This document shows positions 1-64,000 of a stretch of 64,000 bases of DNA, piece by piece. Source of the stretch: Streptobacillus ratti (GTDB lineage Bacteria; Fusobacteriota; Fusobacteriia; Fusobacteriales; Leptotrichiaceae); contig NZ_LKKW01000001.1 in assembly GCF_001891165.1 (NCBI RefSeq), positions 1 to 64,000 on the forward strand, read 5' to 3'. How positions within the stretch are numbered: position 1 is the stretch's first letter; every line of letters begins with the position of its first letter. The position numbers and the translations under genes were made by a program. The notes under the pieces were generated by a model. It did not search any database. It had not been told where the DNA came from and was given only the letters and a program-made list of their open reading frames with translations.

Positions 1-1
1 A

Positions 2-424
2 GAGGGTAAATCTAAGGTGATAATGACTCTTACTGAGAGATTATCAAGAATTAATATTGTTCGTTTATTAGATGCTAAGACTAATGATAATGTTATTAAA
101 GAGGTTGAAAAGATTATTAAAAGTAATAAATATTTAATTCATTCTATTACTTCTGATAATGGTTCTGAGTTTTCTAATGTTAAGTATATTACTGATTTAG
201 GTATTAAGTGGTATTTTGCTCACCCTTATTGTTCTAATGAGAGGGGTAGTAATGAAAATAATAATAAGATGATTAGGAGATTTATTCCTAAGGGTAGGTC
301 TATGAATAAATTAAGAAAAAAAGATGTTAAATTTATTGAAAATTTTATGAATAATTATCCTAGAAAAATTTTCAATTCTTCAACATCTTATGAAGTTTAT
401 GAATGTCTTTTAAATCTTGTTTAA
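2..424 (+). mobile_element. IS30-family transposase, C-terminal fragment cut by window edge
   Basis: This is the catalytic C-terminal part of an IS30-type DDE transposase. The reading frame is already open at base 2 (residues GKSKVIMTLTERLSR), so the gene continues upstream of the window. Visible signatures are TLTERLSR near the first catalytic Asp region, TSDNGSEF for the second Asp, and the family hallmark SNERGSNENNNKMIRRFIPKG containing the catalytic Glu. It ends normally at the TAA near 424. Codon use is looser than in the neighbours, with many TCT/GTT codons, which fits an insertion sequence. Whether the full element is intact cannot be seen here. Bases 425-460 (TTTGGACATTTACTTTTGGA region) probably contain its right terminal inverted repeat. 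Confidence 0.85.
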
Positions 425-444
425 GTTGTTTTTGGACATTTACT

Positions 445-473
445 TTTGGAATTTAGGAAAAATGTGATATTAT
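445..473 (+). promoter_or_regulatory. Probable promoter for tatD-acpS at the IS30 end
   Basis: TTTGGA at 445-450 is followed after 17 bases by TATTAT at 468-473. A TG dinucleotide sits one base upstream of the -10 (extended -10). The -35 lies in what is probably the terminal repeat of the IS30 element, so the promoter may be a hybrid between the IS and flanking DNA. Confidence 0.45.
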
Positions 474-497
474 AAATAAAAAAGAAAGTAGGTTTTT

Positions 498-1268
498 ATG
501 AAAAATTTAATTGATACTCATTTACATTTATATAGTGAACTATATATAAATAATAGAAAAGAAATAATAGATGATATGAAAGAAAAATTAGATATAGCTG
601 TAAATATATCATGTGATATGGAAAGTACACTTGAATCTGTTAAATATGCTGATGAATATGATTTTATGTATGCTACTGTAGGGTATCATCCCTGTGATAT
701 ATCTAAATTTAATGAAAAAGATTTTGAAGAAATGTTAAATTTAGCAATTAATCATCCAAAAGTTGTTGCAATAGGAGAAATAGGTTTAGATTATTATTGG
801 ATGAATGATTCAAAAGAAGAACAAGAAAAATATTTTAGATTACAAATAGAAAATGCAATAAAATTGGATATGCCAATAGTAGTTCATACAAGAGATTCAT
901 TAGAAGATACTATTAGTATAATAAATGATTATCCTAAATTAAGAGGTATATTTCATTGTTATTCTGGTAGCTATGAAATGATAGAACATCTATTAGATAG
1001 ATTTTATGTAGGTGTAGAGGGAACTTCTACATTTAAGAATAATAAGATAACACATGAATTAATAAAGAAAATAAGTTTAGATAAAATAGTACTTGAAACA
1101 GATTCTCCATATTTAACCCCTGTACCTTTTAGAGGAAAGTTAAATAATCCCATTTATGTTTCTTATGTTGCAGAAAAAATCTCAGAATTAAAAGAAATTG
1201 ATTTAGAGGAAGTAAAAAAGAAAACTACTGAAAACGCATTGAGGGTGTATAATATATGTTTAAAATAG
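498..1268 (+). CDS. tatD: TatD family metal-dependent deoxyribonuclease
   Basis: A 256-residue TIM-barrel hydrolase of the TatD/YcfH family, cytosolic, with 3'-5' DNase activity assigned to the family. Metal-binding motifs are all present: the N-terminal DTHLHL, the GEIGLDYYW segment with the metal-bridging Glu, VVHTRDS, IFHCYSG, and the late ETDSPYLTP Asp. Length is typical (about 255-260). The start ATG at 498 follows AGAAAGTAGG. The gene overlaps acpS by 13 bases, so the two are translationally coupled. Confidence 0.93.
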   Translation: MKNLIDTHLHLYSELYINNRKEIIDDMKEKLDIAVNISCDMESTLESVKYADEYDFMYATVGYHPCDISKFNEKDFEEMLNLAINHPKVVAIGEIGLDYYWMNDSKEEQEKYFRLQIENAIKLDMPIVVHTRDSLEDTISIINDYPKLRGIFHCYSGSYEMIEHLLDRFYVGVEGTSTFKNNKITHELIKKISLDKIVLETDSPYLTPVPFRGKLNNPIYVSYVAEKISELKEIDLEEVKKKTTENALRVYNICLK

Positions 1269-1597
1269 GTGTAGATATAGTTGAAGTAAAAAGAATAGAA
1301 AAAGCAATAATTAAAAGTGAACATTTTTTAAAAACAGTATTTAGTGAAAAAGAGATAGAGTATTGTGAAAAGAAAATAAATAAATATGAATCATACAGTG
1401 CAAGATTTGCAGTAAAAGAAGCATATTTAAAAGCTATAGGAACAGGAATAACAGATATAAGTTTAAATAATATTGAAATAATTAATTCTGAATCAGGCAA
1501 ACCATTTTTATATGTAAATGGAGAATTAATTGATGGCGATGTTTCTTTAAGTCATACTGAAACATTAGCTATTGCAAATGTTGTATTAAAAAAGTAG
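1256..1597 (+). CDS. acpS: Holo-[acyl-carrier-protein] synthase
   Basis: 113 residues, the usual AcpS length. It transfers the 4'-phosphopantetheine arm of CoA to acyl carrier protein, which is needed for fatty acid synthesis. The sequence begins FKIGVDIVEVKRI with the metal-binding Asp. It carries FSEKEIEYC and the second signature ARFAVKEAYLKAIGTGI with the metal-binding Glu, then the SLSHTETLAIA ending. The ATG at 1256 lies inside the end of tatD. A perfect hairpin follows directly after the stop. Confidence 0.95.
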   Translation: MFKIGVDIVEVKRIEKAIIKSEHFLKTVFSEKEIEYCEKKINKYESYSARFAVKEAYLKAIGTGITDISLNNIEIINSESGKPFLYVNGELIDGDVSLSHTETLAIANVVLKK

Positions 1598-1620
1598 CAT
1601 TTAATAAATGCTACTTTTAA
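1591..1620. terminator. Bidirectional terminator between acpS and the IclR gene
   Basis: A 12-bp perfect stem (AAAGTAGCATTT at 1591-1602 with AAATGCTACTTT at 1607-1618) has a 4-base loop and A/T tracts on both sides. It lies between convergent genes and probably serves both. Confidence 0.85.
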
Positions 1621-2372
1621 GGTATTTCATAACCTAATTTTTTTGATATTTTTTTAGAACATTCTTTAATTTTTTCAACAAAAAAAACTTTAGATTTTTC
1701 TTTTTCTGAAAGAGGGATAGAAATACTTAAAGATCCACATACTTCAGTCTTAGAATTAAATATAGGACAACCTATACAATATAATCCAAGTTCATATTCT
1801 TCATATTCTACTGAATATCCATTTTTCTTTACTAGTTTAAGATTATCCATTAATACATCAAGATTAACTATCGTTCTAGCAGTATATTTTATTTTTTCAG
1901 TTTGATTCCAAATATTATTTATATCTTCTTCACTACAGTATGCAAGTATGGCTTTACCTGCTGATGTACAGTGCATAGGAGCCCGTCTACCAATCTTAGA
2001 CCATTCCATATTGTTTGAAGTATTTTCAGGCGAAAATTTATCTATATACAATATTTGACTGCCATCTCTAATAACTAAATGTATTGTTTGGTTTGTTTCA
2101 ACAGCAAGTTTAGTAATATAGCTTTTTGCTGGTTGAGTAAAATCAATATTTTGAATAATTCTATTTCCAACTCTAAACATTTTAAATGTTAAAGAATATT
2201 GACCTTTTTTATTTTGTTTAACATATCCATTTTCTTTTAGTGAATGTAATATACGAAAAGTTGTGGTTTTATTTAGTTTGCTTTTTTTGCATAGTTCAGA
2301 TAATGAAAAATTTGTTCCTTGAGATAATATTTCAAGTAAGTTCATAGCTCTGTCAATTGATTGTACATACAT
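1617..2372 (-). CDS. IclR family transcriptional regulator
   Basis: 251 residues with the two IclR domains. An N-terminal winged helix-turn-helix (about residues 5-65; SIDRAMNLLEILSQ, LNKTTTFRILHSLKENGYV) is followed by a GAF-like effector domain (about 75-248). The latter has the typical APMHCTSAGKAILAY stretch and a late YCIGCPIFN motif. Such proteins bind a small metabolite and control adjacent catabolic genes. It is divergent from the M20 amidohydrolase, and the two promoters lie back to back in the 126-bp gap, so that gene is the likeliest target. The ligand cannot be read from the sequence. The start ATG is preceded by AAGGAG (reverse of CTCCTTT). Confidence 0.9.
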   Translation of the reverse strand: MYVQSIDRAMNLLEILSQGTNFSLSELCKKSKLNKTTTFRILHSLKENGYVKQNKKGQYSLTFKMFRVGNRIIQNIDFTQPAKSYITKLAVETNQTIHLVIRDGSQILYIDKFSPENTSNNMEWSKIGRRAPMHCTSAGKAILAYCSEEDINNIWNQTEKIKYTARTIVNLDVLMDNLKLVKKNGYSVEYEEYELGLYCIGCPIFNSKTEVCGSLSISIPLSEKEKSKVFFVEKIKECSKKISKKLGYEIP

Positions 2373-2398
2373 ATTTATTATTATTCTCCTTTCTTTTT

Positions 2399-2427
2399 AT
2401 TATATCTTATAACTATCTTAAAATCAA
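2399..2427 (-). promoter_or_regulatory. Promoter of the IclR regulator
   Basis: On the minus strand TTGATT (2422-2427) and TATAAT (2399-2404) are separated by exactly 17 bases, about 27 bases upstream of the start codon. Confidence 0.7.
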
Positions 2428-2445
2428 GTATTTATGCCTATTTAG

Positions 2446-2474
2446 TTGATAAAGTTTTTCATTTGTGTTAAAAT
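2446..2474 (+). promoter_or_regulatory. Promoter of the M20 amidohydrolase gene
   Basis: TTGATA at 2446-2451 and TAAAAT at 2469-2474 have 17-base spacing. The promoter sits 24 bases before the ATG with GGAG in between. It is divergent from the IclR promoter about 20 bases away, so a regulator bound here could control both. Confidence 0.7.
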
Positions 2475-2498
2475 ATAAAGAAAATGGAGTGAAAAATA

Positions 2499-3677
2499 AT
2501 GAATGATTTCATAAAAAAAGCAGTTGATGATATCTATAATGAAATAGTTATTCATAGAAGACATTTACATGAAAATCCAGAACTAAGTGAATATGAATAC
2601 AATACATCAAAATATATAGAAGAATTTTTAAAAAAACAAGGTATAGAGTATAAGAGAGTTGCAGATACTGGAATATATGCGTATATAAGAAATGGTAAAG
2701 GAAAAACAGTTGCATTTAGAGCAGATATGGATGCTTTACCAATATTAGAAGATAGTGATTTTGAATTTCATTCAAAAAATAAGGGTGTAATGCATGCTTG
2801 TGGTCATGATGTACATACAAGTGTACAATTAGGTGTAGCTAAAATTTTATCTGAAAATTTAGATAAATGGCAAGGAAATGTTAAATTTTTCTTTCAACCT
2901 GCTGAAGAAACAGTAGGAGGAGCAAAAAGAATGCTTGAAGATGGAGTTAATTCAGATTTTAAAGCAGATGCTCTTTTTGCATTTCATGTCGCACCAGAAA
3001 TAGAAGTTGGAAAAATTGGCGTAAAATATGGGAAATTACATGCTACATCATCAACTTTTACAATAACTATAAATGGATTTGCATCACATGCTGCTCTTGC
3101 ATACTTAGGAATAGACACTGTAGTTGTAGGTTCAAAAGTTGTAGAATATTTACAGTCTATAGTTAGTAGAAGAGTAGATGCAAGAGATTGTGCAGTAATA
3201 ACTGTTGGAACATTTAATGCTGGAACTGCTCAAAATATTGTTGCAGATAAAGCAATATTAACTGGAACTATTAGAACATTGACACTTGATTTAAAAAAAT
3301 GGATAGTAAATGAAATAAAAACTAATCTACCTAAATTTGTTGAAAGTATGGGAGCAAAAATAGATATTGATTTTAAAGATAGCTATATACCTGTTATAAA
3401 TAATGATGAAAAAACTAGTTTTTTAGAAAAAAATGTAAGAAATATTTTAGGGGATGAAAATTGTGTGATAATTGAAAAATCAAGAATGGATGCAGAAGAT
3501 GTAGGATATTTTTTAAATGAAATAGAGGGTTCATTTTATAGACTAGGGATAAGAAATGAAAAAATAGGAGCTATATATGACCTACATCATCCTAAATTTA
3601 AAGTAGATGAGAATGCAATAAAAATTGGTATGATAGTTCAATTAAAAAATGCTTTGGAGTTTTTGAATGAAAATTAA
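2499..3677 (+). CDS. M20 family amidohydrolase (hippurate/N-acyl-amino-acid type)
   Basis: 392 residues, a cytosolic metallo-aminoacylase of the M20D group (hippuricase, N-acetyl-amino-acid deacetylases, IAA-amino-acid hydrolases). The N-terminal HRRHLHENPELS, the metal site HACGHDVHTS (metal-ligand Cys and His) and the PAEETVGGAKRMLEDG segment with the catalytic Glu are intact. A lid domain lies around residues 185-300, and the last metal ligand is in DLHHPKFKVDE. Substrate is not predictable. N-acyl amino acids or a peptidoglycan-derived amide are both possible. It probably answers to the divergent IclR regulator. It overlaps the next gene by 11 bases. Confidence 0.9.
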   Translation: MNDFIKKAVDDIYNEIVIHRRHLHENPELSEYEYNTSKYIEEFLKKQGIEYKRVADTGIYAYIRNGKGKTVAFRADMDALPILEDSDFEFHSKNKGVMHACGHDVHTSVQLGVAKILSENLDKWQGNVKFFFQPAEETVGGAKRMLEDGVNSDFKADALFAFHVAPEIEVGKIGVKYGKLHATSSTFTITINGFASHAALAYLGIDTVVVGSKVVEYLQSIVSRRVDARDCAVITVGTFNAGTAQNIVADKAILTGTIRTLTLDLKKWIVNEIKTNLPKFVESMGAKIDIDFKDSYIPVINNDEKTSFLEKNVRNILGDENCVIIEKSRMDAEDVGYFLNEIEGSFYRLGIRNEKIGAIYDLHHPKFKVDENAIKIGMIVQLKNALEFLNEN

Positions 3678-5037
3678 TGATATAATAGATGTTAAAATAG
3701 AAAAATTAGTATTTGGTGGAGAGGGTATAGCAAAATACAATGATTTAATAATTTTTGTACCTATGTCTGTTCCTGGAGATGAATTAAAAATAAAAATAAT
3801 ATCTATCAAAAAAACATATGCAAGAGGTCTTATATATGAAATTGTAAAACCATCTGTAGATAGAATATCTTTTGATAAAATTACTTTTGAAGATTACTCA
3901 GGCTGTGATTTTGCAATGATGAATTATGATGCACAAATAAAATATAAATCAATGATTTTAAAAGATGTAATGCAAAGGATAGCTAAAGAGGACATAAAAG
4001 AAGATATTTTTGTTGAAAAATCAGAAAATATATTTAATTATAGAAATAAAGTTGCTGAACCATTTATTAAAATAAATGGAGAAATAAAGACAGGATTTTT
4101 TAAAAAGAAATCACATGAAATATTTGTTAGCGATGAAGTAAATTTAAGATCTAATATTGCAACAAAAATATTAGAAAAATTATTATTTAAATTAAATGAA
4201 TATAAAGGAACTAAGAAAGAATATAAGGTATTTAATGATATAACTAATACTGGATTTTTAAAAACTTGTGTAATTAGAAATAATGATATTGGTGAAGTAA
4301 TGCTAATATTAGTTGTAAATGGTAAATCTTCTATTAATCGTTTAAAAGATACTTTGATTGAATTATACAATAAAAATAATGAAATTAAGTCTATATATAT
4401 TTCAATAAAAAATAAAGTTGATAATGTGATTTTTGGTGAAGAATTTATTAAAATAGTAGGAAATTCATATATTGTTGAAAATCTATTTGGAATTAATTTT
4501 AAGATATACCCTAATTCTTTTTTTCAAATTAATAAAAAACAAACTGAAAAACTATATTTAGAAGCATTAAATTTTTTAGGAGATTATAACAATAAAAATA
4601 TTATTGATGCTTTTTCAGGAACTGGTACTATTGCTATGATAATGGCACAAAAGGCAAATAAGGTTATAGGACTTGAAATAGTACCAGAATCAGTTAAGGC
4701 TGGTATAAAAACTAGCAATGAAAATAATATAAAAAATGTTGAATTTATAGTAGGAAAAGTAGAAGAAACTATACCTAATGTTTTAGAAAAAAATAAAATA
4801 GATTACATAGTATTTGACCCTTCAAGAAAAGGAATAGAAAAATCAGTTTTAGAAAAAGTTAGTGAAAATAATATAAATAAATTGATATATATTTCATGTA
4901 ATCCAACAACACTTGCTCGTGATATATATATTTTAAAAGAATATGGATATAAACTAGATTTTATAAAAGGCTTTGATATGTTCTCACAAACACATCATAT
5001 TGAATGTGTGGTACTTATGACAAGAGTTGATAAATAG
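3667..5037 (+). CDS. TrmA/RlmD-family (uracil-5-)-methyltransferase lacking Fe-S cysteines
   Basis: 456 residues. An N-terminal TRAM RNA-binding domain (about 1-60: KIEKLVFGGEGIAKY, VPGDELKIKI) precedes a SAM-dependent Rossmann domain (about 300-450; DAFSGTGTIAMIMA). The catalytic cysteine lies in YISCNPTTLARD and the DP motif in VFDPSRKG. It methylates C5 of a uracil in 23S rRNA or tRNA. Classical RlmD carries a four-Cys cluster just after TRAM. Here that place reads YSGCDFAMMNYDAQ with one Cys only, so the 4Fe-4S cluster appears to be absent. That makes the exact target (U1939, U747 or tRNA U54) uncertain. Confidence 0.88.
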   Translation: MKINDIIDVKIEKLVFGGEGIAKYNDLIIFVPMSVPGDELKIKIISIKKTYARGLIYEIVKPSVDRISFDKITFEDYSGCDFAMMNYDAQIKYKSMILKDVMQRIAKEDIKEDIFVEKSENIFNYRNKVAEPFIKINGEIKTGFFKKKSHEIFVSDEVNLRSNIATKILEKLLFKLNEYKGTKKEYKVFNDITNTGFLKTCVIRNNDIGEVMLILVVNGKSSINRLKDTLIELYNKNNEIKSIYISIKNKVDNVIFGEEFIKIVGNSYIVENLFGINFKIYPNSFFQINKKQTEKLYLEALNFLGDYNNKNIIDAFSGTGTIAMIMAQKANKVIGLEIVPESVKAGIKTSNENNIKNVEFIVGKVEETIPNVLEKNKIDYIVFDPSRKGIEKSVLEKVSENNINKLIYISCNPTTLARDIYILKEYGYKLDFIKGFDMFSQTHHIECVVLMTRVDK

Positions 5038-5302
5038 ATAAGAAAATAAATTATACAGAACTTGTTGACCGCTATAGGGCATATTGTGTTGCATTCGGTT
5101 TTTAAATAGACTGTGATATTGCTGAGATAGTAGATGTTTAAAAATCAATATAAAGATTTACTTGCACGAATAAAAATTGTGAAATTGTGATATAATAACA
5201 CATAGTATTAAATGTATAGATATAAAGTTAGAAGAATAAAATTAAATTACACATTATTTAATAATAATCTTGTGATTAAATAATATTATGAAAGGAGAAT
5301 TT
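5038..5302. promoter_or_regulatory. 265-bp leader/promoter region of the osmolyte transporter
   Basis: No coding sequence is recognised here. An extended -10 (TGATATAAT, 5188-5196) lies about 105 bases before the start, so the transcript would have a longish leader. Bases 5060-5140 are noticeably less AT-rich than the neighbourhood and could be a degraded gene or a structured element. I cannot assign it to a known family. Confidence 0.4.
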
Positions 5303-6034
5303 GTGATTGAATATAAAAAGGTTTCTCTAATATGTCCAATAGCTGGAAAAATTTTGAATGATATTAATTTAGAAATTCAAAAAGGAGAATTTTTTGTTAT
5401 CATTGGACCAAGTGGAAGTGGTAAAACTACAATGTTAAAATTAATTAACAGACTTATTAAACAAACAGATGGAAATATTTTCTTTCAAAATAAGAATTTA
5501 AAAGACTATAATCTTAGAGAACTTCGTTTAGAAATAGGGTATGTATTACAACAAATAGCTCTTTTTCCTAATTTAACAGTAGAAGAAAATATAGCATTAA
5601 TTCCAGAAATGAAAAAAATGGATAAATTATTAATAAAAAAGAAAACAGTAGATTTATTAGAAAAAGTAGGACTTGATCCAGAAAAATATATGAAAAGATT
5701 ACCAAAGGAATTATCAGGGGGAGAAAAACAAAGAATTGGAATTTTAAGAGCTATTATTTCTAATCCTAAAATTTTACTTATGGATGAACCTTTTTCAGCA
5801 TTAGACCCTATAAGTAAAACACAATTACAAGATTTAATTAAAATGTTACATGATGAATATAATATGACAACAGTTTTTGTAACACATGATATGAGTGAGG
5901 CTTTAAAATTAGCTGATAGAATTTGTATAATGAAAAATGGAGAAGTTATTCAATGTGATACTCCTACAGAAATGAGAAAAAATCCTATAAATGACTTTGT
6001 AAAAGAATTTTTCTATGTAAAGGAGTGTGAATAA
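5303..6034 (+). CDS. Glycine betaine/carnitine/choline ABC transporter ATP-binding protein
   Basis: ATPase subunit of an OpuC/OpuB-type importer. Walker A is GPSGSGKTT, the signature is LSGGEKQRIG, Walker B is ILLMDEPFSALDP and the H-loop is FVTHDMSEA. The short form lacks the long CBS extension of OpuCA. An upstream in-frame ATG at 5288 exists. However, AAAGGAG (5291-5297) sits five bases before GTG 5303, and the resulting N-terminus MIEYKKVSL matches the family better, so GTG is chosen. It overlaps the permease gene by one base (TAATG). Together they would import compatible solutes. Confidence 0.88.
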   Translation: MIEYKKVSLICPIAGKILNDINLEIQKGEFFVIIGPSGSGKTTMLKLINRLIKQTDGNIFFQNKNLKDYNLRELRLEIGYVLQQIALFPNLTVEENIALIPEMKKMDKLLIKKKTVDLLEKVGLDPEKYMKRLPKELSGGEKQRIGILRAIISNPKILLMDEPFSALDPISKTQLQDLIKMLHDEYNMTTVFVTHDMSEALKLADRICIMKNGEVIQCDTPTEMRKNPINDFVKEFFYVKECE

Positions 6035-7545
6035 TGAGTATTATTAATGTATTTTTTGATAAAAAATCAGAATGGTTAGTAGCTTTATTTGAACATTTAC
6101 AAATTTCTTTATTATCATTACTTATTGCAATTATTATTGCAGTTCCATTAGGGATTTTAGTTGTAAATTATAAGAAAACAAAAGAATGGTTATTACAAGT
6201 TACAGGAATATTTCAAACTATTCCATCATTAGCTTTACTAGGACTTTTTATACCAATTATAGGAATAGGTACATTTCCAGCAGTTGTTACTCTTGTAATA
6301 TATGCAATATTTCCAATATTGCAAAGTACAATTACAGGATTATCTGAAATAGATACATCATTAGAAGAAGCTGCTACTGCTTTTGGAATGAACAGATGGG
6401 AGAAATTAAAAAAATATCAATTGGCTTTATCAATGGGTATATTAATGTCAGGTGTAAGAACTGCAAGTATTATGATTATTGGTACAGCAACTCTTGCAGC
6501 CCTAGTTGGTGCTGGAGGGCTTGGGTCATTCATATTATTAGGAATTGATCGTAACAATACAGAATTAATTTTTATTGGTGCTATTTCTTCAGCAATTCTT
6601 GCTATAATTTTTGGAGGATTAATTAAATTTTTACAAAATAAGAAACCTAAAACTATATTAATTGCATTAATTCTTTCAATTGTTTCAGTAGCTTTAAGTT
6701 TTACTCCTTTATCAAGTAGTTCAGAAAAAACATTAGTTATTGCTGGAAAACTTGGAGCAGAACCTGAGATTATTATAAACATGTATAAGTTACTTATAGA
6801 AGAAGAGACTGACATAAAGGTAGAAATAAAACCTAATTTTGGAAAAACTAACTTTCTATATGAAGCATTAAAATCAAGAAGTATTGATATATATCCAGAA
6901 TATACAGGAACAATTGTAACAACACTTTTAAAAAATCAAGTAGAAAATATATCAAATGATTCACAAGAAGTATATGAAGTAGCTAGAGATAAAATATTTG
7001 AACAAGATAATTTAATTTATTTAAATCCAAGTAAATTTCAAAATACTTATGCTATAGCAGTAAAAACAGATTATGGTAAAATTCATAATTTAAATAAAAT
7101 TTCAGATTTAAAGAAAATAGAAAAAAATATAATGGCTGGATTTACTTTAGAATTTAATGATAGAAAAGATGGGAATATGGGATTAAAAAGTCTTTATGGA
7201 TTAAATTTAAAAGTAAGGACAATGGAACCATCTTTACGTTATAGTGCTATAAATAGTGGAGATGTTGATGTTATTGAAATTTATTCTACAGATAGTAAAA
7301 TTTTAACATATGATTTAAAAATATTAGAAGATGATAAACAATTATTTCCACCTTATCAAGTTGCACCACTTTTAAGAGAAGAAACATTAAGAGTTTATCC
7401 TGAATTAAAAATTATTCTTGAAAAATTATCAAATAGAATTAGCTCTAAAGAGATGATAGATATGAATTATAAAGTGGATGTATTAGGAAAAACAGCAATA
7501 GAAGTAGCTAGAGAATATTTAATGAAAGAAAATTTAATAAAATAA
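6034..7545 (+). CDS. Fused permease / substrate-binding protein of an Opu-type osmolyte transporter
   Basis: 503 residues combining two subunits. Residues about 20-205 form the membrane permease with several hydrophobic helices and the EAA-type loop (EEAATAFGMNRWEKLKK). Residues about 230-500 form an OpuAC-like binding domain (GAEPEIIINMYKLLIEE, DIYPEYTGTI, GLNLKVRTMEPSLRYSAI). Fusions of this kind are known for choline/betaine systems of Gram-positives and Fusobacteria. The binding domain would be tethered to the outer face of the inner membrane. It partners the ATPase immediately upstream. The exact solute is not determined. Confidence 0.9.
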   Translation: MSIINVFFDKKSEWLVALFEHLQISLLSLLIAIIIAVPLGILVVNYKKTKEWLLQVTGIFQTIPSLALLGLFIPIIGIGTFPAVVTLVIYAIFPILQSTITGLSEIDTSLEEAATAFGMNRWEKLKKYQLALSMGILMSGVRTASIMIIGTATLAALVGAGGLGSFILLGIDRNNTELIFIGAISSAILAIIFGGLIKFLQNKKPKTILIALILSIVSVALSFTPLSSSSEKTLVIAGKLGAEPEIIINMYKLLIEEETDIKVEIKPNFGKTNFLYEALKSRSIDIYPEYTGTIVTTLLKNQVENISNDSQEVYEVARDKIFEQDNLIYLNPSKFQNTYAIAVKTDYGKIHNLNKISDLKKIEKNIMAGFTLEFNDRKDGNMGLKSLYGLNLKVRTMEPSLRYSAINSGDVDVIEIYSTDSKILTYDLKILEDDKQLFPPYQVAPLLREETLRVYPELKIILEKLSNRISSKEMIDMNYKVDVLGKTAIEVAREYLMKENLIK

Positions 7546-7563
7546 AAAAAGAAAAGGAGTAAT

Positions 7564-8166
7564 ATGTTTAAGGTAATAATTTTAATTGTTTTGTCCTATT
7601 TATTAGGTTCAATACCTAATGCGTTGTGGATAGGTAAAATATTTAAAAATATTGATGTTAGGGAATATGGAAGTGGTAATGTTGGTGCAACTAATGCAGC
7701 AAGAGTTTTAGGATGGAAATTAGGAATATTTACATTATTATTAGATATTTTAAAAGGTTCAATTTTTGTATTAATTGCTAAAAAATTAAATTTAGATGAT
7801 ATTTATTTAGTATTAATAGGTATGGCTGCTATTTTAGGGCATAGTTATAGTATATATCTTGGATTTAAAGGTGGGAAAGCAGTTGCTACATCATTAGGAG
7901 TTTTCCTTATTTTAGTACCCAAAGTTATTTTATTTTTATTAATAATATTTTTTGTGATAGTTTTTATTACACAATATGTTTCTTTATCTTCTATAACTTG
8001 TGCTTTTTTTCTTCCAATTTTAACATATATGTTGTATAATAATCTCATATATACTATTTTTGGAATATTTATCGGTACTATAGTTATAATAAGACATAAG
8101 TCTAATATTATAAATTTAATAAATAAAAATGAAGCAAAATTCTTTGATAAAGCGAATAAAAAGTGA
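7564..8166 (+). CDS. plsY: Glycerol-3-phosphate acyltransferase PlsY
   Basis: 200 residues, inner-membrane enzyme that transfers an acyl group from acyl-phosphate to glycerol-3-phosphate, the first step of phospholipid synthesis. Motifs are conserved: SYLLGSIPNALWIGK, DVREYGSGNVGATNAARVLG, GHSYSIYLGFKGGKAVATSLG. About five membrane segments are seen. The RBS is AAAAGGAG. It sits directly before gpsA, whose substrate it shares, a common pairing. Confidence 0.95.
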   Translation: MFKVIILIVLSYLLGSIPNALWIGKIFKNIDVREYGSGNVGATNAARVLGWKLGIFTLLLDILKGSIFVLIAKKLNLDDIYLVLIGMAAILGHSYSIYLGFKGGKAVATSLGVFLILVPKVILFLLIIFFVIVFITQYVSLSSITCAFFLPILTYMLYNNLIYTIFGIFIGTIVIIRHKSNIINLINKNEAKFFDKANKK

Positions 8167-8174
8167 GGATTCAA

Positions 8175-9176
8175 ATGAATATATTAACAATTGGTGGAGG
8201 AAGCTGGGGTACAGCTTTAACATATTTATTAGATAAAAAAGGACATAAATGTTTTTTATGGGAATATAATGAGGACTATAGAAAACAGATGAAAGAAAAA
8301 AGAGAAAATGAAAATTTTCTGAAAGGCTTTAAATTAAGTGAAAGTATTGAAATAGTAGATGATTATGGATTAGTTTTGGAAAATGAAAATATAGATATTA
8401 TCTTACTTGCAACACCAACACAATTCTTAAGAAATACATTAAATAAATTAAAAGAAAGTATGAAAAAGAAATACATTTTAGTAAATGTTGCAAAAGGTAT
8501 TGAGGTTTCAACAGGACTTACAATTTCTAATATTTGTGAAGAAGTACTTAAAGATAAAGAATATGAATATGTATTACTTGCAGGTCCAACTCATGCAGAA
8601 GAAGTTGTTAATAATATGCCATCAGTAATACTTTCTGTATCTAAAAATATTGAATCAGCTAAAATAGTACAACAAACTTTTAATAATAGTTCACTTAGAG
8701 TTTATACTGGTGTTGATGTTATAGGAGCAGAATTAGGGGGAGCAATTAAAAATTGTTTAGCTATATGTGCAGGTATTTGTGATGGTTTAGGTTATGGAGA
8801 TAATACTAAAGCTGCTTTATTAACACGTGGAATGAATGAGATAATATTAATTGGTTCTACACTTGGAGCAGATCCTTTAACTTTTATGGGACTTACAGGT
8901 TTAGGAGATATGATAGTTACTTGTACAAGTAAACATAGCAGGAATAGATATTTAGGAGAGCAAATAGGTAAAGGTAGAAAATTAGAAGATATAGTTAGTG
9001 AAATGAAAATGGTATCTGAGGGAGCAACAACAATTAAAGCTCTTTATCAAATTATTAAAAAAAATGAAATAAGAACTCCGATTTTTACAGCCTTATATGA
9101 ATTATTATATGAAAATAAGGATATAAGTACACTTACACAAACATTTATGGAAAGAGAATTAAGATCGGAATTTTAA
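8175..9176 (+). CDS. gpsA: Glycerol-3-phosphate dehydrogenase [NAD(P)+]
   Basis: 334 residues, cytosolic. It reduces dihydroxyacetone phosphate to glycerol-3-phosphate for phospholipid synthesis. The Rossmann motif GGGSWGTAL is at the N-terminus. VNVAKGIE, the GAELGGAIKNCLAICAGICDG signature with the catalytic Lys, and GLGDMIVTCTSKHSRNR follow. An in-frame GTG at 8163 would overlap the plsY stop. GAGG at 8165-8168 points instead to ATG 8175, which gives the canonical MNILTIGGGSWG start. Confidence 0.95.
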   Translation: MNILTIGGGSWGTALTYLLDKKGHKCFLWEYNEDYRKQMKEKRENENFLKGFKLSESIEIVDDYGLVLENENIDIILLATPTQFLRNTLNKLKESMKKKYILVNVAKGIEVSTGLTISNICEEVLKDKEYEYVLLAGPTHAEEVVNNMPSVILSVSKNIESAKIVQQTFNNSSLRVYTGVDVIGAELGGAIKNCLAICAGICDGLGYGDNTKAALLTRGMNEIILIGSTLGADPLTFMGLTGLGDMIVTCTSKHSRNRYLGEQIGKGRKLEDIVSEMKMVSEGATTIKALYQIIKKNEIRTPIFTALYELLYENKDISTLTQTFMERELRSEF

Positions 9177-9186
9177 TGAGGTGGAG

Positions 9187-10029
9187 ATGAAAAACGATAA
9201 AATAACTGGTTCTGATAATAATATTAACCTTATTTCTTTATATATTTCAGATTTACAAAATCATGAATTATTGACATCAGAAGAAGAAGTTGAATTATTT
9301 AAAAGAGTTAGAGAAGAAAATGATGAACAAGCTAAACATTTATTAATCTTATCAAATTTAAGATTAGTTGTATCTGAGGCAAAAAAACTTTTAGGTAATG
9401 GCTTACCTTTAATTGATTTAATTAGCGAGGGGAATTTAGGATTAATAAAATCAATAGATAAATTTGACTATACTAAGGGATTAAGATTTAGTACTTATGC
9501 AGTATGGTGGATTAAACAAACAATAAAAAAATCTATAGTTAATTTAGGTAGAGATATTAGAATACCTTCATATAAATATGAGCAATTATCTAAAGTAAAT
9601 AAGGTTATTGAGAGTTACCAAAATGAGTTTGGAGATATTCCATCTGCTGAATATATTGCTGAAGTTTTAGGTATGAAACCTTCTAAAGTAGTATTATTAC
9701 AAAATGAATTTCAAGAAATAATATCATTAAATGATGCTATAGGAGATAATATTTTTTTAGAAGATGTTATAGGACAAAGTGATAATGTAGAAGATGATAT
9801 TATTAGAAATGATCAATTAGCTGAAATGTATAGTTTATTTGAAAAGACTTTAAATCCAAGAGAAAGAGAAATATTAGAGTTGAGATATGGTTTATCTAAT
9901 AATAAAATACATACATTAAAAGAAATAGGGGAAAAGTTAAGTATAACTAGAGAAAGAGTAAGACAAATAGAGAAAAAAGCAATAACAAAATTAAAGAAAA
10001 ATTTAGAAGAATATAAATACATGTATTAA
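9187..10029 (+). CDS. RNA polymerase sigma factor, sigma-70 (RpoD/SigA) family
   Basis: About 280 residues with sigma regions 1.2 (LISLYISDLQNHELLTSEEE), 2 (NLRLVVSEAKK, LIDLISEGNLGLIKSIDKFD, LRFSTYAVWWIKQTIKK), 3 and 4 (LNPREREILELRYGL; helix-turn-helix ITRERVRQIEKKAITKLKK). There is no region 1.1 and no acidic spacer, so it is shorter than a classical RpoD. It could be a compact primary factor or a group 2 factor. GAGG at 9178-9181 favours ATG 9187 over GTG 9181. It sits between gpsA and dnaN and is probably cotranscribed with both. Confidence 0.9.
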   Translation: MKNDKITGSDNNINLISLYISDLQNHELLTSEEEVELFKRVREENDEQAKHLLILSNLRLVVSEAKKLLGNGLPLIDLISEGNLGLIKSIDKFDYTKGLRFSTYAVWWIKQTIKKSIVNLGRDIRIPSYKYEQLSKVNKVIESYQNEFGDIPSAEYIAEVLGMKPSKVVLLQNEFQEIISLNDAIGDNIFLEDVIGQSDNVEDDIIRNDQLAEMYSLFEKTLNPREREILELRYGLSNNKIHTLKEIGEKLSITRERVRQIEKKAITKLKKNLEEYKYMY

Positions 10030-10044
10030 GAAGGAGAGTAGTTT

Positions 10045-11160
10045 ATGTTAAATATTAGACTTAATAGAAAAGAATTTCTAAAGAAAATACAAATTGTTGA
10101 AAATGCAATTGTTGATGATAAAGCTAATGGAATAAATTCAGGTATTTTTATAGAAACACTTGAGGATAAATTACTTTTAAAAGCAATGGGAGAGGGATTA
10201 TACATTAAAGCTGAAATGCCTTGTGAAATTATAGAAAAAGGTGAGTTTATAATAAAGCATAAATTAATGGAAGAATTTTTAAAACAATTAGATCAAGAAA
10301 TAATTGAGATAAAAGAAGTTAATGGTAAAATATCTATAATTTCTGGTAAAAGTAGTTCAGAGTTCTCTATTTATGAATATGAGAAAAGAAACGAACCATA
10401 TATTACAAATGGTTTAGAATTTTCATTTAAAAGAGAAGAATTATTTAATGATTTAGAAAGAGTTAAATTTGCAGCCTATTTAAATGTAGATAGATTAGCA
10501 GTTAATTGTATTAGATTTGAAATAGATAACAATGGTTTAAAATTTGTTTCATCTGATGCACATAGATTAATATTTTTAAATAAAGAATTTGAAGAAAAAG
10601 CAAATATTGAAACTTTAAGTATAAGTATACCTTTAAGATCTGTTAATAGTTTAAGTAAAATATTGAAAGTTATGGAAGATGAAGTATTAACATTTAAATC
10701 TGAGGGCACAAGAATATTATTTAAATTTAAAGATGTTGAAATATTAACAAAATTAGTTGAAATGCAATATCCAGATTATAAGACACTATTAAATTCTGTG
10801 AGAAATAATAAGAAAGCATTGTTAAATACTAAAGATTTAATAAGTATTTTGAGAAGAGTTTCTGTATTTGTTAAAGATAATAATGATAAAAAAGATATTG
10901 CTATATTCAAATTTAATGATAATCAATTAGAAGTAGTAGGAAGTAATGATTTAGCAGTTTCAAAGGAAAAAATTAATTGTATTTATGAGGGAGATACTTT
11001 AAAAATAGCCTTAAATGTTAAATATATACTTGATTATTTATTAACAATATCTGAAGCTCCTGTAGTTGAAATGAAAATGTTTGATGAAAGAACACCTGTA
11101 TTGATAAATGTTGAAAATAATTCTGAAAGCATATATTTAGTTGCACCTACACAAGTATAA
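10045..11160 (+). CDS. dnaN: DNA polymerase III beta sliding clamp
   Basis: 371 residues, the usual length, with three repeated clamp domains. Recognisable stretches include FKREELFNDLERVKFAA, LKFVSSDAHRLIFLNKE, VEMQYPDYKTLL and the C-terminal VAPTQV. It encircles DNA and tethers polymerase III and other clamp-binding proteins. RBS AAGGAGAG. It is not next to dnaA or recF here, so the usual origin-proximal dnaA-dnaN arrangement is not present in this window. Confidence 0.93.
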   Translation: MLNIRLNRKEFLKKIQIVENAIVDDKANGINSGIFIETLEDKLLLKAMGEGLYIKAEMPCEIIEKGEFIIKHKLMEEFLKQLDQEIIEIKEVNGKISIISGKSSSEFSIYEYEKRNEPYITNGLEFSFKREELFNDLERVKFAAYLNVDRLAVNCIRFEIDNNGLKFVSSDAHRLIFLNKEFEEKANIETLSISIPLRSVNSLSKILKVMEDEVLTFKSEGTRILFKFKDVEILTKLVEMQYPDYKTLLNSVRNNKKALLNTKDLISILRRVSVFVKDNNDKKDIAIFKFNDNQLEVVGSNDLAVSKEKINCIYEGDTLKIALNVKYILDYLLTISEAPVVEMKMFDERTPVLINVENNSESIYLVAPTQV

Positions 11161-11173
11161 AATAAAAATAAAT

Positions 11174-11217
11174 AAAAAAGGTAAAATTAATACAAAATAC
11201 TTAATTTTACCTTTTTA
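11174..11217. terminator. Bidirectional terminator after dnaN
   Basis: AAAAAGGTAAAATTAA (from 11175) pairs with TTAATTTTACCTTTTT (to 11216) over a 10-base loop, with A and T tracts on either side. It lies between convergent genes. Confidence 0.8.
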
Positions 11218-11225
11218 TATTTCAA

Positions 11226-11699
11226 CTATAATTCTATTTCATTATTTTCAGTTTTAATTTCAGAAATTTCTTCTTTGTTAAACATAAATTTTTTAAATTC
11301 AAATAAAACTACTATAAAAGATCCTAGAGTTCCTAAAAATAATACTATCCATCCCCAAGAGTATGAATAACTTACATTAAGTAATTTTATTGCAAAATTT
11401 TGACTTAATATTTTTTTAAGTTCAGTTCTTAGTATTAAAGAAACAGCTATTACTAAAATCATATTTAATGTAACAAAAACAATAGAGAATTTTTTTTGTA
11501 AATTATCTGATAAATAAAATGAATAAAGTGATAGAGCTACAATAATAAATGCTAGAATTGTTGCTTTTAAACCTAGATTTATAAGTCCTACTGTAAAATA
11601 TCTAGCATCAAATCCAATAGGTTTTATTGTAAACTTTAATAATGGTAATAATGCACCAAGAGATGTGATAATTCCTAAATTTTTTTTAATATTTTTCAT
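11226..11699 (-). CDS. Integral membrane protein of unknown function
   Basis: 157 residues with about three to four hydrophobic helices (near 8-26, 38-64, 72-92 and 113-135) and a short acidic cytosolic tail (EEISEIKTENNEIEL). I recognise no family motif. It lies 15 bases downstream of the HAD phosphatase gene, with RBS AAAGGAG, and is probably cotranscribed with it. Function is unknown; a lineage-specific envelope protein is the simplest reading. Confidence 0.6.
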   Translation of the reverse strand: MKNIKKNLGIITSLGALLPLLKFTIKPIGFDARYFTVGLINLGLKATILAFIIVALSLYSFYLSDNLQKKFSIVFVTLNMILVIAVSLILRTELKKILSQNFAIKLLNVSYSYSWGWIVLFLGTLGSFIVVLFEFKKFMFNKEEISEIKTENNEIEL

Positions 11700-11714
11700 A
11701 ATACTCCTTTCAAA

Positions 11715-12440
11715 TTACATAAATTCAACATCAGAATTTAAAATATAAACCATGTCTTTTCTTTCAACAACGATTTTTATTTTATCTTTAATATTTTTAT
11801 CATCTAATATTTTCTTGAATAATCTTTTTGCAGGATTTATTGCAACAGGATTACCTACCATTTCAAACATTCCAAAATCTCCTGTTGTATCTCCATAAGC
11901 ATAAGAATTTTCTAAATCTATATTATATTTTTTCTCAAAATTTTTTATAGCATTTATTTTACTTTTACTATCCCACATAGGTATATTTTTACCATTATAT
12001 TTATTGTTTTCATCAAGTAAATATTCAGTTGCTATAAAATCTGTTGCATTTAATTTTTTAGCCATTTTATCAACTAAAAATGATGGTGAACCAGAAATTA
12101 TGATTACTAAATGTCCTTTTTCCAAATGTTCTTTTATCTTATTTCTTGAATAAGCATACAGTTTCTGAGCCCTATTTTCTATAACTCTTTGAGCTACATA
12201 CTCAATATCTTTTTTATCGACATTTTTTATACATTCCATGTATATATCAACTAATTCTTCAAGATAATCATCGTAACTTCCTTTTCTTTCTTCCCACATT
12301 TTAAACTTGTGTTTTATTTCTCCGAAAAAACTACCCTCATCAATAAACTCAAATCTAATTAACATTTTAAAATGTTCTATTAGTAAAGAATTTCTAAATA
12401 TGGTACCATCAACATCAAAAAAAGCTGCAATTTTTTTCAT
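11715..12440 (-). CDS. HAD-superfamily hydrolase, subfamily IB (SerB-like phosphatase)
   Basis: 242 residues starting MKKIAAFFDVDGTIF, where the first Asp pair of motif I is visible. Motif II Ser/Thr lies in VIIISGSPSFLV and motif III/IV is YAYGDTTGDFGMFEMVG. HAD-IB members are phosphoserine-phosphatase-like or act on lipid/nucleoside phosphates, and substrate is not assignable. Although the frame is open 25 codons further upstream, the ATG at 12440 has AGGGTGA in front and gives the conserved N-terminus, so it is the start. Transcribed from a clear minus-strand promoter at 12468-12496. Confidence 0.85.
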   Translation of the reverse strand: MKKIAAFFDVDGTIFRNSLLIEHFKMLIRFEFIDEGSFFGEIKHKFKMWEERKGSYDDYLEELVDIYMECIKNVDKKDIEYVAQRVIENRAQKLYAYSRNKIKEHLEKGHLVIIISGSPSFLVDKMAKKLNATDFIATEYLLDENNKYNGKNIPMWDSKSKINAIKNFEKKYNIDLENSYAYGDTTGDFGMFEMVGNPVAINPAKRLFKKILDDKNIKDKIKIVVERKDMVYILNSDVEFM

Positions 12441-12467
12441 ATATATCACCCTTAAATGTTTTTTAAA

Positions 12468-12496
12468 AGTATAACATAAGTTTATATTAAAATCAA
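12468..12496 (-). promoter_or_regulatory. Promoter of the HAD phosphatase/membrane protein operon
   Basis: On the minus strand TTGATT (12491-12496) and TATACT (12468-12473) are spaced 17 bases, with TG one base before the -10. Confidence 0.7.
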
Positions 12497-12518
12497 ATTG
12501 TATAGATATAAACAAAAA

Positions 12519-12547
12519 TTGAAAAAAATGTTAATTTATAGTATAAT
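12519..12547 (+). promoter_or_regulatory. Promoter of the DUF1858-XRE-glmM run
   Basis: TTGAAA (12519-12524) and TATAAT (12542-12547) with 17-base spacing lie just upstream of the DUF1858 gene. It is divergent from the HAD operon promoter, the -35 boxes being about 22 bases apart. Confidence 0.72.
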
Positions 12548-12567
12548 TTAAACATGAGGTGATTATT

Positions 12568-12804
12568 TTGAAAATTAGAGTTCATGAAGATATGAATATT
12601 GATGAAGTAGTTGAAAAATATCCTATAGTTTCACATATTTTAATGCGTTATGGATTAGGATGTTCAGGTTGTATAATTTCTTCTGCTGAAACTATTGGAG
12701 AGGGTATAGAATTACATGGTTTAGATGCAGATATAATACTTGAAGAGATAAATATGATACTTGAAATGGAAGAAGAAGAAAAAAACAAGGAAAATACAAT
12801 TTAA
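12568..12804 (+). CDS. DUF1858 domain protein (ScdA-N/hybrid-cluster associated type)
   Basis: 78 residues, all covered by the DUF1858 fold: NIDEVVEKYPIVSHILMRYG followed by the paired cysteines in GLGCSGCIIS and the EGIELHGLDADIILEEIN helix. The domain is known from small redox-associated proteins, and the CxxC may bind a metal or act in redox chemistry. GAGGTGA at 12556-12562 is optimally spaced from TTG 12568, giving MKIRVHEDM, so TTG is preferred to the overlapping GTG at 12559. It precedes an XRE regulator by 1-2 bases. Confidence 0.75.
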   Translation: MKIRVHEDMNIDEVVEKYPIVSHILMRYGLGCSGCIISSAETIGEGIELHGLDADIILEEINMILEMEEEEKNKENTI

Positions 12805-12805
12805 T

Positions 12806-13438
12806 ATGGTAACTACAGGAGAAATAATTTATAAATACTTAAAAATTAAAAATATTAATCAACTATTTTTAGCAAAAAATGTGGGAATAACACCACAATA
12901 TATAAATGGTATTATTAAAAATAAGAGAAGTGCTTCTCAAAAAGTAATAGATAAAATTATTAAATTTTTAAAAATTTCAGATAATGATATTGATATGATT
13001 AAAAAATATGAAATTTTTAAAAAAACAGGAGTAATAAAAAAAGAAGCAATAAGTCTAAGAATTGAAGCTGTATATACTGATAATGGTTATATTATAGAAT
13101 ATAAAGATGGGGTAATTGTTTTAGAGCAATTTGGAAATAAGTATTTAGATAGCTATCTTATTAAGATTGAAACAGATAATTTAAATAGATTTAATTATGG
13201 AGATTATGTTGTTATAAAAAGAGAAAATATTGAATTAACAGAGCACCTTGATAAGTATTTATTAGTTAAATTTGATGATGAAATTGATTTTTGTAAATTA
13301 GAGAAAATTGATAATAAATTATTATTAACTTATTTAAACAAGAATAAAGCTAAAAAAATAATAAGATTTAATAAAAAAATTGATATTATTGGGACTATTA
13401 TTGGTAAATATAGTCTATGGAAGGAAGAAAATGAGTAG
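12806..13438 (+). CDS. XRE-family regulator with S24/LexA-like C-terminal domain
   Basis: About 210 residues. A Cro/C1-type helix-turn-helix occupies residues 1-55 (TGEIIYKYLKIKNINQLFLAKNVGI, TPQYINGIIKNKRSAS). The C-terminal half resembles the S24 peptidase fold of LexA/CI repressors (SYLIKIETDNLNRFNYGDYVVI). The catalytic Ser-Lys pair is not clear, so self-cleavage is doubtful. It overlaps glmM by 8 bases. Location before glmM suggests a role in wall precursor or envelope-stress control, but that is inference. Confidence 0.7.
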   Translation: MVTTGEIIYKYLKIKNINQLFLAKNVGITPQYINGIIKNKRSASQKVIDKIIKFLKISDNDIDMIKKYEIFKKTGVIKKEAISLRIEAVYTDNGYIIEYKDGVIVLEQFGNKYLDSYLIKIETDNLNRFNYGDYVVIKRENIELTEHLDKYLLVKFDDEIDFCKLEKIDNKLLLTYLNKNKAKKIIRFNKKIDIIGTIIGKYSLWKEENE

Positions 13439-14792
13439 AAAATATTTTGGAACTGATGGAATAAGAGGAGAAGCAAATAAGGATTTAAGTATTGATTTAG
13501 TTACAAATTTAGGATTAGCTTTAGGATATTATTTAAGAAAAGATAAAAAAGAAAATGAAAAAACTAAGGTAATACTTGGTACAGATACAAGAATATCTGG
13601 ATATATGATAAGATCTGCACTTTCAGCAGGACTTACTGCTATGGGTGTTAATGTAGATTTTGTTGGTGTTTTACCTACTCCAGGAGTAAGTTTTTTAACT
13701 AGAACTTTAAATGCTGATGCAGGTATTATGATTTCAGCTTCTCATAATCCAATAAAAGATAATGGAATAAAAATATTTTCAAATACTGGATTTAAATTAA
13801 ATGATGAAGATGAATTACAAATAGAAGAATTAATGGAAAATAGAGAAAAATTAATGGAAAACTTAGTACATGGAGAAAAATTAGGTAGATTTATTTTCAT
13901 AGAAGATTATTTAAGAATGTATAGAAAATTTTTACAAACTACTGTTAAAAATAGTTTTAAGGGATATAAGGTAGTTATAGACACTGCAAATGGTGCAGGA
14001 TATAGAGTTGCTGCAAAGGTTTTACAAAATTTAGGAGCAGAAGTTCAAGTTATAAACAATATACCAACAGGTAAAAATATTAATGTTGACTGTGGTTCTA
14101 CAAATCCAGAAAAATTATGTCAAGCTGTAAAATTATTCAATGCTAATGTAGGGATTGCATATGATGGTGATGCTGATAGATTAATAGTTGTAGATGAAGA
14201 GGGAGAAATTTTAGATGGAGATATAATAGTTTCTATACTTGCTTTAAATTTACAAAAAAAAGATATGCTTAATTCTAATAAAGTTGTAATGACTGTTTTA
14301 TCAAATATGGGTGTTGAAAAATATCTTGAGAAACATGGTATCAGAATGATAAGAGCAAATGTTGGAGATAGATATGTTTTAGAAAAAATGAGAGAGTTAG
14401 GTTTAAATTTAGGTGGAGAACAATCAGGACATGTAATAATGTTAGATCATAATACTACAGGTGATGGTGTATTAAGTAGTATACAATTAATGCAGGCATT
14501 TATTGAATCTGGTAAAAAATTAAGTGAACTTAGAAAAGAAATAAAATTATGGCCACAAGCAATGATAAATGTACCAGTTTTAAAAGAAAAAAAGAAAGAT
14601 TGGGATAAAAATACTAACCTAGTTAATTACATAAATGAAAAAGAGGAAGAAATATTGGGAGAGGGTAGAATTTTAGTTAGACCATCTGGAACAGAGAATT
14701 TAATAAGAGTAATGGTTGAGGCTAAAACTAAAGAAACTATGGAAAGAATATTAAATGAAATAGTAGAAAAAGTTAAGGAAGAATTAGCATGA
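13431..14792 (+). CDS. glmM: Phosphoglucosamine mutase
   Basis: 453 residues, cytosolic. It converts glucosamine-6-phosphate to glucosamine-1-phosphate on the path to UDP-GlcNAc. The start RKYFGTDGIRGEAN, the phosphoserine loop GIMISASHNPIKDNGIKIF, the metal loop YDGDADRL, the sugar loop GGEQSGH and the phosphate-binding RPSGTENLIRVMVEA are all intact. ATG 13431 follows AAGGAAG and lies inside the end of the XRE gene. The stop overlaps the start of the next gene by four bases. Confidence 0.96.
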   Translation: MSRKYFGTDGIRGEANKDLSIDLVTNLGLALGYYLRKDKKENEKTKVILGTDTRISGYMIRSALSAGLTAMGVNVDFVGVLPTPGVSFLTRTLNADAGIMISASHNPIKDNGIKIFSNTGFKLNDEDELQIEELMENREKLMENLVHGEKLGRFIFIEDYLRMYRKFLQTTVKNSFKGYKVVIDTANGAGYRVAAKVLQNLGAEVQVINNIPTGKNINVDCGSTNPEKLCQAVKLFNANVGIAYDGDADRLIVVDEEGEILDGDIIVSILALNLQKKDMLNSNKVVMTVLSNMGVEKYLEKHGIRMIRANVGDRYVLEKMRELGLNLGGEQSGHVIMLDHNTTGDGVLSSIQLMQAFIESGKKLSELRKEIKLWPQAMINVPVLKEKKKDWDKNTNLVNYINEKEEEILGEGRILVRPSGTENLIRVMVEAKTKETMERILNEIVEKVKEELA

Positions 14793-15496
14793 AACATAAA
14801 AAGTTTGCACAAATATATGATGAATTTATGAATTTTGTTGATTATAAATCATGGTTTAAATTTTTAAAATCATTTTCAAAAGGAAATAAGTTAAAAGTAT
14901 TAGATTTAGGTTGTGGTACAGGAACTATTGCTTCAATGTTTTCTAAGGAAGGACATAGTGTTGTTGCAGTTGATATTTCAAATGATATGATAGAAATTGC
15001 ACAATCTAAATACGGAGATTTAGATATAAATTTTTTAGTTGGAGATATCACTAAAGAAAATTTTGGAAATAATTATGATTTAATTATGTGTAATTTTGAT
15101 ACTGTAAATTATTTTAATGATTTAAATTCATTTAAGTCTTTTTTAAAGAATGTAAAAACTAGTTTAAAAGATAATGGTATTTTTATATTCGATATAGTTG
15201 AAGAGGGAATATTTGATGAAATGTTTGAAAATGACTTATTTATTGATGAAACTGATGAATATTTATGTATAATGAGGCATGAAAAAGTCAAAAAATTTAA
15301 ACATTTAGTAGAAATGACTATATTTGTAAAAGAGGACGGGAATTTATATACAAAATATTCAGAAACACATAATAAGATAATATATGATACAGATTTAGTA
15401 TTAGATACTTTAAAAGTAGAGGGTTTTAAATTATACGACAGTGCTAGAAATTCTGAATACGGAGAATCAAGACTATTTTTAATATGTAAGAAGTAG
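14789..15496 (+). CDS. Class I SAM-dependent methyltransferase, substrate unknown
   Basis: 235 residues. SAM motif I is VLDLGCGTGTIASMF, the acidic motif is VVAVDIS and motif post-II is DLIMCNFDTVNYF. It belongs to the small-molecule/YcgJ-like methyltransferase group, with no nucleic-acid-type NPPY motif. It is translationally coupled to glmM (overlap ATGA). Substrate cannot be deduced. Confidence 0.85.
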   Translation: MKHKKFAQIYDEFMNFVDYKSWFKFLKSFSKGNKLKVLDLGCGTGTIASMFSKEGHSVVAVDISNDMIEIAQSKYGDLDINFLVGDITKENFGNNYDLIMCNFDTVNYFNDLNSFKSFLKNVKTSLKDNGIFIFDIVEEGIFDEMFENDLFIDETDEYLCIMRHEKVKKFKHLVEMTIFVKEDGNLYTKYSETHNKIIYDTDLVLDTLKVEGFKLYDSARNSEYGESRLFLICKK

Positions 15497-15503
15497 GAGT
15501 ATT

Positions 15504-15914
15504 ATGAAAAATATAGAAGATATGAAAGAATTTGAATTTAGTGAGTTATTATCTAAAACTAAGTTTAATTCTACTATTGAGGAATCAAATATTAATAAGG
15601 GAATAGATGAAGATGGAGATGAGATTAGAGAAGAATTTATTGACAACCATAAGGTAGAAAGAAATTCAAAATTACGTAAATATTTATCTTTTGCTACTGG
15701 ATTTGCATATACTATTTTATCTCCTGTTATTTTACTTTTAGGTATATATTTTTTAGCTGAAAATATTATATCTTTTAAAAGGAATGAATTAGTGATTATC
15801 CTTCTTATATTACTTGGAATTTTAACTGGATATTGGACTTTATATAAGGATATTAAAAAGATTACAGCTAAAAAGGAGAATGGAAATGGAAGTAAAAATA
15901 AAGAAGTTAAATGA
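15504..15914 (+). CDS. AtpZ/AtpI-like small membrane protein
   Basis: 136 residues. A charged N-terminal half precedes two membrane helices (about 63-84 and 92-112) and a GYWTLYKDIKK motif after the second helix. That helical-hairpin plus aromatic-turn pattern matches the AtpZ/AtpI family, accessory proteins of F-type ATPases implicated in Mg2+ transport or c-ring assembly. It is not beside atp genes here, so the role is inferred only from this short similarity. The last 29 bases overlap the dut gene. Confidence 0.5.
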   Translation: MKNIEDMKEFEFSELLSKTKFNSTIEESNINKGIDEDGDEIREEFIDNHKVERNSKLRKYLSFATGFAYTILSPVILLLGIYFLAENIISFKRNELVIILLILLGILTGYWTLYKDIKKITAKKENGNGSKNKEVK

Positions 15915-16323
15915 TAATGCGATTATTCCAACATATGGGACTGAATTTTCAGCTGGAGCAGATTTATACGCATGTATAGATGAAAATTTAATAATTAAAA
16001 GTGGAGAAACAGTTATGGTTAAAACTGGTATTTCACTTGAAATACCTGAAGGATTAGTAGGATTAGTATATGCCCGTAGTGGACTTGCATTTAAAAAAGG
16101 TATTGCACCCTCAAATAAAGTAGGAGTAATAGATAGTGATTATAGGGGAGAAATAATGGTTGCATTACATAATCATAGTAAAGAAGATTATGTAATAGAA
16201 AAATTTGAAAGAATAGCACAACTTGTTATTGCTCCATATATTAAAGCAGATTTTGTAGTAACTGAAACATTAAATGATACTATAAGAAATCAAGGTGGTT
16301 TTGGAAGTACAGGTAAAAAGTAA
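15886..16323 (+). CDS. dut: dUTP diphosphatase (dUTPase)
   Basis: 145 residues, trimeric dUTPase that hydrolyses dUTP to dUMP and keeps uracil out of DNA. The five motifs are present: AGADLYA, ARSGLAFKKG, GVIDSDYRGEI, ERIAQLVI, and the C-terminal arm RNQGGFGSTG. AAGGAG at 15873-15878 is correctly spaced from ATG 15886 and too close to ATG 15880, so the former is chosen. A short hairpin terminator follows the stop. Confidence 0.95.
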   Translation: MEVKIKKLNDNAIIPTYGTEFSAGADLYACIDENLIIKSGETVMVKTGISLEIPEGLVGLVYARSGLAFKKGIAPSNKVGVIDSDYRGEIMVALHNHSKEDYVIEKFERIAQLVIAPYIKADFVVTETLNDTIRNQGGFGSTGKK

Positions 16324-16347
16324 ACTATACTTAGGTATAGTTTTTTG
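16323..16347 (+). terminator. Terminator after dut
   Basis: AACTATAC pairs with GTATAGTT over a short loop, followed by TTTTTT-G. It is a small hairpin, so read-through into trmN6 is likely. Confidence 0.65.
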
Positions 16348-16367
16348 TCTATGTAAGGAGTGAAATT

Positions 16368-17081
16368 ATGGAAAAATATATAGTTGATGTTGCAGGTATG
16401 AAAATTGAGCAAATAAAAGGTTTACAATCTTTTACACTTGATTCCATGCTGATTGCTGATTACGTAAATATAAATAGAAAATCTAAAAAAATTCTTGAAA
16501 TAGGTTCAGGATTTGGGATAATTTCTATGTTACTTAGAAAAAAGACATTGGCTGAAATTATAGGTGTTGAGATTAATAAAGAAGCATATAATATATCAGT
16601 AGAAAATTTAAAAAATAATGATATAGATAATGTTTTTTTTATAAATGAAAACATTTTAAATTATAGAAAATTTTTATCTGAACAAACATATGATATCATA
16701 GTATCTAATCCACCGTATTTTACTCATAAAGATGAAAATCAATTGAAAGAAAACCTAAATTTAAGAAATGCAAGAGTTGAAAATACTTTAAGTATAAAAG
16801 ATATATTAAATATTTCAATTTATTTGTTGAAAAGTAATGCGAGTCTTTATTTAATTTTTAGAACAGAAAGACTTGCAGAAATAATAGGGTTATTAAAAGA
16901 TACTTGTCTTGAAATTAAAAGAGTTAAACCTATATATACTAAAGTTGATGATGATAAAGCATTAATCTGTATGGTAGAAATAGTTAAAGGGGCTAAAAGT
17001 GGTTTTGTATTAGAAAAACCGATATATGTATATGAAAATGATGGTGAAAGAAGTGAATATATTGAAAGACTATATAAATAA
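16368..17081 (+). CDS. trmN6: tRNA1(Val) (adenine-37-N6)-methyltransferase-like protein
   Basis: 237 residues of the YfiC/TrmN6 family. It has the family N-terminal QSFTLDSMLIADYV, SAM motif I ILEIGSGFGIISMLL, the acidic loop GVEINKEAYNIS, and the N6-adenine catalytic motif IVSNPPYF. It would methylate A37 (or a related base) of tRNA or another RNA. RBS TAAGGAG. The 3' end overlaps the uppS coding region by about 40 bases. Confidence 0.85.
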   Translation: MEKYIVDVAGMKIEQIKGLQSFTLDSMLIADYVNINRKSKKILEIGSGFGIISMLLRKKTLAEIIGVEINKEAYNISVENLKNNDIDNVFFINENILNYRKFLSEQTYDIIVSNPPYFTHKDENQLKENLNLRNARVENTLSIKDILNISIYLLKSNASLYLIFRTERLAEIIGLLKDTCLEIKRVKPIYTKVDDDKALICMVEIVKGAKSGFVLEKPIYVYENDGERSEYIERLYK

Positions 17082-17760
17082 GTTTCCTAAACATATTGGA
17101 ATAATAATGGACGGAAATGGTAGATGGGCAAAAAAAAGAAATTTAGTTAGAACAGAGGGACATAAAGCTGGAGCTAATAAATTAGAAGAAGTAATAGAAC
17201 ATATTATTAATTTAGAAATAAAATATTTAACAGTTTATGCTTTTTCTACAGAAAATTGGAAAAGACCAAAACTTGAAGTAACAGCTATTATGAAATTATT
17301 TACAAAATACCTTAAGATTAATGAAGAAAAATTTATGAAAGAAAGAATTAGAGTTTGTATTAGTGGAAGTAAATCTAATTTATCTTCATCACTTATAACT
17401 CAAATTAATTATATAGAAAATTTAACAAAAGATAATGATAGATTAGTATTGAATATAGCATTTAATTATGGAGGAAGATTAGAAATTGTAGATGCTGTTA
17501 AGAAAGTTATTGAGCAAAATTTAGAAATAAATGAAAATAATATTTCAAATAATATGTATAACAGTTTTATACCTGATGTTGATTTAATTATTAGAACAGG
17601 TAATGATTTTAGAATAAGTAATTTTTTACTTTGGCAAATGGCTTACTCTGAAATATATGTTAGTGAATTACTTTGGCCTGATTTCACTCAAGAAGAATTA
17701 CATAAATCAATATTTTCATTTATAAATAGAGAAAGAAGATTTGGAGGGATAAAATGTTAA
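17041..17760 (+). CDS. uppS: Isoprenyl transferase (undecaprenyl diphosphate synthase)
   Basis: About 239 residues. It builds the C55 lipid carrier for peptidoglycan from FPP and IPP. The catalytic loop IGIIMDGNGRWAKKR, LTVYAFSTENWKRP, and the C-terminal SNFLLWQMAYSEIYVSELLWPDF are clear. The usual RTGGE/RTSGE motif reads RTGNDFRISN, a small variation near the pyrophosphate site. The start is ambiguous because no good SD exists. ATG 17041 is used, but GTG 17053 or TTG 17062 are possible. It is followed by cdsA with a 7-base overlap. Confidence 0.92.
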   Translation: MVKEVNILKDYINKFPKHIGIIMDGNGRWAKKRNLVRTEGHKAGANKLEEVIEHIINLEIKYLTVYAFSTENWKRPKLEVTAIMKLFTKYLKINEEKFMKERIRVCISGSKSNLSSSLITQINYIENLTKDNDRLVLNIAFNYGGRLEIVDAVKKVIEQNLEINENNISNNMYNSFIPDVDLIIRTGNDFRISNFLLWQMAYSEIYVSELLWPDFTQEELHKSIFSFINRERRFGGIKC

Positions 17761-18674
17761 GTAGATTATTTGTAATAATATTGGCATTACCTTTGTTGAT
17801 ATATATTTTACTTTCAGGAGAAATATCATTTTTAGTATTTAATGTTGTTGTAATAGCAGTAGCTTTACATGAATTTTATGTAATACTTAAAAATAAAGGT
17901 AATATTGTATATTATAAAACAGGGATATTAATAGGAATGTTTTTACCTATTTTTATATATTATAGAGAAGATATTAGTTTCTTTTTTAGATATGCTAAAA
18001 TATTAAATAAAGAAAGTATTACTTTTGATGTTGGAGGATATATTATTTTTGCTATGTTACTTATAGCAATTATGCAAATATTATCATCAAGAATTAAAAA
18101 TTCTACTAATGAATTAATGTTGACACTATTTGGTATTATTTATGTTCCTTTATTTAGTTCATATATGGTATCAATTAGAGAGGGATTATATAATGGTAGA
18201 ATAATATTACTATATTCTTTTTTTAGTATATGGGCTGCTGATACATTTGCATATATAGTTGGTATGTTAATTGGTGGTAAAATATTTAAGAAAAGATTAT
18301 CTGAAAAAATAAGTCCTAAAAAATCTATAGAGGGATTTTTTGGAGGTATTTTAGGTGTATTTATTGTAACTTTATACTTTGAATATATATATAATTTTTT
18401 AGTAAATATATTATCATATTTTAAAATATTAACTTATGTTGAAAAAATTGATAAAGTACTTATTTCTCAAAATATTATTAAATTATTCATTTTATCAATA
18501 TTGATAGCAATTTTCTCAGTATTAGGGGATTTATTTGAGTCTAAATTTAAAAGAGAATTTGGAGTTAAGGATAGTGGTACAATATTGATGGGACATGGAG
18601 GGTTTTTAGATAGATTTGATAGTGCATTATTTGTACTACCTATAGTTTATTATTTTATTAAATATTTTATTTAG
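17754..18674 (+). CDS. cdsA: Phosphatidate cytidylyltransferase
   Basis: 306 residues, inner-membrane enzyme making CDP-diacylglycerol from phosphatidate and CTP. It has about eight hydrophobic segments. The signature is intact: SPKKSIEGFFGG earlier, then GDLFESKFKREFGVKDSG and ILMGHGGFLDRFDSALF at the end. It is coupled to uppS, the common uppS-cdsA pair. Unusually it is not followed by dxr or a site-2 protease but by two CheA-like proteins. Confidence 0.95.
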   Translation: MLSRLFVIILALPLLIYILLSGEISFLVFNVVVIAVALHEFYVILKNKGNIVYYKTGILIGMFLPIFIYYREDISFFFRYAKILNKESITFDVGGYIIFAMLLIAIMQILSSRIKNSTNELMLTLFGIIYVPLFSSYMVSIREGLYNGRIILLYSFFSIWAADTFAYIVGMLIGGKIFKKRLSEKISPKKSIEGFFGGILGVFIVTLYFEYIYNFLVNILSYFKILTYVEKIDKVLISQNIIKLFILSILIAIFSVLGDLFESKFKREFGVKDSGTILMGHGGFLDRFDSALFVLPIVYYFIKYFI

Positions 18675-18683
18675 GGGTAAAAG

Positions 18684-20084
18684 ATGAATAAAAATTTTAT
18701 AGTAGAAGTGTATTTTAAAGATGATATAGAAATTAAGGATATTAGATATAATGAAATTCATAATTTCGTAGATAGTAACTGTAAAATTATAAAAAAAGAT
18801 TATATTTTTTATGAAAATGTTAAATTAGAATATTATAATCCATTTAAATTATATTCATATGTTAAATATGAGGTTATGAACTTTGATAAAAATATAAATA
18901 CACAACTTGGTTTATTTTATGAAATAAAATTAGTAAAATTTAGGACAAAAGTAAGTAATGAAGAAACAAACAATATAAATGTTTCTATAGAGCAAATAAA
19001 TAATATAATAGAAAAAATTGATGATATTTATTTTATAAGAAAAGATTTGAATAAATTTACTAAATATATAGATGATAAAAAGAAAAATGACTTCTTAAAA
19101 GAATTAAAATTATTATCTACCTTAAAATATGATTTAAAACGTGAAACATTCTCTTTAAGAATAATAGATATAAAAAGAGAAATGTATTCAATAGAAAAAA
19201 TAATTAAAGAATATATTTCTTTATTAGGGTTAAATATAAAATTTAATATTAATCATAATGATATTAAAATAGATAAAACAATGTTTGATAAAATTAAAGA
19301 AGCGTTAATTGATGTGTTACACAATTCAGTTTTATCATTTTTTGAAACTAAAAATTCAAATATTAATGATGAGGAAAATTATACACTAGAGTTAAATTTG
19401 AAACAAAAAAAATATAATTTAATTATTGAAATAGTTGAAAAAGGAAATAAGGTAGATATTAATAGTATATATAATAATGCTATAAAAGCAAATATATTAA
19501 ATAGCAATGAAACATACAGTGAAAAGGATATATTATTAAGTATATTAAACAAAAACTATATTAATGCCTTAGAAGATTTAGAAGAAAAAGAAAAAATAAT
19601 GAATTTTATTAAGATAAATAATGTTATAGAAGAATTAGATGGAAAAGTTGAAATATCACATGTTGATGATGTTATGAAATTTAATATTAACATACCATTT
19701 AAAATATTATTTATTAATGGTTTTGTTTTTAGTGAAATGAATAAAACTTATGTTATAAATACTGAATACATAGTGGATTCTTTTGATTTTGATAATAAAA
19801 ATGTAAGTAATTTGAATGGATATAATTATTATATGTATAAAAATAATAATATAGAATATATTAAATTACCAATAGAAATTGAAGAAAAAGATAGATTAGG
19901 TTTATTGATTAAAACAAATAATAAATACACTATAGTAGATGTGAATAAAAAACATTATTTTGAAGATATATTCTTTAATAAAGATGAAAAATCAAAAATA
20001 TATATGGGAGAAGTTCTTTTAAAGTCAGTAAAAAAAGCTAAGATATTAAATTTAGAAAGCATAATAGATATGTTGAAAGGTTAA
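18684..20084 (+). CDS. Degenerate CheA-like protein (dimerisation, ATPase-like and CheW-like regions)
   Basis: 466 residues. Alignment by eye to CheA is good from about residue 100. A long helical pair (100-180) contains TFSLRIIDIKREMYSIEKII, like the CheA P3 helix (SVMRIRMVPI...). Next comes LGLNIKFNINHNDIKIDKTM and the N-box-like EALIDVLHNSVLSFFE, a shaky G1 equivalent (residues 250-272), and DGKVEISHVDDVMKFNINIPF at 319-339. A CheW-like beta region runs to the end. The glycine motifs (DDGRGID, GRGVGMDVV) are lost and no phospho-acceptor His domain is seen, so a catalytic kinase is unlikely. It may be a signalling scaffold or pseudokinase. It lies 9 bases after cdsA and is followed at once by its likely partner. 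Confidence 0.55.
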   Translation: MNKNFIVEVYFKDDIEIKDIRYNEIHNFVDSNCKIIKKDYIFYENVKLEYYNPFKLYSYVKYEVMNFDKNINTQLGLFYEIKLVKFRTKVSNEETNNINVSIEQINNIIEKIDDIYFIRKDLNKFTKYIDDKKKNDFLKELKLLSTLKYDLKRETFSLRIIDIKREMYSIEKIIKEYISLLGLNIKFNINHNDIKIDKTMFDKIKEALIDVLHNSVLSFFETKNSNINDEENYTLELNLKQKKYNLIIEIVEKGNKVDINSIYNNAIKANILNSNETYSEKDILLSILNKNYINALEDLEEKEKIMNFIKINNVIEELDGKVEISHVDDVMKFNINIPFKILFINGFVFSEMNKTYVINTEYIVDSFDFDNKNVSNLNGYNYYMYKNNNIEYIKLPIEIEEKDRLGLLIKTNNKYTIVDVNKKHYFEDIFFNKDEKSKIYMGEVLLKSVKKAKILNLESIIDMLKG

Positions 20085-20085
20085 T

Positions 20086-21147
20086 ATGGAAATAAAATAT
20101 GTAAGAGAAATTTTAGAAAAAATTAATCAAGTAGAAAAAATATTACTTCAGATTCAAACTCCAAGAGAAGAAGAATTTATATATTTCACTAAAATTATTA
20201 ATGAAATTGAAAATAATATATATTTTTTAAGAAATAATGAAGATATTAGTATAGTTTCTACATTAAAAAAGATTTTTGTTTATATAGAAAGATATCCTTA
20301 TCAGTTTTTTATATTTAAATATTTAATTTTTGAAACATTATTAAATTTTGAATCATTATATAGCCTTTATAATACTAATGATATAGATAGAATAAGAGAT
20401 TTAAGAGATAAATTAAATATAAATATACTTAACTTAAAAAAGGAATTTGAAATAATAAATAAAAATAAAGATTATTATTATATCAATTTTACATTAGATA
20501 AGAGTGTGCCTTATTTTTATCTTTCAAGGCGTAATATTTTATCAAGGTTAAGAGAATATGGTAAACCATATAATTATATTCCAATTTCTTTAGATGATGA
20601 TAGATATACATATTTTATATTAGATTTTAAAGTAGAAAATAATATAGATGTTTCATTGTTGCTTGAAGAAATTAAAAATGATGATGATGGTATACTTGAT
20701 TATAAATTTAATAAACTTGAAAATGATAAAAATATATATAATGTAAAATTGTATTTAGATGAATTAGATGATAAAGTATATACAGATATAATAAAAAAGT
20801 TTAATAAAGAAATTTTACTTGATATTATATCTTATGAAAACATGTATGATATTTATGTATATGCTAAAAATCAATTAGAAGTACTTAATATTATTAATTC
20901 TATTAATAACGAAAAGGTATATTTTGTGTTGTCTAAAAATGTTAATAATAGAGAAACTAAAGGGATAGCATTAAATGGAATTAATGTGAATAATGTAGAG
21001 AAAATTAGAAAATTAATTTCTATTACAATGCTTGATAAAAAAATTGTAGATATAATTTATCGTGATTTTGTAGATTTTGTTGGAAAACAATTTTTAGAAT
21101 ATTTAAAAGAAAATTATAATATAGAAAATGGGGAATACATAGTTTAA
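20086..21147 (+). CDS. Unknown protein, possibly the P1/P2-like partner of the CheA-like protein
   Basis: 353 residues, no signal peptide or membrane helix. An N-terminal helical region (about 1-125) is arranged like an HPt bundle but has no HxxKG histidine. A mixed alpha/beta segment (about 130-185; [20 protein letters not shown]) recalls the CheA P2 fold. The C-terminal third ends with a helix [17 protein letters not shown] that could be CheC/CheX-like, though this is weak. It begins two bases after the stop of the preceding gene, so a complex of the two products is likely. Family assignment is tentative and function unknown. Confidence 0.4.
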
Positions 21148-21161
21148 ACAGTGTAATTACA

Positions 21162-21190
21162 TTGTATTTAACATATATTTATGATATAAT
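21162..21190 (+). promoter_or_regulatory. Promoter for rph-rlmN-PBP1A
   Basis: TTGTAT (21162-21167) and TATAAT (21185-21190) with 17-base spacing, plus a TG extended -10 at 21182-21183. It sits in the short gap after the CheA-like pair. Confidence 0.65.
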
Positions 21191-21212
21191 AATAAGAAAA
21201 AAGAGGTCATTA

Positions 21213-21908
21213 ATGAGAAATAATAATAGAAAAAATAATGAATTAAGAGAAATAAAAATAACAAGAGAATATATAAAATATCCAGAGGGTTCAGTTTTAA
21301 TAGAATTTGGTAATACTAAAGTAATTTGTAATGTTACTATAGAAGAAAAAGTACCACCTTTTCTTAAAAATTTAGGTCAAGGTTGGGTAACTGCTGAATA
21401 CTCAATGTTACCAAGATCTACTAATACAAGAAACAAAAGAGAATCAAGCCAAGGTAAATTAAGTGGTAGAACTATGGAAATACAAAGACTTATAGGAAGA
21501 TCATTAAGAGCTGGTCTTGACTTGAAAAAATTAGGAGAAAGAACAATAATAGTGGATTGTGATGTAATTCAAGCTGATGGAGGTACAAGAACGGCTTCAA
21601 TCACAGGTGGTTATCTAGCTATGGAAATTGCTATTAATAAATTAATCTCATCAGGTATGTTAAATGAAAATCCAATTAAAGCAAAAGTTGCAGCTATAAG
21701 TGTAGGAAAAGTTGCAAATGAATTACTTCTTGATTTAGATTTTTATGAAGATTCACATGCTGATGTTGATATGAATATAGTTATGAATAGTAAAGGAGAA
21801 TTTATTGAAATACAAGGTACAGGGGAAGATACTACTTTTACAAAACATGAATTAGATAAATTTATTGACCTTGCAAATTTAGGATTTGAAAAATTATTTA
21901 AATTATAG
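21213..21908 (+). CDS. rph: Ribonuclease PH
   Basis: 231 residues. It trims tRNA 3' ends using phosphate. Motifs include [32 protein letters not shown], the RxxxR-type [16 protein letters not shown], and [20 protein letters not shown]. The true start is ATG 21213 after AGAGG. The longer open frame to 21162 reads through the promoter and is ignored. Length is slightly short of the E. coli enzyme (238). Confidence 0.95.
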
Positions 21909-21915
21909 GAGAAAG

Positions 21916-22976
21916 ATGATTAAAATTGATATTTTAGATTTATCTCTAATGGAATTAGAAAAAATATTTTTAGAGCTAGGTTTAAAAAATTTAATGCCTT
22001 ACAAGTTTATCAATGGTTACATAAAAAATTGGTGTTTAACTTTGATGAATTTTCTAATATTTCTAAAGAAACAAGAGAATTACTAAAAGAAAAATTTGAA
22101 ATAGGAACATTAAAATATGTTACACATCAGGTGTCTAAAGATAAAGAAACAGTGAAATTCCTATTTTCATTACCAGGTAAAAAGTTAATTGAATCAGTTT
22201 TGTTAAAATATAGAAATAGATACAGTATATGTGTTTCATCTCAAGTTGGTTGTCCTTTAAAGTGCGATTTTTGTGCAACAGGTATGATGAAATTTGAAAA
22301 AAATTTAAAAGCTTCAGAAATATTAATGCAGTTTTATTATTTACAAAATTATTTAAAAGAAAAAAATGATAAGATATCTAATGTTGTATATATGGGCATG
22401 GGTGAACCATTTTTAAACTATGATGCAGTTAATAAATCTATAAATATACTTAATTCAAAGGAAGGACAAGAATTTTCTAAAAGAAATTTTACTGTGTCAA
22501 CTTCAGGATTAATTAAGGAAATAGATAAATTTGTGGAAGATCAAAAACAAGTAGGACTTGCTATTTCATTACATAGCGTTAATGAAAAAAGAAGAAGTGA
22601 ATTAATGCCTATTAATAAGATTAATCCATTAGATAAACTAAAAGATTCATTGTTAAATTATCAAAATAAGACAAAAAATAGAATTACATTTGAATATATA
22701 TTGATTGATGATTTTAATTGTGAAAAGGAAGATGCGATTGCATTAGTTAAGTTTATGAAATCGTTTAATCATTTAGTAAATTTGATACCTTATAATAAGG
22801 TAGCTGGGAAACCATATAAAACACCTAGTGTACAAAAACAAAAAGAATTTTATAATTATTTACTATCACATAAAATAAATGTTACTCTTAGAGAAACTAA
22901 AGGTGAAGATATACAAGCTGCATGTGGACAGCTTAAAGTAAAAAAAGAGGAGATTAAAGATGAAAAAATTAATTAG
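21916..22976 (+). CDS. rlmN: 23S rRNA/tRNA (adenine-C2)-methyltransferase RlmN, interrupted by a -1 frameshift at A6
   Basis: Radical-SAM dual-specificity methyltransferase. The frame from ATG 21916 (after AGGAG) gives MIKIDILDLSLMELEKIFLE. At the A6 run 21985-21990 the reading frame must change to give KFNALQVYQWLHKKLVFN and then the remaining protein. One extra A restores a single 354-residue RlmN of normal length. Downstream are the CxxxCxxC cluster CPLKCDFCATG, MGMGEPFLNYDAV, AISLHSVNEKRRSELMPIN and the late Cys in AACGQL. The break may be a sequencing error, polymerase slippage or a real mutation. A TTG at 22029 could restart translation without the first 38 residues. Confidence 0.85.
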
Positions 22977-24957
22977 ATATTTTGCGATGCTTATAGCAAG
23001 TTTATTTATTATAGGATTTTTTGGTTTATCTTATATAGTTTATGAAGTTAATAAAAGCTATCCACCTGAATTAATAGATAATTATAAACCATTAATACCA
23101 TCAACTATATATGACATTAATGGTAACCAACTTGATTTGATAACTATTGAAAGAAGAGATCCAATAAGTATAAGTGAGATTCCAAAAATGGTTCAAGATG
23201 CTTTTATTTCTGTTGAAGATAAGAGGTTTAGAGAACATAATGGACTTGACTATATTAGACTTACTAAAGCATTAATATTAAATGTTACAAAAACTGGTCG
23301 TGAGGGTGGTTCAACTATAACACAACAATTGATTAAAACAATATTTTTAACACCTGATAGATCATTAAAAAGAAAAATAGTAGAAGCAGTTTTAGCTACT
23401 AGAATGGAAAGAAAATATACAAAAGATGAAATATTAGAACTATATTTGAATACTATAAACTTTGGTAGAGGGTCTTATGGTATTAAAAATGCTGCTAAAA
23501 ATTATTTTGATAAATTACCTTCAGAGCTAACTATTGGAGAAGCAGCAATATTAGCTTCAATACCAAAATCACCTGCTAAATATTCAAAATTGGAAAATGC
23601 TTTAGAAAGACAAAAAATAGTATTAAATTTAATGTATAAAAATGGAGCTATAACTAGAGAAGAATATGAAAATGCAAAACAGGAAAATATAACTTTTGTT
23701 AATTTAGATACTAAACATTTATCAGATGATGAAAGAATATCTAAATCTAATATTTCACCAGAATTTACAACTACAGTAATTAATGAAGTTAAAAAAATTC
23801 TTCAAATTGATACTGAGGAAGATGAAAAATTATTGTTTAATGGATACAAAATTTATGCAACAGTTGATATTAATATGCAAAAGGCAGCATATAAAGCATT
23901 TGCAAGTAATAATAATTTAAGAAATAGAAAAAACTTAGAGGCTGCATTAATTTCTATTGATCCATCAAATGGATTTGTTAAAGCAATGGTTGGAGGTAAG
24001 AAGTATCAAAAAGGTGATTTTAATAGAGCATTAAATGCGAAAAGACAACCAGGTTCATCGTTTAAACCTTTTATATACTTAGCTACTTTTTTAGATAACT
24101 ATACTATGGCAACTACACTTGAAGATTCACCAAGTACATTTGGTAAATGGACACCTAAGAATTATGACTGGAAATTTAGAAATAATTTAACAATGCTTAA
24201 GGCATTAGAAATATCTGATAATGTTGTTGCAGTTAAGGCTTTAGATTTAGTAGGAATTAAGAAATTTAATGAACTTTGGGAAAGTTTTGGATTTTCAAAA
24301 AAAGATATACCTCAAGATTTAACTACATCTTTAGGATCTATAACTCTTTCACCTATAGATATGGCAAAAGCTTATTCAATAATAGCAAATGGTGGACATA
24401 AAGTTGAACCTCAATTTATTTATAAAATTGAAAATAGATTTGGAGATGTAATATATGAGGCAGATACAACTAAGGAAAAAGTTTTAGAACCTGAATATGC
24501 TTCATTAATAACACATATGATGGAATCAGTTGTTAAAAATGGAGGAAGTAAAGGAGCCCAATTATATGCAAAAGGTAATGCTGTACCAGTAGCAGGTAAA
24601 ACAGGAACTACAAGTGATTACATTTCAGCATGGTTTACTGGATATACACCTACTTTAGTAACTGTAGTATATGTTGGAAATGATGATAATAAATCTATGG
24701 GTCGTGGTATGAGTGGAGCTAGTGCCGCACTACCGATATGGAAAAACTATATGCAGGCAGTTGTAAATTTAGGAAACTTTGATATAGGAAGATTTGAATT
24801 TATTAGAGATGGAATTGTATCAGAAAAATTAGTGAAAAAAATTATAGATTTAAGATCTGGTTTACTTGATAGTGACGGAGTCAATGCAAGAGAAGCTTTA
24901 TTTATCTCTGGAACAGAACCAATTGAATTAGAAAATATTATATATGATGGATATTAA
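22960..24957 (+). CDS. Penicillin-binding protein 1A (bifunctional transglycosylase/transpeptidase)
   Basis: 665 residues. A single N-terminal membrane anchor (about 7-29) is followed by a GT51 glycosyltransferase domain (EDKRFREHNGLDYIR, EGGSTITQQLIKT, ELYLNTINFGRGSYG). The transpeptidase domain has SxxK in QPGSSFKPF, SxN in EISDNVVA and KTG in AGKTGTTSDYIS. It polymerises and crosslinks peptidoglycan on the outer face of the inner membrane. It lacks the OB-like insert of proteobacterial PBP1A. The start overlaps the end of rlmN by 17 bases. Confidence 0.93.
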   Translation: MKKLIRYFAMLIASLFIIGFFGLSYIVYEVNKSYPPELIDNYKPLIPSTIYDINGNQLDLITIERRDPISISEIPKMVQDAFISVEDKRFREHNGLDYIRLTKALILNVTKTGREGGSTITQQLIKTIFLTPDRSLKRKIVEAVLATRMERKYTKDEILELYLNTINFGRGSYGIKNAAKNYFDKLPSELTIGEAAILASIPKSPAKYSKLENALERQKIVLNLMYKNGAITREEYENAKQENITFVNLDTKHLSDDERISKSNISPEFTTTVINEVKKILQIDTEEDEKLLFNGYKIYATVDINMQKAAYKAFASNNNLRNRKNLEAALISIDPSNGFVKAMVGGKKYQKGDFNRALNAKRQPGSSFKPFIYLATFLDNYTMATTLEDSPSTFGKWTPKNYDWKFRNNLTMLKALEISDNVVAVKALDLVGIKKFNELWESFGFSKKDIPQDLTTSLGSITLSPIDMAKAYSIIANGGHKVEPQFIYKIENRFGDVIYEADTTKEKVLEPEYASLITHMMESVVKNGGSKGAQLYAKGNAVPVAGKTGTTSDYISAWFTGYTPTLVTVVYVGNDDNKSMGRGMSGASAALPIWKNYMQAVVNLGNFDIGRFEFIRDGIVSEKLVKKIIDLRSGLLDSDGVNAREALFISGTEPIELENIIYDGY

Positions 24958-24962
24958 AATAG

Positions 24963-25005
24963 AGTATCATTATTGCAAATTTTGCATTAATGATACTTTT
25001 TATTT
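24963..25005 (+). terminator. Terminator after the PBP1A gene
   Basis: AGTATCATTATTGCAAA (24963-24979) pairs with TTTGCATTAATGATACT (24981-24997), with a single mismatch, followed by a T-run. Confidence 0.8.
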
Positions 25006-25010
25006 CTGTC

Positions 25011-25039
25011 TTTACATTTCAATGATAATATGCTAGTAT
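25011..25039 (+). promoter_or_regulatory. Promoter of the lysine riboswitch transcript
   Basis: TTTACA (25011-25016) and TAGTAT (25034-25039) are spaced 17 bases, with TGC immediately before the -10 (extended -10). It lies immediately before the riboswitch aptamer. Confidence 0.7.
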
Positions 25040-25272
25040 ATACCTAATAACGAGATAGAGGTGCAAAATTCAATAGTAGAATTTAGGAGCTAGTCAAGGC
25101 TGTGATTAAATTTTAAAGGGGAAATTGCCGAACTTATGTATATGACAATTACATAGGTGGGATTACAAATAATATTTGTAATACTGTCATTATAGAATAT
25201 AATGTTGTGCTATTGGTTAAGTATATCGAATATTTTTTATACTTACTGATAGAATACTATCAGTTTTTTTTA
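25039..25272 (+). promoter_or_regulatory. Lysine riboswitch (L box) with transcription terminator
   Basis: Core features of the lysine aptamer are readable: GATAGAGGTGC (25054-25064), AGGAGCTAGTCAAGGCTG, AAAGGGGAAATTGCCGAA, ACTGTCATTATAG and the closing GTGCTATTGG (to about 25217), with P1 halves near 25039-25050 and 25211-25226. A terminator (ACTGATAG at 25245-25252, CTATCAGT at 25257-25264, then eight T) ends just before the RBS of the transporter. Lysine binding would stabilise the terminator form and shut off uptake when lysine is plentiful. An alternative pairing of TAAGTATA (25219) with TATACTTA (25238-25245) overlaps the terminator stem and could be the antiterminator. Confidence 0.88.
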
Positions 25273-25289
25273 TTTAGAAAGGAAAAAGT

Positions 25290-26822
25290 ATGAAAAAAAG
25301 AATTTTATTATTTATTTTATTAATTTATTCTAGCTTTTCTTTAGGTATGGATAAACTTAGAGTTGGAATGGAAGCTGGATATGCACCATTTAATTGGTTT
25401 CAAAGTGATAATAGAAATGGAGCAGTAAAATTAAAAAATGGATATGTTGGGGGCTATGATGTAGAAATAGCAAAAATTATTGCTGAAAAACTTAATATGG
25501 AATTAGAAATAATACAAAGTGATTGGGATTCATTATTAGGTCCAGCATTAAATTCCGATAAAATAGATGTTGTAATTGCAGGAATGTCCCCTACCAAAGA
25601 AAGAAAAGAAAATTTAGAATTTACTAATCCATATTATGAATCAGATTTAGTAGTAGTTGTAAAAAATGATTCCAAATATTTAGATGCTAAAAATATAGAA
25701 GAATTTTCTAATAGTAAATTAACAGCTCAGTTAAATACTTTTCATTATACTGTATTAGATCAAATAAAAGGATTAAAAAAAGAAAATGCGAGTGAAAATT
25801 TTTCTAATATGTTAGTAGCATTAGAATCAGGTAAAATAGATGGATATGTTTCTGAAAAACCTGGAGCTTTGTCAGCTAAGATATCTAATCCTAATATATC
25901 ATTTGTTGAATTTGATGAAGATAATGGATTTAAATACAATAGAGATGATGTAAATATTGCAATAGCCTTAAAAAAAGGTAATACTGAACTTAGAGATAAA
26001 ATTAATGAGGCATTATCTGAAATTTCTTCAGAACAAAGAGAAGAAATAATGAAAAAAGCAATAGAAACACAACCTAATCAAGACTCAAATATATTGCCAA
26101 CTAATTTTTCAGCTTGGATAAAATATTTTATTGTTAATTATTGGAAAGACTTCTTATATGGAACATTAACAACAGTTAATTTATCTTTAATAGGAACTTT
26201 TTTTGGATTTATTATTGGATTAATATTATCTTTATTAAGGGATGAAAGAAATGTTAATAAGAAATCATGGATATCAGTTTTCATATATACTATTTTTAAA
26301 TATTTTGTAGAAATATATGTTACATTTATTCGTGGGACACCTATGATAGTTCAAGCTATAATATTCTATTATGGATTTTCACAAATAACTGGAATAAATA
26401 TTCCAGCATTGACATCAGCATTAATAATAGTTTCATATAATACTGGTGCATATATTACTGAAATAGTTAGAGGTGGAATAGATTCTATTGAAAAAGGTCA
26501 ATATGAGGCAGCACAAGCGTTAGGTATGAGTCATTTTAATATTATGAGAAAGGTTATACTTCCTCAAGCTATTAGAAATGTAATGCCATCTGTTGCAAAT
26601 GAATTTATTATTAATATTAAAGATACTTCTGTTCTATTTTCTATAGGAGTTACAGAATTATTTACTACTTCAAAATCTATAGTAGGTTCTCATGTGAGAT
26701 ATTATGAAGTGTTTGTTATAACATGTGCTATATATTTTGTTTTAACTTATTCATTATCTAAATTATTTAGATATTTGGAAAAGAAGATGGATGGAAATAA
26801 AGAATATGAAATTGAGGGATAA
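25290..26822 (+). CDS. Lysine-type amino acid ABC transporter, fused substrate-binding protein and permease
   Basis: 510 residues. A signal peptide (1-18) precedes a periplasmic SBP-bac-3 domain to about 265 ([38 protein letters not shown]). A HisM/GlnP-type permease runs from about 280 to 500 with an EAA loop ([24 protein letters not shown]). The lysine riboswitch upstream supports lysine as ligand. It pairs with the ATPase that starts 3 bases downstream. SBP-permease fusions of this type occur in Firmicutes and Fusobacteria. Confidence 0.9.
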
Positions 26823-26824
26823 AT

Positions 26825-27556
26825 ATGAATATAATTAAAGTTGTTAATTTAAAAAAGAGTTTTGGTAAAAGAAGTATATTAAAAGGAATAAACTTTGAAG
26901 TAAATGAGAGTGAGGTAGTTTCAATTATTGGTTCTTCTGGATCAGGGAAATCAACTTTATTAAGATGTTTAAATTTACTTGAAACATATGATGAGGGTAG
27001 TGTACTGTATAAAGATATAGATATAAATGATAAAAAAATATTACTTAACGAATACAGAAGTAAAGTTGGAATGGTATTTCAGCAGTTTAATTTATTCAAT
27101 AATTTAAACGTACTTGAAAATTGTATGTTGGCACAAGTTAATGTTTTAGGTAGAACAAATGAAGAAGCTAAGGAAATTGCAATAAAATATTTAGAAAAAG
27201 TTGGTATGGATAAATTTATTAATGCAAGACCAAATCAATTATCTGGAGGACAAAAACAAAGAGTTGCAATAGCAAGAGCTCTTTCTATGAATCCAGAAGT
27301 ACTATTATTTGATGAACCAACATCTGCTTTAGATCCTGAAATGGTCGGAGAAGTTTTAAAAGTTATGAAAGAATTAGCAGAAGATGGTTTGACAATGATA
27401 ATAGTAACACATGAAATGGATTTTGCAAGAGAAGTTTCTGATAAAATAGTATTTATGGATGACGGAATTATTCTTGAAGAGGGTAATCCAGATGACATAT
27501 TTACCAATCCTAAAAATGAAAGGACAAAAGAATTCTTATCGAGAATATTGAAATAA
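26825..27556 (+). CDS. Amino acid ABC transporter ATP-binding protein (GlnQ/HisP type)
   Basis: 243 residues. Walker [11 protein letters not shown]-loop [17 protein letters not shown], signature [16 protein letters not shown], Walker [15 protein letters not shown] and switch [13 protein letters not shown] are all intact. It energises the fused permease encoded just upstream and shares its riboswitch control. Confidence 0.93.
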
Positions 27557-27612
27557 AGATATATATTTAAAAATTTAAAATAGATGTTTTAAAAATTCAC
27601 AAGAAAAAATTA

Positions 27613-27618
27613 TATAAT
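27613..27618 (+). promoter_or_regulatory. Possible -10 box before the adhesin gene
   Basis: TATAAT at 27613-27618 in the 104-bp gap. No convincing -35 at the right spacing is visible, so only the -10 is offered. Confidence 0.35.
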
Positions 27619-27660
27619 TTGATAGTTAAAAAAATATGATAAAAAAGAAATGAAGTTAAT

Positions 27661-29460
27661 ATGAAGAATTATAAATCATTATTTAACACAGTATTATTTA
27701 TTGCATTTTTGACAACAGAAAGTATTTTTGCTAATAGACAGACTACAAATTCAATGCCAAAGGGATTAAAAAATCAAAATGGTATGGATTATGAAGTAGC
27801 ATTAACATATTATGGAATAGGGCATGATAATAGGGAAAGTATTAGTATAGGTTCTAAAAAAGAACATAGTGAAGAATACTCAATATCAATTGGAAATGAA
27901 AATTCAAGTGAAGGATATGGTTCAATATCACAAGGATATAAATTGAAATCTGATGGATATGCTTCTATATCACTGGGTTATGAAGCAGAGGCTAGAGCAA
28001 ATCATTCAATAGCACATGGACATAAAGCCCAAGCTGATGGAGGAGTTTCAATATCAATAGGAAGACATTCAAAAGCGAAACAAGCATATTCAATATCAAT
28101 AGGAGATGAGGCACAAGCAACTTTAGAAAATTCAGTAGCTATAGGTTCTGGAAGTATAACAAAAAATGCAATAAACACAAGTGAAGTTATAGTTGAAAAT
28201 ATAAAATACAATGGATTTGCGGGCATAAGACCTAATTCAGTAGTGTCTATAGGTAAAAGTGGACAAGAAAGGCAATTACAATATGTATCAGCTGGACAAA
28301 TAAGTACTACATCAACAGATGCAGTTAATGGTTCACAACTTTATTCAACAAATAAGGTTTTGGGAGATTTTGCAAATTCAGTTAAAAATGTTTTTGGTTC
28401 AAGTTCAAATTTAGATACAAATGCTAAAATTACCATTACAAATATTGGTGGAACTAATAAAAATACTGTACATGATGCAATAAAAGAAATTTTTGATAAA
28501 AACAAAGAAACAAGTGAAAAATTAGAAAAATTATCTAAAAATACTTTATCTATTAGTGGAGATACTGGAACTACAGAAAAACAAGAATTAAATAAATCTG
28601 ATGGACTTAGTTTCAAGATTAAAGGCTCAGAATATATTAGAACTAAAGCAAGTGGAAATGAAGTTAGTGTAGATTTATCAGATAAGATTAAAAAAGATAT
28701 AGGAAAAGGAGTTATTGCAAATAGTGGAGTAGCAAATGCAGTAGCAATGGCAAATTTATCACAAGTAAGTGGAAATAATCATAATATTGTAGGTTCATAT
28801 GGTTACTTTAATGGAGATCATGCTTTTGCATTAGGATTTTCAGGCTCAAATGATATAGTAAATTTAGTATATAGAGCAAGTGGAGCATTAAATACTAAAG
28901 GATATTTATCAGTTGGAGCAGGAATAGGTTATCAGTTTGGAAGTTATAGTAGTAATGTAAAAGATACAGATACTATTATGAATAGTTATTCAGAAAAATT
29001 AAATTATTTAAATGATTTATTAAATGAACAAAACCATAAATTTAATACACAAAACAGTAATTTATGTAAAGAAATTGAAGATCTTAATCAAAAACTAAAA
29101 AATATTAAAGTAAATGAAGATGACTTATATATATTAAATGGATATAATTTAGGAGTATCAGAGCTGACAAGCTCACAAATAGATAGACTTAAAAATATAG
29201 TAGAAGATCTAAATACTAATTGTAAGAATAGAAAGATATACATAACTGGGTATACAGATAATGTTTCAAATGAAAGAATAAATCTTGAGCTAGGTTTGAA
29301 AAGAGCTAAAAAGGTTGCTAAAAAATTAGTAGAATTAGGATTAGATATGAGTATATCTATAAGAAAAGTAAGTTCATCAGGATATAATAATATTATAGAA
29401 ACAAATAAAAATTCAAATGGAAGATATTTGAATAGAAGAGTAGAAATTGAATTAAGATAG
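27661..29460 (+). CDS. YadA-type trimeric autotransporter adhesin with C-terminal OmpA-like domain
   Basis: 599 residues. A signal peptide (about 1-24, ending at an IFANR-type site) precedes a head made of short YadA-head repeats of the form SISIG/SISLG (about 60-190). A neck motif (STDAVNGSQLYSTN, about 220) and a coiled-coil stalk follow. The YadA membrane anchor (GVANAVAMANLSQ to AGIGYQFGSYSSN, about 358-430) is next. Then, unusually, come a coiled coil (about 440-485) and an OmpA/MotB-like peptidoglycan-binding domain (about 490-599; ITGYTDNVSNERINLELGLKRAKKV, NRRVEIELR). In ordinary trimeric adhesins the barrel ends the protein. The extra domain would be periplasmic and tie the adhesin to the wall. 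Confidence 0.85.
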   Translation: MKNYKSLFNTVLFIAFLTTESIFANRQTTNSMPKGLKNQNGMDYEVALTYYGIGHDNRESISIGSKKEHSEEYSISIGNENSSEGYGSISQGYKLKSDGYASISLGYEAEARANHSIAHGHKAQADGGVSISIGRHSKAKQAYSISIGDEAQATLENSVAIGSGSITKNAINTSEVIVENIKYNGFAGIRPNSVVSIGKSGQERQLQYVSAGQISTTSTDAVNGSQLYSTNKVLGDFANSVKNVFGSSSNLDTNAKITITNIGGTNKNTVHDAIKEIFDKNKETSEKLEKLSKNTLSISGDTGTTEKQELNKSDGLSFKIKGSEYIRTKASGNEVSVDLSDKIKKDIGKGVIANSGVANAVAMANLSQVSGNNHNIVGSYGYFNGDHAFALGFSGSNDIVNLVYRASGALNTKGYLSVGAGIGYQFGSYSSNVKDTDTIMNSYSEKLNYLNDLLNEQNHKFNTQNSNLCKEIEDLNQKLKNIKVNEDDLYILNGYNLGVSELTSSQIDRLKNIVEDLNTNCKNRKIYITGYTDNVSNERINLELGLKRAKKVAKKLVELGLDMSISIRKVSSSGYNNIIETNKNSNGRYLNRRVEIELR

Positions 29461-29474
29461 AAGATGTTTTGTTA

Positions 29475-29509
29475 AAACAGGTAGAATAAATGTTCTATCT
29501 TGTTTTTTT
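29475..29509 (+). terminator. Terminator after the adhesin gene
   Basis: A hairpin is formed by AGGTAGAA (29479-29486) and TTCTATCT (29493-29500), followed by GTTTTTTT. Confidence 0.7.
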
Positions 29510-29537
29510 GAAAAAATTATGTTAAACTATTGTAGAT

Positions 29538-29620
29538 GGCTGGGTGGCGAAATCGGTAGACGCAGCAGACTCAAAATCTGCCGAGAAATCATAAGGGTTC
29601 GAGTCCCTTCCTAGTCACCA
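29538..29620 (+). tRNA. tRNA-Leu (anticodon CAA)
   Basis: The acceptor GGCTGGG pairs with CCTAGTC (two G-U pairs). The D arm is GCG/CGC, the anticodon arm GCAGA-CTCAAAA-TCTGC gives anticodon CAA, a class II variable arm follows, and the T arm is AAGGG-TTCGAGT-CCCTT. The encoded 3' end is ACCA. It reads UUG leucine codons. Confidence 0.93.
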
Positions 29621-29643
29621 TTTTTTTTTGAAAGGATAATATA

Positions 29644-30426
29644 ATGGAATTAAAGCTAACAAAAAAAGAAATAGAAATATTTAATAAAAATGAAGAAGTA
29701 ATAAGAATGAATTTAGTTTCAAAAGCTATATATAATGAAAGTTTAAATTATGAATTTAATGAAGATGATAATAAAAATATATGGTTTAGTGAAGAAAATT
29801 TAGTTTTAGAATTATATATGAGAAAAAAAGTTGAACCAAGAGTTATGGTAAATGAAAATTCTATTATAGAAGTATATAATGATAATAAAGAATATTTTGA
29901 ACAAAATAAAATACCATTTAATGAAGCAAGAGAAATGATAAAAGATGATTTAACAGAACAATCAAATTATGCTTTATTTGAAGATTTAGTAAAAAAACTA
30001 ATGAATGAAATGGACGATAATGTTGTTTTATCAAAAGAAGATGTCTTATTTACTAAAGGAAATGAACAATTAATTAAATCTATATTATTAATAAATGTAT
30101 TAAAAGAAAATGCTAAAAAAGATAATTTTTTCAAAGAAAATAAAGAAGAAATAGAATTAATTAAAAAAGATGCAAGACTTAATTATTATTTAAATAAATT
30201 AATTGAAGAAAAAGCTGTAATTTCTAATCAAACTGTATTAGATGAAATGCAAAAGTTTTCAAAAGAAAATTTTAATGCAGTGAAAAATTATTCTCAAGAA
30301 GAGTTATTCAAATATGTTGGAGATAATTTATTAAATGCAAAAGTTTCGGAAGTTAAAAAAGAAATAGTTGAAAGAATAATTAAGGAATATGATATAGAAA
30401 AACTTGTAAAGGAATATGTAAAATAG
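29644..30426 (+). CDS. Conserved hypothetical protein with SurA/PrsA-like helical motif, no PPIase domain
   Basis: 260 residues, highly charged, mostly helical, without signal peptide. Segments such as NENSIIEVYNDNKEYFEQNKIPFNEAREMIKDDL resemble the chaperone/linker part of parvulin-type foldases (SurA, PrsA), but no PPIase core is visible. It could be a cytosolic chaperone or trigger-factor-like remnant. ATG 29644 follows GAAAGGA. The gene lies between tRNA-Leu and trmB and is probably cotranscribed with trmB (6-base gap). Confidence 0.45.
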   Translation: MELKLTKKEIEIFNKNEEVIRMNLVSKAIYNESLNYEFNEDDNKNIWFSEENLVLELYMRKKVEPRVMVNENSIIEVYNDNKEYFEQNKIPFNEAREMIKDDLTEQSNYALFEDLVKKLMNEMDDNVVLSKEDVLFTKGNEQLIKSILLINVLKENAKKDNFFKENKEEIELIKKDARLNYYLNKLIEEKAVISNQTVLDEMQKFSKENFNAVKNYSQEELFKYVGDNLLNAKVSEVKKEIVERIIKEYDIEKLVKEYVK

Positions 30427-30432
30427 ATAAAT

Positions 30433-31128
30433 ATGAAATTTAGAAATAAGGAACTTTGGGAATATTTTTTTGATAAACCTAAAAAACACTACAATATATA
30501 CATGTATGAAATGCCTAAGTATCCTAATCATTTAATATTTGATGATGAAGAAATCTTGAATGCAAAAGGTATGTGGAATGAAATTTATTTTAAAAATAAT
30601 AATGAATTACATTTAGAAATTGGAAGTGGTAGTGCTAATTTTACGAATAATAAAGCATTGCAAAATCCTAATATTAATTTTTTGGGCGTTGAACTTAGAT
30701 TAAAAAGATTGGTTCAAGCTGCAAGAAAAGCTGAAAAAAATAATTTGAATAATTTAATATTTTTGAAAAAAAGAGTAGATTCACTTAAAGAATTTATAGG
30801 TGCTAATGAACTTTCAGGTCTTTATATAAACTTCCCAGATCCTTGGGAAAATGAAGAACATAAAAGAATTTTTGGACCTAAACTTTTAAATGATTTAGAT
30901 GTAGTACTAAAATCAGGTTCAAAGATATATTTTAAAACAGACCATTTAAATTACTATTTAGATATTTTAGAATTAATAAAAGATACTGAAAATTATAAGG
31001 TTGTTTATCATACTGATGATTTACATAATTCTGAAAAAGCTATAGATAATATTAAAACTGAATTTGAACATTTATTTTTATCTAAGCATAATATGAATAT
31101 AAAATATATAGAAATAATTAAAAAATAA
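30433..31128 (+). CDS. trmB: tRNA (guanine-N7-)-methyltransferase
   Basis: 231 residues. It makes m7G46 in tRNA. The SAM motif LHLEIGSGSANFT, FLGVELRLKRLVQAARKA, and the family signature INFPDPWENEEHKRIF are present. The N-terminal extension of about 55 residues before the SAM motif is normal for Fusobacterial/Firmicute TrmB. A strong terminator follows. Confidence 0.93.
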   Translation: MKFRNKELWEYFFDKPKKHYNIYMYEMPKYPNHLIFDDEEILNAKGMWNEIYFKNNNELHLEIGSGSANFTNNKALQNPNINFLGVELRLKRLVQAARKAEKNNLNNLIFLKKRVDSLKEFIGANELSGLYINFPDPWENEEHKRIFGPKLLNDLDVVLKSGSKIYFKTDHLNYYLDILELIKDTENYKVVYHTDDLHNSEKAIDNIKTEFEHLFLSKHNMNIKYIEIIKK

Positions 31129-31137
31129 TATAGTAAG

Positions 31138-31167
31138 AATGTACCAATTTATGGTACATTTTTTTGT
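31138..31167 (+). terminator. Terminator between trmB and the contractile-system cluster
   Basis: AATGTACCA pairs with TGGTACATT over a 5-base loop and is followed by TTTTTGTTTT. It isolates the downstream cluster from trmB transcription. Confidence 0.85.
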
Positions 31168-31199
31168 TTTAAGAAAATTAAATTAAAATTAAAAATAAC

Positions 31200-31228
31200 T
31201 TGACATTAAAATTAAAAAATTATATAAT
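31200..31228 (+). promoter_or_regulatory. Strong promoter of the contractile-system cluster
   Basis: Perfect TTGACA (31200-31205) and perfect TATAAT (31223-31228) with exactly 17-base spacing. It is one of only a few consensus promoters in the window. About 70 bases of leader follow, including AAGGAGG at 31247-31252 and a second SD before the sheath gene. Confidence 0.85.
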
Positions 31229-31256
31229 GGGTTATCAATTGAGGAAAGGAGGTTAG

Positions 31257-31277
31257 TTGGGAAAATTTAGGGGTTAA
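31257..31277 (+). other. Possible six-codon leader ORF before the sheath gene
   Basis: TTG at 31257 opens six sense codons followed by TAA and sits 4-5 bases after an excellent AAGGAGG. The real gene has its own GGGGGAGAG and TTG start further on. The strong SD with no gene of its own suggests a translated leader or a standby ribosome site. This is speculative. Confidence 0.25.
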
Positions 31278-31300
31278 TTGATAAATAAGGGGGAGAGTTA

Positions 31301-33433
31301 TTGGAGGTTATAAAACAAACAAATCGTGCATTACTGTTTGAGAAATTTAATGATGAAGTTTATGATATATTAACTTTAATAGGTGATGTTGAAAATATTA
31401 GTAGTTTAGATGATGAAAAAATTCAAGAAATAAATAAGTATTTATTAGTTTTTAATGAATTTTTAGAAAAATTTGAACCAAAAATTTATTCTTATATGGA
31501 TGTTGAAAATAAAAGAATAGGATATACACTTACAAAAAATGAGAATATTCCTGATTCAATGTATACAACAATATATATTAATAATGAAAATACTTTTATT
31601 AGAATGTTATCAACATTGATTGAAAATAGAAAAAATCTTGATAAGAAAAATGTTGATTTTCAATTTGAAGATATATTGGAATTAATATCACCAAGAAAAG
31701 TAATAGAAAATATAAAACAACAGAGAAAAGAAATTAATTATTTATTTGCAAAATATGAAGCATTAAGTGATAAAAGTCCTAAAAAACTGGATGTTGGTGA
31801 TTTACTTAACTATAAGTTTCAAGAAGCATCAAAAAATTATAATAATATTTTGGCAATGTTACCACTGGCGATAGAAGATATAAAAACTAGACTTGAAATA
31901 GGAGAAAATAAAGAAAATATAAATATTGAAGAAATTAAATTAGGTTATTTAGAATTTTCAGATGGTGGAGAAATAGAGTTTATAGAAAATCAATTGGAAT
32001 TAGAAACTACAAAACTTTTACCTAATAATAGTCAAAAATTATTAGAGATATTTGAAGATGATTATTATGAAAGTGTTGAAAAACCAAATAATTATGTAGC
32101 TAATTTAATTAAGAGAACATATGTTCCTATAACAACAAATAATCTTAAAATCGATTTTGAAAAAGAGGTAAATAACTATAATCAATATTTAGAACTATAT
32201 AAAAATTCACAAGAAGATTTTATCAAAATAGCTAAAGAATTAATAGAAAAGGTTATGGGGGTTAAATTATTCTTTGATCAATATTCAGTAAATACTAAAA
32301 ATATGCTACCAAAATTAATCATTACTAATATTGATAATGAATTATTAATTCAAGCTAAGAACAGAGAAAAAATAGAAAAATATTTAACAACTGTTAATGA
32401 TAAAAATGAATTTGAAAATACTATATGGTTTTCTATTTTTCCTAATATATCTTTAAAAGATGATTTCAAAAAAACTAATAAGAATATATTTAGTGGAAAT
32501 AGTGATGTTAAATCAAAGAAAGTAAATACTATACAAGATTTAACAAATTTAATGGAAATACTTTATAAGCATAAAGTTCAAACTTTTATTAGTTTTGAAA
32601 GAAATAATGAAAATACTTTTGAAAATCTTGCTATACATGGAATTAATAAATATGTTGAAAAAACACAACCTTTAGAAAATAGTAAATTTTCAGAATATGT
32701 TATACCAGTTTTACCAAACTTAACTTTAATACCAAAGGATAAATCTGGTATTAAAATTGATAAAAGAGCTATAATAAATGAAGCTGGAGTATTTTTTAAT
32801 GATGAGGATAGTTTAGAATTTTTCTTAGATGGGATATATATAGATGGTGCATATATAGCAGCTGGATTAGTTGCATCATATCAATGCCCTACCTATTTAA
32901 AGGAAAGATTTAAAAATGTATCTAATAATCCAGGTGTTAGATTTAATATAGAAGCAGAAGATAATTCATTAATAGTAAGAACAGTAATGGCACGTGAAAT
33001 TAGTGGATTTACGGTTGGAATAAAAGAAGAAATAAATAGTAAAAATTATGGATTTATTTTTGCATCAGAACAAGCACAAATAAAAAATGAAAAAGTAAAA
33101 AATATAACAGTATATAAAGCGAGAAGTTTATACAAAACAAGTAATAATAATTATGAAAGTATTTATAAAACTTTAACGACTACATATATAGAAAGATTAT
33201 TAAGATTTATGAGTAATGATTTTAAATCAGATAAATTAAATTATTTCTTTAGTAACAGTCCAAACAGTCAAAAAAGTATTTGGATAAAAGAATCTACAAC
33301 TGTAAATGCTATATTAAGACAAGGTGATGATATATCACATATAATAGATGAGCAAAATAATACTTGTCAATTGAATTTAGTATTCCTTGGAGAAGTTAAA
33401 AATCTTAAAATTGAAATAAATAAAACTAATTAA
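31301..33433 (+). CDS. Contractile sheath protein resembling a TssB-TssC fusion
   Basis: 710 residues. Residues about 18-155 parallel type VI TssB/VipA: a LIGDVENISSLDDEKIQEIN segment like the TssB GDFSG...RK region, followed by a FEDILELISPRKVIENI segment like its DDFSPDAV helix. From about 190 the protein looks like TssC/VipB: a VDGAYIAAGLVASYQCPTYLKE-like stretch (about 525-550) and a C-terminus with YIERLLRFMSNDF and a beta-rich end (LNLVFLGEVKNLKIEI). Separate TssB (about 170 aa) and TssC (about 490 aa) add up to about this length. Such subunits stack into a contractile sheath. TTG start with GGGGGAG six bases upstream. Assignment is by motif comparison only. Confidence 0.6.
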   Translation: MEVIKQTNRALLFEKFNDEVYDILTLIGDVENISSLDDEKIQEINKYLLVFNEFLEKFEPKIYSYMDVENKRIGYTLTKNENIPDSMYTTIYINNENTFIRMLSTLIENRKNLDKKNVDFQFEDILELISPRKVIENIKQQRKEINYLFAKYEALSDKSPKKLDVGDLLNYKFQEASKNYNNILAMLPLAIEDIKTRLEIGENKENINIEEIKLGYLEFSDGGEIEFIENQLELETTKLLPNNSQKLLEIFEDDYYESVEKPNNYVANLIKRTYVPITTNNLKIDFEKEVNNYNQYLELYKNSQEDFIKIAKELIEKVMGVKLFFDQYSVNTKNMLPKLIITNIDNELLIQAKNREKIEKYLTTVNDKNEFENTIWFSIFPNISLKDDFKKTNKNIFSGNSDVKSKKVNTIQDLTNLMEILYKHKVQTFISFERNNENTFENLAIHGINKYVEKTQPLENSKFSEYVIPVLPNLTLIPKDKSGIKIDKRAIINEAGVFFNDEDSLEFFLDGIYIDGAYIAAGLVASYQCPTYLKERFKNVSNNPGVRFNIEAEDNSLIVRTVMAREISGFTVGIKEEINSKNYGFIFASEQAQIKNEKVKNITVYKARSLYKTSNNNYESIYKTLTTTYIERLLRFMSNDFKSDKLNYFFSNSPNSQKSIWIKESTTVNAILRQGDDISHIIDEQNNTCQLNLVFLGEVKNLKIEINKTN

Positions 33434-33447
33434 AGTTGGAGGAGTTA

Positions 33448-33879
33448 ATGGGATTTAAATTAAATTTAAAAGGAAATAGCGAAGAATTTACAATAGAACA
33501 AGAAAATATTGTAAGTGTAAAATTTTTATCAGATACAAATGATAGTTCTAATGCAAGATCTACAGATTTAAGCATTGGACTTGAAATAGAGGGTAAGATA
33601 ATACCTAGTATAGGTCAAAATGATATTGAAGATCCAACAAGAAAGCTCTTGCTTTGGTCTTTAGTTAGTGCAGAAGATTTAGAGGCATATAAAAATGTAA
33701 CACTTGAAGTAATTTTAGCTGGAAATGTAGTTAGAAAAATAAATTTAACAAATGCGTTTTTAATTGACTATAATGAATATTTTGATGAAAAAAATGGTAA
33801 CGGAACTTTTTTAGTTAAAATTAAACAAAAAAAGGAAAAAATAAAAGAAATAGTTATTGAGGGTGGTTATCAAAAATAA
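33448..33879 (+). CDS. Hcp/tail-tube-like protein
   Basis: 143 residues, all-beta. The size and strand pattern (EEFTIEQENIVSVKFLSD, STDLSIGLEIEGKI, NVTLEVILAGNVVRKINLTNAF, GTFLVKIKQKKEKIKEIVIEGGY) fit the Hcp/tail-tube fold, and the gene follows directly after the sheath gene, as tube follows sheath in phage and T6SS loci. ATG 33448 follows GGAGGAG (33438-33444). The upstream in-frame TTG at 33436 would put the SD inside the gene. It would form the rigid tube expelled on contraction, if the cluster is a contractile machine. Confidence 0.55.
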   Translation: MGFKLNLKGNSEEFTIEQENIVSVKFLSDTNDSSNARSTDLSIGLEIEGKIIPSIGQNDIEDPTRKLLLWSLVSAEDLEAYKNVTLEVILAGNVVRKINLTNAFLIDYNEYFDEKNGNGTFLVKIKQKKEKIKEIVIEGGYQK

Positions 33880-33888
33880 GGGGGTTAA

Positions 33889-34635
33889 ATGTTAGAAAAT
33901 GAATATATAATACCAAAATTTTCTAGTAGAACCGTATTAAGAAGTGCAGATTTATTTACTATAAATCAAAATATAAGCAGTGCTAGTTTTTTAAAATATA
34001 TAGACTATGAAGAAGGAATAATTCTAGGGTTACATCCAACAACTGATGGAGAAAAGATATTTATAGATAAGGGTATATATAAATTTGATAATGAAGTAAT
34101 ATTCTTATCTGAAAAAATTTCTATTGATGTACCTAATGATGAGGGGGAATTTATAGTATATATAATGACAGAAGATTATGAAGAAGAATACACTAAAAAT
34201 AAAAGAATTTATTTAAAAATAAGTAGAAGTGAAGAAAAAGATTCTATAGAAGTTGTAAGATTTAATTTAAGAAAAGGTGCAACTTTGAAAAATTATGACT
34301 ATGAATTGAAGAAGTTTTCAAAAGAGTATAATTCCTTAAATATTAATGAAGTTAAATATTCTAAAACGGGTATTAATCCAAAATTACTTAAAATATGGTC
34401 TAAAAAAATGATGGCTTTGAAACTTAATGAAAGTATGGATCTATGGATATCATCTTTATGTAATATAGAAACAATTAATATTGAAGTATTAAAAAAATAT
34501 ATTTTTACAAAGCTTAAATTTTATAAAGAAAAAATGACTAATACGGAAATATTAATTAAACTATATGAAATACTAAATATATTGACAGAATCTAGTGAAG
34601 AATTTGATTTTGATAAAAAAGTAGAAGTAGAGTAA
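33889..34635 (+). CDS. Unknown cluster protein, candidate baseplate (TssK-like) component
   Basis: 248 residues. The N-terminal 140 are beta-rich (IIPKFSSRTVLRSADLF, EEGIILGLHPTTDGEKIFIDKGIY). The last 100 are helical (LKIWSKKMMALKL..., TEILIKLYEILNIL). That beta-shell plus helical arrangement and its place after sheath and tube recall TssK, but it is half the usual 440 residues and no motif is decisive. RBS GGGGG. A structural or chaperone role in assembling the tube/baseplate is the best guess. Confidence 0.35.
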   Translation: MLENEYIIPKFSSRTVLRSADLFTINQNISSASFLKYIDYEEGIILGLHPTTDGEKIFIDKGIYKFDNEVIFLSEKISIDVPNDEGEFIVYIMTEDYEEEYTKNKRIYLKISRSEEKDSIEVVRFNLRKGATLKNYDYELKKFSKEYNSLNINEVKYSKTGINPKLLKIWSKKMMALKLNESMDLWISSLCNIETINIEVLKKYIFTKLKFYKEKMTNTEILIKLYEILNILTESSEEFDFDKKVEVE

Positions 34636-34636
34636 T

Positions 34637-35323
34637 ATGAAAAAATTGTTTACTAGATTTAAAGTGAAGTTATTTAAATATATTATGTCAAATTCAAAGA
34701 TTTATGGTAAAGTTAAATTTCAAAAAATTAATTCATACACACAATATATGATATTTTTGATTATTTTAATAATAATCTCTATTATATTTATATCAATTAA
34801 ATTTTCATACAAAACATTACTTATTCTATATTCATTACTTAATGTATATATACTGTATTTTTTTCTTTTTTATTATCCTTATGAAAGAAAAAGAAATATT
34901 AGATATATAAATAAGATTTTACAAGAGAAAAAAGAAGAATATATAAAAGAATTAAATGAAGAAAAAATGAAATTAAATATAGATAATATAAAATTACTTA
35001 CACTTAAAGATGATTTTGATTATGATATATATTCGTGGGATATTAGAAATAAAGCTTCAATAGTAATAGGTAAAAAAACTGAAAAAATTTCTGAGATAGA
35101 TATTGATTTATCAGCTCATGAATATTCCCATTTAGTAAGTAGAATTCATGGTGTATTAAATAAGGTTAATGAAATATGGTATTATGAAGATTTAGGTTCT
35201 AAAAATGGTAGTGGAATAGAGAGAAAAAATAAAATAAAGGAAAAATTAGTACCAAATAAATCATATTTAATTGAGTCAGGAGATATTATATATATTGGTG
35301 TGATAAAGATATTGGTTAATTAA
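34637..35323 (+). CDS. Membrane protein with C-terminal FHA domain
   Basis: 228 residues. Two adjacent hydrophobic helices (about 36-55 and 58-78) are followed by a short charged helical linker. An FHA domain lies at about 135-228 (SAHEYSHLVSRIHGVLN; YYEDLGSKNGSG; GDIIYIGVIKILVN). The S..H and N-GS-G type residues that bind phosphothreonine are present (SRIH, SKNGS). It is encoded one base after the preceding gene. It would place a phosphothreonine reader at the inner membrane beside the kinase encoded downstream, as Fha/TagH does in type VI systems. Confidence 0.72.
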   Translation: MKKLFTRFKVKLFKYIMSNSKIYGKVKFQKINSYTQYMIFLIILIIISIIFISIKFSYKTLLILYSLLNVYILYFFLFYYPYERKRNIRYINKILQEKKEEYIKELNEEKMKLNIDNIKLLTLKDDFDYDIYSWDIRNKASIVIGKKTEKISEIDIDLSAHEYSHLVSRIHGVLNKVNEIWYYEDLGSKNGSGIERKNKIKEKLVPNKSYLIESGDIIYIGVIKILVN

Positions 35324-35334
35324 GGTGTGATTTA

Positions 35335-42947: not shown

Positions 42948-44915
42948 TTAATCTATATATTTATTCATCCAATTTGTTATTTCCTCTAATCTTTCAATTC
43001 TAGCTTTAGGCTTACCATCTCTTGAAAGTCCATGAGATTCTCCGTAAAATAATACCATCTTAGTATCTACGTTTCTATCTCTTAAAGCAGTAAATAATTG
43101 ATATCCTTGATCTACAGGACATCTATAATCTTCATTTGAATGTATTATTAAAGTTGGAGTTTTAGCATTTTCTATATATTTTAATGGAGAATGATTCCAA
43201 ATTTTTTCAAATCCTTTTTCATTAGGTAATGTAGTATAATTTTGGTCATCTGAGAAATAATAACCTATATCACTAATACCATACATAGAAATCCAGTTAG
43301 ATATAGATCTTTGAGTAGCTGCAACTTTAAATCTATTTGTATGTGTGATTATCCAGTTAGTCATGAAACCACCATAAGATCCACCAGTTACCCCTAGTTT
43401 TTCTTTATCGATATTAGGATACTTAATTAATACCTCATCTACAAAATTCATTAAATCTTCATAATCTATAGTACCATATTTTCCTCTAATATCACTAAAT
43501 TTATCTCCTCTACCACTAGAACCATGAGGGTTTGTAAACATAACTACATATCCTTTATTTACCCAAACCTGCATTTCATGATAATAGATAGTTGAATAAA
43601 CAGTCTTAGGACCACCATGAATATCTAATATAGCAGGGTATGATTTATTTTCATCAAAATTTTCAGGTAATAATACAAAACCTTTAATTATATCTCCATT
43701 AGATTCGAATTCAAACATATTAGGTTCTGCTATATATTTATCTTTTATAACATCATCATTATATGAAGTAATTTGTTCTAATCCATTTGATTTATATATT
43801 TCTAATAATTTAGAATCTTTAAATCCTAATAGATATAGGTCATCTTTTAAAATTGCATATCCATCAACTGAACCTAATGAATTAGAAATAACATATGATT
43901 TTCCATCTTTTACACCATGTAGTTCTGCTTTATATTCAGTAGTACATATGTATGTTACTTCCTCTGTATCATAATTTACTTTAAAGTTTTCATTATATCC
44001 AAATCTAGCATCAGTACCAGTAGCATTTCCATAGCTAACATCTTCATCTAAATAAAGTTCAATTTCTGAATTACTTCTATTTATTTTATACATTTTACTA
44101 TTTTCATTTATACCATAAAATTCCATTAAACTAGCTATTGCATAGATATTATTTTTACCATATTTAGCATTTGAAAAACTATATTTACCATCTTCAACTA
44201 TAGTTTTTATTTCTGAATTATTAACGTCATATTCCATTAAAGAATTAAATTTATTCATTTTTTTGTCAAAATATTCAGATATTAAAAGTATTTTGTTATT
44301 ATCTATGTCTAAAATACTTGCATTAGTTCCGTCAAGTAAAGTAATGTTTTCAATTTTATTTTCAGAAGGTATATATTTAAAAATTGCATTTCTTGTTTTA
44401 GAAATATATGTAGCACCATCATTCCAAAATGGAATTTCATCTATAATTCTTCTAAAGCTTTTATCTTTTGTTTCTTTTAGGTATTTAGATTTTTCTTCTT
44501 TAGATAACATATAAAATTCTGGATTATCTAAAGAATATTCAGAAGATAAAATGTATAAATCATCATGTATTCTATATATTTTGTTTACAGGAAAGTCAAA
44601 TTCTAAAAATTTTTCAGCCTCACCTGATTTTTCAATATTTAATTTATATATTACACTACCAGCTTCATTTTCTTTATCTTCGTCACTTCTTTTAGAGAAA
44701 AAGTATATATTAGAATTATCTAAATATTCATAATTTCCCTCATTTGCTAACTTTCTGTGTTCTTTACCATCAAACATATATATAGAACTATCGTATCTAT
44801 TTTTTTCTAAATTTGGTTTTGAAAGTATATATGTTAGTATAGTTTTATCTTTATTTGATTTTAAGTTCCAAATGTATTTAAAATCATTCATTGTATCTAT
44901 GTTTAATTTAGACAT
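42948..44915 (-). CDS. S9 family serine peptidase (acylaminoacyl/prolyl oligopeptidase type)
   Basis: 655 residues, cytosolic, no signal peptide. The first 400 residues form a beta-propeller (repeats with DKDIYILS-like strands). The C-terminal alpha/beta hydrolase has the nucleophile in GVTGGSYGGFMTNW, the Asp in HSNEDYRCPVDQGYQLF and the His in YGESHGLSRDGK. It cleaves short peptides or N-acyl-peptides, fitting an amino-acid-fermenting organism. The start overlaps by one base the stop of the EIIA gene upstream. Confidence 0.92.
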   Translation of the reverse strand: MSKLNIDTMNDFKYIWNLKSNKDKTILTYILSKPNLEKNRYDSSIYMFDGKEHRKLANEGNYEYLDNSNIYFFSKRSDEDKENEAGSVIYKLNIEKSGEAEKFLEFDFPVNKIYRIHDDLYILSSEYSLDNPEFYMLSKEEKSKYLKETKDKSFRRIIDEIPFWNDGATYISKTRNAIFKYIPSENKIENITLLDGTNASILDIDNNKILLISEYFDKKMNKFNSLMEYDVNNSEIKTIVEDGKYSFSNAKYGKNNIYAIASLMEFYGINENSKMYKINRSNSEIELYLDEDVSYGNATGTDARFGYNENFKVNYDTEEVTYICTTEYKAELHGVKDGKSYVISNSLGSVDGYAILKDDLYLLGFKDSKLLEIYKSNGLEQITSYNDDVIKDKYIAEPNMFEFESNGDIIKGFVLLPENFDENKSYPAILDIHGGPKTVYSTIYYHEMQVWVNKGYVVMFTNPHGSSGRGDKFSDIRGKYGTIDYEDLMNFVDEVLIKYPNIDKEKLGVTGGSYGGFMTNWIITHTNRFKVAATQRSISNWISMYGISDIGYYFSDDQNYTTLPNEKGFEKIWNHSPLKYIENAKTPTLIIHSNEDYRCPVDQGYQLFTALRDRNVDTKMVLFYGESHGLSRDGKPKARIERLEEITNWMNKYID

Positions 44916-45376
44916 TATATATTTACCTCTTCTAATTTACTAATTAAATTTATTATTCCCTCTTTAGATTTACAGTTAGAAACAACATTTACATTAGTTT
45001 TGTTATAAAAAATTTTAGCTATTTTAGCTAATGCTTCTAAATGCCAGTTGTTATATTTTGTAGGAGTAGCTATGAATAGAAAAAGTTTAGTTTTTTCATT
45101 ATCTAAAGATTCAAAATCTACACCATCTTGACTTATTCCTAAACCAATAGAAAAATGACTTATATAATCACTTCTAACATGTGGTATAGCTAATCCATGC
45201 TCTAAAGCTGTTGAACCAACATCTTCTCTAGCAACCAAATCATTATATAATTTTTCTTCATCTAAAATTTCTCCAGTTTCTACTAAAGATATTAGCTCTT
45301 TTAAAATTCCTTTTTTTGTTTTTGATTTTAAATCAATACAAATATTTTCTTTTTTTATAATCTCACTTATTAGCAT
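44915..45376 (-). CDS. PTS EIIA component, fructose/mannitol type
   Basis: 153 residues, the size of a stand-alone EIIA-2/PtsN-like domain. The phosphorylated His is in ALEHGLAIPHVRSDY, with VGSTALEHG before it and the late FIATPTKYNNWHLEALAKIAKI. It accepts phosphate from HPr. No EIIB/EIIC lies next to it, and it is cotranscribed with the S9 peptidase, so a regulatory PtsN-type role is possible. Confidence 0.88.
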   Translation of the reverse strand: MLISEIIKKENICIDLKSKTKKGILKELISLVETGEILDEEKLYNDLVAREDVGSTALEHGLAIPHVRSDYISHFSIGLGISQDGVDFESLDNEKTKLFLFIATPTKYNNWHLEALAKIAKIFYNKTNVNVVSNCKSKEGIINLISKLEEVNI

Positions 45377-45401
45377 ATAAGTACCTCCATTCTTCTTATT
45401 T

Positions 45402-45429
45402 ATTATAACATTATAAAATAAAAAGTCAA
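45402..45429 (-). promoter_or_regulatory. Promoter of the EIIA-peptidase operon
   Basis: On the minus strand TTGACT (45424-45429) and TATAAT (45402-45407) with 16-base spacing and an extended -10 TG. An RBS-like GGAGG lies at about 45386. Confidence 0.65.
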
Positions 45430-45501
45430 TATAATAAAAATCATAGTTTAATGATATTTAATATAGTCAATAAAGTTTGATTATGTAAACTTTTTTACTG
45501 A

Positions 45502-45530
45502 TTGATAAAAAAGTACATTTATGCTATAAT
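45502..45530 (+). promoter_or_regulatory. Promoter of the prfA operon
   Basis: TTGATA (45502-45507) and TATAAT (45525-45530), spacing 17, with TGC before the -10. It drives the long run from prfA towards secA. Confidence 0.75.
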
Positions 45531-45568
45531 AAATAGTAAAAATATGAAAAAAGTGAAAGGAGAAAATA

Positions 45569-46645
45569 ATGTTTCAAAAATTAGATGAAGTTGTTGAAAA
45601 ATATGAAGAAATAAATAGATTACTTATGATGCCAGAAGTATTGTCTGATCCTAAAAAATTAATGGAATATAATAAAACATTAAGTCAAATGTCAGAAATT
45701 GTTGAGAAATATTTAGCATATAAATCAAAAAAAGAGGCTTTAGAACAATATAAAGAAGATATTAAAATTGAAAAAGATGAAGAAATGTTAGAAATGTTAA
45801 ACATGGAAATTGATACAATAGAAGAAGAAATTCCGAGGATTGAAGATGAATTAAAAATATTACTTTTACCAAAAGATCCAAATGATGAAAAAAATGTAAT
45901 AGTTGAATTAAGAGCAGGAGCAGGTGGAGATGAAGCTGCCTTATTTGTTTCTGATATATTCCGTATGTTTACAAGATATGCTGAAAGAAATAAATGGAAA
46001 ACAGAAATAATAGATAAAAATGAAATAGGTGTTGGAGGACTAAAAGAAATAACTTTCTTAATATCTGGTAAAGGGGCATATTCAAGATTAAAATTTGAAA
46101 GTGGAGTACATAGAGTACAAAGAGTTCCTGATACAGAAGCATCTGGAAGAATACATACATCAACAATTACTGTTGCAGTATTACCTGAAATAGATGATGT
46201 AGAGCAAGTTGCCATAAATCCATCTGATTTACAAATAGATACATATAGATCTAGTGGTGCAGGGGGACAACACGTAAATACAACAGATTCAGCAGTTAGA
46301 ATTACACATAAACCTACTGGTATAGTTGTAACATCACAAGATGGAAGATCTCAAATTAAAAATAAAGAGGCTGCTATGAAAGTACTTGCTTCTAAATTAT
46401 ATGAAATTGAAGTAGAAAAACAAAGAAGCTCAGTAGAAGCTGAAAGAAGAAGTCAAGTTGGTACAGGAGATAGATCTGAAAAAATCAGAACATATAACTA
46501 TCCTCAAGGAAGAGTTACTGACCATAGAATTAAATTAACTTTACATAGATTAGATGTTATACTTGATGGTGCATTAGATGAAATTATTGATGCTTTAATA
46601 GCATTTAATCAAGCAGAATTATTAAAAAATTCAGGTGAAAATTAA
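45569..46645 (+). CDS. prfA: Peptide chain release factor 1
   Basis: 358 residues. It recognises UAA and UAG and triggers peptide release. The GGQ loop [20 protein letters not shown], the acidic [15 protein letters not shown] and [13 protein letters not shown]-like C-terminal motifs are present. RBS AAAGGAG. Its modifier gene prmC follows with a one-base gap. Confidence 0.96.
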
Positions 46646-46646
46646 T

Positions 46647-47726
46647 ATGGAAGACACTTTATTAACATTACTGAATAAATCAGTAAAATATTTAGAAAAT
46701 AAAGGTGTCCCTAAACCAAGGTTTGTTGTTGAAAAGATACTATCTGAGATTTTATTGCTTGATAGAATTTCACTTTATTCAAATTTTGAAAGAATAATTT
46801 CAGATGATGAAAAGAAAATGATAAAAGAAAAATTATTAAATTATGATGCTAATAAAAAAGAAGAAATAGTGCTTGAAACTATTAGAGATTATTATGAAAA
46901 AACAAAGGTTTATTTAGATAAAAAAGGTGTAAGTGAAAGTAATATTATTACAAATATTATTTTTTCTAATTTATTAAATATTGATATGAGTTTATTATTT
47001 ACTAAATATAATACTAGCATTAATGAAGAACAAAAAAATAAGTTAAGAGATATATTAAAAAAGATAGTTGAAAAAAAAATACCTATACAATATATATTTA
47101 ATGAACAAATTTTTTATGGTTATTCGTTTTATGTAGATAAGAATGTTTTAATACCTAGGATAGATACAGAAGTTGTAGTTGAAAAATCATTAGAATTAAT
47201 TAGTAAAATAGATTCTCCAAAAGTTTTGGATATAGGGACAGGTAGTGGAGCTATAGCTTTAGTAATAGGACTTGAAAATAGAAATAGTAAAATTTTAGCA
47301 GTTGATATATCAGAAAATGCTTTGAAAGTTGCTAAAAAAAATTCAGAAATATTGAATGTAGAAAATGTAAAATTCTTACACTCTGATTTATTTTCTAATA
47401 TTACATATAAAGAATTTGATTTAATTGTTTCTAATCCTCCTTATATATCTCAAGATGAAATAGGAATTATGGGTGAAAATGTTTTATTACATGAACCAGA
47501 AAATGCCTTATTTGCAGATAATGGAGGACTATATTTTTATTTTGAAATATCAAAAAATGCACAAAATTATTTAAAAGATAATGGATATTTACTTTTTGAA
47601 ATAGGATATTCTCAAGGAAGTAAAGTAAAGGAAATTATGGAAAAATTTGGATACATTGAAGTATCTATTGGTAAAGATTTAACTGGAAATGAAAGATATG
47701 TTTTTGGTAAAAAGAAAGGAAATTAA
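46647..47726 (+). CDS. prmC: Release factor glutamine methyltransferase with duplicated N-terminal domain
   Basis: 359 residues. It methylates the GGQ glutamine of release factors. The catalytic domain (about 165-359) has VLDIGTGSGAIALVI, AVDISENALKVAKKN and VSNPPYIS. PrmC is usually about 280 residues. The extra length is explained by a second copy of the small helical N-domain: residues about 10-65 (KYLENKGVPKPRFVVEKIL) and about 85-150 (YLDKKGVSESNIITNIIF) match each other. ATG 46647 after AGGTGA is preferred over GTG 46635. Confidence 0.92.
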   Translation: MEDTLLTLLNKSVKYLENKGVPKPRFVVEKILSEILLLDRISLYSNFERIISDDEKKMIKEKLLNYDANKKEEIVLETIRDYYEKTKVYLDKKGVSESNIITNIIFSNLLNIDMSLLFTKYNTSINEEQKNKLRDILKKIVEKKIPIQYIFNEQIFYGYSFYVDKNVLIPRIDTEVVVEKSLELISKIDSPKVLDIGTGSGAIALVIGLENRNSKILAVDISENALKVAKKNSEILNVENVKFLHSDLFSNITYKEFDLIVSNPPYISQDEIGIMGENVLLHEPENALFADNGGLYFYFEISKNAQNYLKDNGYLLFEIGYSQGSKVKEIMEKFGYIEVSIGKDLTGNERYVFGKKKGN

Positions 47727-48754
47727 TGAAAGTTGAAGATTATGATTTTGATTTACCTTTAGAATGTATAGCACAACATGCAATAGATCCAAGGGATCAT
47801 TCAAAATTATTAGTTTTAAATAAAAATAATGGAAATATAGAAGATAAGAAATTCTATAATATCATTGATTATCTTACCCCTAATGATATATTAGTAATTA
47901 ATAGAACTAAAGTTATTCCAGCTAGATTATTTGGTAAAAAAGAAAATGGAGTAATATTAGAATGTTTTTTATTAAAAAGAATTGATTTAACAAAATGGGA
48001 AGTTTTATTAAAACCTGCAAAAAGATTAAAAATAAATGATAAACTAATATTTTCAGATAAATTATCTGCAAAATTATTAGAAATTAAAGAAGATGGAAAT
48101 AGAGTAATGGAATTTGAATTTGAGGGAGTATTTGAAGAAATACTTGATGAACTTGCAGAGATGCCATTACCACCATATATAACTGAAAAATTAGAAGATA
48201 AAAGTAGGTATCAAACAGTTTATGCTAAATCAGGTGAATCTGTTGCTGCTCCTACTGCTGGATTACATTTTACAACAGAATTACTTGAAAAGATTGAAAA
48301 AAAAGGTATAACAATAGTAGAGGTATTTTTGACTGTTGGACTTGGAACATTTAGACCTGTTCAAATGGAAAATATTGAAGATCATATAATGCACAGTGAA
48401 GAATACATTGTACCTACAAGTACTGCTGAAATAATAAATAAGGGTAAAAAAGATGGAAAAAGAATCATAGCAGTTGGTACAACATCTATTAGAACACTTG
48501 AGTCATCACTTGATGAAAATAATAATTTAATTGCACAAAAATCTGAAACGAGTATATTTATACATGGTGAATATAAGTTTAAAATAGTTGATGCCTTAAT
48601 TACTAATTTTCATTTACCTAAATCAACTTTAATAATGTTAATTTCATCTTTTGCAAATAAAGACTATGTTATGAATGCTTATCAACATGCAATAAAAAAT
48701 AATTATAGATTTTTTAGTTTTGGTGATGCAATGTTTATACAAGGAGAATTATGA
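47726..48754 (+). CDS. queA: S-adenosylmethionine:tRNA ribosyltransferase-isomerase
   Basis: 342 residues. It converts preQ1-tRNA to epoxyqueuosine-tRNA. It has FDLPLECIAQHAIDPRDHSKLLVL, INRTKVIPARLFG, the family core SVAAPTAGLHFTTELL and KIVDALITNFHLPKSTLIMLIS. It overlaps the prmC stop by one base (TAATG) and rsmD by four. Confidence 0.95.
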   Translation: MKVEDYDFDLPLECIAQHAIDPRDHSKLLVLNKNNGNIEDKKFYNIIDYLTPNDILVINRTKVIPARLFGKKENGVILECFLLKRIDLTKWEVLLKPAKRLKINDKLIFSDKLSAKLLEIKEDGNRVMEFEFEGVFEEILDELAEMPLPPYITEKLEDKSRYQTVYAKSGESVAAPTAGLHFTTELLEKIEKKGITIVEVFLTVGLGTFRPVQMENIEDHIMHSEEYIVPTSTAEIINKGKKDGKRIIAVGTTSIRTLESSLDENNNLIAQKSETSIFIHGEYKFKIVDALITNFHLPKSTLIMLISSFANKDYVMNAYQHAIKNNYRFFSFGDAMFIQGEL

Positions 48755-49302
48755 GAATTACATCTGGATATTTAAAAAATAGAGTTATTTTAAGTAGAAT
48801 AGGTAAGGAAACTAGACCTACTCTTGAGAGAGTAAAAGAAGCAATTTATAGTATTATTTCAACTAAGGTTGAAGATGCTATTTTTTTAGATTTATACTCT
48901 GGCACTGGAAATATGTCTTTTGAGGCTATGAGTCGTGGTGCAAATAGAGCTGTAATGATTGAGATGGATAAAGAGGCTTTAAGAGTAATTATTGAAAATG
49001 TAAATAATTTAAATCTTGAAAAAAAATGTAGAGCATATAAAAATGATGTTTTGCGTGCGATTGAAATATTAGAAAATAAAAATGAGAAATTTGATATAAT
49101 TTTTATGGATCCACCATATAAAGAAAATTTAACAGAAAAAACATTAAAAAAACTTTCTAATCATGATATATTAGATAAAGATGGAATAATAATATGTGAA
49201 CATGGTAGATATGAAAAATTAGAAAATGAAATAGGAAATTTTGTTAAATTTGATGAAAGAGAGTATAATAAAAAAATAGTAACTTTTTATAAGAAAAAAT
49301 AG
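48751..49302 (+). CDS. rsmD: 16S rRNA (guanine966-N2)-methyltransferase
   Basis: 183 residues. RITSGYLKNRVI at the start, RPTLERVKEAIYSII, SAM motif FLDLYSGTGNMSFEAMSRGA and the catalytic FMDPPYKENLTE are intact. It modifies the 30S subunit, in keeping with the translation-related operon. Confidence 0.93.
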   Translation: MRITSGYLKNRVILSRIGKETRPTLERVKEAIYSIISTKVEDAIFLDLYSGTGNMSFEAMSRGANRAVMIEMDKEALRVIIENVNNLNLEKKCRAYKNDVLRAIEILENKNEKFDIIFMDPPYKENLTEKTLKKLSNHDILDKDGIIICEHGRYEKLENEIGNFVKFDEREYNKKIVTFYKKK

Positions 49303-49312
49303 GAGTGAAAAA

Positions 49313-49510
49313 ATGGCTAAAAAAAATTTTGAAACAATTTTAGAAGAAATTAAAGAAAGTATAGATAAATTAGAAAGTTTTGATATATCTTTAGATGATT
49401 CTATAATTGAATATGAAAATGCTATTAAATTAATAAAAATGGCTGAAAAAAAATTAAAAGAAGTTGAAGGTAAATTAGAAGTAATAAAAATAAATGTTGA
49501 GAAAGAATAG
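49313..49510 (+). CDS. xseB: Exodeoxyribonuclease VII small subunit
   Basis: 65 residues, one helical hairpin typical of XseB (FETILEEIKESIDKLES, SLDDSIIEYENAIKLIKMAEKKLKEVEGKL). It complexes with XseA, which is not encoded in this window. RBS AGGAG. It sits 3 bases before ispA, as in many bacteria (xseB-ispA). Confidence 0.9.
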   Translation: MAKKNFETILEEIKESIDKLESFDISLDDSIIEYENAIKLIKMAEKKLKEVEGKLEVIKINVEKE

Positions 49511-49513
49511 TTT

Positions 49514-50362
49514 ATGGAAAGTTATTTACAAAATATTAGAAAAAATATAGATGAAAATATAAGAAAAGTATTAAAAAAACATAAATCAATAAAAGAAATT
49601 GATGAAATGTTAGAATATGCTGTTCTTTTGGGTGGAAAAAGAATAAGACCATTAATTATGTATATACTTGCAGATTTATATAAAAAAGATAAAAAGTTTA
49701 TAGAAAATGAAGCAGTTGCAATAGAATTAATACATGCTTATTCTTTAGTACATGATGATTTACCATGTATGGACAATGATATTTATAGAAGAGGAAATTT
49801 AACTGTTCATAAAAAATATGGAGAGGCAAATGCAGTTCTTGTAGGAGATGCTTTATTAACACTTGCTTTTTCAGTACTTGCAGAATCAGAATATTCTAAT
49901 AAATATAGTATAATTGCCCTTTCATATTATTCAGGTCATAGAGGAATGATATTAGGACAGTATTTAGATTTATTAAGTGAAAATAAAACTGATATTAATT
50001 TTGATGAGTTGATGGAAATACATTTAAATAAAACTGCAATGCTTTTAATGGCAGCTATTGAGATAGCTTCTATTAGTTTATCCATAAATACAGAAGCTAG
50101 AAATGCTCTTAGAAAATATATATTGTATATTGGTTTGGCTTATCAGATACAAGATGATATTTTAGAAGCAGAATCTAGTTTTGAAAAGATTGGTAAAGAA
50201 AATACTGATGATAAAAATAATAAATCAACTTTTCCTAAAATATTAGGTTTAGAAAAATCTAAAATATTAAAAGAAAAATTTACAAATGATGCAATAGAAA
50301 TAGTGAAAGATAATCAAAAATTAGTTGATTTTGCATATTATTTATTAAATAGGGAGTATTAA
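49514..50362 (+). CDS. ispA: Farnesyl diphosphate synthase (polyprenyl synthetase)
   Basis: 282 residues. The first Asp-rich motif is HDDLPCMDNDIYRRG, and the second is AYQIQDDILEAES. GGKRIRPLIMY carries the substrate-binding Lys/Arg. It supplies FPP to UppS. The residues four to five before the first DD motif (AYSLVHDD) fit a short-chain product. Confidence 0.93.
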   Translation: MESYLQNIRKNIDENIRKVLKKHKSIKEIDEMLEYAVLLGGKRIRPLIMYILADLYKKDKKFIENEAVAIELIHAYSLVHDDLPCMDNDIYRRGNLTVHKKYGEANAVLVGDALLTLAFSVLAESEYSNKYSIIALSYYSGHRGMILGQYLDLLSENKTDINFDELMEIHLNKTAMLLMAAIEIASISLSINTEARNALRKYILYIGLAYQIQDDILEAESSFEKIGKENTDDKNNKSTFPKILGLEKSKILKEKFTNDAIEIVKDNQKLVDFAYYLLNREY

Positions 50363-51111
50363 TGTTTAAAGAAGAGAAAAAACTATATATCATAGATGAA
50401 TTTTTAAAATATAATTGTATTGCTGTTTTTACAAAGAAAGAATTAGGAAATATGGCAGATTATATAAATAATGGTAATCCTAAAAATAATAGAGAAAATG
50501 CACTTTCTATATTAGGAATAAGCAATAAAAAAATTATTTTTGCTTCACAAAAACATACAAACAATATTATTGATATACCTAATGATGCTGATATTGAAAA
50601 ATTGTTAAATATTAATAATGTTGATGGTTTTGTAACAATGAGAAAAGATGTTGCAATATTCACTTTTTATGCAGATTGTTTACCTATTTATATATTGGAT
50701 AAAAAAAATGGAGCATATGGTTTAGCACATTCTGGTTGGGTAGGTACAATAAAGTTTGTAATACATAGATTAATCGATAAAATGATTAATACATATAACA
50801 GTAAAAAAGAGGACTTATTAATAGGTCTTGGTATAGGAATACATATTGATGATTATGAGGTAGGAATTGAATTTTTAGAGAATTTTAAAAATATCTTTCC
50901 AAATCATTTTCAAAAGTGTTTTAAAGAAATTAATGGTAAAATATTTTATGATAATACATTATTAAATAAATTATTAGCATTAGATTATGGAATATTAGAA
51001 TCTAATATAATTGTAGATTATAGAGGAGTTAAAAAAGCTAATACATTTTCACATAGATTAGATAAAGAAAATATTGGAAGATCTGCTGCAATAATAACAA
51101 TAAAGGAGTAA
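50362..51111 (+). CDS. pgeF: Multicopper-oxidase-domain protein PgeF (purine nucleoside phosphorylase YfiH family)
   Basis: 249 residues. Metal ligands are in SQKHTNNI (His), YADCLPIYI (Cys) and AHSGWVGTI (His). The C-terminal FSHRLDKENIGR motif is intact. Members were first called laccase-domain or polyphenol oxidase; they have adenosine/inosine phosphorylase activity and correct peptidoglycan precursor misincorporation. One-base overlap with ispA. Confidence 0.9.
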   Translation: MFKEEKKLYIIDEFLKYNCIAVFTKKELGNMADYINNGNPKNNRENALSILGISNKKIIFASQKHTNNIIDIPNDADIEKLLNINNVDGFVTMRKDVAIFTFYADCLPIYILDKKNGAYGLAHSGWVGTIKFVIHRLIDKMINTYNSKKEDLLIGLGIGIHIDDYEVGIEFLENFKNIFPNHFQKCFKEINGKIFYDNTLLNKLLALDYGILESNIIVDYRGVKKANTFSHRLDKENIGRSAAIITIKE

Positions 51112-51112
51112 A

Positions 51113-51406
51113 ATGCAACAAAAAAATAAGTTAATTTCTATTTTTATGCTTTCACTTTTACTTATAATGGTGAATAATAAAAGTTTGAATAATTCAGGAA
51201 CTAATATTCACATTAATAAAATAATAACAAGCTTTTTAAAAATAGAAAAAAAAGAAAATAAAAATATAAATATAAAAAATAATATAGAAAAATTTTTTCT
51301 TAAAAATATAAAAATAATAAGAAAAAATAATATAATATTTTTTTGGAAAAATTTTTTTACTTATAATAAAATTTATGGTAGGAATAATTTAAAATATCTT
51401 GAATAG
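51113..51406 (+). CDS. Short signal-bearing ORF immediately upstream of secA, possible SecM-like monitor
   Basis: 97 residues beginning MQQKNKLISIFMLSLLLIMV, a clear signal/membrane segment (8-21). A Lys/Asn-rich body follows with an aromatic/basic tail (IIFFWKNFFTYNKIYGRNNL). It lies one base after pgeF and 44 bases before secA. No family is recognised. The layout (secreted peptide, then secA) is that of secM-secA. The sequence TCCTTT (51412-51417) just past the stop can pair with the secA SD AAAGGA (51439-51444). Assignment as an arrest peptide is a hypothesis. Confidence 0.5.
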   Translation: MQQKNKLISIFMLSLLLIMVNNKSLNNSGTNIHINKIITSFLKIEKKENKNINIKNNIEKFFLKNIKIIRKNNIIFFWKNFFTYNKIYGRNNLKYLE

Positions 51407-51450
51407 AAATTTCCTTTTTAAAATATATAAATAATAATAAAGGAGTAAAA
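51407..51450 (+). promoter_or_regulatory. Possible hairpin sequestering the secA SD
   Basis: TTCCTTT (51411-51417) can pair with AAAGGAG (51439-51445), seven pairs including one G-U, over a 21-base AU-rich loop. A ribosome paused at the end of the upstream ORF (stop at 51404) would cover the first strand and expose the SD. Stability is modest. Confidence 0.35.
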
Positions 51451-54051
51451 ATGAAAATAATAGATATAATTAATAAAATATTTGGTTCATCTGATGAAAA
51501 AATTATAAAAAAAATGAGAAAACAAGTTGAAAAAATTAATGAATTAGAACCAACTATGGAAGCATTAAGTGATGAAGAATTAAAAGCTAAAACAGAAAAA
51601 TTTAAAAATAGATTAAAACAAGGTGAAACTTTAGATGACTTATTAGTTGAAGCTTTTGCCGTGGTTAGAGAAACTGCAAAAAGATTAACAGGTATGAGAA
51701 TATATGATGTACAGTTAATAGGTTCAATGATAATACATAGTGGTAAAATTGCAGAAATGAAAACAGGTGAGGGTAAAACTCTGATGTCAACTTTAGCAAT
51801 ATATTTAAATGCTTTAACTGGAAAAGGAGTGCATGTAGTTACTGTAAATGATTATCTAGCTAAAAGAGATAGAGATACTATGTCGCATATTTATAGTTTT
51901 TTAGGTTTAACTTCAGGAGTAATAATAGCTAATTTAGATAATGAAACTAGAAGAGAACAATATAATTGTGATATAACTTACGGTACAAATAATGAATTTG
52001 GATTTGATTATTTAAGAGATAATATGGTTCATGATCCAAGTGAAAAGGTTCAAAGAGAACACAATTATGCTATAGTTGATGAAATAGATTCGATTTTAAT
52101 AGATGAGGCTAGAACACCATTAATAATATCTGGTCCAGCAGAGGAAACAACACATTGGTATGATGTATTTGCTAATGTAGTATTAAGATTAAAGAGAAGC
52201 TATAAAACAGAAGAAATTAAAGATAAAAAGAATACTATTATTCCAGATGAAGATTGGGAAGATTATGAAGTTGATGAAAAAGCTAAAACAGTTACAATAA
52301 CTGATAAAGGTATAAAAAATGTTGAAAAAATACTACAAATTGATAATCTTTATTCACCACAGTATGTTGAATTAACTCACTTTTTATCACAAGCTTTAAA
52401 AGCTAAGGAATTATTTAAAAGAGATAGAGATTATATTATTAATGAAAAAGATGAGGTTATTATAGTTGATGAATTTACTGGAAGATTAATGGATGGTAGA
52501 AGATATTCTGATGGATTACATCAAGCTATAGAAGCTAAAGAACATTTAAAAGTTGCAGGAGAAAACCAAACACTTGCAACAATTACATTACAAAATTATT
52601 TTAGAATGTATCAAAAATTATCTGGTATGACAGGAACTGCAAAAACTGAAGAAGAAGAATTTAAACAGATATATAAGCTTGGAGTAGTAGTTGTTCCAAC
52701 TAATAAACCAGTAATAAGAAAAGATTTACCTGATGTAATATATCAAACTACTAGAGCTAAATATAGAGCTATAGTTAATAAAATTATAGAATTATTTGAA
52801 AAAGGACAACCTGTTTTAGTTGGTACTGCATCAATAGAACATTCAGAGTTACTTTCATCATATTTAACTAAAGCTAGAATACCTCATGAAGTATTAAATG
52901 CTAAATATCATGAAAGAGAAGCAGATATTATTGCACAAGCTGGTAGATATAAAAATGTTACGATTGCAACTAACATGGCAGGACGTGGAACAGATATTAA
53001 ATTAGGTGGAGATCCAGATTCATTAGCAGTTAAGGTTGCAGAACGTGGAACACCAGAATATTATGAAGCTTATAAAACTTATGAAAAAGAATGTCAAGAA
53101 AATAAAGAAAAAGTTCTTGCAGCAGGAGGATTATTTATTCTAGGTACTGAAAGACATGAAAGTCGTAGAATTGATAATCAGTTAAGAGGAAGAGCAGGAC
53201 GTCAAGGAGATACTGGAGCATCTGAATTTTATTTATCTTTAGAAGATGATTTAATGAGATTATTTGGTGGAGATAAACTTAAATCAATGATGAGAGCTTT
53301 AAATATACCTGAAGATGAAGATATTAGACATAAAAGAATATCTAAAGCTGTTGAAAATGCACAAAGAAGAATTGAAAGTAGAAATTTTTCTATAAGAAAA
53401 AGTCTTATTGAATATGATGATGTAAATAATAAACAAAGAGAAGTTATATATAAACAAAGAGATCAAATATTGTATAACGAAGAACTTAGAGAATTAATTT
53501 ATGATATGATTGATAATACAGTTGTTTCTACTGTAGATGATATATTGGCAACTAATAATGCAGAATGGGATTTTGAAAATCTTAATTCAAAAATTTATGA
53601 AATATATGGATTTGACTTACCAGAATCTGTATATAAAGTTAAAAAATTAGATGAAGTTTACGATATATTATATAATGAAGTTAAAAATAGATATGATAAT
53701 AAAGTATTGGAAATAGGAGAAGAACAATTTTCAAGAATTGAAAGATATATTATGCTTGAGGTGTTAGATCAAAAGTGGAGACAAAATTTAAAAGATTTAA
53801 CTGAATTAAGAGAGGGAATAAATCTACAATCTTATGGACAAAAAAATCCTGTAAATGAATATAAAATATCAAGTACGGATGTGTATAATGATATGATAGA
53901 TAGTATTAATAGAGAAACAACTTCTTTTCTGTTAAAATTAAAATTAAATATACCTGAAGAATTAACTACAGTAAATGAGGAAGTTTTTGAAGAAGAAAAT
54001 GAAAGTTTTGAATTTAAGAGTAGAAGAGAAAGAATGGAAGAAAATGAATAA
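51451..54051 (+). CDS. secA: Protein translocase ATPase SecA
   Basis: 866 residues. The DEAD-motor motifs are Walker A MKTGEGKTLMSTL, VDEIDSILIDEARTPLIISG, TNMAGRGTDIKLGG and RRIDNQLRGRAGRQGD. The C-terminus ends RRERMEENE without the CxCx zinc finger found in many SecAs, so SecB binding by that element is not expected. SD AAAGGAG. A strong hairpin terminator follows. Confidence 0.97.
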   Translation: MKIIDIINKIFGSSDEKIIKKMRKQVEKINELEPTMEALSDEELKAKTEKFKNRLKQGETLDDLLVEAFAVVRETAKRLTGMRIYDVQLIGSMIIHSGKIAEMKTGEGKTLMSTLAIYLNALTGKGVHVVTVNDYLAKRDRDTMSHIYSFLGLTSGVIIANLDNETRREQYNCDITYGTNNEFGFDYLRDNMVHDPSEKVQREHNYAIVDEIDSILIDEARTPLIISGPAEETTHWYDVFANVVLRLKRSYKTEEIKDKKNTIIPDEDWEDYEVDEKAKTVTITDKGIKNVEKILQIDNLYSPQYVELTHFLSQALKAKELFKRDRDYIINEKDEVIIVDEFTGRLMDGRRYSDGLHQAIEAKEHLKVAGENQTLATITLQNYFRMYQKLSGMTGTAKTEEEEFKQIYKLGVVVVPTNKPVIRKDLPDVIYQTTRAKYRAIVNKIIELFEKGQPVLVGTASIEHSELLSSYLTKARIPHEVLNAKYHEREADIIAQAGRYKNVTIATNMAGRGTDIKLGGDPDSLAVKVAERGTPEYYEAYKTYEKECQENKEKVLAAGGLFILGTERHESRRIDNQLRGRAGRQGDTGASEFYLSLEDDLMRLFGGDKLKSMMRALNIPEDEDIRHKRISKAVENAQRRIESRNFSIRKSLIEYDDVNNKQREVIYKQRDQILYNEELRELIYDMIDNTVVSTVDDILATNNAEWDFENLNSKIYEIYGFDLPESVYKVKKLDEVYDILYNEVKNRYDNKVLEIGEEQFSRIERYIMLEVLDQKWRQNLKDLTELREGINLQSYGQKNPVNEYKISSTDVYNDMIDSINRETTSFLLKLKLNIPEELTTVNEEVFEEENESFEFKSRRERMEENE

Positions 54052-54055
54052 ACTT

Positions 54056-54086
54056 AAAAAGAGAATTTTTTATAAATTCTCTTTTT
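54056..54086 (+). terminator. Terminator after secA
   Basis: AAAAAGAGAATTT (54056-54068) pairs with AAATTCTCTTTTT (54073-54085) over a TTAT-type loop and ends in T. Confidence 0.85.
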
Positions 54087-54105
54087 ACTTAAGAGGAGTG
54101 AAATT

Positions 54106-54726
54106 GTGATTAATAAAATTATAAAAAAAGAAGATATATATGAGGTTATGTATAATGAACTTTACTCTAAAAATGAAGATTTAATATTAAAGGAAGAAAA
54201 AGTTTTTGATACTTTATTAGAAGATGATAAAACAAAATTAAAGCAATTAGCAAAAATTAAATTTAAAATGAAAAAATATTTTTATGATATTCAATTTAAA
54301 AAACTTTTTGATGAATTTAATAATAATGATTTTGCTAAGTTACATACATTTACAACAAATAGTTTAAATAGGCTTGAAATAACAAAAGCAACAAAAGAAA
54401 TAAGTAATGAAAATATGTTTAATTATCAGAGCATTATTATTCATTCAGATATATTAACGAATTTACAAAATAGATTAGTATGTGATAAAGGTTGTCCTCT
54501 TAATTCCTCTAAAGTAGAAGATGAATTAAGATTAAAAATTATACTTAATAATGATATAACATTAAATCAAAATGGAGAATACATATCATATGTTTTAGGA
54601 AATAAAATTTATGATTTTAATGTTAATGTTGTTAATGAAGAAAAGAATGATAAAGCATTTACAAATGTTAAATATACTTTTGATATAATAAATCATGATA
54701 TTATTAGAATAATTAGTAAAGATTAA
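54106..54726 (+). CDS. Hypothetical protein, unknown function
   Basis: 206 residues, GTG start after AAGAGGAG. It is soluble, charged, with a helical N-terminal half (about 1-85) and a beta-rich C-terminal half (about 110-206). A CDKGCPLN pair of cysteines at about 133-137 could bind a metal. I recognise no family. It stands alone between secA and the metNIQ attenuator. Confidence 0.55.
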   Translation: MINKIIKKEDIYEVMYNELYSKNEDLILKEEKVFDTLLEDDKTKLKQLAKIKFKMKKYFYDIQFKKLFDEFNNNDFAKLHTFTTNSLNRLEITKATKEISNENMFNYQSIIIHSDILTNLQNRLVCDKGCPLNSSKVEDELRLKIILNNDITLNQNGEYISYVLGNKIYDFNVNVVNEEKNDKAFTNVKYTFDIINHDIIRIISKD

Positions 54727-54764
54727 TCATATTTAAAATATATACAATCATATATTATATATAC

Positions 54765-54793
54765 TTGTAATTTATACAAATATATGATAATAT
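54765..54793 (+). promoter_or_regulatory. Promoter of the metNIQ leader
   Basis: TTGTAA (54765-54770) and TAATAT (54788-54793) with 17-base spacing. Transcription would begin about 25 bases before the leader peptide ATG. Confidence 0.5.
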
Positions 54794-54823
54794 AGCTTTA
54801 TAGCGATTTTGGAGGATAAAAAT

Positions 54824-54871
54824 ATGATAAATAACGTAGTTACATTTGAAATGAATATGATGCACATGTGA
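54824..54871 (+). CDS. Methionine-rich leader peptide of the metNIQ operon
   Basis: A 15-codon ORF, MINNVVTFEMNMMHM, with GGAGG (54811-54815) eight bases upstream of the ATG. Four of the last six codons are Met (10, 12, 13 and 15). Directly behind lie alternative RNA structures and a terminator, then metN. A ribosome would stall in the Met codons when Met-tRNA is scarce. The peptide itself is probably just a sensor. Confidence 0.8.
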   Translation: MINNVVTFEMNMMHM

Positions 54872-54958
54872 TAAAGCTTGTATCTTTTGGGTACAAGCAG
54901 TTTGTGTTTGTGCCTCGAATGTAACTAGTTAAGTCAGGCACTAAAGCCTGACTTTTTA
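54837..54958 (+). promoter_or_regulatory. Translation-coupled attenuator (terminator/antiterminator) of metNIQ
   Basis: Three stems can be drawn. (A) 54837-54849 in the leader ORF pairs with 54915-54927 (13 bp, one G-U) and encloses a 9-bp hairpin (54876-54884 with 54890-54898). (B) The antiterminator GTGCCT 54910-54915 pairs with AGGCAC 54936-54941. (C) The terminator AAGTCAGGC 54931-54939 pairs with GCCTGACTT 54946-54954, loop ACTAAA, then TTT. B excludes C, and A blocks B because its 5' strand is enclosed. Stalling at the Met codons would block A, allow B and permit read-through into metN. Confidence 0.75.
54931..54958 (+). terminator. Attenuator terminator before metN
   Basis: 9-bp stem AAGTCAGGC/GCCTGACTT with loop ACTAAA followed by a T-run. 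The start codon of metN is 20 bases further on, after AAGGAGG. Confidence 0.85.
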
Positions 54959-54973
54959 TTTTAAGGAGGAATA

Positions 54974-55951
54974 ATGTCATACTTAACAATAGAAAATTTA
55001 AGTAAAAAATTTAATGAAAAATTAGCTGTTGATAATATTAACTTAGAAATATCAAAGGGAGAAATATTTGGTATAATTGGTTTATCAGGTGCTGGAAAAT
55101 CAACCTTAATTAGAATGATAAATAAGTTGGAAAGTCCTACATTAGGAACTATTTTTCATGAAAATAAAGATATTTTTAAATTTAATGATGTAGAAACTAG
55201 AGAATATAGAAAAAAGACATCAATGATATTTCAAAACTTTAATTTATTATCATCAAGAACAGTGTTTGAAAATATAGCTTTACCTTTAGAAATATCAAAA
55301 TTTTCAAAAAATGAAATTGATAAGAAAGTAAATGATTTACTTGTATTAGTTGGATTAGATAAGTTTAAAAATGAATATGTAAATAATTTAAGTGGAGGAC
55401 AAAAACAAAGAGTAGCTATTGCAAGAGCTATTTCTACAGATCCTGATATATTATTGTCAGATGAATCTACTTCAAGCTTAGACCCTATAACATCTAATTC
55501 AATATTAGAATTATTAAAGGATATAAATAGTAAGTTGGGAATTACAATTATTTTAATAACACATCAAATGGAAGTTATTAAAAAAATATGTGATAGAGTT
55601 GCAGTTATGAAAGATGGAAAGTTAATAGAAGTGTCAACTGTAAAAGAGTTATTTATGAATCCTAAAACTAATTTTTCAAGAGAATTAATAAGTGATTTAA
55701 AAATAGAAGTACAAAAAGGAAAAGAAAATACTCTTAGTTTGATTTTTGATGGAGAACAGGCAGATAAACCATATGTTTCAGAGCTTACTAGAGAATTTAA
55801 TTTAGATATTAATATATTGGGTGGTTCAATAGACACATTGGCAAGTGGTGTTAAAGTAGGACATTTAAATATAAGTATAGAAACAAATAATATAGATGAA
55901 ATAATAAATTGGTTAGAAAATGTTGGAATTAAAGTAGAGGTGGTAAAATGA
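54974..55951 (+). CDS. metN: Methionine ABC transporter ATP-binding protein MetN
   Basis: 325 residues. Walker A GLSGAGKST, signature [14 protein letters not shown], Walker B DILLSDESTSSLDP, and the C-terminal NIL domain (about 245-325; INILGGSIDTLASGVKVGHLNISIE) typical of MetN, which senses methionine and inhibits transport. Four-base overlap with metI. Imports methionine into the cell with MetI and MetQ. Confidence 0.95.
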   Translation: MSYLTIENLSKKFNEKLAVDNINLEISKGEIFGIIGLSGAGKSTLIRMINKLESPTLGTIFHENKDIFKFNDVETREYRKKTSMIFQNFNLLSSRTVFENIALPLEISKFSKNEIDKKVNDLLVLVGLDKFKNEYVNNLSGGQKQRVAIARAISTDPDILLSDESTSSLDPITSNSILELLKDINSKLGITIILITHQMEVIKKICDRVAVMKDGKLIEVSTVKELFMNPKTNFSRELISDLKIEVQKGKENTLSLIFDGEQADKPYVSELTREFNLDINILGGSIDTLASGVKVGHLNISIETNNIDEIINWLENVGIKVEVVK

Positions 55952-56592
55952 TTATTAAAGCGATATTAGAAACTATATATATGATATTTATTTCAATAAG
56001 TATAGCAAGTATTATTGGATTGCCATTGGGGATTTTGCTTTCTATTACAAAAGAGGGGTCTATTTCAGAAAATAGAACTTTAAATAAAATTCTTGATTTG
56101 GTAATAGTTAATATAACAAGATCTATACCATTTGTAATTTTAATTGTACTTTTAATTCCATTATCAAGATTGATAGTAGGTAAATCATATGGTACAACTG
56201 CATTCATTATTCCTTTATCTATAGGAACAGCACCATTTGTAGCTAGAATTATAGAAAACTCGTTAAATGAAGTTAGTTATGGTTTAATAGAGGCAGGTAT
56301 TTCAATGGGAGCGACTAATAAAGATATAGTGTTTAAGATATTAATACCTGAGGCAATACCTTCAATAATTAATGGATTAACTTTAACTTTAATTTCACTT
56401 GTTGGTTTTTCTGCTATTGCGGGTATAGTTGGTGGTGGAGGATTAGGCAACTTAGCTGTTATTGAAGGATTTCAAAGAGGTAATTATAAATTAATGTATT
56501 TATCAACATTTATATTGATAATCATGGTTCAAATAATACAATTTGTTGGAACTAAAATAGTAAAATTTATTGAAAAGAAAAGAGGTAGATAA
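55948..56592 (+). CDS. metI: Methionine ABC transporter permease MetI
   Basis: 214 residues, five membrane helices (about 5-28, 48-72, 80-98, 140-165, 185-205). The EAA loop GLIEAGISMGATNKDIVFKIL is typical. Overlaps metN by four bases (ATGA). Confidence 0.93.
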   Translation: MIIKAILETIYMIFISISIASIIGLPLGILLSITKEGSISENRTLNKILDLVIVNITRSIPFVILIVLLIPLSRLIVGKSYGTTAFIIPLSIGTAPFVARIIENSLNEVSYGLIEAGISMGATNKDIVFKILIPEAIPSIINGLTLTLISLVGFSAIAGIVGGGGLGNLAVIEGFQRGNYKLMYLSTFILIIMVQIIQFVGTKIVKFIEKKRGR

Positions 56593-56593
56593 T

Positions 56594-57388
56594 ATGTTTA
56601 AAAAAATAATATTAGCATTATTAACATTTATTTTAATATCGTGTACTGGTGGAAAAGGGAGCGATGAAAATACACAGAAATTAGTTTTAGGAGTTTCTCC
56701 AATTCCACATCAAGAAATAGTAGAATTTATTAAAGATGATTTAAAAGCTCTTGGAGTAGACCTTGAAATAGTAGTATTTAATGATTATGTTCAACCTAAT
56801 ATATCATTAAAAGATGGAAGTATAGATGCTAACTATTTTCAACATATTCCATATATGGAATCATTTGGCAAAGAAAATAATATAGATATGGTTAGTGCAG
56901 GAGCAGTGCATTTAGAACCTTTAAAAGCATATTCAAATGTAGTTAAGGATATAAATGATATAAAGGAAAAATCAGAAATTTTAATACCCAATGATCCTAC
57001 AAATAGAGGAAGAGCTTTATTGTTATTAGATGCTTCAGGTTTAATTAAATTAAATAGTAGAGAAAAATTAGATGCAAATATTTCTGATATTATAGAAAAT
57101 CCTAAAAATTTAGTAATTACAAGTTTAAATTCAGAACAAATAGCACCAAGATTATCTGAGGTTACACTAGCAATTATTAATACAAATAATGCTTTGGCAT
57201 CAGGTATAACAGGAGATAAAGCTGTAATAATTGAAGATAAAAATTCGCCTTATGTTAATATAATTACAGTTTTAAAAGGTAAAGAAAATGATGATAAAAT
57301 ACAAAAATTAATTAAGGTATTACAAACAGATAAAGTAAAACAATTTATAATTGAAAAATATAATGGAGAAGTAGAGGTTGGATTTTAA
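56594..57388 (+). CDS. metQ: Methionine-binding lipoprotein MetQ (NlpA family)
   Basis: 264 residues. The lipobox LTFILISCTGGKGS puts the lipidated Cys at residue about 18. The NlpA-family signatures KLVLGVSPIPHQEI, QPNISLKDGSIDANYFQHIPY and LIPNDPTNRGRALLLLD are clear. ATG 56594 follows AGAGGT. It anchors to the membrane and delivers methionine to MetNI. Confidence 0.93.
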   Translation: MFKKIILALLTFILISCTGGKGSDENTQKLVLGVSPIPHQEIVEFIKDDLKALGVDLEIVVFNDYVQPNISLKDGSIDANYFQHIPYMESFGKENNIDMVSAGAVHLEPLKAYSNVVKDINDIKEKSEILIPNDPTNRGRALLLLDASGLIKLNSREKLDANISDIIENPKNLVITSLNSEQIAPRLSEVTLAIINTNNALASGITGDKAVIIEDKNSPYVNIITVLKGKENDDKIQKLIKVLQTDKVKQFIIEKYNGEVEVGF

Positions 57389-57399
57389 TTAAATATAAT

Positions 57400-57436
57400 A
57401 AGACTAAGCTAAATTAAATTGACTTAGTCTTTTTTG
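57400..57436 (+). terminator. Terminator after metQ
   Basis: AAGACTAAG (57400-57408) pairs with CTTAGTCTT (57423-57431), with a T-run right after. Confidence 0.8.
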
Positions 57437-57480
57437 TTTAGTATAATTAATGTATATAAATAAGAAGTGAGTGTGATGAA

Positions 57481-58584
57481 ATGGAAAACAAACAAGAATT
57501 TACGTTAAAAAGATTTTTACCATTAATATACATGATAACAGTTATATTAATAGCATTTATTGCTTTTAAAGCCTCTTTATATTTATTGCCATTTGTTATT
57601 GCATTCATGGTAGTTACAGTAACTAGAAAACCTGTTAATTTTTTAGTAAACAAGTTTAATTTCAGTCATAGAATATCAAATATAATAGTAATACTACTGT
57701 TTTATTTAATAATACCTGTAATATTAATATTATTATTTATTAGATCATATAATGAAATATATAATCTTTCAAATTGGTTGATAAAAAATTCTAGTACTTT
57801 TAGAAATATTGGGTTTGAATTATCAGAAAGATATGGGTTTCTTGAAAGAGTATTGCCGTCAGTTGCGGTAATACCAATTAAGAATTTAATAGCAATGTTA
57901 CTTAGTAAATTAACTAATTTAGGATTTATAATTGCTAACTATGTTTTATCTTTAACGTTAAAATTACCGGCATTGTTTATACATGTTATAATAACTGTTA
58001 CAGCAACATTTTTAATGGCTGGAGATATAAAAATAGTTCATAATTTTTTTGAACAACAGTTTCCAAAAAGTTGGTTAGAAAAAGTTAAGCAAATTAAAGT
58101 TAATGTAGTTGAAGTAGCTTATCAATATTTAAAAGCACAATTAATATTAATATCATTATGTTTTACAGAACTAATAGTTGGATTAAGTATAATAAATATA
58201 TTTGTTAGTTCTATAAATTATGTTTTTTTAATATCAACACTTATAGCGTTATTTGATGCTTTACCAATATTTGGTGCTGGAGGAATTTTAGTGCCATGGA
58301 CAGTTTATTGTCTTGTAACTGGTAATTATTTCTTAGGTTTATCAATTCTATTTTTATATCTATTTATTGCTGGAATGCGTATGACATTAGAACCACGTAT
58401 TTTAAGTAAAAACTTAAGTATAAATCCACTTTTATCATTGATTTCATTATTTATTGGTTTTAAAATGTTTGGAGTAGTTGGATTCTTATTTGGTCCGATA
58501 ATTTTAACTATTGTTATAATATTATTTAAAGAAGAAATTAATAAAGGATTTTTTAAGATACTTGCTGGAGAATATGTTGAATAA
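57481..58584 (+). CDS. AI-2E family membrane transporter
   Basis: 367 residues with about eight hydrophobic segments and a central soluble loop (about 90-150). FDALPIFGAGGILVPW and AGMRMTLEPRILSKNL are family landmarks. These proteins were named after an autoinducer-2 exporter but most have unknown substrates (Na+/H+ antiport is documented for some). Followed by a weak hairpin at 58593-58622. Confidence 0.85.
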   Translation: MENKQEFTLKRFLPLIYMITVILIAFIAFKASLYLLPFVIAFMVVTVTRKPVNFLVNKFNFSHRISNIIVILLFYLIIPVILILLFIRSYNEIYNLSNWLIKNSSTFRNIGFELSERYGFLERVLPSVAVIPIKNLIAMLLSKLTNLGFIIANYVLSLTLKLPALFIHVIITVTATFLMAGDIKIVHNFFEQQFPKSWLEKVKQIKVNVVEVAYQYLKAQLILISLCFTELIVGLSIINIFVSSINYVFLISTLIALFDALPIFGAGGILVPWTVYCLVTGNYFLGLSILFLYLFIAGMRMTLEPRILSKNLSINPLLSLISLFIGFKMFGVVGFLFGPIILTIVIILFKEEINKGFFKILAGEYVE

Positions 58585-58592
58585 TTATATAT

Positions 58593-58622
58593 AAATATAC
58601 ATATCAAATGATATGTATATTT
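58593..58622 (+). terminator. Palindromic hairpin, weak terminator or regulatory site
   Basis: AAATATACATATCA (58593-58606) and TGATATGTATATTT (58609-58622) form a perfect inverted repeat with a 2-base centre. The T-run is short. Its position just before mltG could equally make it a regulator binding site. Confidence 0.45.
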
Positions 58623-58637
58623 TAATAAAGGAGAAAA

Positions 58638-59570
58638 ATGAAAAAGAAAATTATAATACCATTAGTATTTTTATTACCTTTAACTTATTCTATTGTAGAT
58701 TTGAAATTTAATAAAAAAGAAGTTAAAGAAAAAGTAATAACTATAGATAAAGGTGATACAATAAAAAAAATATATGCTAAATTTAATTTCAGATATAATA
58801 TATTTGATAGAATTTATTTGAAATTTAATCCCAATTTATCTAACATTAAAGAAGGGAAATATAAATTTGAAGATAAAAATATATCTAAATATATGTTATT
58901 AAAAGTACTACAAAATCCATATGTAGATAATGTTGTTTTGACTATACCAGAGGGCTTTACTCAAGAAAAAGTTCTTGCTAGAATTGAAAAATTAGGTCTT
59001 GCAACAAGACAAGAAATGATAGAAGCTTTTAATAATGTTGATTTTCCATACTATCATGAAAAAGATAATTTTGATGGATATCTATATCCAGAAACATATT
59101 TAATTCAGAAAGGTACAAAACCATTAGAGATAGCAAAAACTATATTAGGTGAGTTTAAAAAACATTTTCCGTCAAAAAATTATCCAGATAAAAAGAAATT
59201 TTATGATGATATTAAATTAGCTTCTATAGTGGAATTTGAAACAGGAGAGTTTGAACACAAGGCAAAAGTTGCAGGTGTTTTCAAAAAAAGGTTAAGGATA
59301 AATATGTTACTTCAATCTGATGCTACATTAAAATATGAATTAGGTAGAATGGCATATAGAAAAGAATTGATGGAAAGTAAATCATTATACAATACATACA
59401 AACATAAAGGATTGCCACCTACACCAATATGTAATCCATCAAAAGAAACAATAATAGAAACAATTAATGCAAAAGAAGATAAATATTTATTTTTCTTTAT
59501 GAATGGAAAAGATACTTATTATTCAGAAACTCATGAAGAACATTTAAGAAAGAGAAGATCATTAAAATGA
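58638..59570 (+). CDS. mltG: Endolytic transglycosylase MltG
   Basis: 310 residues. An N-terminal membrane segment (3-20) is followed by a LysM-like subdomain (VITIDKGDTIKKIYAKF) and a YceG domain (FDGYLYPETYLI, SIVEFETGE with the catalytic Glu, YNTYKHKGLPPTPICNPS). It cuts nascent glycan strands and sets strand length, complementing PBP1A. It overlaps the next gene by four bases. Confidence 0.93.
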   Translation: MKKKIIIPLVFLLPLTYSIVDLKFNKKEVKEKVITIDKGDTIKKIYAKFNFRYNIFDRIYLKFNPNLSNIKEGKYKFEDKNISKYMLLKVLQNPYVDNVVLTIPEGFTQEKVLARIEKLGLATRQEMIEAFNNVDFPYYHEKDNFDGYLYPETYLIQKGTKPLEIAKTILGEFKKHFPSKNYPDKKKFYDDIKLASIVEFETGEFEHKAKVAGVFKKRLRINMLLQSDATLKYELGRMAYRKELMESKSLYNTYKHKGLPPTPICNPSKETIIETINAKEDKYLFFFMNGKDTYYSETHEEHLRKRRSLK

Positions 59571-60712
59571 AAAAATTAAGATTAATATTTTTACTTTTAC
59601 TTATATTTTCATGTTCAAATATAGAAAAAGTAGATTATAAAATAATAAAAGACAATGATGTTGTAGTTACTAAAGAAAAAACATTAAGTGATGATATAAG
59701 AGTAAAATTAACTAATTTAGAAACTAAAACCCTATATTTTGAATTAGATGATAATATGTTAATAAATGAAGAATATCCACAAGATTTAAAGTTTACTTTA
59801 GAAGCAATAGATAATAAAATATATATGAATGGAAAAATATATGATGAAATTAAAATTACAAATAAGAATGGTATAATGAAAATTGATAAATATGCTTTTT
59901 ATGGAGATATGTATATTAAGGCTATTGATTCTAAGTTGGTATTAATAAATACTTTAAATATGGAAAAGTACTTAATAGGTGTAATTCCTTATGAAATGCC
60001 AGCTTCTTTTCCATTAGAAGCTTTGAAAGCTCAAACTGTAATTGCAAGAAGTTATGCTTCCAGAAATATTTTGAGAAATAGAAAAGAATTTGATGTTTAT
60101 GATAGTGTTTCATCACAGGTTTATAAAGGTATATCAAATAAAAATATTGAAAATGTAAAAAAAGCTATTGAAGAAACAAACGGAGAAGTAATAGTCCATA
60201 ATAATAAAATAATAGATGCAGTTTTTCATTCATATAGTGGAGGATATACTGCAAGTGGTAAAGAAGTATGGGGAAATGATGTTCCTTATTTACAAGCTAT
60301 TGAAGATAATTATTCTAAAGATGTACATTCATCTGTACTTACATGGGAATATATGATAGATAATAAGACTATTATGGATAAAATAGGATTTAAAATATTT
60401 GATTTTGATATTTATTATACTGATAGTAATAGAGTTTCAAAATTAATATTATATAATGAAGATAAAAGTAAGGAAATGTCTTATACGGGTAATAATTTTA
60501 GAAAAGAATTTTCACTTTCTAAAATAAAATCTACTTCATTTACATTAGATATTAGAGATGATGGAATAAATATTATCGGTTCAGGATATGGACATGGTGT
60601 AGGGTTTTCGCAGTGGAGTTCAAGATCCATGGCTGTAGATTATAAAATGTCATATATAGATATTATTAAATTTTTCTATAAGGATGTGGAAGTAGTAAAG
60701 AAAGGAAAATAA
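59567..60712 (+). CDS. SpoIID/LytB domain lipoprotein
   Basis: 381 residues. Lipobox LLLLLIFSCSN (Cys at about 16). The SpoIID catalytic core EKYLIGVIPYEMPASFPLEALKAQTVIARSYA carries the catalytic Glu in YEMP. AVFHSYSGGYTASGKEVWG and the terminal GSGYGHGVGFSQWSSR motif follow. SpoIID-like transglycosylases act in wall remodelling also in non-sporulating bacteria. Nothing here suggests sporulation. It lies between mltG and tilS. Confidence 0.88.
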   Translation: MKKLRLIFLLLLIFSCSNIEKVDYKIIKDNDVVVTKEKTLSDDIRVKLTNLETKTLYFELDDNMLINEEYPQDLKFTLEAIDNKIYMNGKIYDEIKITNKNGIMKIDKYAFYGDMYIKAIDSKLVLINTLNMEKYLIGVIPYEMPASFPLEALKAQTVIARSYASRNILRNRKEFDVYDSVSSQVYKGISNKNIENVKKAIEETNGEVIVHNNKIIDAVFHSYSGGYTASGKEVWGNDVPYLQAIEDNYSKDVHSSVLTWEYMIDNKTIMDKIGFKIFDFDIYYTDSNRVSKLILYNEDKSKEMSYTGNNFRKEFSLSKIKSTSFTLDIRDDGINIIGSGYGHGVGFSQWSSRSMAVDYKMSYIDIIKFFYKDVEVVKKGK

Positions 60713-60713
60713 A

Positions 60714-64000: not shown

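What the first reader, a model, noticed from the sequence alone, without database searches (positions are those of the whole stretch)
31301..33433. TssB and TssC apparently fused in one 710-residue chain
Residues about 18-155 line up by motif with TssB and the rest with TssC. Sheaths normally use two proteins that form a heterodimer. A single-chain version would make the stoichiometry fixed and could explain the absence of a separate TssB gene. The C-terminal strand order also resembles phage tail sheaths.
Basis: partly seen in the sequence, partly recalled or inferred. Interest (0 to 1): 0.7.

Follow-up and report, generated by a model that had tools for sequence, protein, structure and literature searches.

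The report
Single-chain contractile sheath, T6SS-like
The 710-residue protein is predicted to be the whole contractile sheath of a spring-loaded injection machine in one chain, where textbook type VI secretion uses two proteins, and the same unnamed machine is encoded by many oral and gut anaerobes, including Gram-positive ones.

Summary
The ORF at 31301-33433 is real, intact and under strong purifying selection. A deep-alignment AlphaFold2 model (pLDDT 83, pTM 0.84) matches contractile sheaths only: ranks 1-39 in the PDB re-alignment are all sheaths (Z 15.5-22.6), and the first non-sheath scores Z 7.5. Single-chain sheaths (phage, eCIS) align over residues 1-698. TssC chains align only over 285-698. 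No TssB gene was detected in this genome, in 59 relatives or in 13 Bacillota carriers, and the gene is one chain in every intact carrier. So the single-chain claim holds. That residues 7-155 are TssB-like rests on motif order and a marginal profile match. The TssC-like part starts near 285, not 155; the low-confidence stretch is 203-240, not 155-190. "Fusion" as an event is unproven, because phage and eCIS sheaths are single chains anyway. The larger point is the family: about 720 residues, unrecognised by Pfam, NCBIfam, PHROGs or PDB sequence search, in Fusobacteriota and Bacillota. Neighbours are Hcp, VgrG, DUF4280, FHA, PP2C, kinase, DnaJ and an Hsp70/actin-fold ATPase; no ClpV was found. 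It is probably an undescribed cell-anchored contractile injection system. In Streptobacillus the ATPase motifs are lost. New variant of a known kind.

The parts
31139..31165 (+). terminator-like hairpin plus T-run (ATGTACC-AATTTAT-GGTACAT-TTTTTT) separating the upstream methyltransferase gene
   Evidence: read directly from the sequence
31200..31228 (+). sigma-70-like promoter TTGACA-17 nt-TATAAT in front of the sheath gene
   Evidence: read directly from the sequence; not tested
31301..33433 (+). single-chain contractile sheath protein, 710 aa
   Evidence: ORF; homologues; model; fold matches
31301..31765 (+). residues 1-155: N-terminal strand plus TssB/VipA-like segment
   Evidence: single-chain sheaths align from residue 1-8 on; marginal profile match to TssB, residues 109-143 locally and 3-163 extended
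31766..32152 (+). residues 156-284: extra helical segment with low-confidence stretch 203-240
   Evidence: model; not covered by TssC chains, which start at 284-312
32153..33430 (+). residues 285-710: TssC/VipB-like part
   Evidence: TssC chains align over 284-699, 293-343 residues, Z 17.3-19.3
33436..33879 (+). Hcp/TssD-like inner tube protein, 147 aa
   Evidence: Pfam TssD E 0.0074; family profile to Hcp1 6bdc E 0.004; follows the sheath gene in 82 of 97 loci
33889..34635 (+). 248-aa conserved cluster protein, no known family (baseplate or adaptor candidate)
   Evidence: conserved in 25 loci, alignment; role is inference
34637..35323 (+). protein with hydrophobic N-terminal half and C-terminal FHA domain (membrane anchor candidate)
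   Evidence: Pfam FHA E 4.9e-8; hydrophobic stretch seen in sequence
35335..35844 (+). zinc-ribbon-like N-terminus plus FHA domain
   Evidence: Pfam FHA E 7.1e-6; CxxGH...CPYC in sequence
35844..37607 (+). 587-aa counterpart of the PP2C phosphatase protein of relatives; PP2C signature not detected here
   Evidence: PP2C_2 E 1.7e-11 in L033 relative; no PP2C hit in the window copy
37586..38272 (+). protein kinase
   Evidence: Pfam Pkinase E 4.8e-11
38259..40304 (+). 681-aa member of an actin/Hsp70-fold ATPase family; nucleotide-binding motifs lost in this genus
   Evidence: alignment: IDFGTSNTTAG and IDCGGGTTDL in most members, absent here; congeners lack GGGT too

Best explanation
The protein is the sole sheath subunit of a contractile injection system. 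One chain carries the N-terminal strand and TssB-like segment (about 1-155), an extra helical segment (156-284) and a TssC-like part (285-710), so one polypeptide does the work of a TssB-TssC heterodimer and the 1:1 ratio is built in. Inferred mechanism: subunits stack as a long sheath around an Hcp-like tube (33436-33879) tipped by VgrG and, in relatives, a DUF4280 PAAR-like tip. The cytoplasmic sheath is held at the membrane by hydrophobic/FHA proteins and set off through the kinase-FHA-phosphatase circuit. Contraction pushes the tube and cargo out. In most relatives spent sheath may be recycled by the clustered Hsp70/actin-fold ATPase with DnaJ, not by ClpV; Streptobacillus has lost these ATPase motifs. 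Shown here: ORF, conservation, selection, predicted fold, gene neighbours, no detectable TssB. Inferred: assembly, contraction, anchoring, triggering, recycling, function.
For: Model pLDDT 83, pTM 0.84 with 88 homologues. VIA-align ranks 1-39 are all contractile sheaths, Z 15.5-22.6, then 7.5; the same pattern came from an independent shallower model (ranks 1-22 sheaths, Z 10.3-13.6, then 6.5), whose best Foldseek hit was VipA-N2/VipB, E 1.9e-4. Single-chain sheaths span residues 1-8 to about 698, TssC chains only about 285-698. TssB-like order and marginal profile score. One chain in every intact carrier. No TssB. Hcp-like gene directly downstream in 82 of 97 loci, VgrG, DUF4280, FHA, PP2C and kinase neighbours. 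dN/dS 0.06-0.09.
Against: No sequence-level match to any sheath, TssB or TssC family. Foldseek with the better model gave no PDB hit under E 0.001, so the fold claim rests on the VIA re-alignment of Foldseek candidates. The VipA chain itself was not superposed. gp25/TssE and the E. coli TssA, E, F, G, H, J, K, L, M proteins find no counterpart, so the baseplate is unassigned. In this genus the ATPase and PP2C signatures are gone, so operation could differ from relatives.
Confidence: 0.82

Rival explanations
1. It is an unsplit phage-tail/eCIS-type sheath. The chain was never two genes, and the resemblance to TssB is only the shared sheath core.
For: The best structural matches are single-chain sheaths (cyanophage A-1(L) Z 22.6, Streptomyces CIS 22.1, PVC and Afp about 21.5). 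TssC chains score lower (Z 17-19). Profile evidence for TssB is marginal.
Against: TssC chains align over more residues of the C-terminal part (341-343 within 285-698) than single-chain sheaths do over the whole chain (about 300), including the helix 286-326 that matches the start of the TssC chains. The 284-residue lead before that point holds TssB-like motifs in TssB order.
Confidence: 0.35
2. The locus is a decaying remnant in Streptobacillus: conserved once, now non-functional.
For: ATPase motifs and PP2C signature lost, DnaJ gene missing from the cluster; VgrG in two ORFs; one relative has only a 34-residue remnant.
Against: Sheath and Hcp are intact in all four species with dN/dS 0.035-0.09. 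The VgrG split is shared by all four genomes, which argues against recent random damage.
Confidence: 0.12
3. It is part of a prophage or a tailocin.
For: Sheath, tube and hub are phage-derived parts.
Against: No relatives in 2.9 million viral contigs at the sensitivity used, no PHROGs match, kinase/FHA/hydrophobic proteins where capsid, terminase or tail-fibre genes would be.
Confidence: 0.02
4. The protein is not a sheath.
For: No sequence family match; Foldseek with the better model has no PDB hit under 0.001.
Against: 39 of 39 top re-aligned structures are sheaths, with a gap of 8 Z units to the next; Hcp-like gene adjacent.
Confidence: 0.02

Closest known systems
T6SS sheath TssB/TssC (VipA/VipB)
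   Same: TssC-like part at 285-698 (Z 17-19); TssB-like motif order in the N-terminal 155; neighbours Hcp, VgrG, FHA, kinase, PP2C
   Different: one chain; extra helical segment 156-284; no sequence match; no TssH/ClpV, TssE/F/G/K/L/M counterparts found
Single-chain sheaths of eCIS, phages and haloarchaeal CIS (PVC, Afp, Streptomyces CIS, H. borinquense Cis2)
   Same: one chain; align from the first strand to about residue 698, Z up to 22.6; haloarchaeal CIS works membrane-bound in T6SS mode (PMC11566945)
   Different: this family has a long 284-residue lead before the TssC-equivalent part; different neighbour genes; no Pfam or PHROGs phage-sheath match
Bacteroidales injection system (BIS)
   Same: gut-bacterial contractile system, some with a single sheath gene (PMC7394362)
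   Different: Bacteroidetes, gp25/gp27/gp6 baseplate; gp25 not detected here
DUF4280 PAAR-like proteins of Gram-positive bacteria
   Same: DUF4280 genes lie in relatives' clusters; PMC5349215 proposed in 2016 that Gram-positives might own a T6SS-like machine
   Different: that paper had no sheath; this family supplies a candidate one

Membership tests
contractile sheath protein | sheath core fold | tested here: met
contractile sheath protein | assembles into a contractile helical tube | not testable with these tools
   needs electron microscopy
T6SS (subtypes i-iii) | separate TssB and TssC genes | tested here: not met
   no PF05591 in own genome, relatives or Bacillota carriers; one chain
T6SS (subtypes i-iii) | Hcp tube and VgrG spike | tested here: met
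   Hcp-like; VgrG-like Phage_GPD/base_V; in own genome outside the window
T6SS (subtypes i-iii) | TssH/ClpV ATPase next to the cluster | tested here: not met
   E. coli W TssH finds nothing among 1815 ORFs of the sheath loci
T6SS (subtypes i-iii) | TssE/gp25, TssF, TssG, TssK baseplate | tested here: inconclusive
   gp25 not detected in 34 of 35 genomes, one sub-threshold hit; no phmmer match to E, F, G, K; distant versions may be missed
T6SS (subtypes i-iii) | membrane complex TssJLM or TssNQOPR | tested here: inconclusive
   no match to E. coli TssJ, L, M; Bacteroidota-type TssNQOPR not tested
eCIS / phage tail | single-chain sheath | tested here: met
eCIS / phage tail | Phage_sheath Pfam/PHROGs family | tested here: not met
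eCIS / phage tail | eCIS-type AAA ATPase, tape measure, tail fibre in the cluster | not tested
   none seen in Pfam scans of window and relative clusters, no dedicated search

The most novel reading that the evidence does not exclude
An undescribed class of cell-anchored contractile injection system shared by diderm Fusobacteriota and Negativicutes and by monoderm Clostridia. It has a one-chain TssB-TssC-like sheath, kinase-FHA-PP2C triggering, and recycling of spent sheath by a dedicated Hsp70-like ATPase with a J-protein in place of ClpV.
Probability: 0.4. Interest if true: 0.87.

Novelty: new variant of a known kind. Interest (0 to 1): 0.66.

Why it matters
In a 2016 survey T6SS-iii was restricted to Bacteroidetes and T6SS-ii to Francisella, and its authors expected further undescribed systems in other clades (PMC4793230). 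A sheath family spanning Fusobacteriota and Bacillota, many of them oral and gut anaerobes, would extend contractile protein injection to Gram-positive gut bacteria and answer the 2016 question of what Gram-positive DUF4280 tips belong to (PMC5349215). A TssC-like single-chain sheath makes the split-or-fusion question of sheath evolution testable, and an Hsp70/DnaJ pair in the cluster would be a new way to reset such a machine.

Tried and rejected
Sequence searches of the sheath against Pfam, NCBIfam, PHROGs and PDB gave only chance-level hits. Foldseek with the better model failed in PDB and gave one hit under 0.001 in viral models, an uncharacterised Myoviridae protein. Profile alignment to TssC did not beat shuffled controls; global-mode alignment to TssB also failed. 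Prophage origin rejected. Looked for a hidden small TssB gene next to the sheath gene: only one related pair among nine candidates, 192-aa proteins that resemble the window's methyltransferase at 16368. PDB profile searches left the 422-aa and 229-aa cluster families unassigned. Literature searches found no description of this family; only open PMC text was searched, so a preprint or subscription paper may exist.

Full report
Observation. The window lies in a Streptobacillus-like genome: the nearest named relative is S. notomytis at 94% in this protein, and the genome held has 1.43 Mb. The ORF 31301-33433 is open for 710 codons from TTG, with a good ribosome-binding site, a consensus promoter at 31200-31228 and a hairpin with T-run at 31139-31165 upstream (read by eye). 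It starts a run of eight genes on one strand up to 40304.

Conservation. Full-length homologues occur in 28 of the 60 related genomes searched, own included, plus one 34-residue remnant, and in at least 79 genome contigs, mostly Bacillota: Lachnospiraceae, Clostridium, Halanaerobiales, Oscillospiraceae, Selenomonadaceae, Pelosinus and others. A second, more distant branch (about 22-28% identity to the window protein) appears in the class of genome G318, which also holds Pelosinus. In every intact carrier it is one chain of about 700-770 residues; the exceptions are assembly breaks or frameshifted copies. No relative was found in the viral collection. Within the genus dN/dS is 0.06-0.09 for the sheath and 0.035-0.07 for the Hcp-like protein.

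Fold. No sequence library recognises the protein. A first model from 28 homologues had pLDDT 65 and pTM 0.67; its only Foldseek hit below 0.001 was the VipA-N2/VipB sheath, and VIA-align put sheaths in ranks 1-22, Z 10.3-13.6, then 6.5. A second model from 88 homologues had pLDDT 83 and pTM 0.84. VIA-align then put sheaths in ranks 1-39, Z 15.5-22.6, with the first unrelated chain at 7.5. Foldseek itself listed no PDB hit below 0.001 for this model; VIA-align re-aligned its candidates, so this is a second look and not an independent search.

Anatomy. Single-chain sheaths (cyanophage A-1(L), Streptomyces CIS, PVC, Afp, pyocin, haloarchaeal CIS) align from residue 1-8 to about 698 with some 300 residues. 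TssC chains from five species align only from 284-312 to 697-699, with 293-343 residues. Residues 285-698 therefore correspond to TssC, and the first 284 hold what T6SS supplies through TssB plus an extra segment. The TssB resemblance in 7-155 is by motif order. hhalign against a TssB alignment of E. coli W, environmental plasmid homologues and PDB sequences places residues 109-143 on TssB 85-118, and the extended alignment is colinear over 3-163. The score ranks first or second against 100 controls in three local settings but not in global mode. The like test for TssC fails. The region 155-190 is predicted helical; the low-confidence stretch is 203-240.

No separate TssB. PF05591 finds nothing in the own genome, in 60 genomes including relatives, in 12 Bacillota carriers or in G318, while the control E. 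coli genome is found. The gene after the sheath is the Hcp-like gene in 82 of 97 loci, and no conserved small gene family of TssB size sits beside it.

Surroundings. The cluster is conserved: sheath, Hcp-like tube, 248-aa protein, DnaJ, hydrophobic/FHA protein, zinc-ribbon/FHA protein, PP2C protein, kinase, 681-938-aa ATPase, 422-aa and 229-aa proteins. The tube family matches Hcp1 at E 0.004 and Pfam TssD at up to 1.5e-4. VgrG-like proteins carry Phage_GPD and OB domains. DUF4280 PAAR-like proteins occur in relatives, one fused to an AHH nuclease directly upstream of the sheath, which points to toxin delivery. In this genome VgrG-like, 377-aa, 221-aa and a 1088-aa cargo-like gene lie at contig positions 97259-104128, outside the window. 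The large ATPase family shows the two phosphate motifs of the actin/Hsp70 superfamily, IDFGTSNTTAG and IDCGGGTTDL, in most members; the window copy and two other small-genome relatives lack them. E. coli W TssA, B, C, E, F, G, H, J, K, L, M find nothing among 1815 ORFs of these loci, and gp25 is not detected.

Interpretation. The sheath identity is strongly supported, the single chain is certain at gene level, and the TssB/TssC division is supported at fold level for TssC and weakly for TssB. Whether a fusion took place is open, since single-chain sheaths are normal in phages and eCIS and also in the membrane-bound haloarchaeal system (PMC11566945). Function as a cell-anchored injection machine is inferred from the neighbours. 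Recycling by Hsp70/DnaJ is a hypothesis drawn from gene content only; in Streptobacillus the ATPase and PP2C signatures and the DnaJ gene are gone, so this genus may run the machine once per assembly or rely on general chaperones.

Known or new. TXSScan (PMC4793230) limited T6SS-iii to Bacteroidetes and T6SS-ii to Francisella. Lays et al. (PMC5349215) suggested from DUF4280 that Gram-positives might have such a machine. BIS (PMC7394362) is a different, Bacteroidetes system. No paper in the searched library describes this sheath family; the library holds open PMC papers only.

Noticed in passing
own genome contig C1:99480-100043 and 100039-100845 (outside the window; L135): The VgrG-like hub is encoded as two ORFs (gp27-like half and OB half) in all four Streptobacillus genomes, so the split is shared and not a sequencing error; Halanaerobacter (L066) also seems to have two pieces.
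   Followed up: partly
38259-40304 and relatives: Loss of both nucleotide-binding motifs in the large ATPase of small-genome Leptotrichiaceae, while larger-genome relatives keep them.
   Followed up: partly
L141:7593-9377: DUF4280 PAAR-like domain fused to an AHH nuclease domain directly upstream of a distant sheath copy.
   Followed up: no
L032:3-7621: Tandem array of repeated pairs (about 210-230-aa protein and about 280-aa lipoprotein-like protein) downstream of a sheath-Hcp pair; looks like repeated immunity or cargo genes.
   Followed up: no
18684-20084 and 20086-21147: A CheA-like histidine-kinase remnant of 466 aa (NCBIfam CheA E 5e-15) followed by a 353-aa protein without family, amid housekeeping genes.
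   Followed up: no
27661-29460: 599-aa protein with SIxxG head-type repeats, as in trimeric autotransporter adhesins, and an OmpA-like C-terminal end (read from sequence).
   Followed up: no
L062:7052-9241 and 10001-12184: Acetivibrio alkalicellulosi carries two tandem sheath-Hcp pairs, one copy on a long branch.
   Followed up: no

Follow-up and report, generated by a model that had tools for sequence, protein, structure and literature searches.

The metNIQ operon of Streptobacillus ratti lies behind a leader that is very probably a ribosome-mediated transcription attenuator, which senses charged elongator Met-tRNA and controls the operon. The leader was found in a stretch of 64,000 nucleotides (the window: positions 1 to 64,000 of contig NZ_LKKW01000001.1, assembly GCF_001891165.1). 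Textbook leader-peptide attenuation covers several amino acids, methionine being associated with SAM riboswitches, T-boxes and MetJ. We consider it likely that this leader belongs to the first comparatively supported ribosome attenuator built on Met codons, one in which SAM sensing has been swapped for Met-tRNA sensing and the response to starvation is bell-shaped. The elements of the leader and the operon are the following:

54765-54793, + strand: probable promoter, read from sequence (-35 TTGTAA at 54765-54770, 17-nt spacer, -10 TAATAT at 54788-54793)
54811-54815, + strand: GGAGG, Shine-Dalgarno sequence of the leader ORF, likewise placed at all ten sites compared
54824-54871, + strand: leader ORF (ATG...TGA), encoding MINNVVTFEMNMMHM*, with four internal Met codons at 54851, 54857, 54860 and 54866
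54837-54849, + strand: stem 1, 5' arm, TAGTTACATTTGA, inside the leader ORF; pairs with 54915-54927, with covariation
54862-54869, + strand: stem C, 5' arm, GCACAUGU, the last Met codons; pairs with 54904-54913 of the switch segment
54876-54882, + strand: segment 1, GCUUGUA, 5' arm of hairpin A
54889-54898, + strand: segment 2, GGGUACAAGC, pairs with either segment 1 (hairpin A) or segment 3 (hairpin B)
54904-54915, + strand: segment 3 (the switch), GUGUUUGUGCCU, with three partners: the ORF end (stem C), segment 2 (hairpin B) and segment 4 (antiterminator)
54915-54927, + strand: stem 1, 3' arm, TCGAATGTAACTA
54931-54941, + strand: segment 4, terminator 5' arm AAGUCAGGC (54931-54939); AGGCAC at 54936-54941 doubles as the antiterminator 3' arm
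54946-54957, + strand: segment 5, terminator 3' arm and U run, GCCUGACUU
54974-55951, + strand: metN, methionine ABC transporter ATPase with a C-terminal NIL domain (best NCBIfam model MetN, under the equivalog cut-off; NIL above the Pfam cut-off)
55948-56592, + strand: metI, permease (model score 205 bits against a cut-off of 212)
56594-57388, + strand: metQ, substrate-binding lipoprotein (NlpA lipoprotein PF03180, 266 bits)

Scores of MetN and MetI below the strict NCBIfam cut-offs are as expected for diverged members, and the best models, the NIL domain and the NlpA lipoprotein family agree with the earlier designation of metNIQ as the regulated operon. Neither MetE nor MetH was detected in Streptobacillus or Oceanivirga by the models used, so methionine import should matter in these bacteria; a MetE-like protein is present in genera g2 and g11. 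Elsewhere in the window, a lysine riboswitch (25048-25220, 98.7 bits) is located upstream of amino-acid transporter genes encoding a fused substrate-binding/permease protein (25290-26822) and an ATPase (26825-27556), presumably a lysine importer.

To see how the element is distributed, metN homologues were gathered from all 33 genomes of the window's family, and the attenuator element was present at ten sites in nine genomes and four genera, every one directly 5' of metN. All four genomes of the window's genus, and members of three further genera, have a Met-rich leader ORF with a Shine-Dalgarno sequence ahead of metN. The family and 65 more genomes from the phylum were searched with a covariance model built on the 60-position core, which recovered nine sites (E 1e-13 to 1e-16) and that of the second metN of genome G030 (34 bits), with a single match in the window genome and no convincing match in the 65 other genomes. 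Covariance-model matches outside the family and the sub-threshold ones inspected (L048, L061-L063) lie within coding sequence or resemble it. When 85,000 genomes were scanned for the pattern, S. notomytis and Oceanivirga miroungae matched, the remaining matches looking like chance occurrences in coding DNA. Nine of the ten MetN proteins group together in one clade (99/97); the last is diverged and falls elsewhere in the tree. It is encoded by the second metN of G030 (locus L047, G030:C322:2926-4042, minus strand), is 45% identical to the first, carries its own ABC and NIL domains and is preceded by its own attenuator copy (MKNLVVVNVMMMHT), and thus the element has become linked to two methionine transporters within one genome.

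The window ORF contains four internal Met among 14 codons (P = 1.4e-4, at a window Met frequency of 2.0%). The ten leader peptides are MINNVVTFEMNMMHM, MINKVVTFKMNMMHM (two sites), MINIVVILKKKMMHMY, MKFAITLMMHM, MKKFAKNMMMDM, MQFTTNFMMMYMCLSL, MNNYALTLMMMYMCR, MKYTTTFMMMHMYT and MKNLVVVNVMMMHT. They hold three or four internal Met in 10–15 codons against a background of 2.0%, with P values from 5e-5 to 3e-3 that come from related sites and should not be combined by multiplication. All ten sites keep AUGAUG unchanged and in frame, so that the Met codons expected among orthologues are indeed kept; the remaining peptide residues change, and usually four internal AUGs are retained. The distance from the start codon to the core is 33, 21, 24, 27 or 30 nt, every value a multiple of three, as are all length changes of the leader ORF, whereas the lengths of the noncoding 3' arm of stem 1 do not keep to multiples of three. 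From these patterns we infer that the leader ORF is probably translated. The leader transcript would start at ~54800, and relatives have similar TTG..-TATAAT boxes in the equivalent position (e.g. TTGACA-17-TATAAT at locus L009).

Base by base, the window contains the 15-codon Met-rich ORF of the original prediction and the three pairings described there. Stem 1 consists of 13 bp, one of them G-U; the antiterminator pairs GTGCCT (54910-54915) with AGGCAC (54936-54941) over 6 bp; and the terminator pairs AAGTCAGGC (54931-54939) with GCCTGACTT (54946-54954) over 9 bp, with a T run behind it. Terminator and antiterminator share one arm ahead of the first operon gene, and the terminator with its U run lies 17 bases 5' of the metN start. 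Pairings that had not been described are hairpin A (54876-54882 with 54892-54898); hairpin B (54889-54898 with 54905-54915), which is the alternative to it; and stem C, which in the window includes the Met-codon region 54862-54866 paired with 54909-54913. Two alternative pairings among these would, according to the folding model, complete a three-state switch. The folding energy of the window leader is -51.8 kcal/mol, whereas shuffled versions average -31.7 (z -5.5; none of 200 shuffles equalled it). Across 54876-54915, hairpin A is followed after 10–12 bases by UUUG(C/U)GU...G, a layout that resembles the hairpin-stabilized RNA polymerase pause sites of trp and his leaders. It is plausible that hairpin A is a pause signal, which might synchronize ribosome and polymerase.

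In the proposed switch, the ORF of a ribosome-free RNA would pair downstream, with stem 1 and stem C forming around hairpin A, so that GUGCC would be sequestered and the terminator would form. When Met-tRNA is scarce, a ribosome would stall once a Met codon occupies its A site. It would hide stem 1 and stem C at their 5' arms but spare hairpin A; GUGCC would then pair with the terminator GGCAC, and transcription would run into metNIQ. When Met-tRNA is ample, a ribosome at the stop codon would cover segment 1, segment 2 and GUGCC would form hairpin B, stem 1 would re-form in most species and the terminator would form again.

To model these states, we masked a 30-nt ribosome footprint in nascent RNA that still lacked the terminator 3' arm. 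In the ribosome-free RNA, stem 1 forms and the antiterminator probability is 0.00–0.01 across the ten sites. With the A site on the first core Met, the antiterminator reaches 0.71–1.00 at nine sites and hairpin A usually stays intact; when the stop codon occupies the A site, hairpin A is covered, hairpin B reaches 0.98–1.00 and the antiterminator falls to 0.00–0.01. Stall-only antitermination in the model is thus clear at nine of the ten sites and weak at the window. There, the antiterminator reaches just 0.34 with the A site on the first core Met, the weakest of the ten, because the window's own hairpin B is unusually stable; the value ranges from 0.01 to 0.82 across the footprints tried, 0.82 being obtained with a larger footprint. 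Only 6 of 600 shuffles switched as strongly as the real sequences, five of them from the set of the window sequence. Once the full terminator is present, equilibrium folding favours it in most sequences even with a stalled ribosome, and antitermination must therefore act kinetically, as attenuators are generally held to do. From the model, we infer that stalling at the Met codons would couple the leader to methionine.

In several species the antiterminator is also favoured by stalling at any early codon of the ORF, and in these the specificity consequently rests on the codons. The same behaviour suits a sensor of a general slow-down of translation, or of initiation with fMet-tRNA itself, in place of elongator Met-tRNA, and a single methionine pool feeds both kinds of Met-tRNA. 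We nevertheless regard such a sensor as very unlikely: if initiation fails, the RNA carries no ribosome and is predicted to terminate; the internal Met enrichment at every site would be left unexplained; and at L006 and L009 the antiterminator wins essentially only at the Met codons and their neighbour.

The comparison among species backs stem 1, which joins the first half of the ORF to the stretch that follows GUGCC, most strongly. Its arms have wholly different sequences between genera and retain their complementarity. Since MAFFT misaligns these arms, which share no sequence, covariation was assessed by permuting duplexes across species: each sequence's own pairing averaged -14.2 kcal/mol against -6.7 for permuted pairings, and none of 20,000 permutations was as good. 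With one sequence for each of seven lineages, the true pairing ranked best of 5,040. In the core helices, the last codons (GNAYAUGU) pair with GCGUGUGC in 94% of cells (stem C), and GGUACAAGC pairs with GCGUGUGCC in 100% of cells (hairpin B). The L047 leader, in which the final AUG has become ACG, retains a stem C that is stronger. In hairpin A, hairpin B and stem C, changes are confined to one side and double compensatory changes are absent; this is expected of segments with two or three partners and is weaker evidence than that for stem 1. The covariation looked for in the alternative stems is therefore strong for stem 1 and takes the form of constraint with one-sided changes in the core.

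The core sequence is conserved beyond plain pairing, as would be expected if GCUUGUA..GGUACAAGC..GCGUGUGCC were a riboswitch or T-box-like RNA that binds SAM, methionine or uncharged tRNA, the ORF being incidental. The presence of two or three partners per segment explains this conservation, Rfam gives no family match to the leader, and an untranslated RNA needs neither Met codons that hold their frame upstream of the paired region as their neighbours change nor length changes in multiples of three; we judge a ligand-binding RNA very unlikely. The other mechanism that deserves little credence is nascent-peptide arrest of the TnaC type, in which an MMxM peptide would stall the ribosome on free methionine, SAM or a drug and not on uncharged tRNA: the C-terminal MMxM is the best-conserved feature of the peptide, lying at the end of the leader ORF at all ten sites despite five ORF lengths (as MMHT in the L047 copy, where the final Met is Thr), but x varies among His, Tyr and Asp as RNA pairing requires and not with peptide chemistry, no peptide conservation exists N-terminal to MM, and the stop lies 0–4 codons past MMxM depending on the species. 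A ribosome-based sensor of Met-tRNA, as originally predicted, thus remains the best explanation of the leader, which has come through the checks on both the Met codons and covariation.

Established methionine controls have a different distribution. In the sister family Fusobacteriaceae, SAM-I was found at 18 of 18 metN loci tested, directly upstream of metN in 17; small ORFs found before metN there, which were considered as Met-rich leaders, lie inside SAM-I riboswitches. In the window's family, 22 of the 33 genomes have SAM-I, one per genome, placed before metK in all ten inspected. The SAM-I model (RF00162) has no match at the leader and none in the nine attenuator genomes; the two other genomes without SAM-I are 82% and 86% complete. 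The T-box model (RF00230) likewise has no match at the leader or in the attenuator genomes, and a MetJ repressor was found in none of the 33 genomes (the E. coli control was positive). It is likely that SAM sensing was lost and that control of metNIQ passed to Met-tRNA. This would be a datable case in which SAM-I control of metN was replaced by another RNA control on orthologous genes, and the ten diverged examples form a compact set for testing alternative stems in standard laboratory strains. The leader also raises the question of how a ribosome sensor works when the sensed amino acid also starts the sensor peptide. Since methionine is needed to start the leader, starvation should lower fMet-tRNA too and, when severe, halt leader translation; RNA without initiation would stay ribosome-free and terminate, and a bell-shaped response is predicted. 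The rarity of methionine attenuators may be due in part to this constraint.

Other genera of the family carry a different conserved leader ORF (L087, L088, L089, L090 and L094), located 5' of metN itself or of a nearby operon for a polar amino-acid ABC transporter, near the middle of L087-L090 and at 1479 of the reverse complement of L094. Its peptides are MKRFREAMCMS, MKRFREAMHHHR, MKRFRESMCSHRC, MKRFSESMCHHR and MKRFNGLMCYHHHHMTFVSLY. A stem between the ORF start and a 3' arm, a hairpin and a terminator follow the same layout as in the Met attenuator, and four of the five show a similar stall-dependent switch at codons 8–10 (Met, then Cys or His). These leaders resemble an attenuator family that senses sulfur or histidine and whose control codons can be exchanged, and they may be related to the Met attenuator.

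In the openly searchable literature, the one methionine leader peptide found before metNIQ is metL of Streptomyces lividans, and the accessible text of large RNA-motif surveys covering Fusobacteria makes no mention of a metN element. The original statement that no methionine attenuator is established was therefore nearly right, the exception being this one unsupported proposal. The S. lividans metL peptide (MSTTSDRTPATEATTTPGARCMCRRMCAF) contains three Cys besides two internal Met, its authors describe no typical terminator and unclear termination, and, as far as the accessible part of that paper goes, comparative evidence is not given (PMC8079986). In Streptococcus, a uORF with a terminator before fthC was suggested to respond indirectly to methionine, via initiator tRNA and the speed of initiation and not via Met codons (PMC11109978). 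The SAM-I riboswitches of Fusobacteriaceae and the Met T-boxes of lactobacilli also control methionine genes, including metN, by premature termination, but they respond directly to SAM or uncharged tRNA, translation playing no part, and are absent from the attenuator genomes. The closest likeness is with the trp, his, leu, ilv, thr and phe attenuators of Proteobacteria (E. coli trpL, Salmonella hisL), which share a short ORF rich in the regulatory codon, a mutually exclusive antiterminator and terminator, and termination both under no translation and under full translation. Unlike these, the metN leader uses Met codons, methionine being also the initiating amino acid, controls an importer and sits in Fusobacteria, and no sequence relation was detected. 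Its chain of alternative pairings resembles that of Salmonella hisL, and the metN leader has every computationally testable feature of a trp/his attenuator.
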